Shown one piece after another: positions 1 through 64,000 of a stretch of 64,000 bases of DNA. Under the pieces are notes generated by a model, which saw only the letters and a program-made list of their open reading frames with translations, did not search any database and had not been told where the DNA came from. The DNA is taken from positions 2,790,501 through 2,854,500 of the forward strand of contig NZ_CP156084.1 in assembly GCF_040687965.1 (NCBI RefSeq), in the 5' to 3' direction. The position numbers and the translations under genes were made by a program. The DNA comes from Methylocystis echinoides. Its GTDB lineage: Bacteria; Pseudomonadota; Alphaproteobacteria; Rhizobiales; Beijerinckiaceae. Position 1 is the stretch's first letter. Every line of letters begins with the position of its first letter.

Positions 1-76
1 GAGGAGAAGCCGGGGACGGCTTCTTCCCAGGCAGTGAGAACGCGCGCGATCCAGGGGAGCGGGCAAACGTCTTTTA

Positions 77-511
77 CTAATTGAAGCGGCGCAAAACAGC
101 CCGGCGCTCGTTGCGGCCATGAGCGAGCAAAGGCTCCAGCATCTGCGGCGCGCCGAAAAAGCTCCGTACTTCATTAGGAACATAGGCGAGCTTTTCGTTC
201 AGAAGTTCGATTACGAGCGCGACGCTTTCCTCGATATTAAGGCCGGGGAGTTCGAAGTGGCCCGTTTCTAAACAGGATGAGAGCTGGTCGAGCTCAGCGC
301 GACCTGCCTTAGGGTCAGTCAGCTCCGATAGAACGTCCACTGCAGCGACGTCGAGCGCTCGGGCGAGGGCGTCAAGCGGCGACTCCCCCTTGCGCCAACC
401 TCCGATATGATAGGCTAGAATAGCGCGTTTGGAGCTGCGCCACTCACGGTCGATGCGTCCCCAATCTTCCTGGGATGTGATCCGCTCAGCAGCGCGACCG
501 TCCTGTTCCAT
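77..511 (-). CDS. Hypothetical protein, 144 aa
   Basis: I do not recognise this protein. It is soluble, acidic and mostly helical, with no signal peptide and no membrane segment. The N-terminal third is charged (RIDREWRSSKRAIL). A stretch of alternating Leu, Ala and acidic residues follows, and the C-terminus is basic (RNERRAVLRRF). The ATG at 511 is preceded by AGGGCTCCGAA, a plausible ribosome binding site. It is transcribed in the same direction as the secreted-protein block that follows but is separated from it by a strong hairpin at 587-609. No function can be inferred. Confidence 0.55.
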   Translation of the reverse strand: MEQDGRAAERITSQEDWGRIDREWRSSKRAILAYHIGGWRKGESPLDALARALDVAAVDVLSELTDPKAGRAELDQLSSCLETGHFELPGLNIEESVALVIELLNEKLAYVPNEVRSFFGAPQMLEPLLAHGRNERRAVLRRFN

Positions 512-586
512 TTCGGAGCCCTGTTGCTTCTGGCGCTCTCAATAATAATGGCGCAGGCGTTTTTCGCCTGATTTTCCCAGCAAGGT

Positions 587-609
587 CCCGAGCCGACGCG
601 CGGCTCGGG
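587..609 (-). terminator. Hairpin terminator downstream of the MKYWLIP-family gene
   Basis: CCCGAGCCG (587-595) and CGGCTCGGG (601-609) form a perfect 9-bp stem with a 5-nt loop. A second small hairpin (CAGGCG, five T, CGCCTG, then ATTTT) lies at 554-574. Both fall just after the end of the minus-strand gene at 657. Confidence 0.55.
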
Positions 610-656
610 AGATCTGCCGTGATGCTTGGCTTTTGCAGCAGCCCTCTCGCCTTTCC

Positions 657-998
657 TCAGGGATTTCCGAGACCCGGCAGGGGCGGCAGGGATTCGATAT
701 GCTGGCCAAGACCCGTGTAGCTTTGATTGCCGACCTGGGTGACGCCAGCAGTGTTCGACTGTGAGCTTCCGGCTTTGCCGATGGAGACCTGCTGCACGCC
801 GACAAAATTAGTCAGGCTGTTCTGCTTGACGTCGAGATCGTTGTGCTGGCCAAACTGCACGCCCGCGACGGCGCCCAGCAGCGGATTGTTGATGTTGACG
901 CCGATAAAGCTCGGGCTGACGCTGATGAAGCCTTGCGCCTGGGCCTGGCCTGCTCCAGCGCAGACCAAAAGTGGAATAAGCCAATATTTCATTTTCAT
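657..998 (-). CDS. Small secreted protein, MKYWLIP family (copy 1)
   Basis: The 113-aa product starts with a clear Sec signal peptide (MKMKYWLIPLLVCAGAGQAQA, cut after AQA). The mature part of about 90 residues is rich in Gln, Asn, Gly and Ser with no cysteine. Evenly spaced Gln/Asn/Gly positions (QFGQHN, VGVQQVSIGK, QSNTAGVTQVGNQ, GLGQHI) recall curlin-type beta-solenoid repeats, but the spacing is not a clean match to CsgA. It is a paralogue of 6469-6780, sharing the signal peptide, a VQQ..(I/V)GK segment, and LGQHI near the end. ATG 998 follows GCGGAGC; ATG 992 is also possible. Secretion is well supported. A fibre or adhesin role is inference. Confidence 0.75.
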   Translation of the reverse strand: MKMKYWLIPLLVCAGAGQAQAQGFISVSPSFIGVNINNPLLGAVAGVQFGQHNDLDVKQNSLTNFVGVQQVSIGKAGSSQSNTAGVTQVGNQSYTGLGQHIESLPPLPGLGNP

Positions 999-1057
999 GC
1001 TCCGCTCATCTTCGGCGATCCCGTCGGGCAGGGACGTGGCCGCATTCGAGGATAGAG

Positions 1058-1080
1058 TCGCGGCTAAGGAAGCCGCGACC
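1058..1080 (-). terminator. Hairpin terminator after repeat gene 1109-1498
   Basis: GTCGCGGCT and AGCCGCGAC form a 9-bp stem around a short AAGGA loop, immediately downstream of the minus-strand gene ending at 1109. Confidence 0.5.
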
Positions 1081-1108
1081 TGGTTCGACTCCAGCCAGGA
1101 GCAAGTTG

Positions 1109-1498
1109 TCAGGGCGCGCTGAAGTTCAGCGGAACCTGGCCTTGAATGACCGTCGCCTTATTAATGGCGTCACCCCCTTTGGAGGTGTCGCCGATGGACT
1201 GATTGATCGTCAATTCTTGCGAGAGGGACTTGTTTCCCGCGTTGACAGGGATCTGCACCTGCAAGACCGACGCCTTATTCAGCGCAAAGCCGCCTTTTGA
1301 CGTGTCGCCGGTCAGCTGGTTCAATTTCAGTTGCTGTGTGACCGAAGGCGTCGGCGGCGATGCGGGCGGCGTCAAGGGCGCCAAAGGCGCGAGGGGCGCG
1401 CCGCCGGCCGATTGGGTCGAAGAGGTGATCGTTATCTCAGCGAAGGCGAGGCTGTTTGAGAGGGCCATGATGGCGGGGACGAGAAGAAACTTCTTCAT
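1109..1498 (-). CDS. Secreted two-repeat protein, IGDTSKGG family (copy 1)
   Basis: The product is 129 aa with a signal peptide (MKKFLLVPAIMALSNSLAFA). A Pro/Ala linker with an APLAPLAPL run, absent from the other copies, comes next. Two tandem units of about 35 residues follow, each reading roughly N-Q-x-x-GDTSKGG-x-A-x-NKA-x-V-x-Q-x-Q-(I/V)-P-(V/L)-N, and the protein ends PLNFSAP. ATG 1498 has an excellent AGGAGG ribosome site 7 nt upstream, which decides the start over longer in-frame extensions. Paralogues are 1740-2039 (same strand, next gene) and 10100-10399. The sequence shows secretion and repeat architecture. The function is unknown; a structural or fibre-forming surface role is inferred from the repeats and the neighbouring regulators. 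Confidence 0.8.
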   Translation of the reverse strand: MKKFLLVPAIMALSNSLAFAEITITSSTQSAGGAPLAPLAPLTPPASPPTPSVTQQLKLNQLTGDTSKGGFALNKASVLQVQIPVNAGNKSLSQELTINQSIGDTSKGGDAINKATVIQGQVPLNFSAP

Positions 1499-1684
1499 CT
1501 TGATTCCTCCTGATGTCCCTGTGAATTGACGCCGAGAGGCGCACCAGGGATCTATTTGGGAGGCAGCACTAGGTTTGGCGCCTGTTTGGCTGCCTAGTTT
1601 TCGAAAAGCAGCGGCCCACTTCCTACTCGCTGTATCAGCAATGCTTAATGCAATGGGCGGGAACGCCGCCGGGTCCGGTGCGAA

Positions 1685-1711
1685 GATCGCGGCCGGCAAT
1701 TGGCCGCGATC
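1685..1711 (-). terminator. Hairpin terminator after repeat gene 1740-2039
   Basis: GATCGCGGCC (1685-1694) pairs with GGCCGCGATC (1702-1711). The same stem sequence recurs downstream of the paralogue at 10100 (10046-10071), so gene and terminator appear to have duplicated together. Confidence 0.55.
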
Positions 1712-1739
1712 CTCTCTTAGCGAACTAGCGCGTCAATTC

Positions 1740-2039
1740 TCACGGGGCGCCGAAGTTCAGCGGAACCTGAGCCTGGATCACGACGTTCTTGTTGATCGCG
1801 TCGCCGCCCTTGGAGGTGTTGCCGATCGTCTGGCCAAGCTCCGCCTTCTGCGAGATGTTGCCGGAGCCGGCGTTGACCGGAACCTGCGCCTGCACGAGGA
1901 AGGACTTGTTCAGGGCGAAACCACCCTTGGAGGTGTCGCCGATCGTCTGGTTGAGCTTCAGCGACTGGCTGATGTCGAGAGCGAAGGCGAAGTTGGTCGA
2001 AAGGGCCACCGCGGCCGAAACGAGAAGCAGCTTTTTCAT
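1740..2039 (-). CDS. Secreted two-repeat protein, IGDTSKGG family (copy 2)
   Basis: The product is 99 aa with signal peptide MKKLLLVSAAVALSTNFAFA and a mature chain that begins LDISQSLKLNQ. It has two repeat units. The first contains IGDTSKGGFALNK and QAQVPVNAG. The second contains IGNTSKGGDAINK and QAQVPLNFGAP. No cysteine and no membrane segment follow the signal. ATG 2039 is preceded by GGGAGAATTCCT. It closely matches 10100-10399 and more loosely 1109-1498, which has an extra Pro/Ala linker. The LuxR-type gene at 2357-3070 is the next gene upstream on the same strand and is the obvious candidate regulator. No database family is claimed. Confidence 0.8.
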   Translation of the reverse strand: MKKLLLVSAAVALSTNFAFALDISQSLKLNQTIGDTSKGGFALNKSFLVQAQVPVNAGSGNISQKAELGQTIGNTSKGGDAINKNVVIQAQVPLNFGAP

Positions 2040-2356
2040 AGGAATTCTCCCAGAATCCACAAGGAAGCTCTACTGCGAGCTTACAGTTGCGAATGTAACT
2101 GGGCGGTGGATATGCCGATAGGCGCCATTTCGGCTCAATTAAGGCAAGCTTTGGCAACAAAAGGACAGGGTGAAGGCGCCCGTTTGGCGTACGTACTTAT
2201 CCGCGGAGGAGAGCGGTGGGCGATCCGCATCTCCCTCCTCGGGTCTATTTCGATCGGACGTCGTCTGCGTGGTCTCTTCCCTGGCCCTGTGCAGGAAGCG
2301 GGCCAAATGCGCTGATACTCTTTTCAAACCGGCGAACGCGGACGCTGAAGCAGCGA
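2040..2356. other. Intergenic region, 317 bp
   Basis: No gene is supported here. It must contain the promoter of the secreted repeat gene starting at 2039 and the 3' end of the luxR-type transcript. I see no clear sigma-70 boxes. The small open frames are GC-driven shadows. Confidence 0.5.
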
Positions 2357-3070
2357 CTATTTGGCGGGCTTTGCGACCAGTTCCGCGATTTTTACGACAG
2401 CTTCAGTGCGATTGCGCACCTGCAGTTTCCGCATCACGTTTCGGATATGGACTTTTACGCTGCTTGCGCTCATGCCAAGTTCATAAGCAATCACTTTGTT
2501 GGACTTGCCCTTCAACAAGGCTTTTACGACGTCGTTCTCGCGAGCGGTGAAATCCACCTTTGGGTCGTTGGCGGTGGAGTCGGTGCGCGCGGTTTTCCAC
2601 ATTTCCTTCGCCGCCTGCGCGGGGACGAAGACGCCACCCGACAGCACGAGCCTGATCGCCTGCGCCGCGACCTCTAAAGGGGTGTTGCTCGGGATATAGC
2701 CCTTCGCGCCGTTGCGAATAACGTCGCTCATGTGGTCCAGGCTGAAATCGTCCGAGAGAACGATGACCGGCACGGGCTTTTGTTCGCCTGAGGACTCGTG
2801 CACGATCTCCGAACGCCGTGCGTCGATCTCCGTCTCTCGGCCGCTCAGGATGATGATGCAGGCTGAGGACCCCGTGGGATCCCGGCTCCAACTCCCCATA
2901 TCCGGATAGGCCAATACGGGAAGGGCCAGCTTTTTTTGGAGGCTCAGCGCCAAGCATTCGCGGATCAGGGAGCGCGCTTCGATGATGACGACCGAGGGAG
3001 CCGTCAATAGAGGCAGCCCAAGGCCGCTTACCTCATTAAGGCGAATCTGTTCTTGAACCTCAGCGATCAT
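2357..3070 (-). CDS. LuxR-type regulator with pseudo-receiver domain (copy 1)
   Basis: The product is 237 aa from ATG 3070 (GGGGGG SD). Residues about 25-145 have receiver-domain character but lack the phosphorylation chemistry. The acidic pair is replaced (VVIIEARSLIRECL). The strand that should carry the acceptor Asp reads IIILSG. The conserved Lys region reads GYIPSNT. A LuxR/NarL helix-turn-helix fills the C-terminus (FTARENDVVKALLKGKSNK, then SASSVKVHIRNVMRKL). It therefore probably binds DNA without classical phosphorelay input. Paralogues are 8121-8816 and 14337-15092. It stands upstream of the secreted repeat genes 1109-2039 and probably controls them. CsgD, the curli regulator, is a known LuxR protein with a non-canonical receiver, which is a suggestive parallel. 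Confidence 0.85.
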   Translation of the reverse strand: MIAEVQEQIRLNEVSGLGLPLLTAPSVVIIEARSLIRECLALSLQKKLALPVLAYPDMGSWSRDPTGSSACIIILSGRETEIDARRSEIVHESSGEQKPVPVIVLSDDFSLDHMSDVIRNGAKGYIPSNTPLEVAAQAIRLVLSGGVFVPAQAAKEMWKTARTDSTANDPKVDFTARENDVVKALLKGKSNKVIAYELGMSASSVKVHIRNVMRKLQVRNRTEAVVKIAELVAKPAK

Positions 3071-3442
3071 ATAACCCCCCTTCGGACGCGCGTCTCTCAC
3101 AGAGTAATTGCAAGGATTCCGCACAGTAGGCGTTGAGAGAAATGCTAAGCCTCTACGTTGCTATTCTGCACGTCCGTGTAATGTCGCTTTTATAACGCGA
3201 TCCACGCTAACTACTCTTGTGGCGATCTGCCAAGGAAGCATTCGCTCATGAACAACGTTCGATCGTTGATGTTGCGGTGTTGCAACATCTTAAGCGGTTG
3301 CCGGTTCTGGCCGATTTCGGTTGACGATCGCCCGATGAAGTTCGCCAACGCCCCCCGGGGCCGCTTGGCGCGCCGCCGCAACCAGCCCCCGTTTTGCCGA
3401 AATTGGCTTACAAAAAAGCGCGAGGGAGGAAGTAAAAACAAG
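3071..3442. other. Divergent intergenic region, 372 bp
   Basis: This lies between the luxR-type gene (leftward) and the L,D-transpeptidase gene (rightward). An open frame in phase with the transpeptidase extends back to 3248 but looks non-coding (Arg/Cys/Pro-rich). A GCTAAG hexamer at 3144-3149 recurs upstream of other genes of this locus. No other feature is seen. Confidence 0.5.
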
Positions 3443-4249
3443 ATGATGCGCAGGCTCGCACCGTTTCTTCTCATCCTGGCCGCGGTCCTCGCGTCCGGCC
3501 CTCGCGCCGCGTCCGCGCAGAGCTACAGGGACTCACGGGACTCTTATGTCGTGGATTCTTGGTCCGACGACGATGATGGTGAAGCGATTCCTTACGAGAG
3601 CTTCGACCGGCCGACACGGGCCTATCCCCGTCGAGATTTCCCACTCGAGCGGCCGGGCAGGGGCGTCGATCCCTCCTACGGCGAGATCGAATCAGCGCCG
3701 CGCGGGGGTCCGCGCCAACCGCGCGTCGCCGCGCTTCCCCGCGACGCCGACCCGGCCTATTCGACGCCCTTGGATTTCGACGACCTCGTGGACCCCGGTC
3801 AATCCACGCGCGAGCCAGTGCGCGACCCGACAGGGGCCCCGCCCGGCGCAATCACAATCGATACGCGGGCGCGCAAGCTTTATCTGTCGCTCGGGGGAGG
3901 ACAGGCGATTCAGTATGGCGTCGGCGTGGGGCGCGAGGGGTTCTCCTGGAAGGGCAAAGCGCAAATCGGTCGCAAGGCCTTCTGGCCAGGATGGACGCCG
4001 CCCAAGGAAATGTTGCTACGGCGTCCCGACCTCCCCTTACACATGGAGGGCGGCCTCGAGAATCCGCTCGGCGCCCGGGCGCTGTATCTCTTCGCCGGCG
4101 CCAAGGACACGATGTTTCGCATCCACGGCACCAATGAACCGGATACAATCGGGCAGGCCGTATCTTCAGGCTGCATCCGCATGCTCAATGCGGATGTCAT
4201 CGATCTTTATGGCCGCGTCGCCAAGGGAACGCAGGTCGTCGTGCGCTGA
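3443..4249 (+). CDS. L,D-transpeptidase (YkuD/ErfK family)
   Basis: The product is 268 aa with signal peptide MMRRLAPFLLILAAVLASGPRAASAQ. A low-complexity, charged linker (residues about 30-130) leads into a C-terminal YkuD domain. The catalytic signature is visible: HGTNEP, then SSGCIRM with the nucleophilic Cys, near residues 226-250. Enzymes of this family cross-link peptidoglycan between two diaminopimelate residues, or attach proteins to it, in the periplasm. ATG 3443 follows GGGAGGAAG at slightly long spacing; ATG 3446 is an alternative. The gene is a single transcription unit that converges on the NepR-like gene with only 2 bp between the ends. Confidence 0.88.
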   Translation: MMRRLAPFLLILAAVLASGPRAASAQSYRDSRDSYVVDSWSDDDDGEAIPYESFDRPTRAYPRRDFPLERPGRGVDPSYGEIESAPRGGPRQPRVAALPRDADPAYSTPLDFDDLVDPGQSTREPVRDPTGAPPGAITIDTRARKLYLSLGGGQAIQYGVGVGREGFSWKGKAQIGRKAFWPGWTPPKEMLLRRPDLPLHMEGGLENPLGARALYLFAGAKDTMFRIHGTNEPDTIGQAVSSGCIRMLNADVIDLYGRVAKGTQVVVR

Positions 4250-4251
4250 CC

Positions 4252-4569
4252 TCAGCGGCTCTGCTGGGCGTCGAGCGCCTCAACGAGAGCGAGGATACGC
4301 TCCGGAACCGGCTGGCGCAGCATGGCCTCATAGAAATCCGAGAGCTGGCGGCTGAGGTGATCGGTGGCCACTTCCTTGTAGCGGGAGGCGAGAAGCTTCG
4401 AGGCCGGGTCGCCGTGCAGGGGCGGATTCGATCCGCCGGCTTTTCCGGCGCGCCGCAGCATCGCGGAGCCGGCGAGGCTGTCATAGGACTTGAGCGCTGT
4501 GGGACGCTTCGCGATTCTGGCGGCGCCGAGATCGTTCGGGCCAGTTTTTCCGAGTTCGAGAAGGTTCAT
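4252..4569 (-). CDS. NepR-like small protein, 105 aa
   Basis: The C-terminal 35 residues (LSRQLSDFYEAMLRQPVPER, then ILALVEALDAQ) fit the pattern of NepR anti-sigma factors of the alphaproteobacterial general stress response, whose core reads roughly G-R-x-L-R-x-x-Y-x-x-x-x-x-E-PVP-(D/E)-R-F-x-x-L-L-x-x-L. NepR holds the sigma factor EcfG until phosphorylated PhyR removes it. Two points argue for caution. The N-terminal 70 residues are unlike NepR, and neither phyR nor ecfG lies nearby as they usually do. It could be a stand-alone paralogue or only share the motif. ATG 4569 has GAGG upstream. Confidence 0.5.
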   Translation of the reverse strand: MNLLELGKTGPNDLGAARIAKRPTALKSYDSLAGSAMLRRAGKAGGSNPPLHGDPASKLLASRYKEVATDHLSRQLSDFYEAMLRQPVPERILALVEALDAQQSR

Positions 4570-4754
4570 CGGGCGCCTCGAGTCTGTTGCACGGGCGCTT
4601 CCAAAAGAGGAAGCAAAAGCAAACGCTCACGGAAGCATGATGAGACCGCAAAAGCGTTAATTAACCGTAAAAGCTCTTAAGTTTTTGGTTTTTTGACTTT
4701 TGGGCCCCCCTGGCTCCATGATTTGCTCAAGCGACGTTCTACTGGAGAGGCGAC

Positions 4755-5525
4755 TTGCTGTTTTTATGTTCCCTGCCCCTATGGCTGGGCGCCTTTTTCA
4801 CCGTGCTGGCGCCGACGGCGCTCGCCATGCTGGGCCCAGTTCTCGTGCGCAAGCGGTATCCGCTGTCTGTCCTCGTGAAGAACAACGAAATCGCCGGCTT
4901 CAAATTCGCCACGATCGGCGTCATCTACGCGGTGATCCTGGCTTTTGCGATCGTTTCAGTTTGGGAGAAATTCAGCGAGGCCGAATTGCGCGTCTTGCAG
5001 GAAGCGGGGGCGTCGGCGACAATTTTTCGTATTGCGAGGGGAGAGGAGGCGGAGGCCGTCGCGACTCGCGCCGCCTTGCGCCAATATCTGACGACGGTCG
5101 TCGAGGACGATTGGCCGCGGATGGCGATAGGGACCGAAGGCCGCGATGCGACCAGGGCGCTCGATGCGCTCTATGCGGCGGCGATTCGTCTTGTCGACGG
5201 CAGGCGACCGGCCGTCGGCGTGGAGGTCATGAAAGAACTTGGGGCCATCACAGAAGCGCGTCGGGGACGGCTCCATCTTTCGATCGGCGTTGTGCCGCCG
5301 GCGCTTTGGGCGATGCTCCTTTCCGGCGCGTTGGTGACGATCGGCTTCACCTACTATTTCGGCATGGAGAACCTGCGCGCTCAAACTACAATGACAGGCG
5401 CTCTGTCCTTTGTGGTCTTTCTCGGTCTTTTCATCATCCTTTCCTACGATCGTCCCTTCACAGGAGACGTTTCCATCCATCCTCATGCAATTCGCACGCT
5501 TCTCGAGGATTTCGGCGACGGCTGA
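4755..5525 (+). CDS. DUF4239 (bestrophin-like) membrane protein
   Basis: The product is 256 aa. Two hydrophobic helices near the N-terminus (residues about 3-28 and 48-68) and two near the C-terminus (about 180-205 and 215-235) flank a soluble helical region. This is the layout of DUF4239 proteins, which are distantly related to bestrophin channels. No experimental function is known to me. The start is a TTG at 4755, chosen because GGAGAGG lies 4-10 nt upstream and no better ATG exists. The gene converges on the cyclase-family gene, 10 bp away. Confidence 0.7.
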   Translation: MLFLCSLPLWLGAFFTVLAPTALAMLGPVLVRKRYPLSVLVKNNEIAGFKFATIGVIYAVILAFAIVSVWEKFSEAELRVLQEAGASATIFRIARGEEAEAVATRAALRQYLTTVVEDDWPRMAIGTEGRDATRALDALYAAAIRLVDGRRPAVGVEVMKELGAITEARRGRLHLSIGVVPPALWAMLLSGALVTIGFTYYFGMENLRAQTTMTGALSFVVFLGLFIILSYDRPFTGDVSIHPHAIRTLLEDFGDG

Positions 5526-5535
5526 AGAGCAGGCG

Positions 5536-6336
5536 CTAACGTGGCGCGAAGGCGATGACCCGCGCCGGCGCGCCGGACCCCTGCGCAATCTTCATCGGCA
5601 TGGCCATGACCAGCGCGCCCGTTGGCGGCAACTGGTCGAGGTTGGTCAGATTTTCGAGGCCCGGGACATTGGCGGCGCCAATGATGCGGTGGACCATGAA
5701 GTCCCGCGAGGGCCCGATATCCACGCTTGCCGTATCGAGGCCGATCAACGAGACGTGTCGTGCGCTGACGAGCAACGTGGCCGCCTCCGGCCCAAAAGAC
5801 GGGAAATGAAGGTTGGTCGCGACTCCAGGCGTATCGTCGCCAAGATAAGATTTGCGATCCGGCCAACGCGCGCTCCAGCCGGTGCGCAACAGCACGATGG
5901 CGCCGTCTGGAATGCGCCCGTAGCTATTCTCCCACGCCTCGATATCGGCGGGGCTCAACGCATAGTCGGGATCCTTCGCCGCCTTGGCGGCGATGTCGAT
6001 GACAACCGCGGGGCGTATGAGCCGGTCGATTGGAATATCCGAATTGGTCCAGTGATTTTCTGCAAAATGCATGGGCGCGTCGATGTGCGTGCCGCCATGC
6101 TCTGGAGAACAAAAGGCGTTGGAGTAATAAAAGAAGCCGCCCTTTGTAAGCCCCTTGTGCTCTTGCTTGAGCTGGAAGCCGGTGGGCTCGGTCGGCCAAT
6201 AAATTGTGTTGGCGTCATAGGGATGGCTGAGGTCGATGACCTTGGACGCGGCGAGGTCGATGGTCTGCGCCTGTGCGCCCGCCAGCCAGCCCGCTGCAGC
6301 AGCCGCGAAAACGATCCTGATGACCCGACGCTCCAT
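5536..6336 (-). CDS. Secreted cyclase-family hydrolase (kynurenine formamidase-like)
   Basis: The product is 266 aa with a signal peptide ending AGAQAQ, so it is periplasmic. The hallmark metal-binding motif HGGTHIDAPMHF appears near residue 80, followed by DIPIDRLIRPAVVIDI. Late motifs GLDTASVDIGPS and MVHRI fit the cyclase/KynB fold (PF04199). Cytoplasmic members hydrolyse N-formylkynurenine or related amides or lactones. The substrate of exported members is generally unknown, so the reaction is not assigned. The gene is monocistronic between DUF4239 and the secreted MKYWLIP-family protein. Confidence 0.8.
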   Translation of the reverse strand: MERRVIRIVFAAAAAGWLAGAQAQTIDLAASKVIDLSHPYDANTIYWPTEPTGFQLKQEHKGLTKGGFFYYSNAFCSPEHGGTHIDAPMHFAENHWTNSDIPIDRLIRPAVVIDIAAKAAKDPDYALSPADIEAWENSYGRIPDGAIVLLRTGWSARWPDRKSYLGDDTPGVATNLHFPSFGPEAATLLVSARHVSLIGLDTASVDIGPSRDFMVHRIIGAANVPGLENLTNLDQLPPTGALVMAMPMKIAQGSGAPARVIAFAPR

Positions 6337-6468
6337 CTCTCCCCCCAGATCGCCCGCGGCAATGAGCCAGAAGGGGAGAGTGCCCTATTGCGCCGGTTCT
6401 GCCAACTCCAGGCATATGCGACGTGAGCTTCGAGCGGCGGCGCTCAATGCGCCGCCTGTCGAGTCAGA

Positions 6469-6780
6469 TCAGGGCTGGGAGGTGGAAAATGGGGACAAAT
6501 TATTGAACGTCACAATATGCTGGCCCAGATTTACGAAGTCCTTGGGCCCCGTCTGTACGACCGTGGCGTCGTTACTGAGCTTTTCATTCGGTTTGCCGAC
6601 GGCGAGTTGCTGCACGGCGAAAATATTCACCGGGGCGCTCTGCTGGGTGGAAATGACGTTGTTCTGACCCGCCTGCACGCCGGTCGTTACGGTCACAAAG
6701 GGGGTGCTGTAAGTGTAAACCTGCGCCTGCGCCTCAGCGGCCCCAATGCAGACGAGAATGGGAATAAGCCAGTATTTCAT
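6469..6780 (-). CDS. Small secreted protein, MKYWLIP family (copy 2)
   Basis: The product is 103 aa from ATG 6780 (GGGAGTTGAAAAC upstream). The signal peptide MKYWLIPILVCIGAAEAQAQ is nearly identical to that of 657-998. The mature chain is Val/Thr/Gln/Asn-rich (VQAGQNNVIS, FAVQQLAVGK, LGQHIVTFNNL) and has no cysteine. It lies downstream of the Omp25-like gene and the second pseudo-receiver regulator on the same strand, mirroring the organisation of the first block. A surface or matrix role is inference. Confidence 0.72.
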   Translation of the reverse strand: MKYWLIPILVCIGAAEAQAQVYTYSTPFVTVTTGVQAGQNNVISTQQSAPVNIFAVQQLAVGKPNEKLSNDATVVQTGPKDFVNLGQHIVTFNNLSPFSTSQP

Positions 6781-6845
6781 GTTTTCAACTCCCACTTCCT
6801 GGCAACGATATTCAACGCTACGCATCGTCGCAATCGCTGCATCTG

Positions 6846-6870
6846 ATTGCGGGCCGATTGGGCCCGCAAT
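6846..6870 (-). terminator. Hairpin terminator after the Omp25-like gene
   Basis: ATTGCGGGCC (6846-6855) and GGCCCGCAAT (6861-6870) make a perfect 10-bp stem with a 5-nt loop between the porin and the MKYWLIP-family gene. These two genes are therefore probably separate transcripts. Confidence 0.6.
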
Positions 6871-6904
6871 TCTCAGCGATGTCCGGCGCCGCCCGGTCTC
6901 GTCG

Positions 6905-7879
6905 TCAATACTTCGCGACGATCGGAACTGGCGCGCCCCAATTAAAGTGGTAGCTCACGCCCGCGCGGACAATGTTTCCGTTGAGCCGGGCGCGCACCTG
7001 GCCGCCGAAAATCGCCGGGTCGGGAAGGAACGATGCAGGGTTGACCGAACTCATCACGAAGTCGTCCGAGAACGAGCCCAGGTCGTAATAGAGATACTCG
7101 ACCTTTGCCGACCAGTTCGGGAGGAACATCCACTCGAGACCGCCGCCGGCCGTCCATCCGGTCAGCACCGTCGAGATGTTCACGCCGCCAGCGCCAGGGC
7201 CAGTGAAGAAATTACCAGGGCTGAGCGGCGTGGGGCCCGTCGGCGCGACGGAGGTCAGCGTGTTCACATTGACGCCGCCATAGGCGAAGCCGCCGGTGCC
7301 ATAGACGAGCAGGGTCGGGATCACAGCCCAGCCAAGGCGGCCGCGCACTGTGCCGAGGTAGTTCAGGCTACCGCGAACGGCCGTGACGCCCGCGTAACCA
7401 TCGCCGACGAGCGGGCCGAGCAGACCGGGGACGGCCACATTCGTCAGGACAGTTCGCGAGCCGTTGCTCGCCGCGACGCCCTGGAAGTCCGCCTCCAGGC
7501 CAATGACGAAATTGTTGTAGAATTGCCAGTTGTAACCAAACTGGCCGCCGCCGATGAAGCCGCCGTTGTTGCCGGAGTTGACGCCGCCGGCAGACGCAGC
7601 CGTGCTGAAAGCCGCCAGGTAATTGCCTTGGTCGAAAACAAAGGCGGACGGAAGCGCCCAAAAAGGACCGGCTCCGAGGGGGCTGACGGCGATGGTTTGC
7701 TGATTACTATTCGCCCAAGTCCCGCCGGCGTTGAGACCGACGTAGAATCCCGTCCAGGTCGGCGGCGGCGGCGGCGGCGGCGGAAGGACCGGCGGGGCTT
7801 TGCGAGACGGGAGATCGGCGGCCAGCGCTGACCCAGCGGTCAGCGCGAGCGCGGCGACGGAGAGAGCGATCTTCTTCAT
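6905..7879 (-). CDS. Omp25/RopB-like outer membrane beta-barrel protein
   Basis: The product is 324 aa with signal peptide MKKIALSVAALALTAGSALA, then ADLPSRKAPP and a run of prolines. The barrel begins WTGFYVGLNAGG. Repeating amphipathic strands include FGYNWQF, LGTVRGRLGW, LLVYGTGGFAYGG, WTAGGGLEWMF and KVEYLYYDLG, and the C-terminus is GVSYHFNW. These are the standard motifs of the Hyphomicrobiales Omp_b-brl family (PF13505). Its barrel is of the same type as the two C-terminal barrels of 10723-14286. The proline run (7755-7795) is a hinge between the plug peptide and the barrel. Confidence 0.9.
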   Translation of the reverse strand: MKKIALSVAALALTAGSALAADLPSRKAPPVLPPPPPPPPTWTGFYVGLNAGGTWANSNQQTIAVSPLGAGPFWALPSAFVFDQGNYLAAFSTAASAGGVNSGNNGGFIGGGQFGYNWQFYNNFVIGLEADFQGVAASNGSRTVLTNVAVPGLLGPLVGDGYAGVTAVRGSLNYLGTVRGRLGWAVIPTLLVYGTGGFAYGGVNVNTLTSVAPTGPTPLSPGNFFTGPGAGGVNISTVLTGWTAGGGLEWMFLPNWSAKVEYLYYDLGSFSDDFVMSSVNPASFLPDPAIFGGQVRARLNGNIVRAGVSYHFNWGAPVPIVAKY

Positions 7880-8120
7880 TTCAGTAACCCATCCTCACAC
7901 AGCGCATAAACGCATAGCTTTCTCGTTCCAAGAACGGTTACCCCTGAAAGAGCTCAAAGCAAACTGGATTCACGCCGCACTGCACTCGTTTCTGAGCATG
8001 CGTGTTCTCGAGGTCACACTATCGCGCGCGCTTATTGTAAAGATACAGCTTGTGGGGCGACGATTTAAAGCTGCGCTCACGTCAGGCAAAGGGCGTTTTG
8101 AACGGAACTCGTCGCAGTGG

Positions 8121-8816
8121 TCACCGCGAAAAAGTGCAGCGAATAATCTGAGAAAGCTTGGTGACCGCTTCTGTGCGATTTCGGGCCCGCAACTTACGGA
8201 AAACGCTTCGGATATGATATTTGACGCTGCTTTCCGCCAACCCGATGTCATAGGCGATGACTTTGTTGGACTTGCCTTTCAATAAGGCTTCGACAACCTG
8301 GTGTTCCCGCTGCGTGAAATCAGTCGACGCCCTCGTTTGTGGAGGGTTGGCCCCGTCTTGCGGCCCCTCCAGGTCCATGACATTCGCCGGGATGAAGCAG
8401 CCGCCAGCGAGCACCAGCTGAATTGCTTCGGCGGCCACGTCGAGCGACATCTCCATTGGAATAAATCCGCGCGCGCCACAACGAAGCGCATCGGCGACGT
8501 TCTGTGCGCTCGGAGCCTCGGCGAGGATGATGACAGGCGGGGCATTTTCGAAGACCGAAAGCTCCCGGAGGAGTTCATGCCACAGGGCGCTCGCCACGCC
8601 TTGGCCGCTCACGACAATCACGCATTTGGCAAAGGTGGAGGCGCTATGGCTCCAATTTTGGAGATCGGAATAGGTTGCGATGGGAAGCAGAAGCTTTTCT
8701 TGAAGACCGAGCGCCAGACACTCGCGTATGAGCGTCCTCTTATCGATTAAGACGACCGTCGGCTCCATATCGACTGGTCGATCTGTCTTCACGTAAAATT
8801 CAGCCGTTTCAACCAT
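8121..8816 (-). CDS. LuxR-type regulator with pseudo-receiver domain (copy 2)
   Basis: The product is 231 aa from ATG 8816 (GGGGGACCCA upstream); a GTG at 8828 is possible. The architecture matches 2357-3070. The receiver-like half has VVLIDKRTLIRECLALGL, no acceptor Asp (CVIVVSGQG) and GFIPMEMS where the conserved Lys should be. The C-terminal LuxR helix-turn-helix reads FTQREHQVVEALLKGKSNK and ESSVKYHIRSVFRKL. It sits directly upstream of the Omp25-like gene on the same strand, so that porin and the MKYWLIP gene are the likely targets. Signal input, if any, is not phosphorylation of the usual Asp. Confidence 0.84.
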   Translation of the reverse strand: MVETAEFYVKTDRPVDMEPTVVLIDKRTLIRECLALGLQEKLLLPIATYSDLQNWSHSASTFAKCVIVVSGQGVASALWHELLRELSVFENAPPVIILAEAPSAQNVADALRCGARGFIPMEMSLDVAAEAIQLVLAGGCFIPANVMDLEGPQDGANPPQTRASTDFTQREHQVVEALLKGKSNKVIAYDIGLAESSVKYHIRSVFRKLRARNRTEAVTKLSQIIRCTFSR

Positions 8817-9119
8817 TGGGTCCCCCACGGGCGCGCAATAGGAAGGCTACGCGCGAGGAGTCCAAATAAGCCTTGAGACAAACGCTAAGATTTTACCAAT
8901 CATCCGCTTAAGAGGATGAGAGCGCACGCCTGAAGAGGAACAAGCGCGCTCGCGCCTGTGCGATCCAATTGGGCTGAAGCCAACTGGATTTTGCTAGGCG
9001 AGGCCCTGGCTGGGAGGTCGAAAAGCTAAGGAACGAATACATAGGCCAGCGCGTTGTTCTTCAAGCGTCGCTTTCCGCACGGGAGGCCGCATGTGGCCAA
9101 ACCGGAAGGAAAGCTTGCG
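8817..9119. other. Divergent intergenic region with GCTAAG copies
   Basis: This separates the leftward regulator from the rightward ORF 9120. GCTAAG occurs at 8884-8889 and 9025-9030. A ten-codon open frame (9091-9123) with a GGGAGG ribosome site ends in an ATGA overlap with the ATG at 9120. It could be a leader peptide, but it may be chance. Confidence 0.35.
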
Positions 9120-9629
9120 ATGACCAGCAACAACAACAATATTTGCTGGCGCAGGCTCTTCGTTATCGGTGGCTTGCTGTCGTTTACAAGTGCGTTTGGC
9201 CAAGTGCTTGCGCCTGTATCTGTTCATACAGCCCCACAGGCGGCGCTAAAGCAGGGCGCCTTCGCTTTGCAAGGAGCCGCGCCTCTTCAGGCTTCTGCGG
9301 CCCTTGCCGAAGGTCCGGCAGCCGCGACGCCGTCGGCTGCATCGGCGAGCAGCTTCCTCGCGCCGGCGCAGATTGCGACGATCGCCGCGGAGCAAACGAT
9401 CAATCCGACAGTTCTCGCGCCCTCGGCGCGTAAGTTGATCCCGAGGGGATGCATGTTGATATTGTCGTGCCCGACGGCGAACAATCGGCGGCCTTATTTT
9501 GCAAAAAGCCTGCCGCCCCAGCGGAGCGTTGAAAAGCATTGGCGACCAATGCGCTCGACGCATGTCCAAATGAAGCGGGGCATGGGCAAGCGCCATGCCG
9601 ACCTCGCACATTTGTCAGCCTCGAAATAG
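9120..9629 (+). pseudogene. Secreted Ala/Pro-rich ORF, probably frameshifted
   Basis: From ATG 9120 (GGAAGGAAAG upstream) a signal-anchor-like segment (CWRRLFVIGGLLSFTSAFG) leads into an Ala/Pro/Gln-rich exported region. That region ends TINPTVLAPSARKL, which resembles NPTVLAPAAKL at the mature N-terminus of the TpsB-like fusion 10723-14286. Beyond about 9435 the reading frame turns basic and implausible (NNRRPYFAKSLPPQRSVEKH). Another frame gives a natural-looking sequence (HVDIVVPDGEQSAALFC). I infer a frameshift near 9430-9450, so the gene is likely broken or contains an error. The function is unknown. Confidence 0.4.
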
Positions 9630-9705
9630 CTCATCCGTCGCGGCGTCTCGCACGCTGCGAAAAACGGGATCGCTCAATCACATTGATTGACCCGGCGCTC
9701 TCCGG

Positions 9706-9960
9706 CTACTTGTTTCTCTCCTGAGGGCCAGTGCGCTGGATAATAACGGCGCTGCTGTTCTGGCCGCGCTGCTTGACGACGACAGAGCCTGGCGCGGATT
9801 GCACATGCGTTTCGGCTTTCGTCTCACCAGGGCTCGTCTGAATGATGGTCACGGAGCTACTGGAGCCGCCGGACTCGGTGACGACGTTGATCTCATTCGC
9901 ATAAGTTGGGTGCGACATGCCGATCAAGCTCACGAAAAGCGAAGCATGGAGGCGATTCAT
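9706..9960 (-). CDS. Small secreted protein, 84 aa
   Basis: From ATG 9960 the product has a signal peptide (MNRLHASLFVSLIGMSHPTYA) and a short mature chain of alternating hydrophobic and polar residues (SSVTIIQTSPGET, SVVVKQRGQNSSAVIIQR). The last segment has Q/G/N spacing reminiscent of curlin-like repeat proteins. ATG 9978 is an alternative start, and neither has a strong ribosome site. It is the last gene of the third block, downstream of the secreted repeat gene at 10100, and is separated from it by the hairpin at 10046-10071. The functional link to its neighbours is inference. Confidence 0.55.
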   Translation of the reverse strand: MNRLHASLFVSLIGMSHPTYANEINVVTESGGSSSSVTIIQTSPGETKAETHVQSAPGSVVVKQRGQNSSAVIIQRTGPQERNK

Positions 9961-10045
9961 CGGCCTGCGCCTGTTCATGAGGCCATGGATGCCCAAAGCC
10001 CGGTAGGGCTCGATATTAGAACGATGGGCGTGGCCTTCCAAGATG

Positions 10046-10071
10046 AGATCGCGGCCGAGCGGCCGCGATCT
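10046..10071 (-). terminator. Hairpin terminator after repeat gene 10100-10399
   Basis: AGATCGCGGCC (10046-10056) pairs perfectly with GGCCGCGATCT (10061-10071) around a 4-nt loop. The core is the same as at 1685-1711. Confidence 0.6.
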
Positions 10072-10099
10072 GCTTGTCATCCAGCCTCGAAGTTTAATC

Positions 10100-10399
10100 T
10101 CAGGGGGCGCTGAAGTTCAGCGGAACCTGGGCCTGGATCACGACGGCCTTGTTCTTGGCTTCGCCGCCCTTGGTGGTGTCGCCGATCGACTGCGCGATGT
10201 CCGCTTTCTGCGTGACGTTGCCCGACGTCGTGTTCACGGGAACTTGCGCCTGCAGAACGAAAGCCTTGTTGAGGGCGAAGCCGCCCTTCGAGGTGTCGCC
10301 GATCGACTGGTTCAGCTTAAGCGACTGGCTGATGTCGAGAGCAAAGGCAAAGCTGCTCGAAAGAGCAAGAACAACGGGAACAATAATGAGCTTTTTCAT
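10100..10399 (-). CDS. Secreted two-repeat protein, IGDTSKGG family (copy 3)
   Basis: The product is 99 aa with signal peptide MKKLIIVPVVLALSSSFAFA and mature start LDISQSLKLNQ, identical there to copy 2. Unit 1 has IGDTSKGGFALNK and QAQVPVN. Unit 2 has IGDTTKGGEAKNK and QAQVPLNFSAP. ATG 10399 has an AGGAGGG ribosome site. It is divergent from the TpsB-like fusion gene across a 323-bp region with a 10-bp inverted repeat, so the two may be co-regulated. High identity to copy 2, including the downstream terminator, suggests recent duplication or gene conversion. The function is unknown. Confidence 0.8.
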   Translation of the reverse strand: MKKLIIVPVVLALSSSFAFALDISQSLKLNQSIGDTSKGGFALNKAFVLQAQVPVNTTSGNVTQKADIAQSIGDTTKGGEAKNKAVVIQAQVPLNFSAP

Positions 10400-10722
10400 A
10401 TGACCCTCCTGGTTTTTGGGAAGCCAATGAAGGCTTCGAAAACATTCTACGGCTCCGTCGACGAGGTGAACAGACGCCAATTCGGCTAAGAGGAAACATG
10501 GTTTCGCCCCCAAAAGGATTAAGTGCGGGCGCCCAAATGGGTGACGCCAATTGCTAAGCTCATGCTATGCGGTGTAACTAACTATAGCTTAGCAATAAGA
10601 TGTGTTGCAGAAAAACCGCATTGCACAGCGAACTTCATCCGAATTGAACAGGAAGCTAGCCTTAGTCAGGATGTTCTGATTACCGTCTTGCTGAGATCAC
10701 GAATTGAATCGGGCGCAGTTCC
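10400..10722. promoter_or_regulatory. Divergent control region with 10-bp inverted repeat
   Basis: TTGCTAAGCT at 10551-10560 is the exact reverse complement of AGCTTAGCAA at 10586-10595. A further GCTAAG lies at 10485-10490. The position between two divergent genes of the locus makes this a candidate operator for one of the LuxR-type regulators. No -35/-10 boxes are assigned. Confidence 0.35.
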
Positions 10723-13700
10723 TTGGCTACGCAAAAAAAACGTTTCCAGAACCGGCATGTGCGCCGCGGCGGCTGTTTCCTGGCTGCGGTCGTTGCGGGT
10801 GCGACTCAGTTCACGGCGAGGGCGGAGGCGCAGGCTTTCAATCCGACCGTGCTGGCGCCTGCGGCGAAGCTTCCGCCAGCTCGCGAAGTCAAAGCGACGA
10901 TTGCGCGTGACCGTAAAGCCCTCCTCGCGCCGGCCGGAGCTGAAAATAAGTTTGTCACCGTTCAAAGCGTCGCGATTGAGGGCGCATTCCCCGAGCTGTC
11001 CGAGCAGAACGCCGCATTTGCGCGGAAACTGCAGGGAAGGCGGCTCAGCGTTGCGGAAATTTATCAGGCAGCCTTCGAGCTTCAGGCCGCTTATGCAAAG
11101 GCGTTCCCGCTCACGACTCTCATTGCTCCGCGGCCGGAGTTCGACGGAGGGGTTGTCCGCCTCGCGGTCATCGATGGAGTCATCGAGGATATCGAGATTG
11201 TCGGGGCGTCAGAGGGCACCCAACAGCTTGTTCGCTCCCGTCTCGAACCGCTCCTTGGCCAGCGCCATCTGACGGCCGCCGAATATGATCGGCGAACCAT
11301 TCTCGTTGGCATGATCGCCGGCGTGAGCGGCGTGGCGACCGCAAAGCCTGGCGCAGGCGACGACAGATATGTTCTTTCGATCGGGATTACCGAAAACCGC
11401 GTCGCCGGGGCCTCGGTCATCACAAACCGACTGCCGAAAGAATTCGGGCCCTGGGAGTTCGCGCAAGCTCTGGCCGTGAACAACGCCTTTGGCTTTGGCG
11501 AGCAGATTTCCGGGGCCGTATCGTCGAGCCCGGATGTGGACCGCTTTTTCGACGGCACGGCAAAAAGTCAGGCCTATAGCGTCGATGTGGCGATTCCCGT
11601 CGGCATCGACGGTCTTGCTATCGGCGGCGGCTATCTCTCTGCGCGTTCCCGCGCCACCCCTTTGTTTTCTCCGCTGCCAGCCGACCTGCTCAACGCAGGC
11701 GAACGGTCGACCGGCAGGTTCGATCGCGTCAATGTGAAGGTCGGTTATCCGCTCATTCTCCGCTCGGATCTGACGCTTCGCACGCAGGTCTCGCTGGAGC
11801 ACATCAACAACCGCAACCGCTATGAGCCCTTACCGCTCGGTTTCGTGTTCCCGAGCCTTTCGCTTTTTCCAATTAACGACGTCAGCCGCGACCGCTACAC
11901 CGTCACGAGATTGGGAGCGGAGGGCAGCTACCGTCTTCCGTGGCTCGAAAATGCGACGGCCAGCGGTCTTATTCTTTACGGTCTCGGCCTCGGCGGCCGC
12001 GTAGGCAGCGACAACTATATGTTTGGTCCGCCGCTCTCGCGCCTCTACGCGAGTCCCGTCTTCAACAGGTTGAACCTCAAGGGTCGCATTGACATCGGCT
12101 TGCCGGAGCAATTCTATTTCTCCGCGATCGGCCGCATGCAGACGAGCTTCGGCAAGCCGCTGATGCTCCCCGAAAACTTCATTCTCGATGGTTCCGAGGC
12201 CGTGTCCGGCTATGCGTCCGGCACGCTCAACGTGGACCGTGGCGTGACGGCGCGCGCCGAGCTTATGCGCCCCGTCAATCTCGAATTCCTGGGCTTCAAT
12301 CATGTCGTCGCCCCTTACATTTTCGGCGCCTGGGGCAGCGGCGTGCACGAAAATCGCGCGCCGGGTCAGCTCCGCAACATTTGGGCGGAGACCTTTGGCG
12401 GCGGCCTGAGAACGGACACCAATTTCACCGACACGCCATTCGGCGAGTCGCTCGCGATCGAGTTCGGACGCGATTTTTCGAACATTCCGTTCCGCGAGAC
12501 CGGCTATCGCACCAATGTGAGCTACGCCATGCGTTTCGCCGGCAATCCGCTGGCGCCCGACGCGACGCCGGCGTCGCGTACCGGCGTGCTCAAGAGCGGT
12601 CTGCCCGATGCGCCGCCGCCTTTGCTTTGGCAGGGGTTCTATGCTGGCTTGAACGCCGGTTACACTTGGGATCCGCGCCCGGCGGTCACGACTTTGTCTT
12701 GGCCGGCGGAGACGTCAATTGACAATTGGCTGATGGCGCCGCCCTCGCTCATTCCTTTCCCAGGTTACTGGGAGGCTTCCGCGCGCGGCGTCAATGGCCA
12801 ATCTCTTGCCGCGGGCGGCGGTTTTTTCGGCGGCGGGCAGCTCGGCTTCAATCTGCAGGTCAATCGTTTCGTGCTCGGCATCGAGACAGACATGCAGGGC
12901 GCAAACACGCGCACGCGGCATGTATTGCAGAGCTTCAACCCGGCAGGCATTCTCGGCGCGCCCTGGGTCGATTACGCCGGCACGTCGATCCACAACACCA
13001 AGTCTGTTGATTGGCTCGGCACGACGCGCGCGCGCGTCGGCTATCTGATTACGCCCACCTTGCTCGGCTACGCGACGGGCGGCGTCGCCTATGGCGGCGC
13101 CCGCGCGAGCAGCGTCGCCTTGCAGAGCTGGGGCGGAGAATTGATGAGCGCGGTCCTGGGGGTGCCGGCGCTGCTGCAGGCCTCCGGCGGAGCGGGCCAG
13201 TATTCGGGAACGCGCGCTGGTTGGACTATCGGCGCCGGTCTCGAATGGATGTTCGCTCCGAACGCCAGCCTCAAAGCCGAATATCTGCATTACGACCTCG
13301 GCAGCACCAACTATGCAATTTCGCCGCTTGCGACGATTTTGCAGCCGCTCGCTCTCAGCAACGTGCTCGGCGTGAACGCCTATACGCAGTTCAGGGGCGA
13401 CATCGCACGCATGGGGCTGAACTATCATTTCGGCGCGGGCAAAACCGTGGAGACGGCTTCCGCGCCCCCGGCGGTCTTCACGTCCGGCTTCTACGCCGGT
13501 CTGAACGTTGGGTATGGCTGGGACGCGACGCCCACCGTCTCCTCGCGCGTCGTTCCGATGCAGAACACGCTCGACCAGGCTTTGGCGTCAAATCTCGGCT
13601 CAGCCGCGGCGCTCACCGCGACCGGCGCCTTGAAGGCAAATGCAAATGGCGCGTTGGGCGGCGGCCAGGCGGGTTACAATTACGTCCTGGGCCGTTATGT

Positions 13701-14286
13701 CGGCGGCGTCGAGTTTGATTTGCAGGGTGCGAGCCAGCAGGGCCAGGGAGGTTTCGCCGCCATTGCGCCCTATACGATCGCCGGCGCGCCCCTCGGGACG
13801 ACTGGAACGTCGGTCGCCGTCGAGAAAACCCTCGATTGGTTCGGCACGGTGCGCGCGCGGGCCGGCTATCTTATCACGCCGTCGATCCTTGCTTTCGCCA
13901 GCGGCGGCTTTGCCTATGGCGGTATGACCCTGCAAAATCGCGTCGGTCACACGACGGACGTGCTTCCCTTGCTTTGGGCCTTTGCCCAGTCGAACAGTTC
14001 CGTTGGCCACATTTCTACGGCGCGCGTCGGCTGGACTCTCGGCGGCGGCTTTGAATGGAAGTTCACGCCCGATATGAGCCTGAAGGCCGAGTATCTCTAT
14101 TACGACCTGGGCCAGGCGAACGCGACCGGAGCCATTACGGACGCTTTCAGAATTGGGCCAGCCAGCCCTGCGTTCGTTAATACCGCGAACGTGACTGCAA
14201 GCACACGTTTCAACGGACAAATCGCGCGGCTCGGCTTCAACTACCACTTCGATCCGACCGTCGCGATGCAGTTGATCGTCAAGTGA
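10723..14286 (+). CDS. TpsB-like POTRA/barrel protein fused to two Omp25-like barrels
   Basis: The product is 1187 aa. An export signal (RRGGCFLAAVVAGATQF and on to about residue 38) precedes NPTVLAPAAKLPPAREV. Residues about 74-230 look like ShlB-type POTRA domains (FVTVQSVAIEG, VRLAVIDGVIEDIEIVG). Residues about 235-620 resemble a ShlB/FhaC/HecB barrel with alternating beta strands. Two Omp25-like barrels follow: about 635-905 (begins WQGFYAGLNAGYTW, ends MGLNYHFG) and 917-1187 (begins SGFYAGLNVGYGW, ends LGFNYHFD). TpsB proteins normally end after their own barrel and export a large TpsA partner; none is seen here. The start is uncertain: TTG 10723 or GTG 10759, with no ATG near. Whether one chain forms three barrels is unknown. 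Confidence 0.8.
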   Translation: MATQKKRFQNRHVRRGGCFLAAVVAGATQFTARAEAQAFNPTVLAPAAKLPPAREVKATIARDRKALLAPAGAENKFVTVQSVAIEGAFPELSEQNAAFARKLQGRRLSVAEIYQAAFELQAAYAKAFPLTTLIAPRPEFDGGVVRLAVIDGVIEDIEIVGASEGTQQLVRSRLEPLLGQRHLTAAEYDRRTILVGMIAGVSGVATAKPGAGDDRYVLSIGITENRVAGASVITNRLPKEFGPWEFAQALAVNNAFGFGEQISGAVSSSPDVDRFFDGTAKSQAYSVDVAIPVGIDGLAIGGGYLSARSRATPLFSPLPADLLNAGERSTGRFDRVNVKVGYPLILRSDLTLRTQVSLEHINNRNRYEPLPLGFVFPSLSLFPINDVSRDRYTVTRLGAEGSYRLPWLENATASGLILYGLGLGGRVGSDNYMFGPPLSRLYASPVFNRLNLKGRIDIGLPEQFYFSAIGRMQTSFGKPLMLPENFILDGSEAVSGYASGTLNVDRGVTARAELMRPVNLEFLGFNHVVAPYIFGAWGSGVHENRAPGQLRNIWAETFGGGLRTDTNFTDTPFGESLAIEFGRDFSNIPFRETGYRTNVSYAMRFAGNPLAPDATPASRTGVLKSGLPDAPPPLLWQGFYAGLNAGYTWDPRPAVTTLSWPAETSIDNWLMAPPSLIPFPGYWEASARGVNGQSLAAGGGFFGGGQLGFNLQVNRFVLGIETDMQGANTRTRHVLQSFNPAGILGAPWVDYAGTSIHNTKSVDWLGTTRARVGYLITPTLLGYATGGVAYGGARASSVALQSWGGELMSAVLGVPALLQASGGAGQYSGTRAGWTIGAGLEWMFAPNASLKAEYLHYDLGSTNYAISPLATILQPLALSNVLGVNAYTQFRGDIARMGLNYHFGAGKTVETASAPPAVFTSGFYAGLNVGYGWDATPTVSSRVVPMQNTLDQALASNLGSAAALTATGALKANANGALGGGQAGYNYVLGRYVGGVEFDLQGASQQGQGGFAAIAPYTIAGAPLGTTGTSVAVEKTLDWFGTVRARAGYLITPSILAFASGGFAYGGMTLQNRVGHTTDVLPLLWAFAQSNSSVGHISTARVGWTLGGGFEWKFTPDMSLKAEYLYYDLGQANATGAITDAFRIGPASPAFVNTANVTASTRFNGQIARLGFNYHFDPTVAMQLIVK

Positions 14287-14292
14287 CCGCGG

Positions 14293-14312
14293 GCGGCGAG
14301 TTTTCTCGCCGC
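14293..14312 (+). terminator. Hairpin terminator after the TpsB-like fusion
   Basis: GCGGCGAG (14293-14300), four T, then CTCGCCGC (14305-14312) form an 8-bp stem 7 bp after the stop codon, between two convergent genes. Confidence 0.55.
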
Positions 14313-14336
14313 AGCTCACGCAAGTATTATCGAGGA

Positions 14337-15092
14337 TTATCGAGCGGGGCCGAGCGCAAAAAAACCAGGCGGGTTTTCCATGTGACCCGTCTTGCTCTGA
14401 ACGATCGAGCCGAGCGCAATAACCGCCTCGGTTCGGTTGTGCACCCCTAATCTGCGCATGATATTGCGGATGTGCACCTTCACGCTGCTTTCGCTCAAAT
14501 TGAGTTCATGAGCGATGAGCTTGTTGGACTCGCCTTTCAGCAGTCGCCTGACGACGTCATATTCCCGCGGGGTGAACTCGAACTTTGCGCTCCCGAGCGC
14601 CTCCGGCTCGACATCGTCGTCTTCCTCCATGACCAAAGCGGCGGGTATGAATACGCCCCCGACGATGACCAGCTTTATCGCGCGCGCAGCGATTTCGAGG
14701 GGGGTGTCGCTCGAGATATAGCCCCTCACCCCACAGCGCAGGCTCTTGGCGATTTGGTCTTTCTTCTCCGTATCAGAGAAGATGACGACGGGAACGCCGG
14801 TTTGCCTCCGGCACAGCTCCCGGATGATTTCAAATTGCTCGCTGATCTGGCGCTCGAGTCCGCTCAAGATGATGGCGCATGCAGACGAGCCGAGCGGGTC
14901 TTCAGCCCAGGACTTCACGTCCGGATAGGTCAGAACCGGCAGTCTCAGCTTGTTCTGGAGGCAGAGCGCGAGGCATTCCCCAATCAGAGCTCTGTTCTCG
15001 ACGACGACGAGGGAAGGCGACTGGAAGGCTTTGTCCCGGCATGAACCTGAGAATAAACTTTTTGAAAAAAACTCTTGCGTCTCATCCGTCAT
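14337..15092 (-). CDS. LuxR-type regulator with pseudo-receiver domain (copy 3)
   Basis: The product is 251 aa from ATG 15092 (GGGGAGGTCGAT upstream). The receiver-like region begins LVVVENRALIGECLALCLQ, has CAIILSGLE where the acceptor Asp should be, and GYISSDTP in place of the Lys motif. The LuxR helix-turn-helix is at the C-terminus (FTPREYDVVRRLLKGESNK, ESSVKVHIRNIMRRL). It converges on the TpsB-like fusion gene and closes the third block. Together with 2357 and 8121 it forms a three-member family in 13 kb, which strongly suggests local duplication of a regulator with its target set. Confidence 0.84.
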   Translation of the reverse strand: MTDETQEFFSKSLFSGSCRDKAFQSPSLVVVENRALIGECLALCLQNKLRLPVLTYPDVKSWAEDPLGSSACAIILSGLERQISEQFEIIRELCRRQTGVPVVIFSDTEKKDQIAKSLRCGVRGYISSDTPLEIAARAIKLVIVGGVFIPAALVMEEDDDVEPEALGSAKFEFTPREYDVVRRLLKGESNKLIAHELNLSESSVKVHIRNIMRRLGVHNRTEAVIALGSIVQSKTGHMENPPGFFALGPAR

Positions 15093-15357
15093 ATCGACCT
15101 CCCCACGCAAGCACTAACACAACCGATTAACCTGTATCTCGATGATCCGCTTTTCAAGTAAGGAGTTAGAAAGGCGTTAACAACTACAACGTGACCATGC
15201 GGCGAGACGCATGCTTATTCAGAGCAGGGCAAGCGCTCGGCGTCTTTTGATTTCGATTCCAATGTCTCGCGAGCGCTCGATTGCATAATCACCCAACTCC
15301 TAATCGTCGCCAGGCGCAAGTCTTCATCGCGAAGCCGAGTTCTTCACGGAGGCGCGC

Positions 15358-16506
15358 GTGATCATTTCTTCCGCCTTGGATTATCGCGAGGCCGCCCGCC
15401 GGAAAATCCCGCCGTTTCTATTTCACTACATCGACGGCGGCGCGGGGTCGGAGATGACCCTTCGCGCCAATATTTCGGACCTCGCCGCCATCCCGGTCAG
15501 ACAGCGCGCCCTTCGTGGCGCGGCGGAAATCAGGCTGTCGACCCAATGGTTCGGGCAGCAGTCGGCGCTTCCGCTCATCCTCGGGCCCGTGGGATTGGCC
15601 GGCATGTTCGCGCGTCGCGGCGAAGTCCAGTTGGCTCGCGCCGCCACCGCCAGCAAAATTCCCTTTGTTCAATCGACGGTCTCTGTCTGTTCGATTGACG
15701 AGGTCGCGGCGACTTGCCCACATTCGTTATGGTTTCAGCTTTATGTCTTGAAAGACCGCGGATTCATGCGCGACGTCCTGGAGCGCGCCCGCGGCGCCGG
15801 CGTGACGACTCTCGTCTTCACGGTGGATCTGCCGACGCCGGGGCCCCGCTATCGCGATGCGCATTCGGGCATGTCGGGCCCTTACGCCTCTCTGCGTCGT
15901 CTGTTTCAAGCGCTGACGCGGCCGGGCTGGGCCTATGACGTCGGCGTGATGGGGCGGCCGCATGACCTTGGCAATATTTCCGCTTACATGGGACGGCGGA
16001 TCGGGCTCGAAGACTATATCGGCTGGCTCACCGCCAATATGGATCCGGCGATCAGCTGGCCGGATCTCGAATGGATACGCGATTTTTGGAAGGGCCCGAT
16101 GATCGTCAAGGGGATACTCGACCCCGAGGACGCGCGGGACGCCTTGCGCTTCGGCGCGGATGGGATCGTCGTTTCGAACCATGGCGGCCGGCAGCTCGAC
16201 GGGGCCATCTCGACAGCGCGCGCCTTGCCGGAAATCGCCCGAGCGGTCGGCGACGGCGTCGTCTTGTTTGCGGACTCCGGCGTCCGTTCGGGCCTCGACG
16301 TTTTGCGCATGCTGGCTTTGGGGGCGAAGGGGGTGCTGCTGGGTCGCGCGGCTGCTTACGCGCTCGCCGCTCGCGGGCGGCCGGGGGTCGAGAACATGTT
16401 GTCGATCCTGGCGAACGAGATGCGGGTCTCTATGACGCTGACGGGCGTAGCCTCAATCGGCGAGATCGACGAAAGCATTCTGGCCTTAACGGACATCGGA
16501 AAGTGA
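15358..16506 (+). CDS. lldD: FMN-dependent alpha-hydroxy-acid dehydrogenase (LldD-like)
   Basis: The product is 382 aa, close to the roughly 380-396 of L-lactate dehydrogenases. The (beta/alpha)8 FMN fold is recognisable from [11 protein letters not shown] near the N-terminus, [38 protein letters not shown], and the active-site block [11 protein letters not shown] with the catalytic His near residue 275. [20 protein letters not shown] (phosphate site) follows. It oxidises L-lactate or a related 2-hydroxy acid and passes electrons to the membrane. Glycolate or mandelate as substrate cannot be excluded from sequence alone. The GTG start at 15358 is set by GGAGG six nt upstream. Confidence 0.85.
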
Positions 16507-16597
16507 AAATGCCGGCAACGCGGCGTTCGTAAGGTTTGCCCTAGCCTTGACTGGCTGATAGCCTTCGCTGACCAAGCGAGACGGGAAACCAGCGCTC

Positions 16598-18241
16598 ATG
16601 CAGTTACGACATTTCTTCATTGCTTTTTTCGCTGCGGAGATCGCTCTGGCCGGCGCCAATCTCTATATTGGCGTTCTCCTCGAGCATATCCAGGACGGCC
16701 TGGAACAGGAGCAGGCGAGTTATTTCCAGACATATAAACTTGCTGATGAGCTTCGCGCATCTTCGGAGTATCTCACGCGCTTCGCACGCAAGTTCACGGT
16801 GACCAAGGATGAGTCGCTCGTCAAATATTACCAGCAAATTCTCGACATTCGCGACGGCAAGCTTGCAGCCCCGGCGGGTTACAACAGCGTTTACTGGGAC
16901 CTCGTCACCGGCAAGCTGATTGCGGAACCGGCGCTGTCGTCGCGCGGCGCGCAGTCGCTCGAAGACCGGCTTTTGCAGACGGGCATCACCGCGCGTGAAT
17001 TCAACCTCCTCAAGGACGCGAAAATCCGGTCTGACAAGCTGGCGGAGCTGGAGCTTCGGGCGATGCACGCCGCCAAGGGAGAATTCGAGGACGGCGAAGG
17101 GAAGTATACGAGAAAAGGCGCCCCCGATCAGGCGACCGCCATCCGCCTCCTGAATGACGAAAATTACAGTAAGGGCAAGGCCGCGATCATGAAGCCGGTC
17201 GCGGATTTTCTGGACGCGGTGGACACGCGCCACAAATTGACGCTCGAGACCCTGAATGGGCGGTCGGATCAGCTCGTGCGCGCCAACACCGTCGTTGCTG
17301 TTCTATTCGTCCTTTCAATCATCGCCGCCGCGGCCGTTCTCCTTTTCAGATTCCTGCGTCGCGGCGCCAGACTCATGGCTGCGGTCGAAGCGATCGGCGA
17401 GGGCGCGCTGACGCGAAAGACAGGCGTGACCGGTTCGGATGAAATCGGGAGGCTCGGCGGCGCCATCGATACGATGGCGGACCGCCTGCATGCGGCTTTC
17501 ACGCGGCTGGAGGACAAAGTCAGGACGGTCGAGGAAACGTCCTCGGAGTTGCAACAGGAGCGCGACCGATCGGACAAGTTGCTGCGCAATATATTGCCGG
17601 CCGTCATCGCCGCGCGCTTGCAAAACGGCGAGGAAATGATTGCGGAGACCTATCCGGAGGTCACGGTGCTGTTCGCCGATATCGTCGGCTTCACCGGTCT
17701 CGCCGCAAAGCTCGGTCCCTACGAAACCGTCCGTATGCTCAATGATATTTTCGGGCGCTTCGACGAACTCGTTGAAAGCTACCAGCTGGAAAAAATCAAG
17801 ACTATTGGCGACTGCTACATGGTCGTCGGCGGCGTGCCCGACCGCACGCCTCTGCATTGCCAGCGTATCGCGCAATTCGCGCTGGAGGCGATCAAGACCG
17901 TCGACGCTTATTCGAAGACATTTCCGATGCCGCTGCAAATTCGTATTGGCGTCCACACGGGAACGGTCGTCGCCGGCGTGGTGGGAAAGAGGAAGTTTTC
18001 CTACGATCTCTGGGGCGAGGTGGTGAATATGGCGAGCCGCTACCAATCCACGGGTCAGCCGAACAAGATTCACGTTTCCGATGCGGTTCATCTGCGCCTC
18101 GCGGACGACTTCGCCTTCGAGGACGCCGGCCATGTGGAGCTCAAAGGGCATGGGGCCGAGCATTCCTGGTTCCTGATCGGGGAAAGGGCGGCCTCGGCCG
18201 AGGTCATCGAGCTGCGCAAGAGAAGGGCGATGTCGGACTAA
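16598..18241 (+). CDS. Membrane-bound class III adenylate/guanylate cyclase with HAMP
   Basis: The product is 547 aa. TM1 spans residues about 5-28. A periplasmic sensor region of about 200 residues follows, then TM2 (about 229-249), HAMP (about 250-305), a helical linker, and a class III cyclase domain (about 345-525). The catalytic block VTVLFADIVGFTGLA supplies a metal-binding Asp. KIKTIGDCYMVVGG, RIGVHTGTVVAGVVG and YDLWGEVVNMASR supply the other substrate and transition-state residues. The layout predicts ligand-controlled synthesis of cAMP (less likely cGMP) at the inner membrane. The ligand is unknown. Confidence 0.9.
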   Translation: MQLRHFFIAFFAAEIALAGANLYIGVLLEHIQDGLEQEQASYFQTYKLADELRASSEYLTRFARKFTVTKDESLVKYYQQILDIRDGKLAAPAGYNSVYWDLVTGKLIAEPALSSRGAQSLEDRLLQTGITAREFNLLKDAKIRSDKLAELELRAMHAAKGEFEDGEGKYTRKGAPDQATAIRLLNDENYSKGKAAIMKPVADFLDAVDTRHKLTLETLNGRSDQLVRANTVVAVLFVLSIIAAAAVLLFRFLRRGARLMAAVEAIGEGALTRKTGVTGSDEIGRLGGAIDTMADRLHAAFTRLEDKVRTVEETSSELQQERDRSDKLLRNILPAVIAARLQNGEEMIAETYPEVTVLFADIVGFTGLAAKLGPYETVRMLNDIFGRFDELVESYQLEKIKTIGDCYMVVGGVPDRTPLHCQRIAQFALEAIKTVDAYSKTFPMPLQIRIGVHTGTVVAGVVGKRKFSYDLWGEVVNMASRYQSTGQPNKIHVSDAVHLRLADDFAFEDAGHVELKGHGAEHSWFLIGERAASAEVIELRKRRAMSD

Positions 18242-18262
18242 TGAGCCGAAAGGGTCTTCTTC

Positions 18263-19273
18263 TCAGCGTCCGAGAAAGGCAAGCTGCGCCTCTTCCGCTA
18301 GGCGTTCTCCCTCGCCGCGATAGCGCGGGGAGTAATGGAAGGTGACGAGTCGTTTGACCCCGGCGAGCCGTGCGATCGTCCCCGCTTGATGCGCGGTCAG
18401 GTGACGACGTTGCGCCGCGATGGCGGCGTCGGCTTCAAAAAATGTCGCCTCGATGAAGAGCGTGTCTGCGTCCTTGGCGAGCGCGACGATCTTTTCGACA
18501 TTTGCTCGAGTGAAGGCGCAGTCGACCACATAGGCGATCTTGCGCCCGGTCGAGACACGCATGATCTCGTTCCTGAGTTGTCCGAGCGGAAGAGTCTTCG
18601 GCGTGTCAGCGTCGGGCGCTTGCCAGGAGACTTCAATCGGAAATGCATCCGCGCGGCCGTGTAATACCGCTTCTTTGAAATCGCGTAGCCAGGGGCCGAC
18701 GGCCAGCCCCGCCGCCTCCAGCTTATTGCGCCAGACGTTAATTTGCGCCCGCTCCTCCAGCGCGAAGGCAAGAACCGGCACGCCATGATCGAGCGTGGTG
18801 GCGCGGACCTGTATGCCGGGTTCTTTCAAGAGCAGCCCATCGGCTTCTGCGCGGCGCTCAGCGTGCTGGCGGGAAAAACTCTCGCGCCCTGAGAAAAGGG
18901 CGCTCGTCATGTTGCCGACGGCGTCCATCTCGGTGACGCGGAAGCTTACATTGCCGTCATATCCATCCAGGAGATTCCAGGTGTAGGCCTTGAGCTTATG
19001 CCCGATCGCCTCGATGGAGCCGGCAGGTCCATAGATGCCGATGACTTTCTCCCGCCCCAATACCCGGCGCAGGAGCTGATCGAAGCCCGCAAAATGATCC
19101 ATGTGTCGATGGCTGACGAAAACGTCGCTGATGCGCAGAATTTTCCGCGTCGGCAAGCCGGCGATATCGCCGATGTCGAAGAGCAGCGCGCGCCGCTCGA
19201 AGGCGAGGTCGACATAAAGGCCCGGATCGTCGAAGCGGTCGTTGACCAGCGTGGGATCGAAATGGCGAGGCAT
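18263..19273 (-). CDS. RNase Z-like metallo-beta-lactamase-fold hydrolase
   Basis: The product is 336 aa. The zinc motif HxHxDH is present as SHRHMDHFAG near residue 55. Later metal ligands are visible in TLDHGVP, YVVDCAFT, FIEATFFE and RRHLTAHQAG. This fits the ElaC/RNase Z branch, but the internal segment around residues 80-230 is longer than usual, so it may be a paralogue with a different phosphodiester substrate. The stop lies 21 bp from the convergent cyclase gene. It probably forms an operon with the acyl-CoA-ligase fusion upstream (24 bp gap). Confidence 0.78.
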   Translation of the reverse strand: MPRHFDPTLVNDRFDDPGLYVDLAFERRALLFDIGDIAGLPTRKILRISDVFVSHRHMDHFAGFDQLLRRVLGREKVIGIYGPAGSIEAIGHKLKAYTWNLLDGYDGNVSFRVTEMDAVGNMTSALFSGRESFSRQHAERRAEADGLLLKEPGIQVRATTLDHGVPVLAFALEERAQINVWRNKLEAAGLAVGPWLRDFKEAVLHGRADAFPIEVSWQAPDADTPKTLPLGQLRNEIMRVSTGRKIAYVVDCAFTRANVEKIVALAKDADTLFIEATFFEADAAIAAQRRHLTAHQAGTIARLAGVKRLVTFHYSPRYRGEGERLAEEAQLAFLGR

Positions 19274-19297
19274 CGAGAGGCGGGCGGGTGAGGGCTT

Positions 19298-22144
19298 TCA
19301 GACTTTGGGTTTGACGAGCTGATCGAGATCCGGCTCGCCGCAATGTTCGAGCACGAAGCGCCGAGCTTCGTCGCGCAATCTGACGACGCACGTGAAGTCC
19401 GCGCCGCCGGCATGCAGCGGCGGGCCGATCTTGAGTCCGAGCGCGGACCATCGCGGGAACCATTGTCCGCCTCTCAGCATCGAGCGGGTCCCGCGCAAAG
19501 CGCCGGGAACAATGTCGAGATGAGCTTCCGCCGCCGTCTTGAAGGCGCCGAGGTAAAATCCGGTTAGTCCGGCGCGGCGCGTGAAGGTCCCCTCCGGGAA
19601 GAAAACGAGATTGCGCCCCTCGCGCGCGGCCGCAAGCAGCGCCTCGACGTCGGCGACGCTCGCCGCAACGTCGAAACGCTCGACGAATTGCACGCCGAGG
19701 CGGCGCAGGAACGGTCCGGCGAAAACCTGTCCGGCGAGCTCCTTCTTCGCGACATAGACCGGCTCGCCCGGCAGGAAGGTCGTGAGCAGGATGACGTCCG
19801 CATAGCTCGCGTGATTGAAGACGAGCGCGGCGTTCCTTTCGGGGATGTATTCGAGGCCTTCGACTTTCACGGGGACGCGCAGGGCGGCGAGCGTCGCGCC
19901 TGCGACTTTTCTGACGAAGGCCCAGCGGCGGCGCAATCCCGGCAGCGTCATCACGCCCAGCCAGGCAGCCGAATAACCGAGGGCGACGGCGGTCCACCAC
20001 CAGACCGCATAGGCGAGGCTCCAGATCGACGCGAGAACGCGCCGCCACTGTGGGCCGAGCCCCGCCAAGGCGAGCCGCGCCAGCTGGCGCCAGACTGCCT
20101 GTCCCGGGGCGCCGAGGCTGCCTTGCTCGTAAAGCGCCTTGGCCGCGCTGCGCCTGATCTTGCCGCTCGAGGTCTTCGGGGCCGAGCGGGGCGGGACGAG
20201 CGCGATCTCATCCGCCAACGCGCCGCTGACTTCGCTGACGACCTGATGGGCGCGCGCGACGAGCTTTTCACGCGCCGCCGGGTCAGTCTCGGCAGTTTCG
20301 GCGACGACCACGACGCGCTCGGTGGCCGAGCGCGGATCGAGCGTGCCGAAGACCGCGACGCAGCCCTTGCGAATGCCGGGGATGAGGCCGACGGCCTCCT
20401 CGATCTCCTGCGGATAGAGGTGGCGTCCGGCGCGAATGATAATGTCCTTTATCCGGCCGGTGATGAAAATGTCGCCGTTGGCCATGTAGGCGCGGTCGCC
20501 GCTGTCGAGCCAGCCGTTGTGAATAAGCTCGCGTGTCTTCGCTTCGTTACGGAAATAGCCGGCGGTCGCGGAGGGGCCGCGAAACTCCAGCCGCCCTTCG
20601 CGGCGTTCGGCGAGTTCGCGGCCATTGGCGTCGACGATACGGATTTCGTGCCGGGGCAGGGGCTGTCCGCTGGCGACGAATTCCATGGCCCTCGCGTCAT
20701 TGGCGCGGGCGCGCTGCGCCAGGCCCTTGAGCGTCAAGGCCTCCCGATCGACGCGATCGATCACGGGCGCCCTGCCGGGCGGCGGGAAGGCGAGACCCAC
20801 GGCGTTTTCGGCAAGGCCATACACCGGGGCCATCGCCTCGGGCCTGAAGCCATATCGGCCGAATTTCTCGATGAAGCGGCGCAGCGTATAGACGCTTACC
20901 GGCTCCGCGCCATTGGCGACCATGCGCAGCGACGCAAGGTCCAGCCCTTCGAGGCTCGCCGCGTCGATCTTGTTGACGCAGAGTTCGAAGCCGAAATTCG
21001 GCGCGGCGCTCAGCGTCGCGCGGAAGCGGTGGATGGCCCACAGCCAATTTGCCGGGCGTGTGAGGAAACTCACCGGCGACATCACGTAAAGCGGGGCGGC
21101 GAAATACAGGCTGCCCAGCCAGGCGCCGATGAGGCCCATGTCGTGATAAAGCGGCAGCCAGCTCACGAAGACGTCGGAAGAGCTGGCGTTGATCGCTTCT
21201 CCCATGGCGCGCACATTGGCGAGGAGATTGGCGTGGGTCAACACGACGCCCTTGGGGTCGCCGGTGCTCCCCGAGGTGTATTGGATCAATGCGGTCTGCG
21301 ACGCGTCGCGAACGCCCGACGGGGCGACGTCCGTCTTCGACTGCAGGGTCGCCACGCTTTCCACGGACTCGAGCGTCTCGACCTGGGCCCGCAGCAGCGC
21401 AGCGAGCGCAAGACCTTCCGGCATGGTGACCAGTATCCGCGCGCCGGCGTTTCGCAGGATCCCGGCCTGGCGGCGCAGATGGTCCTCGATCTGGGCGAGC
21501 CGCAAAGGCGGATAGATCGGCACGGGGGCGGCGCCGGTATAAAGAATTCCAAAAAAGACGGCGAAAAATTCAAGTCCGGTCGGCAACATGATCGCAACCC
21601 TGTCGCCAGGCGCGACGTCGCGCGCAATGAGTCCGGCCGCGACGCCGCGGGCGCGCTCCGCCAGCTCCCCATAGGTGAGGGCGCCGATCTCCGTGCGGTC
21701 GTCTTCCAGCGCCGTCAGATGAAGCCTGTCCGGGTGACGCGCGACATGCCACTCGAGGGTCTCGACCAGAGTTTGCGCGTCGCCGGGCGCCTGAGCCGGC
21801 GGCAGCGGCTGCGCCGTCGGGGCGCGGTAGCGCACGCCTGTGTCGCGAGGGCGCGCATGTTCGATCGCGGCAAGGAGATCGCCGACAGTTTCAGCTTGGC
21901 TGACGCGGTCCAGCGGCAGACGCAGGTGGAACGTCCGTTCGATGCGGGCGGTCAGCTCGGTGCGCGCCAGACTGTCGACGCCAAGATCCTGTTCGAGGCG
22001 GCTGGCAAGAGAAATGTCGACCGCCTGACCCTGGCTCGGCCGCAAGTCGCGCAACAGCGCCTGCACCAGCGCGACAAGGGCGCCTGCGCTCGAGGCGCCC
22101 TCCTGCGGCTTCTCAGGCCCGTGATCTCTCGCCTTATCATCCAT
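19298..22144 (-). CDS. Acyl carrier / fatty acyl-AMP ligase / acyltransferase fusion
   Basis: The product is 948 aa with three joined activities. Residues about 20-95 are an acyl carrier domain with the phosphopantetheine Ser in DLGVDSLART (Ser58). Residues about 125-670 are an AMP-forming ligase (YTSGSTGDPKG at 289-299, GWLDSGDRAY, GRIKDIIIRAGRHLYPQ, C-terminal KTSSGKIRR). A short membrane-associated stretch (about 707-735) precedes a PlsC-type acyltransferase with NHASYAD (777-783) and FFPEGTFTRR (848-857). One chain could load a fatty acid onto its own carrier and transfer it to a lysophospholipid or another acceptor. The acceptor is unknown. ATG 22144 is the clear start. Confidence 0.88.
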   Translation of the reverse strand: MDDKARDHGPEKPQEGASSAGALVALVQALLRDLRPSQGQAVDISLASRLEQDLGVDSLARTELTARIERTFHLRLPLDRVSQAETVGDLLAAIEHARPRDTGVRYRAPTAQPLPPAQAPGDAQTLVETLEWHVARHPDRLHLTALEDDRTEIGALTYGELAERARGVAAGLIARDVAPGDRVAIMLPTGLEFFAVFFGILYTGAAPVPIYPPLRLAQIEDHLRRQAGILRNAGARILVTMPEGLALAALLRAQVETLESVESVATLQSKTDVAPSGVRDASQTALIQYTSGSTGDPKGVVLTHANLLANVRAMGEAINASSSDVFVSWLPLYHDMGLIGAWLGSLYFAAPLYVMSPVSFLTRPANWLWAIHRFRATLSAAPNFGFELCVNKIDAASLEGLDLASLRMVANGAEPVSVYTLRRFIEKFGRYGFRPEAMAPVYGLAENAVGLAFPPPGRAPVIDRVDREALTLKGLAQRARANDARAMEFVASGQPLPRHEIRIVDANGRELAERREGRLEFRGPSATAGYFRNEAKTRELIHNGWLDSGDRAYMANGDIFITGRIKDIIIRAGRHLYPQEIEEAVGLIPGIRKGCVAVFGTLDPRSATERVVVVAETAETDPAAREKLVARAHQVVSEVSGALADEIALVPPRSAPKTSSGKIRRSAAKALYEQGSLGAPGQAVWRQLARLALAGLGPQWRRVLASIWSLAYAVWWWTAVALGYSAAWLGVMTLPGLRRRWAFVRKVAGATLAALRVPVKVEGLEYIPERNAALVFNHASYADVILLTTFLPGEPVYVAKKELAGQVFAGPFLRRLGVQFVERFDVAASVADVEALLAAAREGRNLVFFPEGTFTRRAGLTGFYLGAFKTAAEAHLDIVPGALRGTRSMLRGGQWFPRWSALGLKIGPPLHAGGADFTCVVRLRDEARRFVLEHCGEPDLDQLVKPKV

Positions 22145-22274
22145 GTGACGCTCGGCTCCGGGCCTGTCTTGAACGGGCAGGCCGACGCCGCCGAAAAAGC
22201 TGCGCCCTTTCTATTTAATTCAACATCGGGCCGCAGACAGCCGGGGAGGCGGCGCATGCCCGGACGGCGAGGCT

Positions 22275-22580
22275 TTAACGCTTTACGCGGGAATAATAGC
22301 GGGCGAGCGCTTTCATCTCCTGGTCCGATAGTTTCTGGCCCATCATCAGCATTGTTTCGTGCCGTCGCTTGCCGGTCTCGAAGGCCTGGAGCTGACGAAA
22401 CAGATATGCTTCGCTTTTGCCGGCGATCGTCGGCGTCTGATCCGGGACGACCGAAACGCCGTCGACGCCGTGGCAGGTGTCGCACTCCATCCGCAGCCCG
22501 GCGAGGCTTTCGTTGTCGCCGGCGAAGGCCGGGGACATGGCGATCGGGACCAGGACGGATAGGCGCGCGAGACGTTTCAT
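22275..22580 (-). CDS. Small class I c-type cytochrome
   Basis: The product is 101 aa with a signal peptide ending SPAFA, heme-attachment motif CDTCHG, and a likely axial Met in MLMMGQKLSDQEM. This is a typical soluble periplasmic mono-heme cytochrome c of the cytochrome c553/c4-half type, with LARYYSRVKR at the end. It is divergent from the cytochrome b561 / molybdopterin oxidoreductase pair about 200 bp away and could exchange electrons with it, which is inference from position. Confidence 0.85.
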   Translation of the reverse strand: MKRLARLSVLVPIAMSPAFAGDNESLAGLRMECDTCHGVDGVSVVPDQTPTIAGKSEAYLFRQLQAFETGKRRHETMLMMGQKLSDQEMKALARYYSRVKR

Positions 22581-22776
22581 TTTAGGCCGCTGTCAAGGCT
22601 GGCGCTGCAGTCGCGCCGATTCAAATTTCAACACAGTCACGGGCGGTCCGACGCGCTATTGCAACGCAGCATCGCCTTTGCCGGCCATCGTATCCTGGCG
22701 AAATTCACGGCCATTTTGGCCGAAGAACTGCGCCGGCACGGTAGCGCTTCTGGTAAATATTCTCAAGAGGAGCGCG

Positions 22777-23421
22777 ATGTTGCGGAAGGCGTCAACAAGG
22801 AGAGGGAAGCTCGTTCATCCGCTCTTCGTGCGCGTGACGCATTGGATCAACGCCTTTGCCGCGATCGCCATGCTGATGAGCGGCTTGCGGATTTACAACG
22901 CGGCCCCGCTGTATGAGGTGCGCTTTCCAGGCGAATTGACGCTCGGGGGCTGGCTGGCCGGCGCGCTCGCATGGCATTTCGCTGCGATGTGGCTCTTGCT
23001 TCTCAACGGGTTCGCCTATCTTGGCTATGGGGTCTTTTCTGGCCACTTCCTGCGCAGAATCCTCGACGTCCGGCCCATCGCCGCGTACCGCAACGTCAAA
23101 CTGGAGATGAAACATCTTCTGCTCCATGGAACCGGCGACTACAATATCGTGCAGCGCGTTCTCTATGTCCTCGCGATCGGCGACATGTTACTGCTTTTCT
23201 TCTCGGGGCTGGCCCTTTGGAAGCCGGTTCAGTTGCACGAACTGACTAAACTCCTCGGCGGCTATGATCAGGCGCGCCATATCCATTTTGCCGGCATGGC
23301 GATCCTCGCGTCGTTCATCGTGATCCACGGCGGCGTCGCTCTTGCCGTGAAGGGGACGATCGCATCCATGGTGACGGGACGCTTAACCAAGGCGTATGCA
23401 AAGGAGCGGCAGAGCCGATGA
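22777..23421 (+). CDS. Cytochrome b561-family membrane subunit
   Basis: The product is 214 aa from ATG 22777 (AAGAGGAGCGCG upstream), which I prefer to longer in-frame extensions. Four hydrophobic helices are visible. Candidate heme-ligand histidines are in VTHWINAF (helix 1), LAWHFAAMW, MKHLLLHG, and RHIHFAG/IVIHGG in the last helices. This is the di-heme cytochrome b fold (PF01292) used as the quinone-linked anchor of periplasmic oxidoreductases. Its stop overlaps the start of the molybdopterin protein (ATGA at 23418-23421), so the two are translationally coupled and probably form one complex. Confidence 0.85.
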   Translation: MLRKASTRRGKLVHPLFVRVTHWINAFAAIAMLMSGLRIYNAAPLYEVRFPGELTLGGWLAGALAWHFAAMWLLLLNGFAYLGYGVFSGHFLRRILDVRPIAAYRNVKLEMKHLLLHGTGDYNIVQRVLYVLAIGDMLLLFFSGLALWKPVQLHELTKLLGGYDQARHIHFAGMAILASFIVIHGGVALAVKGTIASMVTGRLTKAYAKERQSR

Positions 23422-24167
23422 AAACCCGAAAAGCTCTTGGCGGCGCGTCGCTCACTGACTTCAAGCCCCAGCTGGAGCGCATGGAGCGCCGGCTCTTTCT
23501 CAAGCAGGGTCTCTCGCTCGGCGCCCTGACGCTTTTGTCGGGGTGCACCTTGAAGGATGACGATGCGGTCGATCGGCTGCTGTGGGCGATGTCCAGATGG
23601 AACGATCGCGTCCAGGCCGCCTTGTTCAATCCCGACAAGCTCGCCCCGAGCTATTCCGAAGCCGACGTCGTAACGCCATTTCCGTTCAACGCCTATTATG
23701 AGGAGGCGCTCGCGCCCGTCGTCGACGGGACGACTTACAGATTGCATCTTTCCGGGCTCGTCGAGGATAAGCGCGGCTGGACGCTTCAGGAGCTTCGCGC
23801 GCTGCCCCAGACCACGCAGATCACCCGCCTCGTTTGCGTCGAGGGCTGGAGTGCGGTTGGCAAATGGACCGGCGCGCCGTTCAGGACGTTTCTGGAGCGC
23901 ATCGGCGCTGACCTCACCGCGAAATATGTGGGCTTTCAGTGCGCCGATAAATATTGGACGAGCATCGATATGCCCACGGCGCTCCACCCGCAGACCCTCC
24001 TCGTGCTGGATTTCCCCGAGACGAAATACGGCTATCCGGTCAGAATTCGCATGCCGACGAAACTCGGCTTCAAGAATCCGAAGTTCGTGACCGAGATCTT
24101 CGTCACAAACGATAATCCGGGCGGTTATTGGGAAAAGCAGGGTTACAACTGGTTTAGCGGCACGTAG
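23418..24167 (+). CDS. Sulfite-oxidase-type molybdopterin oxidoreductase (MsrP/YedY-like)
   Basis: The product is 249 aa. The N-terminus has a twin-arginine-like motif (ERRLFLK) followed by LSLGALTLLSGC, which also looks like a lipobox, so the protein may be exported folded and lipid-anchored. The molybdenum-ligating Cys is in RLVCVEGWSAVGKWTG, and the fold continues with GFQCADKYW and GYPVRIRMPTKLGFK. At 249 residues it is shorter than MsrP (about 330) and lacks a dimerisation domain. Together with the b561 subunit it forms a two-gene module analogous to MsrPQ (YedYZ). The substrate, an oxidised or sulfur/nitrogen oxide compound, is not known. Confidence 0.82.
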   Translation: MKTRKALGGASLTDFKPQLERMERRLFLKQGLSLGALTLLSGCTLKDDDAVDRLLWAMSRWNDRVQAALFNPDKLAPSYSEADVVTPFPFNAYYEEALAPVVDGTTYRLHLSGLVEDKRGWTLQELRALPQTTQITRLVCVEGWSAVGKWTGAPFRTFLERIGADLTAKYVGFQCADKYWTSIDMPTALHPQTLLVLDFPETKYGYPVRIRMPTKLGFKNPKFVTEIFVTNDNPGGYWEKQGYNWFSGT

Positions 24168-24300
24168 CTTGGAGGCCGCGCCGGGCGTCGCCGCGCAGCG
24201 CATGCAAAGTTGACCCGAGTCTCGAAGATCGCTGCAGCCGGCTTTTCAGAACCCCGCTGCATTGGAATGCGCGACCGGCTCGGCCTGATGAGACCGGCGT

Positions 24301-24753
24301 TTACACGCCCGAGAGCGTGAGTTTCTCGTTCAAGGTCTTGATCTCTTCCTGCGCTTTGACCTGGTCGGTAATGTCATATTGCACCCCCAGGAAATAGACG
24401 ACATTGCCGCGCTCATCGAAGAGCGGCTTGACGACCAGTCGATTGTGGAAGAGCGCGCCATCTTTCCGATAATTGCGGAGCGTCACTTCGACCGGCTCGC
24501 CTTTCTTGATCGCCGCGCGCAGGCGATCGAGCTCAGCCTGGTCTCGATCGGTCCCCTGCAGAAACCTGCAGTTGCGGCCGATGATCTCATCCTGCGGATA
24601 GCCGCAGATGTTTTCGAACGCCTTGTTGGCGTAGACGATGGGGGAGTCCTCCAGGTCCGGATCGCTGAGCGTAACGCCGTTGACGCAAGAGTCTAATATC
24701 TGCGTGAGCACATGCGGGATGACCCCCTTGTCTTTTTGCACGATGAACATCAT
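24301..24753 (-). CDS. Short LOV-domain blue-light photoreceptor
   Basis: The 150-aa product is almost entirely one PAS/LOV domain. The flavin-adduct motif is intact (GRNCRFLQG, photoactive Cys near residue 62), preceded by NKAFENICGYPQDEIIG and followed by VTLRNYRKDG, FHNRLVVKPL and YFLGVQYDIT. A C-terminal helix (QVKAQEEIKTLNEKL) can serve as the J-alpha/dimerisation element. There is no output domain, as in short LOV proteins of other proteobacteria, which signal by changing dimer shape. An SRPBCC protein lies immediately upstream in the same orientation (29 bp), the likely operon partner. Confidence 0.92.
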   Translation of the reverse strand: MMFIVQKDKGVIPHVLTQILDSCVNGVTLSDPDLEDSPIVYANKAFENICGYPQDEIIGRNCRFLQGTDRDQAELDRLRAAIKKGEPVEVTLRNYRKDGALFHNRLVVKPLFDERGNVVYFLGVQYDITDQVKAQEEIKTLNEKLTLSGV

Positions 24754-24782
24754 TTCCCCTTTCCGCTTTTTGTGTCGCCTTC

Positions 24783-25256
24783 TTAGGACGGAGCGCCGTC
24801 CTCGAGCAGGCGTTTGATGTTTTCGACGGTTTGCTCGGCTCCTTCCTGTAAAGCGGTACGAATGAGTTTCTGAAAGGGCCGCATCACGAGATCCAGTTCT
24901 TTCAGCTCGAAAGTGAAGACGATGCGCGTCGTTCCTTCGCCTTCCGGCTGGAACTCGTAAGACGATCGGAAAGGCTCCGAGAGCCCTTCGATTTCAAGCA
25001 CGCTGGCGGGAGAGAAGGTGGCGATCTGAAATGTCGATTCACTGTCGATGCCTCGGTCCCTTGTCACCTGCCGCCCTTTCGTTCCCGCATGGACGGGCGG
25101 CGGCGAGAGTTCCTCGAGTTCGACGACCTGAGGACACCACTTCGGATAGTTCTCGAAAAACGCGTCGCCAATAAAAGAGTATGCCCTCCTGACGGGGCAT
25201 TCGACGATCTCCTCCGATCGACCGGCGACCGGTTTTGACGCCCCGATCCCGAGCAT
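24783..25256 (-). CDS. SRPBCC (START/PYP-like) family protein
   Basis: The product is 157 aa. The pattern of a helix-grip lipid/hydrophobic ligand-binding protein is visible: VECPVRRAYSFIGDAFFENYPKW at the front, several amphipathic beta strands (FQIATFSPASVLEIEG, TRIVFTFELKEL), and a long C-terminal helix (MRPFQKLIRTALQEGAEQTV and on). No catalytic motif is seen. A strong AGGAGGGG ribosome site supports ATG 25256. Co-transcription with the LOV protein suggests that it could bind a ligand involved in light or stress response, which is inference. Confidence 0.7.
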   Translation of the reverse strand: MLGIGASKPVAGRSEEIVECPVRRAYSFIGDAFFENYPKWCPQVVELEELSPPPVHAGTKGRQVTRDRGIDSESTFQIATFSPASVLEIEGLSEPFRSSYEFQPEGEGTTRIVFTFELKELDLVMRPFQKLIRTALQEGAEQTVENIKRLLEDGAPS

Positions 25257-25464
25257 ATCACCCCTCCTGACGATCTTGATCGCCGCAAACTATGATCTCA
25301 TATAGTTCATCGATGCATGGTCGTGACCGATCAATCCTGGCCAATCTCCGGACGGTTTGCGAACGAAGCCGCAGCGGTCCGGGGCGGTGTGAAAACCCCT
25401 GATTGTGAAAACCCATGATCATGCGATCGCCATCCGGGACGGTCTTGCGAATTTGGAGTGGGCA

Positions 25465-26268
25465 ATGAGCGCGTCGGGGATCGAAGGCTACCTTTTTGGA
25501 GTCGCCGGGCTGCTGTTCGCCACCCTTCTCGTCCTGGAGAAGAAGTTTCCTTACGTGAAGGTTCCAAAACATGAGTTGAAGAAGTCTTTTGCGACGAACA
25601 CGGGCGCGTTCCTGGCCAATAATTTGATTATGAGCGCATTCTCTATTTCCAGTCTGCTGCTCGTCGCCTCCAATTACGCCCATTATGGCCTATTGGGGAA
25701 AATGCAGGACGGACCCGCGAAGTGGATTTTGAGTTTCGTCCTGTTCGATTTCGCGGTCTACGTGTGGCACTACCTCGGCCATAAGTCCGAGTTTTTGTGG
25801 CGTTTCCACAAAATCCATCACAGCGACAAGAGCTACCACGTCACCACGGGACTGAGGTTTCACGTTTTGGACCAGTTTCTCGAAGTGCTGGTCAAATGCG
25901 CCTGCGTGGTGTTGTTCGGGGTCCCCGCCAGCATCGTGGTCGTCTGCGAGATCGTGCGGATGTTTTTTGTGCTGTTCCATCACGGGAATTTCACTTTCCC
26001 CGGCGAGCGGCTGCTGTCGTACGTCATCATCACGCCGCAACTGCACCGCGCCCATCATTCGACGCTTCGGGCGGAGCACGACAGTAATTACGGCATCGTC
26101 CTCTCGGTCTGGGATATGATCTTCGGGACGAGGAAGGACCTCACGCCAGCCTCCATCGGCTTGGAGCTGATCGAGGCGGAGAATCTCGTCCAATTGTTCA
26201 GCCTCGCCTTTCTCACGGAGCGGCGGCTGGCGCGGCTCCTGCACCTCGTGCCGCGCCGGCGGAACTAG
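25465..26268 (+). CDS. Sterol desaturase / fatty acid hydroxylase family membrane enzyme
   Basis: The product is 267 aa from ATG 25465 (GGAGTGGGCA upstream); a GTG at 25405 would add 20 residues. Multiple membrane helices surround the di-iron histidine clusters: HYLGHKSEFLWRFHKIHHS, TGLRFH, FHHGNF and HRAHHSTLRAEHDSNYG. This is the eight-histidine pattern of the FA_hydroxylase family (PF04116), which inserts oxygen or double bonds into sterols, carotenoids or fatty acids using O2. The exact substrate cannot be assigned. Confidence 0.88.
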   Translation: MSASGIEGYLFGVAGLLFATLLVLEKKFPYVKVPKHELKKSFATNTGAFLANNLIMSAFSISSLLLVASNYAHYGLLGKMQDGPAKWILSFVLFDFAVYVWHYLGHKSEFLWRFHKIHHSDKSYHVTTGLRFHVLDQFLEVLVKCACVVLFGVPASIVVVCEIVRMFFVLFHHGNFTFPGERLLSYVIITPQLHRAHHSTLRAEHDSNYGIVLSVWDMIFGTRKDLTPASIGLELIEAENLVQLFSLAFLTERRLARLLHLVPRRRN

Positions 26269-26515
26269 GCTCCCTTTGGCCGCGATTCGCGGACGCCCTG
26301 ACGCAACCTTGTTACGCCAGAGGTGAACCGCCGCGGGCGGATTTATCCACAATGTGCGCAACTGAATGATCTTATAGGCCTTTGCCGCGCAGACCAGCGG
26401 CCGAGGCAACGCTAACCTCGCGTCCGGGTTGAGATTTTTCCGCTTTTCTTGCCAAATGCTTAAAGTTTCGAGTCTCGTAACAGAATCTGATTTTTGCAGA
26501 AACCCGGGGGGAGTC

Positions 26516-27007
26516 GTGGGCACGCTGGACCTCGACCAAGTCGTCAACAGGTTGGTTCAAAAGGATCATTCAAGTCCCCGGCCGCTGCCGGGGTCGAAGC
26601 GCCGGCTCGGTCAGAGCGAGGAGGGCGCGACCTCCGTGTTGGAGTTGGTCTCAGAGGCGGCGGCGTCGATACGGCAACGGGAACAACAGGCGACGAACGC
26701 CGTGGCGCGCGCCCACAATGCGGCGAAAGCCGTGAAGCAGCAGCTGCAAAGCGCCGAGGCCCGCGCTGAACGCGCGGAAGCGGTCCTCCGCCAGGCCGAA
26801 AACGAACTCGCCGAGCTGACGGCGAGAGTCGCCCAGGCTCACAAGGACATCGAGCTCCTGCAGTCCTACATCGGCGCCAAAGAGGCCGAACTCGCCGCAA
26901 CGGAGAATCGCGCCGTCAACGCAGAACAGCGCGGGACCGACTCCGAGGGGTCCATTCAGAGAATCGTCGAGGCTATTCGCCGCGAATTTTCTGTCAGCGG
27001 CGGCTAA
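26516..27007 (+). CDS. Coiled-coil protein, 163 aa
   Basis: From GTG 26516 (GGGGGGAG upstream) the protein begins GTLDLDQVVNRLVQ. After a Pro/Ser linker it forms one long Ala/Glu/Gln-rich helix from residue about 45 to 145 with heptad character (AKAVKQQLQSAEARAERAEA), and ends EAIRREFSVSGG. There is no signal peptide or membrane segment. I do not recognise a family. The sequence predicts an elongated cytoplasmic oligomer. Longer starts upstream (26429) give an implausible N-terminus. Two terminator-like hairpins follow. Confidence 0.6.
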   Translation: MGTLDLDQVVNRLVQKDHSSPRPLPGSKRRLGQSEEGATSVLELVSEAAASIRQREQQATNAVARAHNAAKAVKQQLQSAEARAERAEAVLRQAENELAELTARVAQAHKDIELLQSYIGAKEAELAATENRAVNAEQRGTDSEGSIQRIVEAIRREFSVSGG

Positions 27008-27118
27008 AGGGCCCCTTCGGGGAAGATGGCGATTAATGCGCGCAGAATGGCGGCGTTTGCGGGACAGAGCCGTGGGAGCCGCGTGTAGTTTTTCGACAGT
27101 CGGTTCCCCTTCCAACTT

Positions 27119-27149
27119 GCCCGGGTCCCTTAGGACTCGGGCTTATTTT
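27119..27149 (+). terminator. Rho-independent terminator
   Basis: GCCCGGGTCC (27119-27128), loop CTTA, GGACTCGGGC (27133-27142; one G.U pair), then TTATTTT. It is 112 bp downstream of the coiled-coil gene stop. Confidence 0.7.
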
Positions 27150-27272
27150 CGACCGCGAGAGCCATTGGCGAAAACAGTCCGTGGAAGGGCGGGAAAGTGG
27201 GTTCCGTCAACGGCGCGCTTCCTATAGCCAAGATGAAGGTTGTCTTGCCGACGACACGAGACGACCAACTTC

Positions 27273-27303
27273 AAACCCGGCCTCGAGCCGGGTTTGTTTT
27301 TCG
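27273..27303. terminator. Rho-independent terminator between convergent units
   Basis: AAACCCGGC, loop CTCGA, GCCGGGTTT (to 27295), then GTTTTT. It stands just downstream of the minus-strand glycoside hydrolase gene ending at 27316. The rest of the 27008-27315 gap holds no gene that I can support. Confidence 0.65.
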
Positions 27304-27315
27304 CGCCGTCACGGC

Positions 27316-28551
27316 CTAGCGCCGACGCGACGCGTTTCGCATAGCGGCCCGCGGCGTTTCGCTGGCGCTCAGCCGAATTGGCGCAGCCTTCACGAGTCTC
27401 GACAGCGCTCTCCGGTGGAGCGCCTCCACCTTCTCGGCCGAACGAAGCGCGTCGAGCATCGGCGTGCAGACGAGACGGCCGGCGGAAGGGTCCCGATGGC
27501 ACAGAGGGTCCCACAAGCCCATTGGGGTCCAGATGTCGCGGTCGTGCCACTCTGGCATGCCGAGGATCGGATAGAGGCAGACGCCCCTGAGGGGTTCGCC
27601 CTCGCTGAGCAACGCCTCCGCCATCCCCACGACTTCGCGAAGCCATGGCCCGCGGTTGTGGCCAATGTGGCTCGTCTCGGTAATCATCGCCTCCCGTCCA
27701 TAGCGTTTGCAGACGGACCGGACGAGGTCGGCCAGCGGCGCGCGGCGCGCGTCGTCGTCGGCGAGCGGGGGAATAACGCCATGGCCGTTCGGGCGACCGT
27801 TGAGCTCCCACTGATTGGTCCAGTAGTAATTGATCCCGACGATATCGAGATGGTCTGGACTTCCGCCGAGTTCCGGCAGCAGACGGCCGGACAGCATGTC
27901 CCACGACTGAAAAACCAGCCGTTCGTTGAAATCCCGGGCCTCCTCCGCAAGATCGGGCCTATCGCGAGGCGCGACGACGCGGCACAACGGATCGACGTTG
28001 ACGAAGCGCGCGCGCGGGCAGGCGGCGCGGATGGCGTCGATCCCGGCGATGGCCGCGCGCGCGAGCGCGACCTTGAGCTCCCAGCCGCGCCCCGTGGCGT
28101 GAGGAGCGAAAAGCCCTTTTTCGCCTGCAGCGTAGGACATGAAGGAAGGCTCATTGACGGGCGTGAAGAAAAACGGCCCTTCCGAGCGGGACATGATGAA
28201 GCGCGCCACGGCGTGGCAGTAGTCCGCGAAACGGGTCGGAAAGCCCCTCGACCAGAGATCCACGTCTCTGGGAAACCCGTAGTGGAACAGGTCCCAGATG
28301 ACATCGACGCGGTGGCGCTTCGCCGCCTCGATGAAGGGGGTCACAGTCGAAAAGTCATGCCGGCCTCTCTGGTCGACGAGCGGCCAGCGTATCGTTTCGC
28401 GCGCGGCGTGCAGGCCGAGACCCGCAATCTCACGATAGTCCTGGTCGAGCGTCCTGTCGTGGCCGGTCGCCGCAACCTGGTCGAACCATTCCCCGTGTCG
28501 GTTATAGCCGGTCGAGCCTTCGAAGCCGGCAAAAAAGAAACTGCGAAACAT
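27316..28551 (-). CDS. Family-1-type glycoside hydrolase (beta-glucosidase-like), copy B
   Basis: The product is 411 aa with no signal peptide. The clan GH-A barrel is indicated by an acid/base motif (FFTPVNEPSFMSY), a nucleophile segment (MITETSHIG), DLFHYGFPRDVD, and VGINYYWTNQ. GH1 enzymes are typically about 450 residues; this one is shorter and divergent, so it may be a GH1-like enzyme with an altered specificity. The second protein of the pair is 47 bp upstream, and the two are related in layout (NEP, DLxHYG, SET motifs), suggesting an old tandem duplication. The substrate is unknown. Confidence 0.75.
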   Translation of the reverse strand: MFRSFFFAGFEGSTGYNRHGEWFDQVAATGHDRTLDQDYREIAGLGLHAARETIRWPLVDQRGRHDFSTVTPFIEAAKRHRVDVIWDLFHYGFPRDVDLWSRGFPTRFADYCHAVARFIMSRSEGPFFFTPVNEPSFMSYAAGEKGLFAPHATGRGWELKVALARAAIAGIDAIRAACPRARFVNVDPLCRVVAPRDRPDLAEEARDFNERLVFQSWDMLSGRLLPELGGSPDHLDIVGINYYWTNQWELNGRPNGHGVIPPLADDDARRAPLADLVRSVCKRYGREAMITETSHIGHNRGPWLREVVGMAEALLSEGEPLRGVCLYPILGMPEWHDRDIWTPMGLWDPLCHRDPSAGRLVCTPMLDALRSAEKVEALHRRALSRLVKAAPIRLSASETPRAAMRNASRRR

Positions 28552-28598
28552 GCCTGTTCCTCTCGCATCGTCTGAAGGGCGAAAAAAGAAAGCGTCGT

Positions 28599-30020
28599 CT
28601 ATCCCGCGCGCATCGGGCTGCGGGGAGCGCCGCTCGCCGCCAGCGGACCGACCGACTGAGACCCGCCGCGAACCAGATCGCGATAGGCGCCGACCAGCGG
28701 CGTCTCCAGGCGGGCAAGCTGTCCGTTCGGATCAGGGTCGAGGTCCCACAGGCCCATTTGCAGCAGATGATCGTGCAGCGGGCGGCGACCCTGGCGATAG
28801 GCCCATGTCACCAGCGCAAACATCGGCCACCAAGTGTAACCCAGCATCGGCACGCCGTCGACGCGCAAGCGTCTCACGGCGGCGACCGACTGGCGCAACC
28901 AGTCCAACCGTCGCGCCGCCGAGCCTTTGTCGGCGGTCTCGGAAACCATCAGCGGCGCGCCATAGCGGTCGAAATACATGCGCCCGATCTTTTCGACCAG
29001 ATCGCCCGACGCGTGCGGCATTCTGATCCGCAGACGTCCCGCGGCGTCGCGCAAAAGTCTCTTGCTCGTGAAGATCGGATAGAGATTGACGCCGATGATG
29101 GGCAGGTCCAGCGGCTGGTCGAGGAAGTTCTCGAGAACGTCTTCATCTGCGCCTTCGCTGATGAGCCAGTCCCAAAGCGCATGGTTCCGGTCGACGCGAC
29201 CGCTGATCAGGTCCAGCGCGAGAAAGACGATTTCCTGGCGGCGGCGCGCCTCCGCCACGAGCGTCGGATCGTCCGTGTCGAACATATCAGTTGCATCGAC
29301 GTGGAACGGAACGATTTCCGCATCCACCTGTTGCAGCGCGCGCACGGTCTCGACAATGCCCTGGCAGATGGCGATCATAAGCGCGACGAAGCCGCGCCAG
29401 CTTCTCTCATAGGGCGGCCACCAGCCGAGCCGTCCGCAATACCAGGCGGTGATGCGCGGTTCGTTGAGCGGCGTATACCATCGCACGCGTCCGCGAAATC
29501 GCTCCGCCAGCCGCGCCGCATATTCGGCGACGTAATAGGGGTAATCGGGGTTGAGGAAGGCGCGCTCGATCCACGGCGGCAGCCCGTAATGCACGAGGTC
29601 GACGATGGGGTCGATCTTCAGCGCGAGCATGCGCTCCAGCGCGGCGTCGACAAAGCCCCAGGCCCAGACGTTCGGCGCAGGCTGCACGCGATGCCAGGGC
29701 ACGCCATAGCGCGCGCAGGGCGTCCCCAGCTGGGCGATGAGCGCCAGGTCCTCGCGCCACCGATCGTAGTGTCCCGTCAGTTCATATTCGTCGAGTGTGC
29801 GGCCGGTTCGCGGATGCGGCGCCGTGATGAAGGTGTCCTCGATGCCGACGGCCCACAGAAAGGCGTCGGGCGCCGCCAGCCGCCCAAGGTCCGAGGCGGA
29901 GGGGAGGGCGCTCACGGGCCACGCGCGCGGGACCTGGCGGGCGGGGAGTGGCCAGGCATCGGGAGCCGTCTTTTCGCACTCATCCGCAAGGGCGCCTCCG
30001 TCTCTGCAGGACGGGATCAA
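28599..30020 (-). CDS. Family-1-type glycoside hydrolase, copy A
   Basis: The product is up to 473 aa and cytoplasmic. Motifs are FLWAVGIEDTFI near the start of the barrel, DLVHYGLPPW, WYTPLNEPRITAWY with the acid/base Glu, VGVNLYPIF, and LMVSETADKGS with the nucleophile Glu. The N-terminal 40 residues up to about AWPVSALPSASDLG are low-complexity and the start is uncertain. TTG 30020 is the first possible codon and lacks a good ribosome site. It is the first gene of a two-gene operon with 27316-28551. The overall length fits GH1. The substrate is not predictable. Confidence 0.72.
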   Translation of the reverse strand: MIPSCRDGGALADECEKTAPDAWPLPARQVPRAWPVSALPSASDLGRLAAPDAFLWAVGIEDTFITAPHPRTGRTLDEYELTGHYDRWREDLALIAQLGTPCARYGVPWHRVQPAPNVWAWGFVDAALERMLALKIDPIVDLVHYGLPPWIERAFLNPDYPYYVAEYAARLAERFRGRVRWYTPLNEPRITAWYCGRLGWWPPYERSWRGFVALMIAICQGIVETVRALQQVDAEIVPFHVDATDMFDTDDPTLVAEARRRQEIVFLALDLISGRVDRNHALWDWLISEGADEDVLENFLDQPLDLPIIGVNLYPIFTSKRLLRDAAGRLRIRMPHASGDLVEKIGRMYFDRYGAPLMVSETADKGSAARRLDWLRQSVAAVRRLRVDGVPMLGYTWWPMFALVTWAYRQGRRPLHDHLLQMGLWDLDPDPNGQLARLETPLVGAYRDLVRGGSQSVGPLAASGAPRSPMRAG

Positions 30021-30214
30021 AACATCGAGCAGAGATAACCCTGATGAGCGGGCGCGGTTCCTCTCGAGCCTGTCTCGCCGTCGAGCTCTCGCCGGCGCTT
30101 GGACCTCTCGAAGCCCGAACGCTCGCTCGCGCGCCGGCCTTCCGAGTGCGCTGGCTTATGCCTTTGCCTCGCAGAAGCGAAGCGCCCCGCGATTGAGCGG
30201 GGCGCTTGCGGTCG

Positions 30215-30556
30215 TCAGTGCTGCTTCGCGGGCTTCTTTGCATGGGGCGCGTGATGCGCCGGGGCAGGCTTCGGCGCAGCGGACGCGGGGGCCGTTTCAG
30301 CGGCCTTTTCAGGCGCGGGACTGGCGGCCGGCGCCGCGGCGGGCGCAGGCTCCGGCGCGGAGGCGGCCGGCGGAGCGGCTTCGGCGGCCGGCGTCGCTTC
30401 TGGAACGGCGGTGGACGCCGGGGTTGTGGCGGGCGCTTCGGAAGAGGTCGGCGCGTTGCCGGCGCTGTCCACGGATTCAGGTTTCCGGAGCCAGCCGGCG
30501 TATACAGCGTAAGCAACGGCGCCGAGTACGACGGCGGCGATCAGAACGCGCTTCAT
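30215..30556 (-). CDS. Ala/Pro-rich membrane-anchored protein, 113 aa
   Basis: From ATG 30556 (AAGGAT upstream) the protein has an N-terminal hydrophobic helix (VLIAAVVLGAVAYAVYAGW), then a long disordered Ala/Pro/Glu/Thr tail ending in a His/Lys-rich stretch (PAHHAPHAKKPAKQH). It is predicted to be a single-pass inner-membrane protein with a periplasmic low-complexity tail. No family or function is recognised. The gene is short and GC-extreme, so coding confidence rests on the start context and the helix. Confidence 0.5.
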   Translation of the reverse strand: MKRVLIAAVVLGAVAYAVYAGWLRKPESVDSAGNAPTSSEAPATTPASTAVPEATPAAEAAPPAASAPEPAPAAAPAASPAPEKAAETAPASAAPKPAPAHHAPHAKKPAKQH

Positions 30557-30806
30557 GGGTAATCCTTTCGACGACAGGAAGGCAAACACGGGTTTGCTGT
30601 GATTCCCTGCGTTTGGCAATCTGCTAATCGCCGTATCGAAAGCATTCCCGTCGGGCTGAGATGGACATAGACGAGATCTTGAGCGCGCCAGCCCTTTCTT
30701 CTTCTATGGCTGAGCCTGATGAAGGCTTCACGCAGCGCTGATTTTCGCGACGGGGCCGGTCTTTTGTTCTATAAACTTGAGTCCCCACGAGCCCCCTGAG
30801 CAAAGC

Positions 30807-31250
30807 ATGCTGTTTTACATCGGTCTGTTTTTGTCGGTGATTTTTGCAATCGACGTCTTCGCCGAGATGTTCGGCTACGGTCCACAGGCCTACATCGGCG
30901 CTCCGTTCGGCGTGGCGGCCTTTCTCCTCCTTTGGAGATTTCGCAGCCCGCAAACCACAGTCGCTTCCGAGCCGGAGGAAGCTCGGGACGAACCGGAGGC
31001 TGCGCCGCAAGCTTCGACGCCACAGCGAGTTCCCCCGGAGATTTTGGAAAAATGGGCGCGGCGGCATCGGCAGAGTCTCTCCAGGAGCGCGGCCTCGTCT
31101 GCGTCAGCGAGCGTGCAATCGTTATCTTCCGCCACGCCGGACCAGGACGTCGAGAAGAAGCATCGCAGGCGGCGCGGCAGCCAAAAGCGACCCGAACCGC
31201 CCAGCATTCTGGAGCGACTGAAAAAGGTTGCTCGAAGCCTGGATTCCTGA
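30807..31250 (+). CDS. Small membrane protein with charged tail, 147 aa
   Basis: From ATG 30807 the protein has two hydrophobic segments (MLFYIGLFLSVIFAIDVFAE and AYIGAPFGVAAFLLLW), then a charged, disordered cytoplasmic tail with Ser-rich and Arg/Lys-rich parts (KKHRRRRGSQKR). A TTG at 30777 would add ten residues. No family is recognised. Confidence 0.5.
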   Translation: MLFYIGLFLSVIFAIDVFAEMFGYGPQAYIGAPFGVAAFLLLWRFRSPQTTVASEPEEARDEPEAAPQASTPQRVPPEILEKWARRHRQSLSRSAASSASASVQSLSSATPDQDVEKKHRRRRGSQKRPEPPSILERLKKVARSLDS

Positions 31251-31393
31251 CGCGCGGCCAATTTCGCCCTGCGCGACAGGGCCGCCTTAAGTCCTCGCTC
31301 GCGCTCAAGCCTCCCTGTGACGACCCGTGCGTTCACACACATCGCCTTCGGCCTCTCGCCGGTATCTTTTTCACCAGTAACGGGGAGGGAGCG

Positions 31394-31492
31394 ATGAAAA
31401 ACTTCGACGATGAAGCGACTGTGGCGACCGTGATGGCCGTCGCGATGATGGGCGTTTGCTGGGCGGTTCTGATCGCTCCGCTTGCGGGCTGA
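31394..31492 (+). CDS. Very small membrane protein, 32 aa
   Basis: ATG 31394 has an exemplary ribosome site (GGGGAGGGAGCG). The peptide starts MKNFDDEATVATVM and is followed by one transmembrane helix (AVAMMGVCWAVLIAPLAG). It is small enough to be missed by gene callers. Start context, charge pattern (acidic N-terminus, hydrophobic C-terminus) and a stop directly after the helix support it as a real small protein. The function is unknown. Confidence 0.5.
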   Translation: MKNFDDEATVATVMAVAMMGVCWAVLIAPLAG

Positions 31493-31624
31493 GAGCGTTC
31501 CTGCCGAGCGATTGGAGCCAGTCAAAAGCAGAGCTCCGGCGGCCGCGCTTCCCTCCGAAAATTTGTCGCTTGAATTACACGGTCTAAGCTTTAGCTTAGG
31601 CTGTCCCGTTGCGCCTTCGCAGCG

Positions 31625-32671
31625 GTGACGAGGGGCGGCCGAGGAGCACATTTGTCATTTAGGCGCCGGCGAAAAGGCTCGGCCCTCCGCCGAGGCGACA
31701 GTGGTCGCGACAGTCGGCGAGGCCCGGTTCCTTTGCTTGCCGCATTTCTCGCGCTGGCCGCTTCGTTTCCTGACGTGGCGCGCGCCGGCGCCTTCTGCTC
31801 CTTCTCTCCACGCCCGATAACCCTTTCGTTTGGGAGGCTGGGGGTTTCAAATCTGCAGGGCGCCACGACGACGGGTCGGTTCAGCGAATCCTGCCTGCCC
31901 GGACTGCAGACCGATCAGATCGGGGTGTGCGCCAGGTTCGGAAAAAGCGCGGCCGGCGGCGGCGAGTTCAACAGGGCGATGAATGACGGCGCCGGAAACT
32001 CGATCGCCTATGGTCTCTATCATGATCCGCAGATGACCGTCCCCTGGCTCGGGGAGTCCGAAACGGTGTTTCTGTCGACGCCATACGACACGAACAGCGG
32101 CGCCAGCGTGCAGGGAACGGTCTATGCGAAAATCCTTTCCGCAACCGCCGGCCTGCCGGCGGGGACCTACACGGACGATATCTCCGGAGCGGCGATCGTC
32201 GCCGACAGCGGTTACGACGGCGTCTCCAATGCGTGCCTGAGTGGTCTGCTGTCCAGCGATGCGCCGTTGCTTACCGTCGCAGTGACGCTGCAGGCCTCCT
32301 GCACGATCAGCGCGAGCAACATGGTCTTTGCCAGCGCCGCGTCTCCCGCTGCGTCGGCGCAAGCCACGTCGAGGCTCGCCGTCGTCTGCACGAAGGATAC
32401 GCCCTATGAGGTCGGCCTCTCGGCCGGCATGGGCGCCGGCGCGACGGCGACCGCGCGAAAGATGACCGGACCGGAAGGCAGAACGATCGGATACAATCTC
32501 TATCGCGACCCCGCCCATGCGCTGCCGTGGGGCGACGCCGCCGGCTTCAAACTGTCGGGCGTCGGCGCCGGCGGGGCGCAGACGTTGACCGTCTATGGTC
32601 TGGCGCCTGCGCAGGCGATGGGCGCGCCCGGCCTCTACACGGATACGATCATCGTCACTTTGACCTATTGA
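31625..32671 (+). CDS. Two-domain spore-coat-U-type pilus protein (possible tip adhesin)
   Basis: The product is up to 348 aa (GTG 31625). A hydrophobic signal segment (VPLLAAFLALAASFPDVARA) is followed by two SCPU domains (PF05229). Domain 1 runs about residues 55-215. Domain 2 (about 220-348) begins SCTISASNMVFASAA and ends with the donor-strand-type sequence YTDTIIVTLTY. Paired cysteines are present in each. In archaic chaperone-usher systems a two-domain subunit caps the pilus, so this is the likely adhesin. It is followed by the fused subunit/chaperone and the usher. Confidence 0.8.
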   Translation: MTRGGRGAHLSFRRRRKGSALRRGDSGRDSRRGPVPLLAAFLALAASFPDVARAGAFCSFSPRPITLSFGRLGVSNLQGATTTGRFSESCLPGLQTDQIGVCARFGKSAAGGGEFNRAMNDGAGNSIAYGLYHDPQMTVPWLGESETVFLSTPYDTNSGASVQGTVYAKILSATAGLPAGTYTDDISGAAIVADSGYDGVSNACLSGLLSSDAPLLTVAVTLQASCTISASNMVFASAASPAASAQATSRLAVVCTKDTPYEVGLSAGMGAGATATARKMTGPEGRTIGYNLYRDPAHALPWGDAAGFKLSGVGAGGAQTLTVYGLAPAQAMGAPGLYTDTIIVTLTY

Positions 32672-32851
32672 GCCGCGCGGCGTCCCAGGACGACGTCGGC
32701 CACGTTGATCTTGGAGCGGATGTCAAGCTCTGCGCAAGCTGAGTTGTATAAACTGGGCGACACAACTTATTTCTTGGTTAACAACATTTTAATACTTGAA
32801 CTTGACTATTCCTGACCGACGCTATGACGGCGTCGGACACAGGAGTTGAAG

Positions 32852-33979
32852 ATGAAGAGCTTTTTTCGTTTGGTTCTTGCGGCCGGGATCGTGGCCGGGA
32901 GCGTCGACGTCGCCGGGGCGGCGACCAGCACCGCCACATTGAGCGTGTCGATGACGATCCAGTCGACATGCGCCATCACGACGCCCAACCCCTCCTTGGC
33001 CTTCCCCGTGTCGGGCAATTTGAGCAGCAACGTTGACGCGGCGCAGGTGTTCAACGTCCAGTGCACGTCCGGCACGCCGTATAACGTCGGTCTCGATGTG
33101 GGAAGCGGCGGCGGGACTGTCGCCATCCGCAAGATGAGGAACGGCACGGGCGCCGGCGCGCCGACCATCGATTACACGATGTATCGCGACCCGGCCCGCA
33201 CCCAGGTGTGGGGCAATACGATTGGCACGGACACGCTGACCGGCACGGGCAGCGGACGACACATGAACTACGCCACTGGCGCTCTCTCGAGTCTTTTCCT
33301 TGCTTTCGCCGCGGCTCCGGTCCTTGCCGCCAACCTTCAGGTGGCGCCGGTGACGCTCGAAATTCCGCCGCCGGGCGCGACGACCACTGTCACGTTGAAA
33401 AACGGCGGCGACCGCCCGTTGACGGCGCAATTGCGCGTAGTCCGCTGGCGCCAGGTCGAAGGCGAGGACGATTACCAGCCGACCGAAGCCGTCGTCGCCA
33501 GTCCGCCGCTGGCCGAACTTTCCGGAAATCAGAGCTACACGGTGCGGATCGTGCGCGCCGACCAGTCTCCCGTCGTCGAGGAGGAGAGCTACCGTCTGAT
33601 CGTCGACGAACTGCCGTCCGCCGCCGCCGCGGGGTCGAAATCCGTCAATCTCCAATTGCGCTATTCAATCCCCGTCTTTTTCTACGCCCCCGACGCAGAG
33701 CCGCCCAAGCTCACTTGGCGCTTTCGTAAAGCCAATGGCCGCATCGTCGTGACGCTGCGCAACGACGGCGGGCGCCACGTGCGCATATCGGGTCTCAAGC
33801 TGAAAGACCGCTCCGGCGCCGTGGTTTCGTTTGGCAATGGCCTGATCGGCTACGCGCTTGCGCACTCGGAGGCCCAATGGACGTCGCAGCCCGCGAAGGG
33901 GCTTGCCGGCGACACGGTCGCCTTGAGCGCTGTGAGCGACCAGGGACCGATCGATGGCGAGGCGACGGCGGAACGCTGA
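32852..33979 (+). CDS. Pilus subunit (SCPU, truncated) fused in frame to periplasmic chaperone
   Basis: The product is 375 aa from ATG 32852 (AGGAG upstream). Residues 1-137 are a spore-coat-U subunit (signal MKSFFRLVLAAGIVAG; STCAITTPN; YTMYRDPARTQVWGN) that stops at about TGTGSG, before the final strands and the stop codon expected of the family. The frame runs straight into MNYATGALSSLFLAFAAAPV at Met138 (33263), a second signal peptide, and a PapD-like chaperone (LQVAPVTLEI; ESYRLIVDELP; LRYSIPVFFYAP). I infer a deletion that removed the subunit's C-terminus plus the intergenic gap. The chaperone may still be made from ATG 33263. Confidence 0.75.
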   Translation: MKSFFRLVLAAGIVAGSVDVAGAATSTATLSVSMTIQSTCAITTPNPSLAFPVSGNLSSNVDAAQVFNVQCTSGTPYNVGLDVGSGGGTVAIRKMRNGTGAGAPTIDYTMYRDPARTQVWGNTIGTDTLTGTGSGRHMNYATGALSSLFLAFAAAPVLAANLQVAPVTLEIPPPGATTTVTLKNGGDRPLTAQLRVVRWRQVEGEDDYQPTEAVVASPPLAELSGNQSYTVRIVRADQSPVVEEESYRLIVDELPSAAAAGSKSVNLQLRYSIPVFFYAPDAEPPKLTWRFRKANGRIVVTLRNDGGRHVRISGLKLKDRSGAVVSFGNGLIGYALAHSEAQWTSQPAKGLAGDTVALSAVSDQGPIDGEATAER

Positions 33980-36425
33980 CGCGTGCATCCGCGTCGTTGC
34001 GATCCTGCGCTTGATCGGGGGGCTTGCGGCGCTCGTCCCTCACGCCCTCGCCGCTCAAGAGGCGCGCGACGCCGCGCGGTCGCTGCAACTCGAGGTTTTC
34101 GTCAACGGCCATCCCCGCAATCTTATCGCCAAATTCAGCGAGCGCGCGGATGGCCGCCTCGCGTCGCCGTCGTCCGAACTCTCGGAGATCGGCGTGCGGA
34201 CGCCCAAGGAAGGCGGCTCGGAGGAAGAGGAGGTCGCGCTCGACGCCATCCCTGGCCTCTCTTACGAATATGACGTCGCGAAGCAACAAATCCGCCTGAC
34301 GCTCGCGCCCCAGGCGATGGCCGAGCGCGTTTACAAGGCGACGCCGGGGAGCGACAAAACACAGGAGTCGCCGCTCGAGTCCTCCTTCGGCGGTCTCCTC
34401 AATTATCACCTGCGCAGCTCGGTGATGCGCGATCCCCGTGGCGGTTTCGACTATCAGGGCGCGTCGGCGAACTTTGACGCGCGCGTTTTCTCGGATTACG
34501 GCGTGGTGAAATCCGGCGCGATCGTCGGCTCCACGGTCGCCAACCGTTTCACTCAGGTGCGCCTCGACACCAATTACACTTACGCCGACGACAGCCGCCT
34601 GATGAACTACGTGGTCGGCGACACGATCGCCCCGGGGCCGGCCTGGTCGCGGTCGATCCGGCTCGCCGGCGTGCAGATCCAGCGCAACTTCGGCTTGCGC
34701 CCCGACCTCGTCACGGCGGCGCTTCCCTCGGTCTCGGGCTCGGCGGCGGTGCCATCCACCGTCGACGTCTACGTCAACAACAATCTGACAATTTCGCAGC
34801 CTGTCGACGCGGGGCCTTATCGCATCGACGCCATTCCGGTCGCGGGCGACGGCACGACGCGCGTTCTGACGCGCGACGCGACGGGCCGGGTGATCGAGAC
34901 CTCAACGCCGTTCATGGTCAGCAGCAAAATATTGAAGCAGGGGGCTTTCGACTGGTCGTTCGAGGCCGGCCTGCCGCGCCAGTATTACGCGATCCAGTCG
35001 AACCAATATGCGCACGTCGCGGTCGCCTCCGGCTCGATGCGCGGCGGGCTGACGGACTGGCTGACTCTCCAGGCCCATGGCGAGACTTCTTCTTCTCGCT
35101 TCGCCAATGCGAGCGCGGGCGCGAGCTTCCGCATTCTCGATCGCGCCGTGGCGACGTTGGCGGGGGGCGGAAGCTATTGGCGCGGCGAGGTCGGCGGCCT
35201 CGTCTATGCGAGCCTGGAGACGCGTCTCTTCGGCGTGTCGGTGTCGGCGTCGTCGCAGCGCGCGTTCGGGTTGTTCAACGATCTCGCCACCGTGACCGCG
35301 CCGACCACCAACGCCTACAATCAGCCGCTCGCGTCCGCACTCTACAGTTCTCCGTGGATCCCAGGCGCCGCCGCCGCTTTCTACCGGACTTATTACGACG
35401 GCTTGCGTCCGTCGCGGGCGCTCGATCGCGTCTCCTTCAGCTTCCCCGCGCCCTTTGATGAGAAAACCGCCGTCAATCTTACCTTCGCCAATGTGACGCG
35501 GAGCGGAGGAGTGAACAATTCGCGCATGCTCACGCTCGGCCTCACCCGCACCTTCTTCGACGACGTAACCGCCTATCTCGCGGCCACCTATGATTTCGCC
35601 AACGCCGACCAGCGCGGCGTTTTCGCCGGCCTGTCCATCCCGCTCGGCGGCGAAACCGTGATGTCGACGTCCTTCTCGCCACAAAACACGGCGTCGTCGG
35701 TGACGGCGGACGTGGGGCGCATGGTCGGGCAGGAGCCGGGCTCTTGGGGCTGGCGGGTGCGCAACACTGGCTTGACCGGCCAGGCCGCCTATCGCGAAGC
35801 GTCCGTCGGCTATCGGCACGAATACGGCCGCATCGACCTCGGGGCCTCGCAAATGGGCCGAAACTTGGGCGGCTACGCAGCTGCGGAAGGGTCGGTGGCG
35901 GCGATCCGGAACGCGGGCGTTGGTCTTGGCAATCCGATCAGCGACTCTTTCGCCATGGTCAACGCCGGCGCGCCGGGCGTGGAGGTTCTTGCGGAAAATC
36001 GCCCAATCGGGCGCACGAACATGTTTGGAACTATCGTCGCGCCCAACTTACGCGCTTATGAAATGAATCGTCTGTCGCTCAACGTCGAGACCCTGCCGCT
36101 CGATCGTTCGATCGCGCAGACAGAACGCCTCGTGCGGCCCGCGCGCAATGCCGGCGTGGCGGTGGATTTCGTCGGCAAGCGGCGTCAGGCCGGCGTCACG
36201 GTGATCATGAAAGACGCCAGCGGCGCCTTCCTCCCGCCCGGCTCGCGCGCCGTCCTCAGCGGCGCAGGCGACGCCGCCGTCGTCGGCTATGACGGGCGTC
36301 TCTATGTGCCGGAGCCGCAGGCGGAAAATGAGGTCGTCGTTTCGCTCGACGCTAAGGAGTGCCGGGCAAGTTTCACTTACGCGCCGGAGAATGGCCGCGC
36401 GATCGGGCCGGTGGCGTGCGAGTGA
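33954..36425 (+). CDS. Outer membrane usher protein (FimD/PapC family)
   Basis: The product is 823 aa, overlapping the chaperone by 26 bp. A signal segment (VVAILRLIGGLAALVPHALA) is followed by the N-terminal substrate-binding domain and the translocation pore with its plug. Usher hallmarks include LRSSVMRDPRGGFDYQG, TSTPFMVSSKILKQGAFDWS and YEMNRLSLNVETLPLD, and the C-terminus (ASFTYAPENGR) ends GPVACE. It assembles SCPU pilins at the outer membrane with the upstream chaperone. It appears intact. No further pilin lies downstream because the integrative element begins 110 bp later. Confidence 0.9.
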   Translation: MARRRRNADACIRVVAILRLIGGLAALVPHALAAQEARDAARSLQLEVFVNGHPRNLIAKFSERADGRLASPSSELSEIGVRTPKEGGSEEEEVALDAIPGLSYEYDVAKQQIRLTLAPQAMAERVYKATPGSDKTQESPLESSFGGLLNYHLRSSVMRDPRGGFDYQGASANFDARVFSDYGVVKSGAIVGSTVANRFTQVRLDTNYTYADDSRLMNYVVGDTIAPGPAWSRSIRLAGVQIQRNFGLRPDLVTAALPSVSGSAAVPSTVDVYVNNNLTISQPVDAGPYRIDAIPVAGDGTTRVLTRDATGRVIETSTPFMVSSKILKQGAFDWSFEAGLPRQYYAIQSNQYAHVAVASGSMRGGLTDWLTLQAHGETSSSRFANASAGASFRILDRAVATLAGGGSYWRGEVGGLVYASLETRLFGVSVSASSQRAFGLFNDLATVTAPTTNAYNQPLASALYSSPWIPGAAAAFYRTYYDGLRPSRALDRVSFSFPAPFDEKTAVNLTFANVTRSGGVNNSRMLTLGLTRTFFDDVTAYLAATYDFANADQRGVFAGLSIPLGGETVMSTSFSPQNTASSVTADVGRMVGQEPGSWGWRVRNTGLTGQAAYREASVGYRHEYGRIDLGASQMGRNLGGYAAAEGSVAAIRNAGVGLGNPISDSFAMVNAGAPGVEVLAENRPIGRTNMFGTIVAPNLRAYEMNRLSLNVETLPLDRSIAQTERLVRPARNAGVAVDFVGKRRQAGVTVIMKDASGAFLPPGSRAVLSGAGDAAVVGYDGRLYVPEPQAENEVVVSLDAKECRASFTYAPENGRAIGPVACE

Positions 36426-36535
36426 GCCTGTTTTGCTCGAATTCGCCAACAGCGAAGTGGCGGCCCTCGATGCGTGAGAGGGGAACAGCGCAGCTTCGCC
36501 GAACGCCACGATGTGGCGAGCGCACAGCTAATTTA

Positions 36536-36598
<63 letters not shown>

Positions 36599-37122
36599 AA
36601 GGCTTAAGAGTGTCGTTTGCATCCTGTTTGAACTACCTCCCAACGCCTACCTATTTCCCTGCAATTCCAGCCTTTTACACACTGCTTGATCCGTTGACCC
36701 TCTGAACCTACAGGCAGGGCAGGGGGAGGTTCAAGAGGCGTTTTCGGCCTTTCAGTGTGACAAGCGGTGTGACAGAAAGCCTGCTATAGGCGAGGTCTAG
36801 ACAGAGCTTGCCACGTATATTTCTAGGGCTGGCAAGGCCACTCATTGGCCTTACCGGCAGGACGGCTCTTGCGACCACCAACACTCTTAGACGCCTCTAC
36901 AGCCTTCCATGGCTCTCTCTGAGCCTCCAAACCTCCGCCTTCGTCAGTCAGCCCCACAGCCGTCTGCGACGAATTGTCAACTCGCGGAAACTACGTAGGA
37001 CATGGTTAAACCCCCGCGAAATCCTCCTGACATACTTTCCTCCCGCACTCGCCGGCCTTCCTTACACAGGGGGAGGTCGGCTTCTTTTTACCCCCTCCCT
37101 AACTCCCTAACTTCCTCCTTGG
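36599..37122. other. Element-internal non-coding region, 524 bp
   Basis: No gene is supported. It holds an imperfect inverted repeat (about 36699-36738, CTGAACCT against AGGTTCAAG) and the sequence TGTGACAAGCGGTGTGACAG at 36756-36775, which recurs near the integrase. These are candidate integrase or excisionase arm sites. Confidence 0.5.
36756..36775 (+). repeat. TGTGACAAGCGGTGTGA repeat, distal copy
   Basis: The repeat contains TGTGACA twice, 12 bp apart. It shares 17 identical bases in direct orientation with 48250-48266, just inside the other end of the element. Confidence 0.6.
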
Positions 37123-38127
37123 TCATTGCCGCTTATACATCCCAGCAATCTGAGCGACCGTCAGCCAAGGTGACCTTACGTGGATCATCCTGTGGCAGTT
37201 CGAGCAGAGCAGGGAGAGGTCTTCCAGGTTGGTCTTGCTTCCAGTTGTCAACGTGTGAACTGGCTTGACATGATGCACCTCGATAAAGCCTCTCCCTCGT
37301 TCCCCATAATGCTCCTCGAAGTCGAACCCGCAGGCTTCGCAGGTTAACTTGCCTCTCAACTGTAAGACTTTTCGCTTCTTAGCCTCGATGATCGCCCGGC
37401 TTCGTTCCCTGATCTGATGCTGTCGGGTTAGAAGTCGCCCTTCTGGGGCTTCTGCAATGTCGCTCTCTTCGTCGATCGACGGGGCTGAGCCACCCCCGAT
37501 GTGTGAGCGGATTGCTTTTGCCGCTGCATGAAGCTCTACCGGATGTTGGGCGAATTGGTTCCATACAAACTCTTCGTCCTTCCCGCCTCTTTGGAGGCCG
37601 ACCTTACCCTGCGCCGAATACGCGGGGTCGAAGCGGCGGAAGTTCATTATCTTCATGTAGACGCCGTTGGCGTTGCGAAACTCTCTGGTGACACCCGCAA
37701 ACTGTGACCCCATCTTGTTGAGTAAGGTGGAAAGCTCGACAATCTCTGAGCTGCCCTTTCCTGGCGGGTTGCCTTTGAACTGCACATAGAGGTCGAGGGC
37801 CAGGATAAGCTCGTCTCTGGCCCATGTAGGGTTGCGGGCCGAGGCACTACGTTCGTCAACCACGATGAACCCTAAGTTCTCCAATGCTCGCTTCACAGTA
37901 TTCTCGCCGCCCGAGAACTCATCCGAACGGAGCGGTAGTTGGCCTGGAAGTTTTCCATGTGCCGCCCCTGCAATTGCTTTGCTGTCGTAAAGGTTGTCGT
38001 TCCACTTGATGTAGAAAGTCTTCGCCTCTCCGAACCCATAGCGTTTGAGGAACGTTGAGCGCCCTAAGGAGTCGAACTCCGTGATCGCCGCTTCTACCGC
38101 TTGCCGTGTCAAATCACGCAGCCCCAT
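37123..38127 (-). CDS. HNH endonuclease, McrA-like (possible type IV restriction)
   Basis: The product is 334 aa with GAGGG upstream of ATG 38127. The C-terminal HNH nuclease is intact: CEACGF, then FIEVHHVKPVHTL, NLEDLSLLCSNCHRMIH, with two CxxC zinc knuckles. The N-terminus (AITEFDSLGRSTFLKRYGFG, YDSKAIAGAAHG, FSGGENTVKRALENLGF) resembles the head domain found in ScoMcrA-type enzymes, which cut modified (methylated or phosphorothioated) DNA. A middle segment contains ELILALDLYVQFKGN. A role in restricting foreign modified DNA fits an element with other defence cargo. Modification specificity is not predictable. Confidence 0.8.
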   Translation of the reverse strand: MGLRDLTRQAVEAAITEFDSLGRSTFLKRYGFGEAKTFYIKWNDNLYDSKAIAGAAHGKLPGQLPLRSDEFSGGENTVKRALENLGFIVVDERSASARNPTWARDELILALDLYVQFKGNPPGKGSSEIVELSTLLNKMGSQFAGVTREFRNANGVYMKIMNFRRFDPAYSAQGKVGLQRGGKDEEFVWNQFAQHPVELHAAAKAIRSHIGGGSAPSIDEESDIAEAPEGRLLTRQHQIRERSRAIIEAKKRKVLQLRGKLTCEACGFDFEEHYGERGRGFIEVHHVKPVHTLTTGSKTNLEDLSLLCSNCHRMIHVRSPWLTVAQIAGMYKRQ

Positions 38128-38288
38128 AATGCCCTCGAAAAAAATACCTCAGCAATGGGACATAAGAAGGCATGAGGGAGAGGCAGTCAATCCGCCGCTC
38201 CCGTTGTTGCTCTGCTATTGCGTCGAGCTTCGTTGGTCACTGAAAGGTGGGAGTGATCTTTCTTTGCGTCACTCAGTCATTGCAGAGG

Positions 38289-39575
38289 TCATGCAGCCCG
38301 CTTGAACGAGTTGCTATGATAGACAACTGGGTTTAGCCATTCACGAAGAAGCCCTCTCATTCGCTCCGAAGGAATGAAGACATGGATCGGTTCGCCCCGC
38401 CGTATACGGCTTCTCCAAATCCACTGGATCATAGCTGACAGCGCATACATGTCCTCATCAACCGTTATACCTCGCTCATGGAAATAGCCCTTGATGACCG
38501 GATGATAGAACCAGTTGCACAAGTAGGCCATAGCTTGCTTATCGACATAGTCGTTGGTTCCCTTGGCATTGTTAGGTATCCAGCCCCTTGTGTAGCCCTT
38601 ACCCGCGAGCTTAGCTTTGACCTTTGCAAAGGTGGTCCAACCATTCACCTTAGAAGGAGACTTAGCGACCCTAGCGAAGAAAGTCTCAGTAGACGACCTT
38701 AGTCCCTTTAGCTCCTCAGGAGAGGCCTTACCGAACCACGTCGATGATAAGGGATTGCTTAGTCCATTAGCATCCCCTCTGCGGTTCATTGGACCCTCGT
38801 AGATGGTTATCAGAGACCTTAGCTGAGACCTTATTTTCTCATCGCCTCTGCCCTCATCCCACTCACACAGAGACCCATCCATGATAGTATTCATGTGAAT
38901 GTCGAACCCTTCTGCTTGCAGGTAAGCATAGAATGGAGACCCCTTGAATAAGTAGGTGCAGACAAGCACCTCGTTGAAGCAGGTAAGGAACTCAGACGGA
39001 AACTCCCATAGGAGGATTTTATCCTTGATGAAGACCAAGCTTCCAATGTCACACAGATGCTTGAAGTCGGTGAACCTACCTGAGTAATCAGGGTGAGTTT
39101 CATAGTTCCAGCGAAGGCGTCTCGTATCCTTATCGACGTAGACCATGTTATTGTCGAATAGGAGTTTGCGGTCCTTTTCTGATAGCTTGTCAAACATTTC
39201 CACGCACTCAAGAGCCTCATCGACTATGAGCTTATAGCCTTTACTCTTGAGCTTCCCGTATATGGTTCGGTCAAGCATCCTGAAAAGAGCATGAGTCGTG
39301 ACGACGTTCTCACCGTCATCAATCAGGCGTTCAAGGTGATAGAGCTTTCTTGAGTGAACAGGCTGAGGGTCTTTAAATCTTAAGTCAGGGCATGAGTGAG
39401 TGAACCTATCAACCTCACTTAGTAGGGGAACCACCACCAGAAACCTAGTTGGTTCGTGGTCTGCGTTAGCGAAAGACTGAGCCAAATCCTTAGTATGCTG
39501 AGTGTTAATCATGTTGATGACATAGGTGGTCTTACCCGACCCCATGATGGAGTCGAGGACAGTGATAGTTGTCAT
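38289..39575 (-). CDS. Phage-type DNA helicase / P-loop ATPase
   Basis: The product is 428 aa. The Walker A is at the very N-terminus (DSIMGSGKTTYVI) and a DEAx-type Walker B is at KLIVDEALE. Motif-like stretches VVVPLLSEVDRF and VVTTHALFRM follow. A C-terminal tail has RGEPIHVFIPSERMRGLL. This resembles small SF2 helicases of podophage-like viruses and satellites that act on their own replication origin. The gene is AT-richer than the chromosome. No primase or polymerase accompanies it, so replication would depend on host or helper proteins. Confidence 0.7.
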   Translation of the reverse strand: MTTITVLDSIMGSGKTTYVINMINTQHTKDLAQSFANADHEPTRFLVVVPLLSEVDRFTHSCPDLRFKDPQPVHSRKLYHLERLIDDGENVVTTHALFRMLDRTIYGKLKSKGYKLIVDEALECVEMFDKLSEKDRKLLFDNNMVYVDKDTRRLRWNYETHPDYSGRFTDFKHLCDIGSLVFIKDKILLWEFPSEFLTCFNEVLVCTYLFKGSPFYAYLQAEGFDIHMNTIMDGSLCEWDEGRGDEKIRSQLRSLITIYEGPMNRRGDANGLSNPLSSTWFGKASPEELKGLRSSTETFFARVAKSPSKVNGWTTFAKVKAKLAGKGYTRGWIPNNAKGTNDYVDKQAMAYLCNWFYHPVIKGYFHERGITVDEDMYALSAMIQWIWRSRIRRGEPIHVFIPSERMRGLLREWLNPVVYHSNSFKRAA

Positions 39576-40163
39576 GTTAGGGAGTGTTCCTGTTTAGGGA
39601 TTTTAAGGTGGTTGTCTCACGCCTCTTCTAACCTCCTCTCTCTTTAAGGGAGACGAGCTAGAAGCCTTGTAAAACAAGGGTTTTAGAGAGTGATGCGGAA
39701 ATTTCTTTGGGTGCTTTTTCCGCACACTCATGAGTAGCCCCCTAGCGAGGGGCTTGATCCTGATTGCTCTTTGCTAAACACACTTGAATGGCTCCGTCAG
39801 AGGTCTCTGAGCGGTTCGGGGGGTGTCTTGCGAACATCAGTCAGGGGTGTGTGCAACATCGCGTGCTGGCGAGGGCGAACGACCTGATAGCCCCTACCCA
39901 AACTCTTGGAAGTTCGAGTCGAGGTATCCTGTTTGTCGGCATCCGGTGCCGTTGAGCAGGCGTCGAAAGCCCTCGCAGCGTTAGGGGGATGTGCAACGCC
40001 GTTTAAACGGACAGAAATGGGTCTTCCCTAAACGAGATGGATTTCCGCTAGTGGGGTAGCGGGCGAGCGGAAGGGGCGTGTTGGCGAGTCTCGCAGGTCG
40101 ATCCAGGGGCGCTCAAGAGGTGGGTCTTGGCCTGGTCACGTCAACCGATGCCTGACCGGATGC
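39576..40163. other. Element-internal non-coding region with hairpins
   Basis: About 590 bp without a supportable gene. Visible hairpins are CCTTGT-AAA-ACAAGG then GTTTT (39665-39684), TGCGGAAA/TTTCCGCA (39693-39724), and AGCCCC/GGGGCT (39736-39754). It follows the helicase gene start and could hold promoter and replication-origin sequences. I cannot show either. Confidence 0.4.
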
Positions 40164-40559
40164 TTACAGGCGGGAAAGCGTCCCTATTACCTGGTGTGTA
40201 ACATGGTAGCGCCTCGGCCATTGAGCCTCATTACCTCTCGCTATCGGTCGTTGCTGACCGCTGCGAGCGTCTTGGCAATAGCTCAATCCCGCAAGCTCCC
40301 ACAGGATAGGCGCTAGGTCTCTGGCCCGATTATCAGCCTTGGCGTTCCTCGCCACGATGCTAGCGGCTGTGCCTTTCGAGCGGTGCTTGCTGTTAAGTTT
40401 GCCTCCATCCCCGCCAAGCTTCACGCCTCTCGCTTTAGCGGCTTTAGTCCGCTTGCTAATCATTTCAGCTACCAGGAAGCGAGCAAATCTAACGCTTGGA
40501 ATGCAGTTCTCCGCACCCACAACAATGACCTTCATGCTCTCCGGTCGCGAAAACCACAT
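40164..40559 (-). pseudogene. Degenerate serine recombinase (resolvase) C-terminal fragment
   Basis: The core EMISKRTKAAKARGVKLGG followed by ADNRARDLAPILWELAG is the familiar stretch after the catalytic domain of serine resolvases. Upstream there is no catalytic domain. Downstream the frame fails to give the expected helix-turn-helix; the neighbouring frame has IAKTLAAVSNDR and then a stop. I read this as a decayed fragment with at least one frameshift. It overlaps the end of the zinc-ribbon gene by 71 bp on the same strand. Confidence 0.55.
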
Positions 40560-41126
40560 CGCAGCCGCAACTCATGCACTTTTGGCGATGCATCTTGAAC
40601 GTGGTCTGGCACAGATGGCAGTGTCCGCTTAGCGTCCCTTTCTTTCGCTCAATGGATGCTACGCTAGTCCCCTGATGATCGTGGTCAGACGCGGAAATAC
40701 ATTCAAGGCATTCATAGATAGTTGACGACGGCTCCATGCCAAGAACCCGTTTTGCTAGGCGTTTATTCGTCAGGCGATGGAGCATCGAAAGCTCATGCAG
40801 AACCAGCGAACGTGTCCCCTCGCTAAAATGAAATATATTAGCCAATCCATCATCTTCTATCCCATCTAGGTCTCGCAGCCAGTTTCGACCGGGAAAAAGC
40901 TCGACATATTGCCTCGTTAGAATGCGGATTGGTTCCAAAAGTTCTATATCGTGGTGTTTGCCGAGGTGCTGTATCGTATTGCGTCCTCGGCGAACGTCTT
41001 CAATCTTTCTTTTGAAATCATCGCTAATTTTTAAATTAGAGCTGGCCCCGGAAATTCGGACAGTAGCTTGAGTGGATTTTCTGCCTGACAGCGGCGAGGA
41101 TTCTTGCTGCGAATCAGGAGCATTCG

Positions 41127-41441
41127 ATGACGAAACGGAGCCGCCGGACGCATTCTCCGGCCCTAAAGGCAAAAGTGGCTTTGGCCGCGATCAAGGGCGA
41201 GAAGACGCTGGCCGAACTGGCGCAGCAATTCGACGTCCACCCGAACCAGATCACGACGTGGAAAAGTCAGTTGCTTGAAGGCGCGGCCGGCGTTTTCGGG
41301 CAGGAGAAGGAGAAGACGGAGCCAAAGGAAGCCGCCGTTGACTTGAAGGGGCTTCACGCGAAGATCGGCGAACTGACGCTGGAGAACGATTTTTTGTCCG
41401 GCGCGCTCACAAAAGCGGGATTGCTGAGCGCAAAAAGATGA
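41127..41441 (+). CDS. IS3-family transposase OrfA
   Basis: The product is 104 aa. An N-terminal helix-turn-helix ([20 protein letters not shown], then [16 protein letters not shown]) recognises the terminal repeats. A C-terminal leucine-zipper-like helix ([19 protein letters not shown]) mediates oligomerisation. It ends in an ATGA overlap with orfB, which lies in the -1 frame. A run of five A followed by G precedes the stop and might allow -1 frameshifting to an OrfAB fusion. Confidence 0.9.
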
Positions 41442-42265
41442 TCGACCGCGATCATGATCTTCCAATCGCCAGGCAGACGAAGGCGCTGGGGGTTGCCCGC
41501 AGCTCCGTCTACTACAAGCCGCGGCCGGTTTCGGCCGAGGATCTGAAGCTGATGCGCCGCATTGACGAGTTGCATCTCGAACATCCCTTTGCGGGCGCGC
41601 GGATGCTGCGCGATCTGTTGCGGCGCGAGGGCGTCGCCGTGGGCCGCCGGCATGTCACGACGCTGATGAAGCGGATGGGGATCGAGGCGATCTATCGTCG
41701 GCCGAACACGAGCAAGCCCGCGCCGGGACACAAGGTTTATCCGTATCTGCTGCGCGGGGTGAAGATCGAGCGACCAAACCAGGTCTGGGCGACGGATATC
41801 AGCTACATCCCGATGCGGCGCGGCTTCGTCTATCTCGTGGCGGTCGTCGACGTCTTCACGCGGCGCGTTCTTTCGCATCGCGTGTCGATCGCGATGGAAG
41901 CGGAGATCTGCGTCGAAGCCTTGAAAGAAGCGCTGGCGAAACACGACAAGCCGGAGATTTTCAACACGGATCAGGGCAGCCAGTTCACCAGTCTTGACTT
42001 CACCGGGGTGCTTATCAATGCGAAGGTCTTGATCAGCATGGACGGGAAAGGCGCTTGGCGAGACAATGTCTTTGTCGAGCGGCTGTGGCGCAGTGTGAAA
42101 TACGAGGAGGTCTATTTGCGCGCCTACGACAGCGTGTCGGAAGCTCGCGCCTCGATCGGCCGGTATCTGGCCTTTTACAACGAGCGGCGCCCGCATTCGA
42201 GCCTTGACGGGCGCACGCCCGACGAGGCCTACTTCGACATTAAGGAAACGGCGATGGCCGCATGA
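41438..42265 (+). CDS. IS3-family transposase OrfB (DDE integrase)
   Basis: The product is 275 aa. The retroviral-integrase DDE triad is visible: Asp in VWATDISYIP, Asp in FNTDQGSQFTS, Glu in DNVFVERLWRSVKYEEVY. The YNERRPHSSL motif typical of IS3/IS150 transposases is near the C-terminus (FYNERRPHSSLDGRTPDEAY). It looks intact, so the IS may be active. Translation is coupled to orfA through ATGA. Confidence 0.92.
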   Translation: MIDRDHDLPIARQTKALGVARSSVYYKPRPVSAEDLKLMRRIDELHLEHPFAGARMLRDLLRREGVAVGRRHVTTLMKRMGIEAIYRRPNTSKPAPGHKVYPYLLRGVKIERPNQVWATDISYIPMRRGFVYLVAVVDVFTRRVLSHRVSIAMEAEICVEALKEALAKHDKPEIFNTDQGSQFTSLDFTGVLINAKVLISMDGKGAWRDNVFVERLWRSVKYEEVYLRAYDSVSEARASIGRYLAFYNERRPHSSLDGRTPDEAYFDIKETAMAA

Positions 42266-42826
42266 CCGTCGCCGTCGATTTTGCCGCAGCTCTGGTCGGG
42301 CTACGCCCTCCCGACGCCGCGGCAAAATCGAAACGCCCCGCGTTCAGCAAACCCCGGCAGAGATCCACTCAAAATCCGCGGGGAGCTGTCCAGATAACCG
42401 GGGCCAGCTCTATTGCCGATCGCAGTGACTACCTTCACCAGATCGCTCGCGTCGATAGTTTTGCAATCCATAAAATCGACATTCTCTCGCGTCCAGGTCT
42501 TTACGTCCGAACCAAGAAGTAGAAGAAACGGGCTTTCCTCACAGATATAGCTCTTGAGCGCCAACTCCTGGCTGTGCTGAATTAGCGAGTAAATTAGTTG
42601 CAACCTTGGCTGCATAATTTTTTCATATTTCGAGAGGTTTTCCCTACTTTCTTGGAGGGTAGGTTCGTTGTCTGGACCAGCGACAGGGACAAGTTTCTCG
42701 TCTCTTACCTCGAACCTTATGACACCAGTATGCTCAATCGATTCAAAAAGTGAGGAAGCTTCCTTCCAGGCCACGAAATAGGCTCGCACGGCCAGCGACC
42801 TTAATTCGTGGTGATCTGGGACGTTA

Positions 42827-43399
42827 CTAATCATGTCTGGCTGCACTTATACAAACGGTAGCGTTCAGCACCTTATAAACCATAGCCCTTCCACAACCGA
42901 CCTGCTTTGCAATCTCAGTCGCACCAACACCCTCAGCTTTGAGCTTTCGGATCAGGGCGTGGTCAAGTTTTGCCGGTCGTCCCTTGTAGACGCCTTCGGC
43001 CTTCGCCTTCTCGATCCCGGCCCTCTGGCGTTCCTTGATAAATCCGAGTTCCATTTCGGCCACCATGCCGAGGACCGTGAGGACCATGCGCCCCATCGGG
43101 CCAGCCGTATTCACCTCAGGCTCTAGCACCCTCAGGCTTGCGCCTTTCTGTTCTAGTTCGTGAACCAGATTGAGAACGTCTCTCGTAGACCTCCCCAACC
43201 TATCCAGCTTGACCACAACCAACTGGTCGCCCGGCCTAACGAAGTCCAAGATTGTCTCAAGCTCGCTGCGACCCTCTCTGGATCGCCCTGAGACTTTCTC
43301 TTGCCGAATGACCTCGCACCCTGCCGCTTTCAATCGGTCAACCTGAGTGTCCGTCTTCTGGTCATTGGTGCTGACCCTCGCATAGCCGATAACCGTCAT
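42827..43399 (-). CDS. Serine recombinase (resolvase/invertase family)
   Basis: The product is 190 aa from ATG 43399 (GAGACAGGACG upstream). The catalytic domain starts IGYARVSTNDQ with the nucleophilic Ser, followed by VVVKLDRLGRSTRDVLNLV and FIKERQRAGIEKAKAEGVYKG. A C-terminal helix-turn-helix (GATEIAKQVGCGRAMVYKVL) completes it. The size and layout are those of Tn3-type resolvases and Hin-type invertases. It is intact and overlaps the next gene by 8 bp. It could resolve element multimers or invert a segment; no recombination sites were identified. Confidence 0.9.
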   Translation of the reverse strand: MTVIGYARVSTNDQKTDTQVDRLKAAGCEVIRQEKVSGRSREGRSELETILDFVRPGDQLVVVKLDRLGRSTRDVLNLVHELEQKGASLRVLEPEVNTAGPMGRMVLTVLGMVAEMELGFIKERQRAGIEKAKAEGVYKGRPAKLDHALIRKLKAEGVGATEIAKQVGCGRAMVYKVLNATVCISAARHD

Positions 43400-43509
43400 C
43401 GTCCTGTCTCTCTGTGTCCACTCTGGGTTCACCCTTGGTATGTGTCTACTCAGAGTCCTAAAAGCGTCTACCGTGGGTTCATAATGAATTAGTAGACGCT
43501 TCGACTCCA

Positions 43510-44394
43510 ATGGTCAAGAGTCATAGTAGACGGCAGAGGACAGATGGTGACTTGAGCGCCTCGTTGCCCCTACAAACAGCAGGAAAGTCAAACTGGGTAA
43601 GGGCCAAGCTCGTGCAAAAAGTATCTTACGGAGGTAAGCCGGTTTTTATCGTAGAGAAGCATCAAGAAGTGATTGAGGCTTGGGTCGCGTGTCGCTTAAA
43701 CGGCCTGAGTGGACGAGTTCTGATCACGTTGGACCATCACACAGATTTACAAGCGGCGTTTCTCCGTCACTCGCATCAGAGCGCCTCCCGTAGTTTTGGC
43801 TCCCCCGTTGACGAGACGGAAGCGACGCGAAAGCAAAGAGAGTTGGTTGCTGAGTTTAATCCTGACAACCTACAATCGGCTCGTGCGGCGGTCGGAATGC
43901 TCCAGCACGATGAGCATATTGATCTGGCAATCAAGGCTGGAATTTTTGAACATGCTTATGTCGTGCTGGGATACACAAGTGCTGTCGGGCGGCACCCTCA
44001 AGCAACTGTCCTCAGCTTTGAACCGCGTCTCGTAAGCTTTGAAAAGTTTCCCCCCGATGGCGACTGTGAACGTGAGCGAGCCGATGCAGTGATTGAGAGT
44101 GGGAAGCTTTCGTTAAAAATTAATCGGATCGAGGCGGAGCGAGGTGCCATCGGAACCTTTGATTACATCCTCGATGTTGACCTGGATGTTTTTTCAACCG
44201 CTAAATCAATTTCCCCGAGCGACCCTGCGACGTTCTACGACCTGATCAGAGGAGCAAGAGCAATAACAATAGCTAGGGAAACAAAGATCGTTGAGCAGGA
44301 AGATGGCACCAGCTTAGAGCCCTTGAAGGCCGACTATCTGTTAGAGAAACTACTTGGACATATTGAACTAGCAATGAGAGTTAGTCCGCAATGA
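43510..44394 (+). CDS. UPF0489-family protein
   Basis: The product is 294 aa. The pattern VFIVEKHQEVIEAW, then LITLDHHTDL, and later FDYILDVDLDVF fits UPF0489 proteins (PF12640), whose Asp/His-rich motifs resemble the metal sites of arginase-like enzymes. This suggests a metal-dependent hydrolase of unknown substrate. The gene overlaps the next one by 4 bp (ATGA), and an ATPase-TOPRIM gene follows, so the three may be one defence-type operon. The start is unclear: ATG 43510 has no good ribosome site. Confidence 0.7.
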   Translation: MVKSHSRRQRTDGDLSASLPLQTAGKSNWVRAKLVQKVSYGGKPVFIVEKHQEVIEAWVACRLNGLSGRVLITLDHHTDLQAAFLRHSHQSASRSFGSPVDETEATRKQRELVAEFNPDNLQSARAAVGMLQHDEHIDLAIKAGIFEHAYVVLGYTSAVGRHPQATVLSFEPRLVSFEKFPPDGDCERERADAVIESGKLSLKINRIEAERGAIGTFDYILDVDLDVFSTAKSISPSDPATFYDLIRGARAITIARETKIVEQEDGTSLEPLKADYLLEKLLGHIELAMRVSPQ

Positions 44395-44735
44395 AAACGC
44401 TGAAGGTTTTAATAGCGGCTTCCACGTTTCTGGTAATGCTTGACTGCGCTAACGCTCAAACAGACTGCGAACGATACGCGGTAACTCCCCACGAAAAGGA
44501 AGTATGTGGGGAGGGAAACAGGCATAGAGCTTACAAACTCGAAACATGCGGTCGCCTCTTTGCCAGTCAACAAGAACTAGACCTGTGCTATCGCTTTGGG
44601 GTTAGAGCCGTATCTTGGGCGTATGTCATCTGCCGCAAGGCCGCAAACCCTACGAAATGCCAGGAGTCAAACTCGAAAAGCTTGTCGATATGGGACAGCA
44701 CACCGCACCCTGATGACGAGCGCTTTTACAAATAA
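44391..44735 (+). CDS. Secreted cysteine-rich protein, 114 aa
   Basis: The protein has signal peptide MKTLKVLIAASTFLVMLDCANAQ and seven further Cys in the mature chain, in spaced pairs (DCERYAV, EVCGEG, ETCGRLF, LDLCYRF, VICRKA, TKCQES). This predicts a small disulfide-stabilised periplasmic protein. Translation is coupled to the UPF0489 gene by an ATGA overlap. No family is recognised. A secreted product inside a putative defence operon is unusual and may mean it has a separate role, such as the envelope. Confidence 0.62.
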   Translation: MKTLKVLIAASTFLVMLDCANAQTDCERYAVTPHEKEVCGEGNRHRAYKLETCGRLFASQQELDLCYRFGVRAVSWAYVICRKAANPTKCQESNSKSLSIWDSTPHPDDERFYK

Positions 44736-44884
44736 GAAGCATTGGTATCGCTGGCTTGTATCCGCTCGCCACCTAACCAGATTGGGAGAGCCGTCCCCTT
44801 CGCATACGATGGATCGGCCCGGCGGCAGGGGGGTAAAATTTGCCTTCGGCAATAGCGTTGAGGTTTCACATTTTGTAGCAAAAA

Positions 44885-46558
44885 ATGAACGTCTTAGTCT
44901 CGACTGATTGGGAACTTGCGGGAAGCTTTGACATGCCCAGCGGAAACGAAGTGATTGCAAAAGTCGACATTCCTAATCCCACCGGCAAGTTCCCGCTTGA
45001 GTTAAAGGCGGGTAATTCGATCGTCTTGGCCGGAGCAAATGGTGCAGGAAAAACTAGGCTTGGCGTGTTTTTAGAAGCAGCTTGCCCCGCTGATAAGGTT
45101 AGGCGTATCGCCGCCCACAGGTCGTTAGTTCTATCTGACAAAATCTCAGCGATCAGCCTCGACCGAGCTATGAAGGGGTTGCAGTTTGGATACATTGACG
45201 GCGAAGCGGGTCATCGGACAGGCCATCGTTGGCAGAATAAGCCCGCTGTTGCACTGCTTAATGATTTCGAATTTCTGTTACAGGCTCTTTTTGCTGAGAC
45301 CAGCCGAGTCGCAATCCAGCACCTTGAGTCTCGCAGGACCAGCCCAAACGAACCTCCGCCGGAAACAGTATTGTGGAGATTGAAAACCATCTGGGAAAGA
45401 TTGCTTCCTCATCGCAAGCTCCGTCTGCAAGAGCTTGGTATCTTAGTCGTCCCCGACGCTGCTTCAACTTCTGACTCGACCTCAGAATACCCTGGCTCAG
45501 AAATGAGTGATGGAGAGCGGGTAATCTTCTATATGCTGGGACAGTGCTTGCTAATCGCGCCCGGTTCAATAATCATTGTTGACGAACCAGAACTGCACAT
45601 TCACAAAGCAATCCTTGGTCGTCTGTGGGACGCCATCGAAGCAGAGCGAAACGACTGCTCGTTTGTATACATTACGCACGATTTGGATTTTCTAGTCAGC
45701 CGACCTACCGCAACAAAGCTCCTCGTTACCGCTTACTCTGCGGAGCCTCGCTGGCAGATTGAGAGTCTGCCTAATGACACCGGCCTGCCCGAACGGGTTT
45801 TGTCAGAGTTGGTGGGAAGCAGACAGCCTATCCTTTTCGTTGAAGGAAGGCGGGGCAGCTTGGATACTACGATCTATCAGAGCGTGTTCCCGCATTATAC
45901 AGTCGAGCCAATCGGCCCATGCGAGGCGGTATTGCACGCAGTAACTTCCTTTCGGACCAACCCAAGTTTGCACCGGGTATCTGCTCAGGGGATTGTCGAT
46001 GCAGACGGACGTAGCGAGGATCAAATCGCTTACCTCAAGGGACGAGGGGTCTTCATTCTGCCCGTTGCGGAAGTTGAAAATCTGCTGCTTTTGCCAAGCG
46101 TCTTCAAAGAGCTAGCATTAGCCTTACATTTTTCAGACTTGGAAGCAGGGGATTTGCTCGCAAAGCTGACAATTGCCGTGATGGAGGAAGCAACAAAAGA
46201 CTTGGAAAAGGCTTCCGTTCGTTTCGCAGTTCGCAAGTTGGATGCCGAACTCAAGAAACTCGCTCCGGCCGCAAAGACCATTGCTGAGTTGAGCCAAAAG
46301 TTCCAGGCGAGTGTCCAGTCACTTGATCCCGCAGCGTTAGCGAACGATTATAAGGCTCGCCTCTCGACCGCCATCCAGTCGAAGGAACTCGAAAAAGTCC
46401 TATTGCTTTACGACAACAAAGGGCTGCTCAGTATCGCTGCGCAAGTTTTGGGATACAAAAGTCGTGAGGAGCTGGCTGACCTATTGAGCCGTTTACTAGC
46501 TCGGAATGATGCGCCGATTAAAGCAGCAATCAATGCGGTTTTGCCGACCATCGCTTGA
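44885..46558 (+). CDS. ABC-type ATPase fused to DUF4435/TOPRIM-like domain (PARIS-like)
   Basis: The product is 557 aa. The N-terminal ATPase has Walker A GANGAGKT (about residue 50), an ABC signature MSDGERV (about 207), Walker B IIIVDEPELHIH (about 229) and switch His THDLDF. From about residue 310 it continues into a DUF4435/TOPRIM-like domain: ILFVEGRRGSLD with the conserved Glu, then GIVDADGRS with the DxD pair, and VFILPVAEVENLLL. AriA (ATPase) and AriB (DUF4435) make up the PARIS anti-phage system, and single-chain fusions are known. OLD-family nucleases are an alternative with similar parts. The C-terminal 150 residues are helical. Confidence 0.78.
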   Translation: MNVLVSTDWELAGSFDMPSGNEVIAKVDIPNPTGKFPLELKAGNSIVLAGANGAGKTRLGVFLEAACPADKVRRIAAHRSLVLSDKISAISLDRAMKGLQFGYIDGEAGHRTGHRWQNKPAVALLNDFEFLLQALFAETSRVAIQHLESRRTSPNEPPPETVLWRLKTIWERLLPHRKLRLQELGILVVPDAASTSDSTSEYPGSEMSDGERVIFYMLGQCLLIAPGSIIIVDEPELHIHKAILGRLWDAIEAERNDCSFVYITHDLDFLVSRPTATKLLVTAYSAEPRWQIESLPNDTGLPERVLSELVGSRQPILFVEGRRGSLDTTIYQSVFPHYTVEPIGPCEAVLHAVTSFRTNPSLHRVSAQGIVDADGRSEDQIAYLKGRGVFILPVAEVENLLLLPSVFKELALALHFSDLEAGDLLAKLTIAVMEEATKDLEKASVRFAVRKLDAELKKLAPAAKTIAELSQKFQASVQSLDPAALANDYKARLSTAIQSKELEKVLLLYDNKGLLSIAAQVLGYKSREELADLLSRLLARNDAPIKAAINAVLPTIA

Positions 46559-46628
46559 GTAAGTCGCAGGTAACATCAAACAACGGCTAGCAAGGGCGTA
46601 GGAAGAACTCCACGCCCTGCCATACACC

Positions 46629-46865
46629 TTATTCCTGAATTTTACGCCCGTAGGTCTGGTAGTCGTAATACCGCTCATACTCCCGGTCAAACCTTTGACG
46701 TTCCATCTTCTCCGAAGCCTGACACGACTCGCAATCGTCATAGAGGCCAGAGCTACGGTAAGGAGTAGGAGCGCGTGGTTCCGACGTGCCGAACACAGGT
46801 TCTGCCATTGCCGGGAACGAGGCCAACATCACTACTGCTACTGTGGCGGCTTTGAACTTCTTCAT
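46629..46865 (-). CDS. Small secreted protein, 78 aa
   Basis: The protein has signal peptide MKKFKAATVAVVMLASFPAMA and a short mature chain with a Cys pair (DDCESCQASEK) and a Tyr/Arg-rich tail (RQRFDREYERYYDYQTYG). AAGGAAATCTATCC precedes ATG 46865. No family is recognised. Confidence 0.6.
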   Translation of the reverse strand: MKKFKAATVAVVMLASFPAMAEPVFGTSEPRAPTPYRSSGLYDDCESCQASEKMERQRFDREYERYYDYQTYGRKIQE

Positions 46866-46941
46866 GGATAGATTTCCTTATTTATCAATGCTTGAAGTAA
46901 GCAAGGAGTGATCAAGACCACGCCCTGCCAGCCTCACGTCA

Positions 46942-47142
46942 TTACCTACTGAACGCCCACGCGACTAAACCCTTCTGATAAACCCTCTGCCCTGCATCGT
47001 TATAAGCAGGCAACAGGTCTAACTCCCGCTCCCGTTCCTGCATCCACGGCTCAAGGTCAGCAGCCTGTATCTCAATCTCATCGGCATACTGAGGTTCATA
47101 AGCCTTCACGTATTCTTCAACAGTCAGATACCCGTTCGCCAC
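46942..47142 (-). CDS. Small acidic protein, 66 aa
   Basis: GTG start at 47142 with AAGG upstream. The protein starts with a short helix (LTVEEYVKAYEPQYADEIEI) and is rich in Glu (WMQERERELDLL). It lies directly downstream of the integrase on the same strand, a position often used by excisionase or other element control proteins, but it shows no helix-turn-helix and is not basic, so I leave it unassigned. Confidence 0.45.
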   Translation of the reverse strand: MANGYLTVEEYVKAYEPQYADEIEIQAADLEPWMQERERELDLLPAYNDAGQRVYQKGLVAWAFSR

Positions 47143-47227
47143 TTGTAGTAACCTTCTTAGTTTCTTGGTGAGATTGAACAGAGATACGCAATACTGACGA
47201 TCTGCTTGGTAGGCGTTAGTGCAAGTA

Positions 47228-48232
47228 TTACATCTGGCTTAGCTTCTTAGCCACATCCTCGGCCTTAAGGTGAGTGTATCGGAATAACATCCTTACATCT
47301 TTATGGCCGCTTATCAGCCTTACCTCTGGAACTGATAGACCAACCTCGAAGAACCTACTTATGGCTTCGTGCCTTAGATCGTGGAAGCGGAGGTCTTCTA
47401 TTCCCGCTCTACGCTTCATTCGTTCCCACGCAAGCCTGAGGGCGTTCGCAGACAGCGGGAAGACGTGGGCAGGGGTATCTCTCTCAACCCTCATTCCCCG
47501 CAGGTCAGTAAGGACGCTGATTGCGAGGGAAGACAAGGGGACTGCTCTAGCTTCACCGTTCTTGGTCATAGGCAGGAACGCCACTCGGTTCGTCAAATCG
47601 ACGTTGACCCAAGTGAGCGAGAGAAGCTCCCCACGGCGCATCCCTGTAGCGATGGCGAACGTGATGGCGTGTTTGACGTAAGGGTTTCGAGTGGCTTGTA
47701 GACCCTCGGCAATCTTGCGAGCGTCCTCATCCGTCAAACGCCTGTCTCTAGCTCTACCTGATGAGGGCTTGGCGATTCCTGCGACAGGGTTCTTGTTCAG
47801 AAGGGACGCAATGCCCCACTCGGAGGCTGCAATGTGCAGGCAATGTTGGAGGATGGCCAACTCACGCCTGACCGAGGAACCCTTCACTTTCGCAAGCCTG
47901 TCGTCCCTGTAGGCGGCGACCTGAACAGGGGTCAGCTTATCAATTACGAGCGACGCTATCCGATGAGACTTGAGCGTCCTCAGCATATATCGTTCGGCTG
48001 AGTGGCCTCGCTTATTGGGCGTTACCTCCCGCTCGTATCTGTCTAGCAGGTCGAACAGGGTGAGCTTGGCTATGCTAGTCTCACGCTTAGGCTGGCATTG
48101 CAATGCGACTTCGGTTCGCTTTGCCCATGCCTCAGCATCGCTCTTGCGGTCAAATGATCGGCTGATAGGAGCCTGATCTTTGAGCCTGACCTGAGCCTGC
48201 CACTTATCTCCCCGCTTCCTGAACGTAGCCAT
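47228..48232 (-). CDS. Tyrosine site-specific integrase
   Basis: The product is 334 aa from ATG 48232 (AAGG upstream; GTG 48241 is possible). An N-terminal arm-binding region (ATFRKRGDKWQAQVRLKD) and SAM-like core-binding domain are followed by the catalytic domain. The catalytic residues are visible: Arg in ATGMRRGELLSLTW, Lys in PMTKNGEARAVPLS, HDLRHEAISRFFE, LISGHKDVRMLFRYTH with His/Asp/Arg and the nucleophilic Tyr. It sits 74 bp from the attachment repeat and inserts the element at the 3' end of tRNA-Ala. Confidence 0.93.
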   Translation of the reverse strand: MATFRKRGDKWQAQVRLKDQAPISRSFDRKSDAEAWAKRTEVALQCQPKRETSIAKLTLFDLLDRYEREVTPNKRGHSAERYMLRTLKSHRIASLVIDKLTPVQVAAYRDDRLAKVKGSSVRRELAILQHCLHIAASEWGIASLLNKNPVAGIAKPSSGRARDRRLTDEDARKIAEGLQATRNPYVKHAITFAIATGMRRGELLSLTWVNVDLTNRVAFLPMTKNGEARAVPLSSLAISVLTDLRGMRVERDTPAHVFPLSANALRLAWERMKRRAGIEDLRFHDLRHEAISRFFEVGLSVPEVRLISGHKDVRMLFRYTHLKAEDVAKKLSQM

Positions 48233-48249
48233 AGCCTTCACTCGCTTGC

Positions 48250-48269
48250 TGTGACAAGCGGTGTGATAG
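48250..48269 (+). repeat. TGTGACAAGCGGTGTGA repeat, proximal copy
   Basis: It matches 36756-36772 in direct orientation and lies between the integrase gene and the attachment repeat, where integrase arm sites are expected. Confidence 0.6.
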
Positions 48270-48305
48270 ATTGGTTTTCAGGGAGGAGACGGGTTGCTTA
48301 ACCCG

Positions 48306-48391
<86 letters not shown>

Positions 48392-48517
48392 AGCTTTGTT
48401 ACGGGCCTCTTGGGGGGAGGCTTCGGCCGACGCGCGGCGTCGACGGGCGCTGTATAGTTCAGCCGGGCGCGCCCTGCAAGCCCGCCTGGAAATTTTATGC
48501 ATCCGCCCGCGCGGGCG

Positions 48518-49879
48518 TCACGCTGCGACCGCCGTCACGCGGTTTCTGCCGGCGGTTTTCGAGGCGTAGAGCGCCTTGTCCGAGCGGCGCAGAAGGGCGT
48601 CGGCGTTGGCGTCGGCGCCACGCTCGGCGAGGCCGATCGAGGTCGTGATTGCAATCGTCCGGCTGCCCTTGGGGTCGATGGGGAAGGGCTCGCTTTCAAC
48701 GGCCGCGCGCACGCGCTCGGCCACCCGTTCGGCCATGGCCAGCGGCGTATCGGGCATGACGACCACGAATTCCTCGCCGCCCAGCCGGCAGACGAGATCG
48801 GCGCCGCGCAGGACGCGCTTGATGCGCCGGGCGAAGACCTTGAGCACCTCGTCGCCGGCGTCGTGGCCATGGGTGTCGTTCACCGACTTGAAATGGTCGA
48901 TGTCGAGGATCATCAGCGACAGCGGCCGGCCCTTGTGCGCGGCCTTGTCGAGAGCCTGCGCGAGATGCGTCTCCAGGAAGCGCCTGTTGTTGAGCCCGGT
49001 CAACGCGTCGACCACCGCGAGCTCAATCGCCGCCTGGACGTTCTCGCGCAGCGAATCGGCGTAGCGCTTGCGACGCAGCTGCGTGCGCACGCGGGCCAGC
49101 AGTTCGTTGCGGTCGATGGGCCGCACGATGTAGTCGTTGACGCCAAGGTCGAGCCCGCGCAGGATGCGCGGCCGGTCTTCGGCCTCGGCGAGCAGCAGGA
49201 TCGGGATCGCTCGGGTGCGTTCGAGCGAGCGCAACTGGCTGCATAGACGCAAAGAATCGAAATCGGCGAGATTCAGGCTGACGACGACGAGTTCGTAAGT
49301 GTTTTCCGCCGCCCGGAACAGCGCCTCCTGGGGCTGCGCCTCGATGTCCACGTCATGATAGTCGCGCAGCGTGGCGGTGATTCGGTCGGCCGAGCTTGCG
49401 CGGTCTTCGACGAGCAGGATGCGGCTGCGCGCGCCGTCGTTGGGCTCGCGCGAGGCGAGACCGAGATTGGCCGAGGTGCTGGCGCGGGCCCGCAATTCGT
49501 CGAGCATGATCTTCAGGCGCGTCAGCGATCGAACGCGGGCGATCAGCGCGAGTTCATCCACCGGCTTGGTGAGGAAGTCGTCGGCGCCGCATTGCAGGCC
49601 GCGGACGCGGTCGGCCGGCTGATCCAGCGCCGTCACCATCACGACGGGGAGATGCATTGTGGCAGGGTCCGCCTTGAGCCGCGTGCAGACCTCGAAACCG
49701 TCCATGCCCGGCATCATGACGTCGAGCAGCACGATATCGCAGGCGCCGCTGCGGCAGAGCTCAAGGGCCTGCGGGCCGTTGGTGGCGGAGACGACGTCAA
49801 AATATTCAGCCGTCAGGCGGACTTCGAGCAGTTTGACGTTGGGCAGGAGATCATCGACGATGAGGACGCGGGCGGTCAT
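48518..49879 (-). CDS. pleD: Response regulator diguanylate cyclase PleD
   Basis: The product is 453 aa. Receiver 1 (residues 1-120) has the phospho-acceptor in IVLLDVMMPGMDG. Receiver 2 (about 150-275) is degenerate (VVVSLNLADF), as in PleD. The GGDEF domain (about 290-450) has active site GGEEF and the LDIDHFKSVNDTHGHDAGD block. An allosteric I-site type RxxD is read as RGAD before VCRLGGEEF. Phosphorylation dimerises PleD and drives c-di-GMP synthesis controlling polar development and the motile-to-sessile switch. It follows divK with a 9-bp gap, the classic alphaproteobacterial pair. Confidence 0.95.
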   Translation of the reverse strand: MTARVLIVDDLLPNVKLLEVRLTAEYFDVVSATNGPQALELCRSGACDIVLLDVMMPGMDGFEVCTRLKADPATMHLPVVMVTALDQPADRVRGLQCGADDFLTKPVDELALIARVRSLTRLKIMLDELRARASTSANLGLASREPNDGARSRILLVEDRASSADRITATLRDYHDVDIEAQPQEALFRAAENTYELVVVSLNLADFDSLRLCSQLRSLERTRAIPILLLAEAEDRPRILRGLDLGVNDYIVRPIDRNELLARVRTQLRRKRYADSLRENVQAAIELAVVDALTGLNNRRFLETHLAQALDKAAHKGRPLSLMILDIDHFKSVNDTHGHDAGDEVLKVFARRIKRVLRGADLVCRLGGEEFVVVMPDTPLAMAERVAERVRAAVESEPFPIDPKGSRTIAITTSIGLAERGADANADALLRRSDKALYASKTAGRNRVTAVAA

Positions 49880-49888
49880 CTGCGCTTC

Positions 49889-50263
49889 CTAGGCCTTTTC
49901 CGCGAGGAAGGAATTCACGGTCTCCAGAAACTTCGCGACAGAGATGGGCTTGGACAGATAGGCTTCGCAGCCGCCCTGACGGATCTTCTCTTCGTCGCCC
50001 TTCATGGCGAAGGCGGTGACGGCGATGATCGGGATGTCGCGCAACTCTTCGTCGTCTTTCAGCCATCGCGTCACTTCGAGGCCGCTGACCTCGGGAAGCT
50101 GAATGTCCATGAGGATGAGGTCCGGCCGGTGCTCGCGGGCGAGCGCCACCGCCTCGACGCCGCTCTTGGTGCGCAGCGTCGCATATCCGTTCGCCTCCAA
50201 CAGATCGTTGAAGAGCTTCATATTGAGTTCGTTATCCTCTACGATGAGGACGGTTTTCTTCAT
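49889..50263 (-). CDS. divK: Single-domain response regulator DivK
   Basis: The product is 124 aa from ATG 50263. A single receiver has [20 protein letters not shown], acceptor Asp in [13 protein letters not shown], switch Thr in [16 protein letters not shown] and Lys in [11 protein letters not shown]. DivK shuttles phosphate between PleC/DivJ-type kinases and the CckA pathway controlling the cell cycle and polarity. It is operonic with pleD. Confidence 0.95.
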
Positions 50264-50342
50264 GGGGCGACTCTCGATCGGCCGCGCCTCGGATAGGCTT
50301 CGCAGAAGGCCGTTGAATCCGTAAATTAGCACGGGAATCTTA

Positions 50343-50651
50343 ATGAAAGCCGGTTTCATGTCACCCGGTCGCCGCAACCCCGAGGGCGAAGGCCCGGCGG
50401 CCGCCGAATTGGCGCTGCTGGCTTTGGCTTATCTCGCCGGGGACGAGGATCGGGTTGCCCGCTTCCTCGCCCTCACCGGGCTCGATGCGGGCGATGTCGC
50501 CGGGCTTCTCGGCGATCGCGGCTTCCAGCTCGCCGTCCTCGATCATCTCGCCGGCGACGAAACCCTGCTGATGGACTTCGTCGCGGAAAAATCCCTGCCG
50601 CCCGAGGCTGTGGGCCGAGCCCGGCGCGCGCTCGGGGGCGGGGAGGTTTAG
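50343..50651 (+). CDS. DUF3572 family protein
   Basis: The product is 102 aa. An Ala/Leu-rich helical protein ([55 protein letters not shown]) matches the DUF3572 pattern found next to divK in many Hyphomicrobiales. It is divergent from divK. The start may be ATG 50343 or 50358. The role is unknown. Confidence 0.8.
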
Positions 50652-50657
50652 GGGTTC

Positions 50658-51068
50658 TCAACCCTCCGCCCCGAGCGCCTCCGCCCCAGCCTTGGCGACG
50701 GCGCCGTCCTCGAAGGATTGCACGCCGGAGACGCCGATGGCCCCGACGACCTGCCCTTCATGCATGAGCGGCAGCCCGCCTTCGACCGGGGTGATGTGCG
50801 GCAGGCTGAGGAGCGCCACGCGGCCGCCGGCCACAGTTTCCTCGAGAGCCTTGGTCGGGCGGCGAAACAGCGCCGCGGCCCGGGCCTTCGCTTGTGCGAT
50901 GTCGCAGGAGGCCGGCTGCACGTCGTCGAGACGCTCGAGGTAGACGAGCAGGCCGGCGTCGTCGACGATGGCGATCACCACGGCCCAATCGTTGCGGCGG
51001 GCTTCTTCCGCGGCGGCGGCCGCGACGCGCTTGGCGTCGGCGAGGGTCAGGGCGAATTTCATTTTCAT
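50658..51068 (-). CDS. glcG: GlcG/HbpS family protein
   Basis: The product is 136 aa from ATG 51068 with AGGAGCGCCC upstream. A DUF336/GlcG domain spans nearly the whole chain (LTLADAKRVAAAAAEEAR, VVIAIVDDAGLLVYLERLDD, GGLPLMHEGQVVGAIGVSGV). GlcG accompanies glycolate oxidase genes. Its role is unclear, with heme- or cofactor-binding proposed for relatives. It is divergent from glcDEF, 144 bp away. Confidence 0.85.
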   Translation of the reverse strand: MKMKFALTLADAKRVAAAAAEEARRNDWAVVIAIVDDAGLLVYLERLDDVQPASCDIAQAKARAAALFRRPTKALEETVAGGRVALLSLPHITPVEGGLPLMHEGQVVGAIGVSGVQSFEDGAVAKAGAEALGAEG

Positions 51069-51212
51069 GGGCGCTCCTCTTTTGTCGTCACAGGCCGTTC
51101 CGCCGGGCTTGGGACTTCCCAAAGCCGGGCAAAATCCTTAGGGAAATCCCATGACGAGGCGACGGGCGCAATGGCGCGCCGCCTTCAACAACGGCGCAAG
51201 GAGGCGCTCGCC

Positions 51213-52706
51213 ATGACGCTCATCATGCCCGCGCCGGAGCCCGAGATTCTGGCCCGCCGCGAGCTATTGATCCAGCGGCTGCGCGCCATTCTCCCGGAGC
51301 CCGGTCTCATCGTCGACGAGACGGCGCGCCGCGCCTATGAATGCGACGGCTTCACCATGTATCGGGCGCTGCCGCTCGTCGTGGCGCTGCCGGAGACCGT
51401 GGCTCAGGTGAGCGCGATCATGGCGCTGGCGGCGGAAATGAACGTCAAGATCGTGCCGCGCGGCGCCGGAACGTCGCTTTCGGGCGGCTCCATGCCGCTC
51501 GAAGACGGCATTCTGCTTGGCATGTCGAAGTTCAACCGCGTTCTCGAGATCGACTACGAAAACCGCTGCGCGCGCGTGCAGCCCGGCGTCCAAAATCTGG
51601 CGATCACGCGGGCCGTAGAGGGCAGGGGCTTCTATTACGCGCCCGATCCCTCCTCGCAGATCGCCTGTTCCATCGGCGGCAATGTCGCCGAAAACGCCGG
51701 CGGCGTGCATTGTCTCAAATACGGGCTGACGACCAATAATATTCTGGGCCTCGAAGTCGTGCTGATGGGCGGCGAGATCCTGCGGCTCGGCGGCAAGCAT
51801 CTCGACAGCGAGGCTTACGACCTGCTGGGCCTCATGACCGGCTCTGAAGGGCTCTTGGGCGTAGTGACTGAAGTCACCGTCCGCATTCTGCAAAAGCCCG
51901 CGGTCGCGCGCTGTCTTCTCGTCGGTTTTCCGAGCGTCGCCGCCGGCGCGCGCTTCGTCGGGGCGGTCATTGCGGGCGGCGTCATACCCGGCGGCATGGA
52001 GATGATGGACAAGGCGACCATTCACGCGGTCGAGCGCTTCCAGCCCTGCGGCTACCCGCTCGACGCCGAGGCGCTGGTCATCGTCGAGCTGGACGGCACG
52101 CAGGCGGAAGTCGATCATCTCGTTCGCGTCGTCGAGGGGATCGCGCGCGACGAGGGCGCGACCACGACGAAGATTTCGATCAGCGAGGCGGAACGCCTGC
52201 AATTCTGGGCCGGCCGCAAGAACGCCTTCCCCGCGGTCTCCTGCATCAAGCCCGATTATCTGTGCATGGACGGCACGATTCCGCGCGCGCGCCTGCCCGA
52301 GGTGCTCGCGGGCATGGACGAGATCGCAAAGGCGCAGGGCCTTCAGGTCGCCAATGTCTTTCACGCCGGCGACGGCAATCTGCATCCGCTGATCCTTTAC
52401 GACGCCGCCATCGAAGGCGACGTCGAACGCGCCGAAAAAGTCGGCTTCGACATTCTGCGCCTGTGCGTCGCCGTCGGCGGCGTGCTTACCGGCGAGCATG
52501 GCGTCGGCGTCGAAAAGCGCGATCTGATGGGCGAGATGTTTACTGAAACTGATCTCGAGCAGCAGATGCGGGTGAAATGCGCCTTCGATCCGATGAACCG
52601 CTTGAACCCCGGCAAGGTGTTTCCGACCCTGCATCGCTGCGCCGAATTCGGCATGATGCATGTTTCGGGCGGCAAGGCGCCATTCCCCGACCTGCCGAGG
52701 TTTTAA
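51213..52706 (+). CDS. glcD: Glycolate oxidase subunit GlcD (FAD-linked)
   Basis: The product is 497 aa, normal for the family, from ATG 51213 with AAGGAGG upstream. The FAD-binding PCMH domain has VPRGAGTSLSGGSMPLEDGI and PDPSSQIACSIGGNVAENAGG. The C-terminal FAD_oxidase_C domain has NVFHAGDGNLHPLI and GGVLTGEHGVGVEKR. It oxidises glycolate to glyoxylate with GlcE and GlcF, feeding electrons to the respiratory chain, which matters for 2-phosphoglycolate salvage or growth on C2 acids. It is the first gene of glcDEF. Confidence 0.93.
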   Translation: MTLIMPAPEPEILARRELLIQRLRAILPEPGLIVDETARRAYECDGFTMYRALPLVVALPETVAQVSAIMALAAEMNVKIVPRGAGTSLSGGSMPLEDGILLGMSKFNRVLEIDYENRCARVQPGVQNLAITRAVEGRGFYYAPDPSSQIACSIGGNVAENAGGVHCLKYGLTTNNILGLEVVLMGGEILRLGGKHLDSEAYDLLGLMTGSEGLLGVVTEVTVRILQKPAVARCLLVGFPSVAAGARFVGAVIAGGVIPGGMEMMDKATIHAVERFQPCGYPLDAEALVIVELDGTQAEVDHLVRVVEGIARDEGATTTKISISEAERLQFWAGRKNAFPAVSCIKPDYLCMDGTIPRARLPEVLAGMDEIAKAQGLQVANVFHAGDGNLHPLILYDAAIEGDVERAEKVGFDILRLCVAVGGVLTGEHGVGVEKRDLMGEMFTETDLEQQMRVKCAFDPMNRLNPGKVFPTLHRCAEFGMMHVSGGKAPFPDLPRF

Positions 52707-52709
52707 AGG

Positions 52710-53927
52710 ATGGACGCGACGTTCGACTCGCTGGACGTTCGTGACGCCGCCGACGCCATCGAGGCGCTGCGCGGCGCCGCTGCGCGCAATCAGCCGCTCG
52801 CCATCGTCGGCGCGGGATCGAAAAAGCGTCTTGGCCGACACGCGCCGGCGTCGCGCGAATTGTCGACGCGCGCCCTCGCCGGCGTGACCCTCTATGAGCC
52901 CGAGGAGCTGGTGCTCTCGGCCGGCGCCGGCACGCCGCTGCGCGAGATCGAGGCGTTGCTCGACGCGCATCGCCAGCAGTTCGCCTTCGAGCCGATGGAC
53001 TATGCGCCGCTCTTCGGCGGCGCGACGCGCAGCGCCACGATCGGCGGCGTGATCGCCGTCAACGCTTCAGGGCCACGCCGCATCAAGGCCGGCGGGGCGC
53101 GCGACCATCTTCTCGGTTTCCAATGTGTCACCGGGCGCGGCGAGAAGGTGAAATCCGGCGGCCGCGTCATGAAGAACGTCACGGGCTACGATCTCTCGAA
53201 GCTCATTTGCGGCTCATATGGAACCCTTGCGCTGCTCACGGAAGTGACGCTGAAAGTCTTGCCCAAGGCGGAGACGGAGCAGACGCTGCTCGTCATCGGC
53301 CTCGATGAGGCGCAAAGCCTCGCGCAACTGCGCCGCGCTTCGGGGACGCCGCACGAGGCGTCGGCTTTCGCCATGCTGCCGGCCGGCGCCGAACCGCTTG
53401 GTTACGATGGCAATGTCGCGGCGCTGCGACTGGAAGGACCGGAGGTTTCGGTGGCGACCCGGCGCGACGCGCTCATCACCGAGCTTGCCGACAGCGGCGC
53501 TGAGTTCGAGACGCTTACGCAGGAAGATTCGGCGGCGCTCTGGGCCTCGTTGCGCGACGCCACGCCAATCGCGGGCCACTCGGGCCAGGTCTGGCGTCTG
53601 TCGCTGGCGCCGACCGACGGGGGCAAGGCGGTGGAGGCGCTGCGCAAAGCCGGCGCGCCGATCCTTGCTTATTTCTACGATTGGTGCGGCGGGCTCGTCT
53701 GGCTCTGCCTCGAGCCGGCGCCGGACGCGCATGCCGCCGCCGTGCGCGCCGCCGTCGACAGCTATGGCGGCCATGCGACGCTGATCCGCGCCGCCGACGA
53801 GACGCGCGCCAAGGTCGACGTCTTCCATCCCCAGCCCTCGCCGCTCGCCGCGCTGACGCGTCGGGTGAAGGAGAGCTTCGATCCGGCGCATGTTCTGGAG
53901 CGGGGCCGCATGCGGGCGGAGTATTGA
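52710..53927 (+). CDS. glcE: Glycolate oxidase subunit GlcE (FAD-binding)
   Basis: The product is 405 aa, starting 3 bp after glcD. A second FAD-type PCMH domain has LAIVGAGSKKRLGR, LFGGATRSATIGGVIAVNAS and SGGRVMKNVTGYDLSKLICG, which is the GlcE signature. It lacks the C-terminal oxidase domain of GlcD. It works as a heteromer with GlcD and GlcF. Confidence 0.93.
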   Translation: MDATFDSLDVRDAADAIEALRGAAARNQPLAIVGAGSKKRLGRHAPASRELSTRALAGVTLYEPEELVLSAGAGTPLREIEALLDAHRQQFAFEPMDYAPLFGGATRSATIGGVIAVNASGPRRIKAGGARDHLLGFQCVTGRGEKVKSGGRVMKNVTGYDLSKLICGSYGTLALLTEVTLKVLPKAETEQTLLVIGLDEAQSLAQLRRASGTPHEASAFAMLPAGAEPLGYDGNVAALRLEGPEVSVATRRDALITELADSGAEFETLTQEDSAALWASLRDATPIAGHSGQVWRLSLAPTDGGKAVEALRKAGAPILAYFYDWCGGLVWLCLEPAPDAHAAAVRAAVDSYGGHATLIRAADETRAKVDVFHPQPSPLAALTRRVKESFDPAHVLERGRMRAEY

Positions 53928-53928
53928 G

Positions 53929-55218
53929 ATGCAGACGCATTTCTCGCTCACCGCGCTCGCCGATCCAGACACGGCGTCCTGCGAAAAAATCCTGCGCGCC
54001 TGCGTGCATTGCGGATTTTGCAACGCGACCTGCCCGACCTTTCTGCTCACCGGCGACGAACTCGATTCCCCGCGCGGGCGCATCTATCTCATCAAGGAGA
54101 TGCTGGAGAACGATCGCGCCGCGGATGCGCGCACCGCGCGGCACGTCGACCGCTGTCTCTCCTGCCTTTCCTGCATGACGACCTGTCCGTCGAGCGTGCA
54201 TTACATGCATCTCGTCGATCATGCGCGCGCCCATATCGAGAAGACGTATCGCCGCCCCTTCGCAGACCGTGCGCTGCGCGCGCTGCTCGCCTTCGTGCTC
54301 ACGCGGCCCGCTTTGTTCCGCCTGGCGCTGCGCGCCGCGGCGCGGATGAAGCCGCTGGCGGGCCATTTGCGGGCGTCTCTGCGTCCGCTGCTGACGCTCG
54401 CGCCCGATCAGGCGCCGGCGCCCTCGGAGGTGGACCGGCCGCAGGTCTTTCCCGCATCGGGCCGCCAGCGGATGCGCGTCGCGCTGCTGAACGGCTGCGT
54501 GCAGACGGTTCTCGACACCCGCATCAATGAAGCCACGGTGCGCCTGCTCACCCGCCATGGCGTCGAGGTGGTCGTCGCGCAGGGTGCAGGTTGCTGCGGC
54601 GCGCTCCCGCATCATCTCGGCAAGGCCGCCCAGTCGCATGCATTGGCGCGCCGCAACATCGAGGCCTGGACGCGTGAGATCGAGAGCGGCGGGCTCGACC
54701 ATATCGTCATCAATACCTCGGGCTGCGGGACCAGCGTGAAGGATTATGGCTTCATGTTCCGTAACGACGCGGCGCTGGCGCAGAAGGCCGCGCGCGTCTC
54801 GGCGATCGCCTGTGACGTGAGCGAGCTCGCCGACAAATTGCCGTTGGCCCCGACAGGCGCCGCGCCGCCTCTGCGCGTTGCCTATCACGCCGCCTGCTCA
54901 CTCCAGCACGGCCAAAAGATCACCCGAGAGCCCGTGGCGGCTCTGGCGCGCGTGGGCTTCGAGGTTCGTGCCGTTCCGGAGGGCCACATCTGCTGCGGCT
55001 CGGCGGGGACTTACAATCTTTTGCAGCCGGAGCTCGCCGACGCGCTTCGGGCGCGAAAGGTCGCCAATATCGAGAGCGTGCAGCCCCACGCGATCGCGGC
55101 GGGCAACCTCGGCTGCATGGCGCAGATTCGAGTCGGGACTTCGATCCCGGTCGTCCATACGGTGGAGCTATTGGACTGGGCGACGGGCGGACGGAGGCCG
55201 GAGGGCCTTGTGGCCTGA
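53929..55218 (+). CDS. glcF: Glycolate oxidase iron-sulfur subunit GlcF
   Basis: The product is 429 aa from ATG 53929, one base after the glcE stop codon. Two 4Fe-4S motifs (CVHCGFCNATCP and CLSCLSCMTTCPS) are at residues about 25-95. Two CCG domains follow (GCCGALPHHLG and CCGSAGTYNLLQP). It carries electrons from GlcDE to the membrane. It completes the glcDEF operon. Confidence 0.93.
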   Translation: MQTHFSLTALADPDTASCEKILRACVHCGFCNATCPTFLLTGDELDSPRGRIYLIKEMLENDRAADARTARHVDRCLSCLSCMTTCPSSVHYMHLVDHARAHIEKTYRRPFADRALRALLAFVLTRPALFRLALRAAARMKPLAGHLRASLRPLLTLAPDQAPAPSEVDRPQVFPASGRQRMRVALLNGCVQTVLDTRINEATVRLLTRHGVEVVVAQGAGCCGALPHHLGKAAQSHALARRNIEAWTREIESGGLDHIVINTSGCGTSVKDYGFMFRNDAALAQKAARVSAIACDVSELADKLPLAPTGAAPPLRVAYHAACSLQHGQKITREPVAALARVGFEVRAVPEGHICCGSAGTYNLLQPELADALRARKVANIESVQPHAIAAGNLGCMAQIRVGTSIPVVHTVELLDWATGGRRPEGLVA

Positions 55219-55244
55219 AAAGATCATCCCCATTGCAAACGTTT

Positions 55245-55270
55245 GATCCACGCCTCTTGGGGCGTGGATC
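55245..55270. terminator. Hairpin between convergent glcF and trpS
   Basis: GATCCACGCC and GGCGTGGATC form a perfect 10-bp stem with a 6-nt loop. There is no long T-run, but the position between convergent genes suggests a bidirectional terminator. Confidence 0.6.
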
Positions 55271-55324
55271 TCATTCATGTCGGGGTGTAATCGCAAACGA
55301 CCGGCAGAACGGAAGGTAAGGCTT

Positions 55325-56359
55325 TTACCTCAAAAACCCCACGATATCCTTCACCGCGTTCATATTCTCGCGGGCGATGGCGCGGGCGCGTTCCGAGCCG
55401 TCGCGCAGCACCGTGTCGATATAGCTTTCATCCTCGCGAATACGGCGCATCTGCGCCGTGATCGGCGAGAGCTTGGCGACGGCGAGATCGACGAGCGCGC
55501 TCTTGAACGTCGAGAAATTGGCGCCGCCGAATTCGCTCAGCACATCCGGCTTGGCGCGTCCGGAGAGCGCGGCGAAGATCCCGACGAGATTGTCCGCCTC
55601 GGGGCGCCCTTCGAGGCCTTTTTCTTCCGACGGCAACGGCTCGGGGTCCGTCTTGGCTTTCTTCACCTTCTGCGCGATCTGGTCGGCGTCGTCCGAAAGA
55701 TTGATGCGCGAATAATCCGACGCGTCGGATTTCGACATTTTCTTCGTGCCGTCGCGCAGGCTCATCACACGGGTCGCGGGGCCGGAAATCAGCGGCTCCG
55801 GCAGCGGGAAGAAAGCGCCCCCGAACCCGTTGCGCTCGATCGACGACCCGAAATCATTGTTGAACTTTTGCGCGATGTCGCGCGCCAGCTCCAGATGCTG
55901 CTTCTGATCGTCGCCGACCGGCACATGCGTGGCGCGATAGATGAGAATGTCGGCCGCCATGAGCACGGGATAGTCGAGCAGGCCGACGGAGGCGTTCTCG
56001 CGATCCTTGCCGGCCTTGTCCTTGAACTGGGTCATGCGATTGAGCCAGCCAATGCGGGCGACGCAATTCAAGACCCATGCGAGCTCCGCGTGCTCCGGCA
56101 CCTGGCTCTGATTGAAGACGATGTTCTTCTTGGGATCGATGCCGCAGGCGATGAAGGCCGCCGCGATCTCGCGCGTGTTGTTGCGCAGTTCGATCGGGTC
56201 CTGCGGGACGGTGATGGCGTGCAGGTCGACGACGCAATAGAGGCAGTCGAAGCTTTTCTGCAGCTCGACGAATTTGACGATCGCGCCAAGATAGTTGCCG
56301 AGGTGCAGATTGCCGGTGGACTGCACGCCCGAGAAGACGCGCTGGGGGAAGGTCGACAT
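55325..56359 (-). CDS. trpS: Tryptophanyl-tRNA synthetase
   Basis: The product is 344 aa, class Ic. The HIGH-type motif is [12 protein letters not shown] at residues 13-24. The KMSKS loop is [12 protein letters not shown]. The tryptophan-binding region ([28 protein letters not shown]) is present. It charges tRNA-Trp. ATG 56359 is preferred to a GTG two codons earlier. Confidence 0.95.
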
Positions 56360-56470
56360 GGTCACGCCAAAGGTTGAAGGACTTTGGCCGGACTTATGAC
56401 AATGCGCGGGCGCGGGCGCAAGTGCAGTGTGGAGGCCCTCTCCCGGTTCAGGGAGAGGGCGAGGCTGCGA

Positions 56471-57778
56471 TCAGAGAATAAACCGGCTCAAATCGCGGTT
56501 CTTCGCCAGATCGCCGATGTGCTTTTCGACATAGTCGCCGTCGATCACAATCTTGTCGCCGGCGCGGTCCGAGGCCGAGAAGCTGATGTCGTCGAGCACG
56601 CGCTCCATGACCGTTTGCAGCCGGCGGGCGCCGATGTTCTCAACCGACGTGTTCACCGCGACGGCCACCTTGGCGATGGCGTCGATGGCCGTCGGCGCAA
56701 ATTCCAGCGTCACGCCTTCCGTGCCCAAGAGCGCCACATATTGCTTGGTCAAACAGGCTTCGGTCTCGGTGAGAATGCGCCGGAAATCCTCTTCATTGAG
56801 CGAGGCGAGCTCGACGCGGATCGGCAGGCGGCCCTGAAGTTCCGGGAGCAGATCGGAAGGCTTGGCGACATGGAAGGCGCCCGAGGCGATGAACAGCACA
56901 TGGTCCGTCTTCACCGACCCGTGCTTGGTGGCGACCGTCGTGCCCTCGATGAGAGGCAAGAGGTCGCGCTGCACGCCCTCGCGCGATACGTCAGCGCCGC
57001 TGCGGCCTTCGCGGGCGCAGATCTTGTCCATCTCGTCGATGAACACGATGCCGTTGTTTTCGACCTCGTGAATCGCTTCGCGAACGCTCGCCTCCTGATC
57101 GATGAGCTTGTCGCTTTCCTCCGCGAGCAGCGGGCCGCGCGCCTCCTTCACGCTGAGCTTGCGGGATTTGCCGCGCTGCATCGCCTTGCCGAAGAGATCG
57201 CCGAGCGAGAAGGCCGAGACGCTTCCGCCCCCCGGCATGTTGGGCAATTCGAACATTGGCATGCCGCCGCCCGTCTGCTGCAGTTCGACTTCGACTTCCT
57301 TGTCGTCGAGTTCGCCGTCGCGCAGCCGCTTGCGGAAGGTCTCGCGCGTCGCGGGCGAGGCGGCGGGGCCGACGAGGGCGTCGAGCACGCGTTCTTCGGC
57401 GGCCTTTTCGGCGCGCGCCTCGACTTCCTTGCGGCGGCGCTCCTTCACCATGACGATCGCGACCTCCATCAGATCGCGGACGATCTGCTCAACGTCGCGG
57501 CCGACATAGCCGACCTCGGTAAATTTCGTCGCCTCGACCTTGAGAAAAGGGGCGTTGGCGAGGCGGGCGAGGCGCCGCGCGATCTCGGTCTTGCCGCAGC
57601 CCGTCGGACCGATCATGAGGATGTTCTTGGGCATCACCTCTTCGCGCATCTGCCCTTGCAATTGCAGACGGCGCCAGCGGTTTCGCAGGGCGATGGCGAC
57701 GGCGCGCTTGGCGTCGTTCTGGCCCACGATATAGCGGTCCAGTTCCGAGACGATCTCGCGCGGCGAGAAATCAGCCAT
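56471..57778 (-). CDS. hslU: ATP-dependent protease ATPase subunit HslU (ClpY)
   Basis: The product is 435 aa. The N-terminus ([21 protein letters not shown]) is typical, with Walker [13 protein letters not shown], the pore motif GYVGRDVE, Walker [11 protein letters not shown], sensor regions, and C-terminus DLSRFIL, which inserts into HslV to activate it. The I-domain is present (residues about 115-235). It forms a hexameric unfoldase feeding HslV. Its ATG overlaps the hslV stop by one base. Confidence 0.96.
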
Positions 57779-58341
57779 TAGATTTTCTCCACCACGATGT
57801 TGTGGTTGGTGTAGACACAGATGTCCGCGGCGATGTTCATCGCGCGTCGCGCAATCGTTTCGGCGTCGGCTTCGGTGTCGATGAGCGCGCGGCCGGCGGC
57901 CAGCGCATAATTGCCGCCCGACCCGATGGCCGCGACGGCGCCGCCGTCAGTCGCTTCCGGCTCGAGCACGTCGCCCGACCCCGTCAGCACCAAGCCGACG
58001 TTTTTATCCGCGACGAGCATCATGGCCTCGAGGCGGCGCAGATAGCGGTCCATGCGCCAGTCCTTGGCGAGCTCGACGCAGGCGCGCATCAATTGGCCGG
58101 GGTATTGTTCGAGCTTCGTCTCGAGTCGCTCGAACAGGGTGAAGGCGTCGGCCGTCGCGCCGGCGAAACCCGAGATCACGTCGCCCTTGCCGAGGCGTCG
58201 CACCTTTCGCGCATTGCCTTTCATGATTGTCTGGCCGAGGCTCACCTGCCCGTCGCCGGCGATGACGGTCTCGCCCCTTTTCTTCACCAATATGATTGTG
58301 GTCGCATGCATTTGCGGCGACTTCTCTCGTTCGCTTTCCAT
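57778..58341 (-). CDS. hslV: ATP-dependent protease peptidase subunit HslV (ClpQ)
   Basis: The product is 187 aa from ATG 58341 (GGAAGG upstream). The propeptide of about 13 residues ([13 protein letters not shown]) is cut to expose the catalytic Thr of TTIILVKK. An internal ATG at 58311 would give a shorter propeptide. [20 protein letters not shown] and [14 protein letters not shown] are diagnostic, and [15 protein letters not shown] is at the C-terminal side. It forms a proteasome-like dodecamer with HslU. Confidence 0.95.
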
Positions 58342-58486
58342 TCCAAGCCTTCCCGCGCAACAGGTTAGGCGCATGTAGGAACTTTGCGCGGTTCGAGCAA
58401 GGGCGGGGCCGCGAGCCGCTTCCTCCATGGGGAGGGAGTTGAGGCGACAGGCTGGGGCGCTGCCGATCGCCGCCCCGACAGTCGCT

Positions 58487-59401
58487 TTACTGTCCGGCGA
58501 ACCGATCCGCGATCGCCTGCGCCTCATTCGCCAGCGCTGGGAAAAAGGCCGCCTTCGGCGTCCGTTCGGCGTAACAGGCGTGGTAATCCTTATCAGCCTT
58601 TTGCTGAACGGCTTCGGTCTCCTTCGCGATCTGCGCGCTCTTGGCGGCGCTGGCCTTGGCTGACTCCTCGACGGCCGCCTCCACCTTGCGCTCCGCTGCG
58701 GTCCAGATCGCCTCGCAAGCGGGAATCGGCGAGAATTTCTTCGCCGCCTCCCGTGCGATATAGACCTTTCCGTCCCGGCGCAGCGCCACGATGATGTCCT
58801 GCTCGGGGTGGGGGCCGACATCCTGCGCCCAGCCGCCGAGCGCCGCATAGGCGTAGGTTACGCCCGCCGGTTTCTTGATCGGCAGGTTGATCGTCTTATC
58901 GAGCGCGGCGTCCAGCCCCAGGGCGAAGGTGTAGAATTCCGGGTTGGCGAGCGCCTCCTCGAAGCCGGGCGGCGTTTTCCGGGTTTTCGTCCACCATTCC
59001 TGGGGTTTGCTCACCCAGTGGGAAAAAAGGCCGTCGGTCGTGACATAGACCTGCGGACCGTCGGCCGCCTGCGCGCCGCCGCCGTCCTCGGCGAAGCGCA
59101 ACGCGTCGAGCGCGCCGAAGCCGACGTTGTTTTCGGAGAGGGTCTCGAGCGCGATCTTTCCGGTTGCGGGGTACGGCTTTGCCGAGAGCGGGCCGATCAT
59201 CGCCTGGAGCCGCCCGTTGAGCTCGGCGAGCGCTTTGTTCTCGATCTTGCCAGGGTCGGCGGACGGGTTCTTCGCCTCGAACTTCTTCACTTTCGCGATG
59301 GCGTCGTCGCGCGCTGAAATATACTCTTCCTCCGGCGTGGCCGCCCGCACGGCGCAGAACGCGACAAACAGCAGCGGCAGGGCGAGTGGCGCTGGTCTCA
59401 T
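58487..59401 (-). CDS. Hypothetical secreted protein, 304 aa
   Basis: The protein has a signal peptide ending FCAVRA, then a mature chain with a helical N-terminus ([21 protein letters not shown]). The central mixed region is Trp-rich ([15 protein letters not shown]) and has [20 protein letters not shown] long Ala/Lys/Glu helix near the C-terminus ([20 protein letters not shown]) follows, with two Cys. GGAGGGC precedes ATG 59401. It is predicted to be periplasmic; I recognise no family. It is divergent from hisB. Confidence 0.7.
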
Positions 59402-59575
59402 GGAAAGCCCTCCAAAATCCGGTTGCGACGATCGCAGCAGGCGTCAAGATTAAGCTCGCGCGCGCCAATCCGCCAGCCGGGCGGAATCGGTGGCGAACGG
59501 GCGACGAAATTGCTACAAGCTGGCCGCTCGCGGCCGGGGATTTCCGGCTGCGTCTTTCCGGAAGGCCTTTTCTCG

Positions 59576-60172
59576 ATGCGCAGCGCCACGATCGAGCGCA
59601 AAACCAAGGAAACGACGATCACCGTCGCCGTCGATCTCGATGGCGCGGGAAAGTCTGACATTTCGACGGGAATCGGCTTTTTCGACCATATGCTCGACCA
59701 GATTGCGCGCCACGCGCCCCTCGATCTGACGGTGCTGGCCAAGGGCGATCTCCATATCGACGGGCACCATACCGTCGAGGACGTCGGCCTGGCCCTGGGC
59801 CAGGCGGTGGATCGCGCGCTCGGCGACCGGAAGGGAATCGCTCGCTATGGCGACGCTCACGTGCCGCTCGACGAGGCGCTGACCCGCGTCGTGGTGGATG
59901 TGTCCGGGCGGCCGTTTCTGGTCTATGACGTGACGTTCCCGGCGGAACGCATCGGCGCTTTCGACACCGAGTTGATGCGGGAGTTTTTTCAGGCTTTCGC
60001 CGTGCAGGCGCGCATCGGGCTGCACATTGATCGCCTCAAGGGCGTCAACAGCCATCATATCGCCGAAAGCGCGTTCAAGGGTTTCGCCCGCGCCTTTGGC
60101 AAGGCCGTGTCGCTCGACCCCCGCCGGGCGCAAGGCGAGGCGCCCTCCACCAAGGGCACGCTCACCGCCTGA
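59576..60172 (+). CDS. hisB: Imidazoleglycerol-phosphate dehydratase
   Basis: The product is 198 aa from ATG 59576 (GGAAGG upstream). The motifs are [29 protein letters not shown] and, in the second half, [18 protein letters not shown], giving the two His/Glu-rich metal-binding half-sites. It catalyses step six of histidine biosynthesis. It is monofunctional (no HisN phosphatase domain), as in other alphaproteobacteria, and is the first gene of the his run. Confidence 0.96.
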
Positions 60173-60216
60173 AGGGCGGCGCGCGAGAAGGGCCTTGCAA
60201 GGAGGAGGGAGGGCCG

Positions 60217-60636
60217 ATGACGTCATTTACAGTTCATGTGCCCCCTGCCGCGCCGGGCCGAGAGCCCGCGGCGGAAAAGATCATCTTTCTGCGCGACGGC
60301 TTTTCGACCGCCGCTTTCGTCTTCGGGCCGCTCTGGTTCGCGTGGAAGCGCGCCTGGCTGCCGGCTGTCCTGTGGGCGCTGCTGCTCGCGGCCGTCGCCG
60401 GGGCGGGGGCGCTCTTTAAAATCCCGGCCGACGCCATGAGTCTCGCGGGCTTCGCCGTCTCGCTCTTCCTCGGCTTCGAGGGCGTCCGCATCCTCGCATG
60501 GTCCTTGCAGCGGCGCGGCTATGTCGAGAGCGATGTCGTGATCGGCGACAATGAAGACGACGCCGAGGCGGTCTATTTCGGCCGCCTGCAGGCGCGCAAC
60601 GAAACGACGCCCCCCGCCGTGGAGAAAGTTAATTGA
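60217..60636 (+). CDS. DUF2628 membrane protein
   Basis: The product is 139 aa. A conserved [20 protein letters not shown] block and two hydrophobic helices ([38 protein letters not shown]) are the DUF2628 hallmarks. It sits between hisB and hisH in many Hyphomicrobiales and has no known role in histidine synthesis. The stop overlaps the hisH start (TTGA), so hisH translation is coupled. Confidence 0.85.
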
Positions 60637-61283
60637 CGACGGCGATCATCGACTACGGTTCCGGCAATCTGCACTCGGCGCAGAAGGCGTTCGAGCGCGC
60701 GGCGCGCGAGTCCGGGGAGACGGGCGAGATCGCCGTGACGAACGACCCCGAGGCCGTGCGCCGCGCCGCGCGCATCGTCTTGCCGGGCGTCGGCGCCTTC
60801 GCCGATTGCCGGCGCGGACTGCTCGCGCTGCCGGGCCTCTATGAGGCGCTTCAGGAGGCCGTGATCGAGCGCGGCCGGCCTTTCCTGGGGATTTGCGTCG
60901 GCATGCAGCTCATGGCGGCGCGCGGCCTCGAACATGGCGAGACGCCCGGCCTCGACTGGGTCGGCGGCGACGTGGTCGCCATCGAGCCGGGCGACCCGTC
61001 CCTCAAAATCCCGCACATGGGCTGGAATACGCTGACGCTCTCTCGTAACCATCCGGTCTTTTCCGGCATAGCGACGGGCGAGAGGGGGCTTCACGCCTAT
61101 TTCGTGCATTCCTATCACCTGACGCCGGCGGACCCCCGTCATGTGCTGGCGACGACGGATTACGGCGCCCCGCTCACCGCCGCCGTCGCGCGCGACAATC
61201 TGGTCGGCGTTCAGTTCCATCCCGAGAAGAGCCAGAGGCTCGGCCTCGCGCTCATCGCCAATTTCCTGAGGTGGCGCCCGTGA
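60633..61283 (+). CDS. hisH: Imidazole glycerol phosphate synthase subunit HisH
   Basis: The product is 216 aa. The start is TTG 60633, supported by GGAGAAAG upstream and conserved [15 protein letters not shown]. Class I glutamine amidotransferase with nucleophile Cys in [11 protein letters not shown] and His/Glu in VQFHPEKSQ. It supplies ammonia to HisF. Confidence 0.95.
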
Positions 61284-62029
61284 TTCTGTTTCCGGCAATC
61301 GATCTGAAGGAAGGCCAGTGCGTCCGCCTCGCGCAGGGCGACATGGATCGCGCCACGGTCTTCAACGACGATCCGGCGGAGCAGGCGCGCGCCTTTGAAG
61401 CGCAGGGGTTCGAATATCTCCATGTCGTCGACCTCGACGGCGCCTTCGCCGGCGCGCCGCGCAACGCCGCGGCCGTCGAGGCCATCCTTTCGACGCTGAC
61501 CATTCCGGTGCAGCTCGGCGGCGGCATTCGCGACATGCGCACGCTCTCCGGCTGGCTGGACAAGGGCGTGACGCGCGTCATCATCGGCACGGCGGCGGTG
61601 AAAGATCCGTCCTTCGTGCGCGAGGCAGCGCGGGTTTATCCCGGCCGCGTCGCAGTCGGCATCGACGCCAAGGACGGCATGGTCGCCGTCGAGGGCTGGG
61701 CGCGCACGACGCGCATGTCGGCGCTCGATCTCGGCAAGAGCTTCGAGGACGCCGGCGTCTCCGCCATCATCTATACGGACATCGCGCGAGACGGCGTTCT
61801 CACGGGCCTCAACATCGAACAGACGCTGGCGCTCGCCCATGCGCTGACAATTCCGGTCATCGCCTCCGGCGGCCTCGCCTCGCTCGCCGATATCGAGCGC
61901 CTGTTGCAGCCCGATTGCGCCAGGCTCGCCGGCGCCATCACCGGCCGCGCGCTCTATGACGGCCGGCTCGATCCGAAGGCGGCGCTGGCGCTGATTCGCG
62001 AGGCGCGGGGAAAGGTTGAGAAGGCCTGA
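61280..62029 (+). CDS. hisA: Phosphoribosylformimino-AICAR-P isomerase
   Basis: The product is 249 aa. I choose GTG 61280 because AGGTGG lies six bases upstream and it gives the canonical [17 protein letters not shown]; a GTG at 61271 would add three residues. (beta/alpha)8 barrel with [10 protein letters not shown] and [13 protein letters not shown] phosphate sites and catalytic Asp pair ([13 protein letters not shown]). It overlaps hisH by 4 bp and hisF by 1 bp. Confidence 0.95.
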
Positions 62030-62808
62030 TGCTGAAAGCCCGCGTCATCCCCTGTCTGGACGTGAAGGAAGGCCGCGTCGTCAAGGGCGTCAATTTCGTC
62101 GATCTGCGCGACGCCGGCGATCCGGTCGAATGCGCGATCGCCTATGACGCGGCCGGCGCCGACGAACTCTGTTTCCTCGACATCACCGCAAGTCACGAGA
62201 ACCGCGGCATTCTCCTCGACGTCGTGCAGCGCACGGCGGAAGCCTGTTTCATGCCCTTGACCGTCGGCGGCGGCGTGCGCACGCTCGACGACATCCGCAA
62301 GCTGCTGCTCGCCGGCGCCGACAAGGCCTCGATCAACACCGCCGCCGTCGCCAACCGGCAGTTCGTGCGCGAAGCTGCCGAGAAGTTCGGCGCGCAATGC
62401 ATCGTCGTCGCCATCGACGCCAAGCAGGTCGGCCCCGGCAAATGGGAGATTTTCACGCATGGCGGTCGTCGTCCGACCGGCGTCGACGCCGTGGATTTCG
62501 CGCGCGAGGTTACCGCGCTCGGGGCGGGGGAAATCCTGCTGACCTCCATGGATCGCGACGGCGCCAAGATCGGTTTCGACATCGCCTTGACGCGCGCGGT
62601 GGCGGACGCAGTTTCGGTTCCCGTCATCGCTTCGGGCGGCGTCGGCAATCTCGATCATCTGGTCGCGGGTATTCGGGACGGCCACGCCACCGCGGTGCTC
62701 GCGGCGTCGATCTTCCACTTCGGCGAATATACGATCCCGCAGGCCAAGCGGCACATGGCGGCGGCGGGGCTGCCGGTGCGGCTCGATGGATTGGAGGCGG
62801 TGGGGTGA
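62029..62808 (+). CDS. hisF: Imidazole glycerol phosphate synthase subunit HisF
   Basis: The product is 259 aa. Motifs [46 protein letters not shown] and [13 protein letters not shown] include both catalytic Asp residues. With HisH it makes IGP and AICAR. The TGATG junction couples it to hisA. Confidence 0.96.
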
Positions 62809-62835
62809 GGGGGCTCCTTCCCAACATCACTCAGG

Positions 62836-62931
62836 CGCGTCATGGCCGGGCCTGTCCCGGGCGTCCGCGCCTAGCCATTCGCCGGATCCTTCCGCCGTGG
62901 ATGGCCGCGACGCGCGCGGCCGTGACGTGCG
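62836..62931. repeat. REP-like palindromic repeat upstream of hisE
   Basis: The GC-rich segment has inverted ends (GTCATGGCC near 62839, GGCCGTGACG near 62920) and inner palindromes (CCGGGCCTGTCCCGG). It looks like the dispersed intergenic palindromes common in Hyphomicrobiales genomes. Copy number cannot be judged from one window. Confidence 0.4.
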
Positions 62932-62947
62932 ATCTCGGGAGATTGTG

Positions 62948-63271
62948 ATGACCTTCACCCTCGACGATCTCGCTGCGCTCATCAAGTCGCGTCGAGCGGA
63001 CGACGCCTCGACCTCTTACACCAAGAGCCTGTTCGACGCCGGCGTGCCGCGTATCTCGAAGAAGTTCGGCGAGGAGGCGTTCGAAGCGGTCATCGCCGCA
63101 ATGGAGGGCGACAACAAATCGCTGACCAGCGAAGCGGCGGATGTTCTCTACCATTTGCTGGTCTTGCTCGAAGCGCGCGACGTGGCGCTCAGCGAGGTGC
63201 TCGCCGAACTCGGCCGCCGCACGGCGCAATCGGGACTAGCCGAGAAGGCTTCGCGCGGAGCGGCACAATGA
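62948..63271 (+). CDS. hisE: Phosphoribosyl-ATP pyrophosphatase
   Basis: The product is 107 aa from ATG 62948 (GGGAGAT upstream). All-helical MazG-like fold with [18 protein letters not shown] and [20 protein letters not shown] supplying the acidic metal-binding residues. It is separate from HisI, as usual in this group. Its stop overlaps the coaA start (ATGA). Confidence 0.94.
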
Positions 63272-64000
63272 CCTTACCCGGCGCCGAAAATGACGCGGCG
63301 ATCTCGCCATACCGCCATTTCTCGCGCGCCGAATGGGCGTCGCTTCGCGCCGACACCCCGCTGACTCTGACGCTCGACGATCTGACCCGGTTGAAATCCG
63401 TGGGCGACCCGATTTCGCTCGAAGAAGTCATCGAGATTTATCTGCCGCTATCGCGCCTGCTGGCGCTTTACGTCGCCGCGACGCAGGGCCTGTTCAAGGC
63501 GACGCAGCGCTTCCTCGGCGCCGAGGACGGCAAGGTTCCCTACATCATCGGCGTCGCCGGCTCGGTCGCCGTGGGTAAATCCACGACAGCCCGCATCCTG
63601 CGCGCGCTGCTCTCGCGCTGGCCCAATACGCCGAAAGTCGAACTGATCACCACGGACGGCTTTCTGCTGCCCAACGCCGTGCTCGAACGCGACGGTCTGA
63701 TGGAGAAGAAAGGCTTTCCGGAGAGCTACGACAACAAGACGCTGCTGCGCTTCCTCTCCGCGGTCAAGGCCGGACAGCGTCATGTCTGCGCGCCGGTCTA
63801 TTCGCATCTCGTCTATGACGTGCTGCCGGGTGAGACGACTTGCGTCGACGGTCCCGACATTCTCATCGTCGAAGGCGTCAATGTGCTCGCGGCGCGCACC
63901 TCGCGTCAGCCGAAGGAAATTCCCTTCGTCTCGGATTTCTTCGACTTCTCGGTTTACCTCGACGCGAGCGAGGAACTGCTCGAACGCTGGTACGTCGACC
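63268..64000 (+). CDS. coaA: Pantothenate kinase type I, 3' end beyond window
   Basis: At least 244 codons are visible from ATG 63268. N-terminal [16 protein letters not shown]-loop [47 protein letters not shown] and [10 protein letters not shown] are the prokaryotic CoaA hallmarks. It catalyses the first step of CoA synthesis. The C-terminus is cut by the window edge. It is coupled to hisE through ATGA. Confidence 0.95.

Follow-up and report, generated by a model that had tools for sequence, protein, structure and literature searches.

The window analysed here, a 64,000-nucleotide stretch of the Methylocystis echinoides genome, carries a long gene in which a TpsB-type transporter is fused to two Omp25-type barrels, together with genes for small secreted proteins of three types (A, B and C) and for LuxR-type regulators (Table 1). 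The fused frame opens with TTG and contains no internal stops.

Table 1. Features of the fused-gene locus, in window positions.
Feature	Position	Strand	Evidence
Fused gene, TpsB-type transporter + two Omp25-type barrels	10723..14286	+	1187 aa; Pfam, AlphaFold2, conserved in nine genomes
POTRA 1, residues 79-152	10957..11178	+	Pfam POTRA_2, E 4e-6
POTRA 2, residues about 153-224	11179..11394	+	Helix/strand order in AlphaFold2 model; no Pfam match of its own
16-strand TpsB-type barrel, residues 227-606	11401..12540	+	Pfam ShlB, AlphaFold2, Foldseek; end point of unfused relatives
Omp25-type barrel 1, residues 638-903	12634..13431	+	PF13505; 8 strands in model; Omp25-unit profile
Omp25-type barrel 2, residues 922-1176	13486..14250	+	PF13505, two stretches in protein; 8 strands in model; Omp25-unit profile
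LuxR-type regulator	14337..15110	-	GerE, E 3.4e-20
Type A small secreted protein, nearest divergent gene	10100..10399	-	Held-out-lineage profile, E 9.4e-9; motif count
Type C small secreted protein, start chosen by us	9706..9960	-	Held-out-lineage profile, E 7.4e-17
Second LuxR-type regulator	8121..8828	-	GerE, E 5.9e-17
Type B curlin-family protein, start chosen by us	6469..6780	-	Held-out-lineage profile, E 9.1e-9; family matches PDB curlins
Third LuxR-type regulator, adjoining second A/B cassette	2357..3124	-	
Two further type A genes	1112-1699 and 1743-2060 (within 1109..2060)	-	
Second type B gene	657..998	-	

Sequence and prediction together show the order POTRA, TpsB-type barrel and two Omp25-type barrels. 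Pfam places ShlB at residues 388-539 (E 1.3e-6) and OMP_b-brl in two stretches (E 1.9e-17), and the AlphaFold2 model (mean pLDDT 70.8, pTM 0.49) has POTRA-like elements at residues ~77-224, followed, by our own count from its DSSP elements, by three sets of barrel strands: 16 (residues 227-606), 8 (638-902) and 8 (922-1176). The top Foldseek matches of the model are CdiB (E 1.5e-25) and FhaC (E 8.4e-23), and the protein also matches CdiB by profile. An initial sequence-only reading had described one 1187-residue chain of three parts, including two complete Omp25-like barrels, each with a GFYAGLN start and an NYHF end. Both descriptions held, the first by open frame, Pfam, AlphaFold2 and Foldseek, the second by PF13505, eight strands per unit and the Omp25-unit profile. 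That reading would have been refuted had residues 235-620 not been a barrel; given the 16 modelled strands and the CdiB and FhaC matches, a barrel is predicted there. The multi-barrel architecture of 16 + 8 + 8 strands in one chain is a model prediction without experimental proof. The window's genome has further long frames with Omp25 units.

TpsB/FhaC proteins carry a VRGY/F motif on loop 6, with an aspartate partner in F/GxDxG (PMC5422565). The fused protein has VSGY and FGAWGSG at these places, so that the Omp85 hallmark arginine and its partner are both missing, as they are from unfused relatives that have a TpsA. Because relatives adjoining a TpsA are also without the VRGY arginine, we rejected its loss as a sign of lost transport.

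The same three-part order, which the initial reading had left to be looked for in other genomes, is present in nine genomes from two genera, with transporter identity down to 38-39% (assembly completeness 100% in seven, 95% in G056 and 89% in G208). Since all nine have the same join, an artificial assembly join is very unlikely, although sequencing reads were not part of the evidence. Among 53 scanned TpsB-positive ORFs, the Omp25-unit profile finds two significant units in eight, which are the eight fused ones, and in none of the other 45; the scanned unfused relatives terminate at their barrel, in line with the earlier statement that TpsB proteins normally do so. One TpsB of the fusion clade, L095, is without Omp25 barrels but retains A, B and C, and the pairing therefore follows the TpsB part. 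A tree unites the nine A/B loci in a single branch (support 100/100). In a separate tree of the Omp25 units, barrel 1 and barrel 2 each group together with support, though not beyond Methylocystis. An origin of these barrels from free Omp25 genes is unsettled, as 7 of the 10 free Omp25 rows in the unit tree (L005-L011) came from the wrong strand and are worthless. A plasmid search returned 19 records with a TpsB-like match of unfused length (26-30% identity in ten of them) and no match to the B family.

Type B belongs to the curlin family, a likeness that the initial reading had not recognised. The B-family profile matches the PDB entries 8c50, ‘Curlin associated repeat-containing protein’ (E 5.5e-26), and 8enq, a major curlin subunit (E 7.8e-5). 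Pfam Curlin_rpt scores above cut-off in 3 of 10 scanned small proteins (L048 B, 1.7e-9; L047 B, 6.1e-6; L048 A, 1.6e-5) and in L095 B (E 8e-5), and has no match in the window's A, B or C taken singly. For type A the evidence is thinner: the nearest divergent copy contains two curlin-like half repeats, NKAFVLQ and NKAVVIQ, and has no Pfam match, a sequence search with the A family found no PDB curlin, and its model (pLDDT 73) gave no significant fold match, the best being FapC at E 0.55. A proven curlin fold for type A was thus not reached. Type C was considered as a CsgH/CsgC chaperone and rejected, with no Pfam match to that family for the proteins of the window, L047, L048 or L095 and no PDB match by profile. 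Signal peptides of the subunits were noted by eye, without a prediction tool. The type B gene nearest the fusion is displaced from A and C, and of the nine B genes in the genome eight are far from the fused gene.

A homologue of the LuxR-type regulator that follows the fused gene is found near it in all eight other fused loci compared, on the opposite side in L048 and at 31-33% identity in the g17 loci. Against the PDB this regulator matches NarL best, and VpsT via the DNA-binding part only (E 1.9e-5).

A and B lie divergently within 7 kb in 9/9 fusion-clade loci versus 0/42 comparison TpsB loci, and type C in 6/9 versus 0/42, whereas a TPS-domain gene lies within 7 kb in 0/9 versus 31/42. The nine clade loci themselves supplied the search profiles for A/B/C and for B. 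With profiles trained without each lineage, B was regained in 9/9 (best copy E ≤9.1e-9) and C in 6/9 (E ≤1.5e-8), with no B match at E <1 among the 42 comparison loci; recovery of A was weak in L045 and L046, with E-values of 0.049 and 0.15 that do not improve on the top comparison match (0.063). Of the 39 Methylocystis genomes, the 7 with a strong B match (E ≤6.3e-15) are precisely the 7 carrying the fused gene. The nine loci stem from one switch and are therefore not independent observations. In neighbourhood BLAST between the window and the g17 loci, only the LuxR homologues and C are common beside the fused gene, A and B being common by profile.

The earlier statement that no large TpsA is nearby held, with no match to the TPS domain (PF05860) in the window's genome and none within 7 kb in any clade locus. 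A CsgG search of the nine fused genomes gave no match, its E. coli and Caulobacter controls being detected. In some Methylocystis with neither this TpsB nor a CsgG match, curlin genes adjoin a Porin_2-like barrel, and in G031, where TpsB has no match, A/B/C-like genes accompany Porin_2; this pore is therefore not the sole route. The curlin-linked Porin_2-like protein had no homologue in the seven fusion-clade neighbourhoods searched, a search that did not extend to whole genomes.

With moderate confidence, we favor the view that a TpsB-derived pore acquired two extra barrels and now carries curlin-like amyloid subunits in place of its former TpsA cargo. The initial guess that the cargo is the divergently encoded small secreted repeat proteins is well supported and not proven, gaining weight because these proteins accompany the transporter from one genus to the other, type B among them is of the curlin family, and the searches revealed neither a TPS-domain gene (in the window's genome) nor CsgG. 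Export, fibre formation and the role of the extra barrels are inferred, with no secretion or fibre data. In this proposal, the cargo would be A, B and probably C rather than a TpsA. The subunits would pass the inner membrane via their signal peptides, remain unfolded in the periplasm bound by the POTRA domains, thread the 16-strand barrel and, once at the surface, adopt a beta-solenoid fold. TpsA proteins likewise form a surface beta-solenoid, so the change of cargo would be mechanically easy. The two 8-strand barrels may anchor or cluster the pore, and possibly serve as a docking or nucleation site at the surface. A bolder reading, only slightly more likely than not, is a second curli export route uniting types Vb and VIII, in which an Omp85/TpsB-type translocator, mostly with two 8-strand barrels attached, takes the place of CsgG as the exporter of curlin-family amyloid subunits; more widely, each CsgG-less alphaproteobacterial curlin set may use a local barrel, TpsB-derived here and Porin_2-like elsewhere.

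Among the alternatives, the one that survives best is that the fused protein is a surface anchor or nucleator of curlin-like proteins, doing a CsgB/CsgF-like job while another pore exports them. This remains possible: relatives without the fused gene have curlin genes adjoining Porin_2-like barrels, a pair of 8-strand barrels resembles anchors, and most B copies of the window's genome are remote from the fusion. Against it, the A/B/C cassette stays with the translocating parts, POTRA and the 16-strand barrel, in L095, where the Omp25 barrels are absent; CsgG was not found in the fused genomes; and the Porin_2-like protein had no homologue in the neighbourhoods searched. A less likely alternative is a common island sharing a LuxR regulator without direct functional tie, the fused protein being a multi-barrel porin or adhesin. 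One evolutionary event would explain the linkage, and the genome has other Omp25 units in long frames; however, at 38-39% transporter identity the window and the g17 loci have in common, beside the fused gene, only the LuxR homologues, C and, by profile, A and B, and the genome has a single ShlB and a single POTRA_2 match yet nine B genes. That the protein still serves a large TpsA encoded elsewhere is very unlikely: G135, G164, G214 and G016 each have a single TPS-domain match, remote from the fusion (on another contig in G135 and G016), but that of G164 adjoins its own POTRA_2/ShlB gene (E 7e-19, 8.4e-13), G210, G211, G208 and G056 have none, and for the window's genome, with no match, a TpsA supplied in trans is rejected.

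The fused gene and its neighbours resemble several known systems in part. Like the TpsB proteins FhaC and CdiB (type Vb secretion), the fused protein has POTRA domains and a 16-strand barrel, meeting the two-POTRA criterion with a second POTRA seen only in the model; unlike them, it runs on into two more barrels, adjoins curlin-like genes, is without the VRGY arginine and F/GxDxG aspartate, and sits in a genome without a TPS-domain gene. As in curli (type VIII, CsgG pore), subunits with curlin repeats are encoded in small gene sets with a LuxR-type regulator close by, but the locus has a TpsB-derived protein instead of CsgG, and its subunits are short with few repeats. Its two complete units are those of Omp25-type/PF13505 8-strand barrels, attached to a transporter rather than free. 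Outer-membrane proteins with several barrels in one chain, as here, have reportedly been described (Solan et al. 2021, PNAS; also PMC8592465, PMC11494523); to our knowledge, the order TpsB, Omp25, Omp25 has not been published. Neither a curlin-TpsB pairing nor a TpsB/FhaC/Omp85 fusion of this kind was named in the titles and abstract openings of the open-licence literature searched.

Curlin genes without CsgG are already on record. For many Alphaproteobacteria, nothing but the curlin subunits could be identified, and alternative proteins must take the other roles (PMC3521004, 2012); 1033 of 43279 CsgA-containing genomes are without CsgG (PMC10192328, 2023). Their exporter was not named in the literature searched, and the locus supplies a named candidate, testable by one deletion. 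If the proposal is true, small amyloid subunits can take over from a giant TpsA as the cargo of a TpsB pore, and the fused protein would be a natural three-barrel protein for studies of outer-membrane assembly. For this methane-eating bacterium, the fused gene may represent an unrecognised way of exporting amyloid fibres.

The fused gene encodes, in one chain, POTRA-like domains, a TpsB-type barrel and two Omp25-type barrels, as the sequence-only reading had claimed, and this three-part architecture is confirmed by sequence and prediction. Pfam detects all three parts in a stop-free frame (see table), and an AlphaFold2 model (21-sequence alignment, mean pLDDT 70.8, pTM 0.49) contains POTRA-like folds together with, by our own count, 16 strands at residues 227-606, 8 at 638-902 and 8 at 922-1176. 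The first of these strand sets stands against the outcome that would have refuted the reading, namely that residues 235-620 form no barrel. Because the pTM is low, the mutual arrangement of the three barrels is not known. Foldseek placed CdiB (E 1.5e-25) and FhaC (E 8.4e-23) at the top of the model's matches, and a sequence profile searched against the PDB found CdiB (E 4.4e-4) and TpsB4 (E 2.9e-3); the protein as a single sequence gave no PDB match.

Coordinates of the fused gene, its domains and the other features discussed
Feature	Location	Details
Fused gene	window 10723-14286 (+)	TTG start, 1187 codons, stop-free
POTRA_2, fused protein	residues 79-152	Pfam, E 4e-6
ShlB, fused protein	residues 388-539	Pfam, E 1.3e-6
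PF13505 barrel, fused protein		Pfam, two stretches, E 1.9e-17
B gene	window 660-998	three half-repeats, P 0.0005
A gene	window 10103-10399	two half-repeats, P 0.0065
A gene	window 1743-2060	half-repeats not above chance, P 0.15 (2000 shuffles)
A-B cassette	window 657-2060	
Free Omp25-type barrel gene	window 6905-7879 (-)	between displaced B gene and LuxR gene
Small ORF	window 9054-9629 (+)	repeats NPTVLAP stretch from near mature start of fused transporter
L005, long frame	G000 (window's genome):C3:100878-101675	Omp25 unit, then second barrel-like region (by eye)
L009, L010, near-identical frames	G000:C1:647006, 3631387	~900 aa, Omp25 unit at end
Porin_2-type barrel	L082 9645-11258	Porin_2 E 2.3e-4, slightly under Pfam cut-off
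Homologue of Porin_2-type barrel	L153 1009-2457 (G031)	28% over 429 aa; Porin_2 E 6.9e-31

An artificial join in the assembly is very unlikely. Nine genomes have long fused frames: seven belong to the window's genus and two to a second genus (g17), whose copies show 38-40% identity. An Omp25-unit profile marks eight of the 53 TpsB-positive ORFs scanned, each with two units; one copy (L071 in G210, near-identical to that of G211) was excluded, its contig ending just upstream. Conservation across nine genomes and two genera, together with the Omp25 profile, therefore indicates that the join is old and real. The TpsB part alone is more widespread: as a query it matches 35 of the family's 199 genomes and 8 of the 39 in the genus, and an order-wide profile search at E 1e-20 matches 23 of 397. 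Omp25 units at the end of, or within, other long frames were also seen in the window's genome (L005, L009 and L010).

Gene neighbourhoods were compared at 51 loci: nine of the clade with the fusion (eight fused, plus L095, a metagenome contig whose TpsB stops directly after its barrel) and 42 others, drawn from 21 unfused genomes of the family search, G218, and 20 places in all 19 additional genomes from the order-wide search; nine further unfused family genomes with a TpsB match were not included. With an E cut-off of 1e-5 and a distance limit of 7 kb, 0/9 clade loci and 31/42 comparison loci have a TPS-domain gene, in line with the earlier claim that no large TpsA lies nearby. The TPS-domain profile was built from 13 of the compared loci having PF05860 matches, and some of the 11 comparison loci without such a gene (L051, L060-L062, L064, L074, L078, L132, L146-L148) lie on short contigs. 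Of the small genes encoded divergently, A and B each occur at all nine clade loci and C at six (absent from L045, L046 and L072), with none of the three at any comparison locus. Because the original profiles derived from these same loci, they were retrained with each lineage excluded, which recovered B at 9/9 loci (the best copy of each at E 9.1e-9 or lower), C at 6/9 (E 1.5e-8 or better) and A at 7/9 (E 3.2e-4 or better); A in L045 and L046 gave E 0.049 and 0.15, no better than the top A hit in the 42 comparison loci (0.063). In the comparison loci the retrained B profiles found no match at E <1, and the top C match had E 0.045. BLAST of the window against the g17 neighbourhoods brought out, apart from the fused gene, C and LuxR homologues as the only shared genes. 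The link between the fused gene and curlin-like genes is strong; that these divergent repeat proteins are its cargo, as had been suggested, is likely, export itself being inferred. Separately, the free Omp25-type gene of the window has a counterpart in a similar place in L070, which is also the only fused locus compared where a relative of the NPTVLAP-repeating ORF was seen.

B is a curlin family, as is A in L048 and, by motif, in L095, on the PDB, Curlin_rpt and half-repeat results. Among PDB curlins, the B family hits 8c50 (E 5.5e-26) and 8enq/8enr (E 7.8e-5). Pfam Curlin_rpt exceeds its cut-off in three of ten small proteins (L048 A, L048 B, L047 B) as well as in L095 B, and falls below it in both L047 A proteins, L045 B and L095 C. 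No Curlin_rpt match came from the window's A, B and C when each was scanned singly with Pfam. The curlin half-repeat has the kernel N-x-[hydrophobic]-x-[hydrophobic]-x-Q (PMC10192328); its occurrences in ten mature sequences were compared with those in 2000 shuffles. L048 A has six and L095 A four, numbers reached by no shuffle, and the window's C, in the strict form, was not above chance over 2000 shuffles. In the window's group A has diverged, and the case of C is less clear than that of A or B.

In a tree of TpsB parts, the eight fused copies form one branch (100/100). In a second tree, with L095 and three more added and seven distant rows left out, the nine A/B loci form one branch (100/100) and L095 falls inside the fused branch, with L047 (97/95). 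Because L095 nests there, the Omp25 pair was either lost once or gained twice. A, B and C thus appear to have stayed with the TpsB part while the Omp25 pair varied, although a misassembly of the L095 metagenome is not excluded.

Strong B matches (E 6.3e-15 or better) occur in 7/39 Methylocystis genomes, a set identical to that carrying the fused gene, the profile seeds having partly come from the same genomes. In four further genomes the matches are weak (E 3e-4 to 9e-4), and in G190 and G177 they fall in porin-linked curlin loci. A separate, permissive Curlin_rpt search (E up to 1, at which two archaeal controls also weakly matched) gave a match immediately beside the fused gene in six of nine fused genomes, strong only in G056 (3.1e-8) and G016 (1.7e-4) and 0.003 to 0.18 in the other four. 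The window's genome holds nine B copies, two inside the window and seven outside, each of the latter adjoining an A and one lying on a 299-kb contig, together with a single match each to ShlB and POTRA_2 and a single C; these numbers would be compatible with one exporter serving many cassettes. Many A-B cassettes are scattered through this genome (L086, L087, L088, L154-L157 and one in the window), one of them on contig C2, and L155 has a short additional B-like frame.

CsgG, the usual curli pore (PF03783), was matched in 1/39 Methylocystis genomes and in none of the seven fused ones, and a second search found it in 0/6 genomes, both g17 genomes included; E. coli and Caulobacter controls were positive, the fused genome G208 is just 89% complete, and the L095 genome lay outside the search. 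The search for TPS domains was negative for the window's genome and for G210, G211, G208 and G056, and four fused genomes have one, distant from the fused gene; in G164 it adjoins its own POTRA_2/ShlB gene. The TPS-domain proteins of G214 and G164 (L083, L084) are 1055-1061 aa long, and genes resembling ExbB, ExbD and TonB (named by eye) also lie at the G164 locus.

Curlins are unfolded before secretion and form beta-solenoids in the fibre (PMC10192328). TpsA proteins likewise adopt a beta-helical fold on the surface during two-partner secretion. Because both fold in this way, a TpsB-type pore could accept curlins; a POTRA-guided, folding-driven pore might do so with little change, and anchoring or nucleation is our best guess for the two extra Omp25 barrels. 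Curlin export by the fused protein is inferred and likely.

Curlins also occur without this pore. Curlin_rpt matches were found in 5/12 non-fused Methylocystis scanned, and a Porin_2-type barrel adjoins the curlin gene at all four of these loci that were retrieved (L080, L081, L082, L090). In G031, a genome without a TpsB match, a homologue of this barrel adjoins an A/B/C-like set; the curlin-linked barrel is therefore homologous between two genera, and the relatives carrying it are CsgG-less, G031 lying outside the CsgG search. Since relatives without the fused gene have curlins, the TpsB-type pore is at most one among several solutions for curlins.
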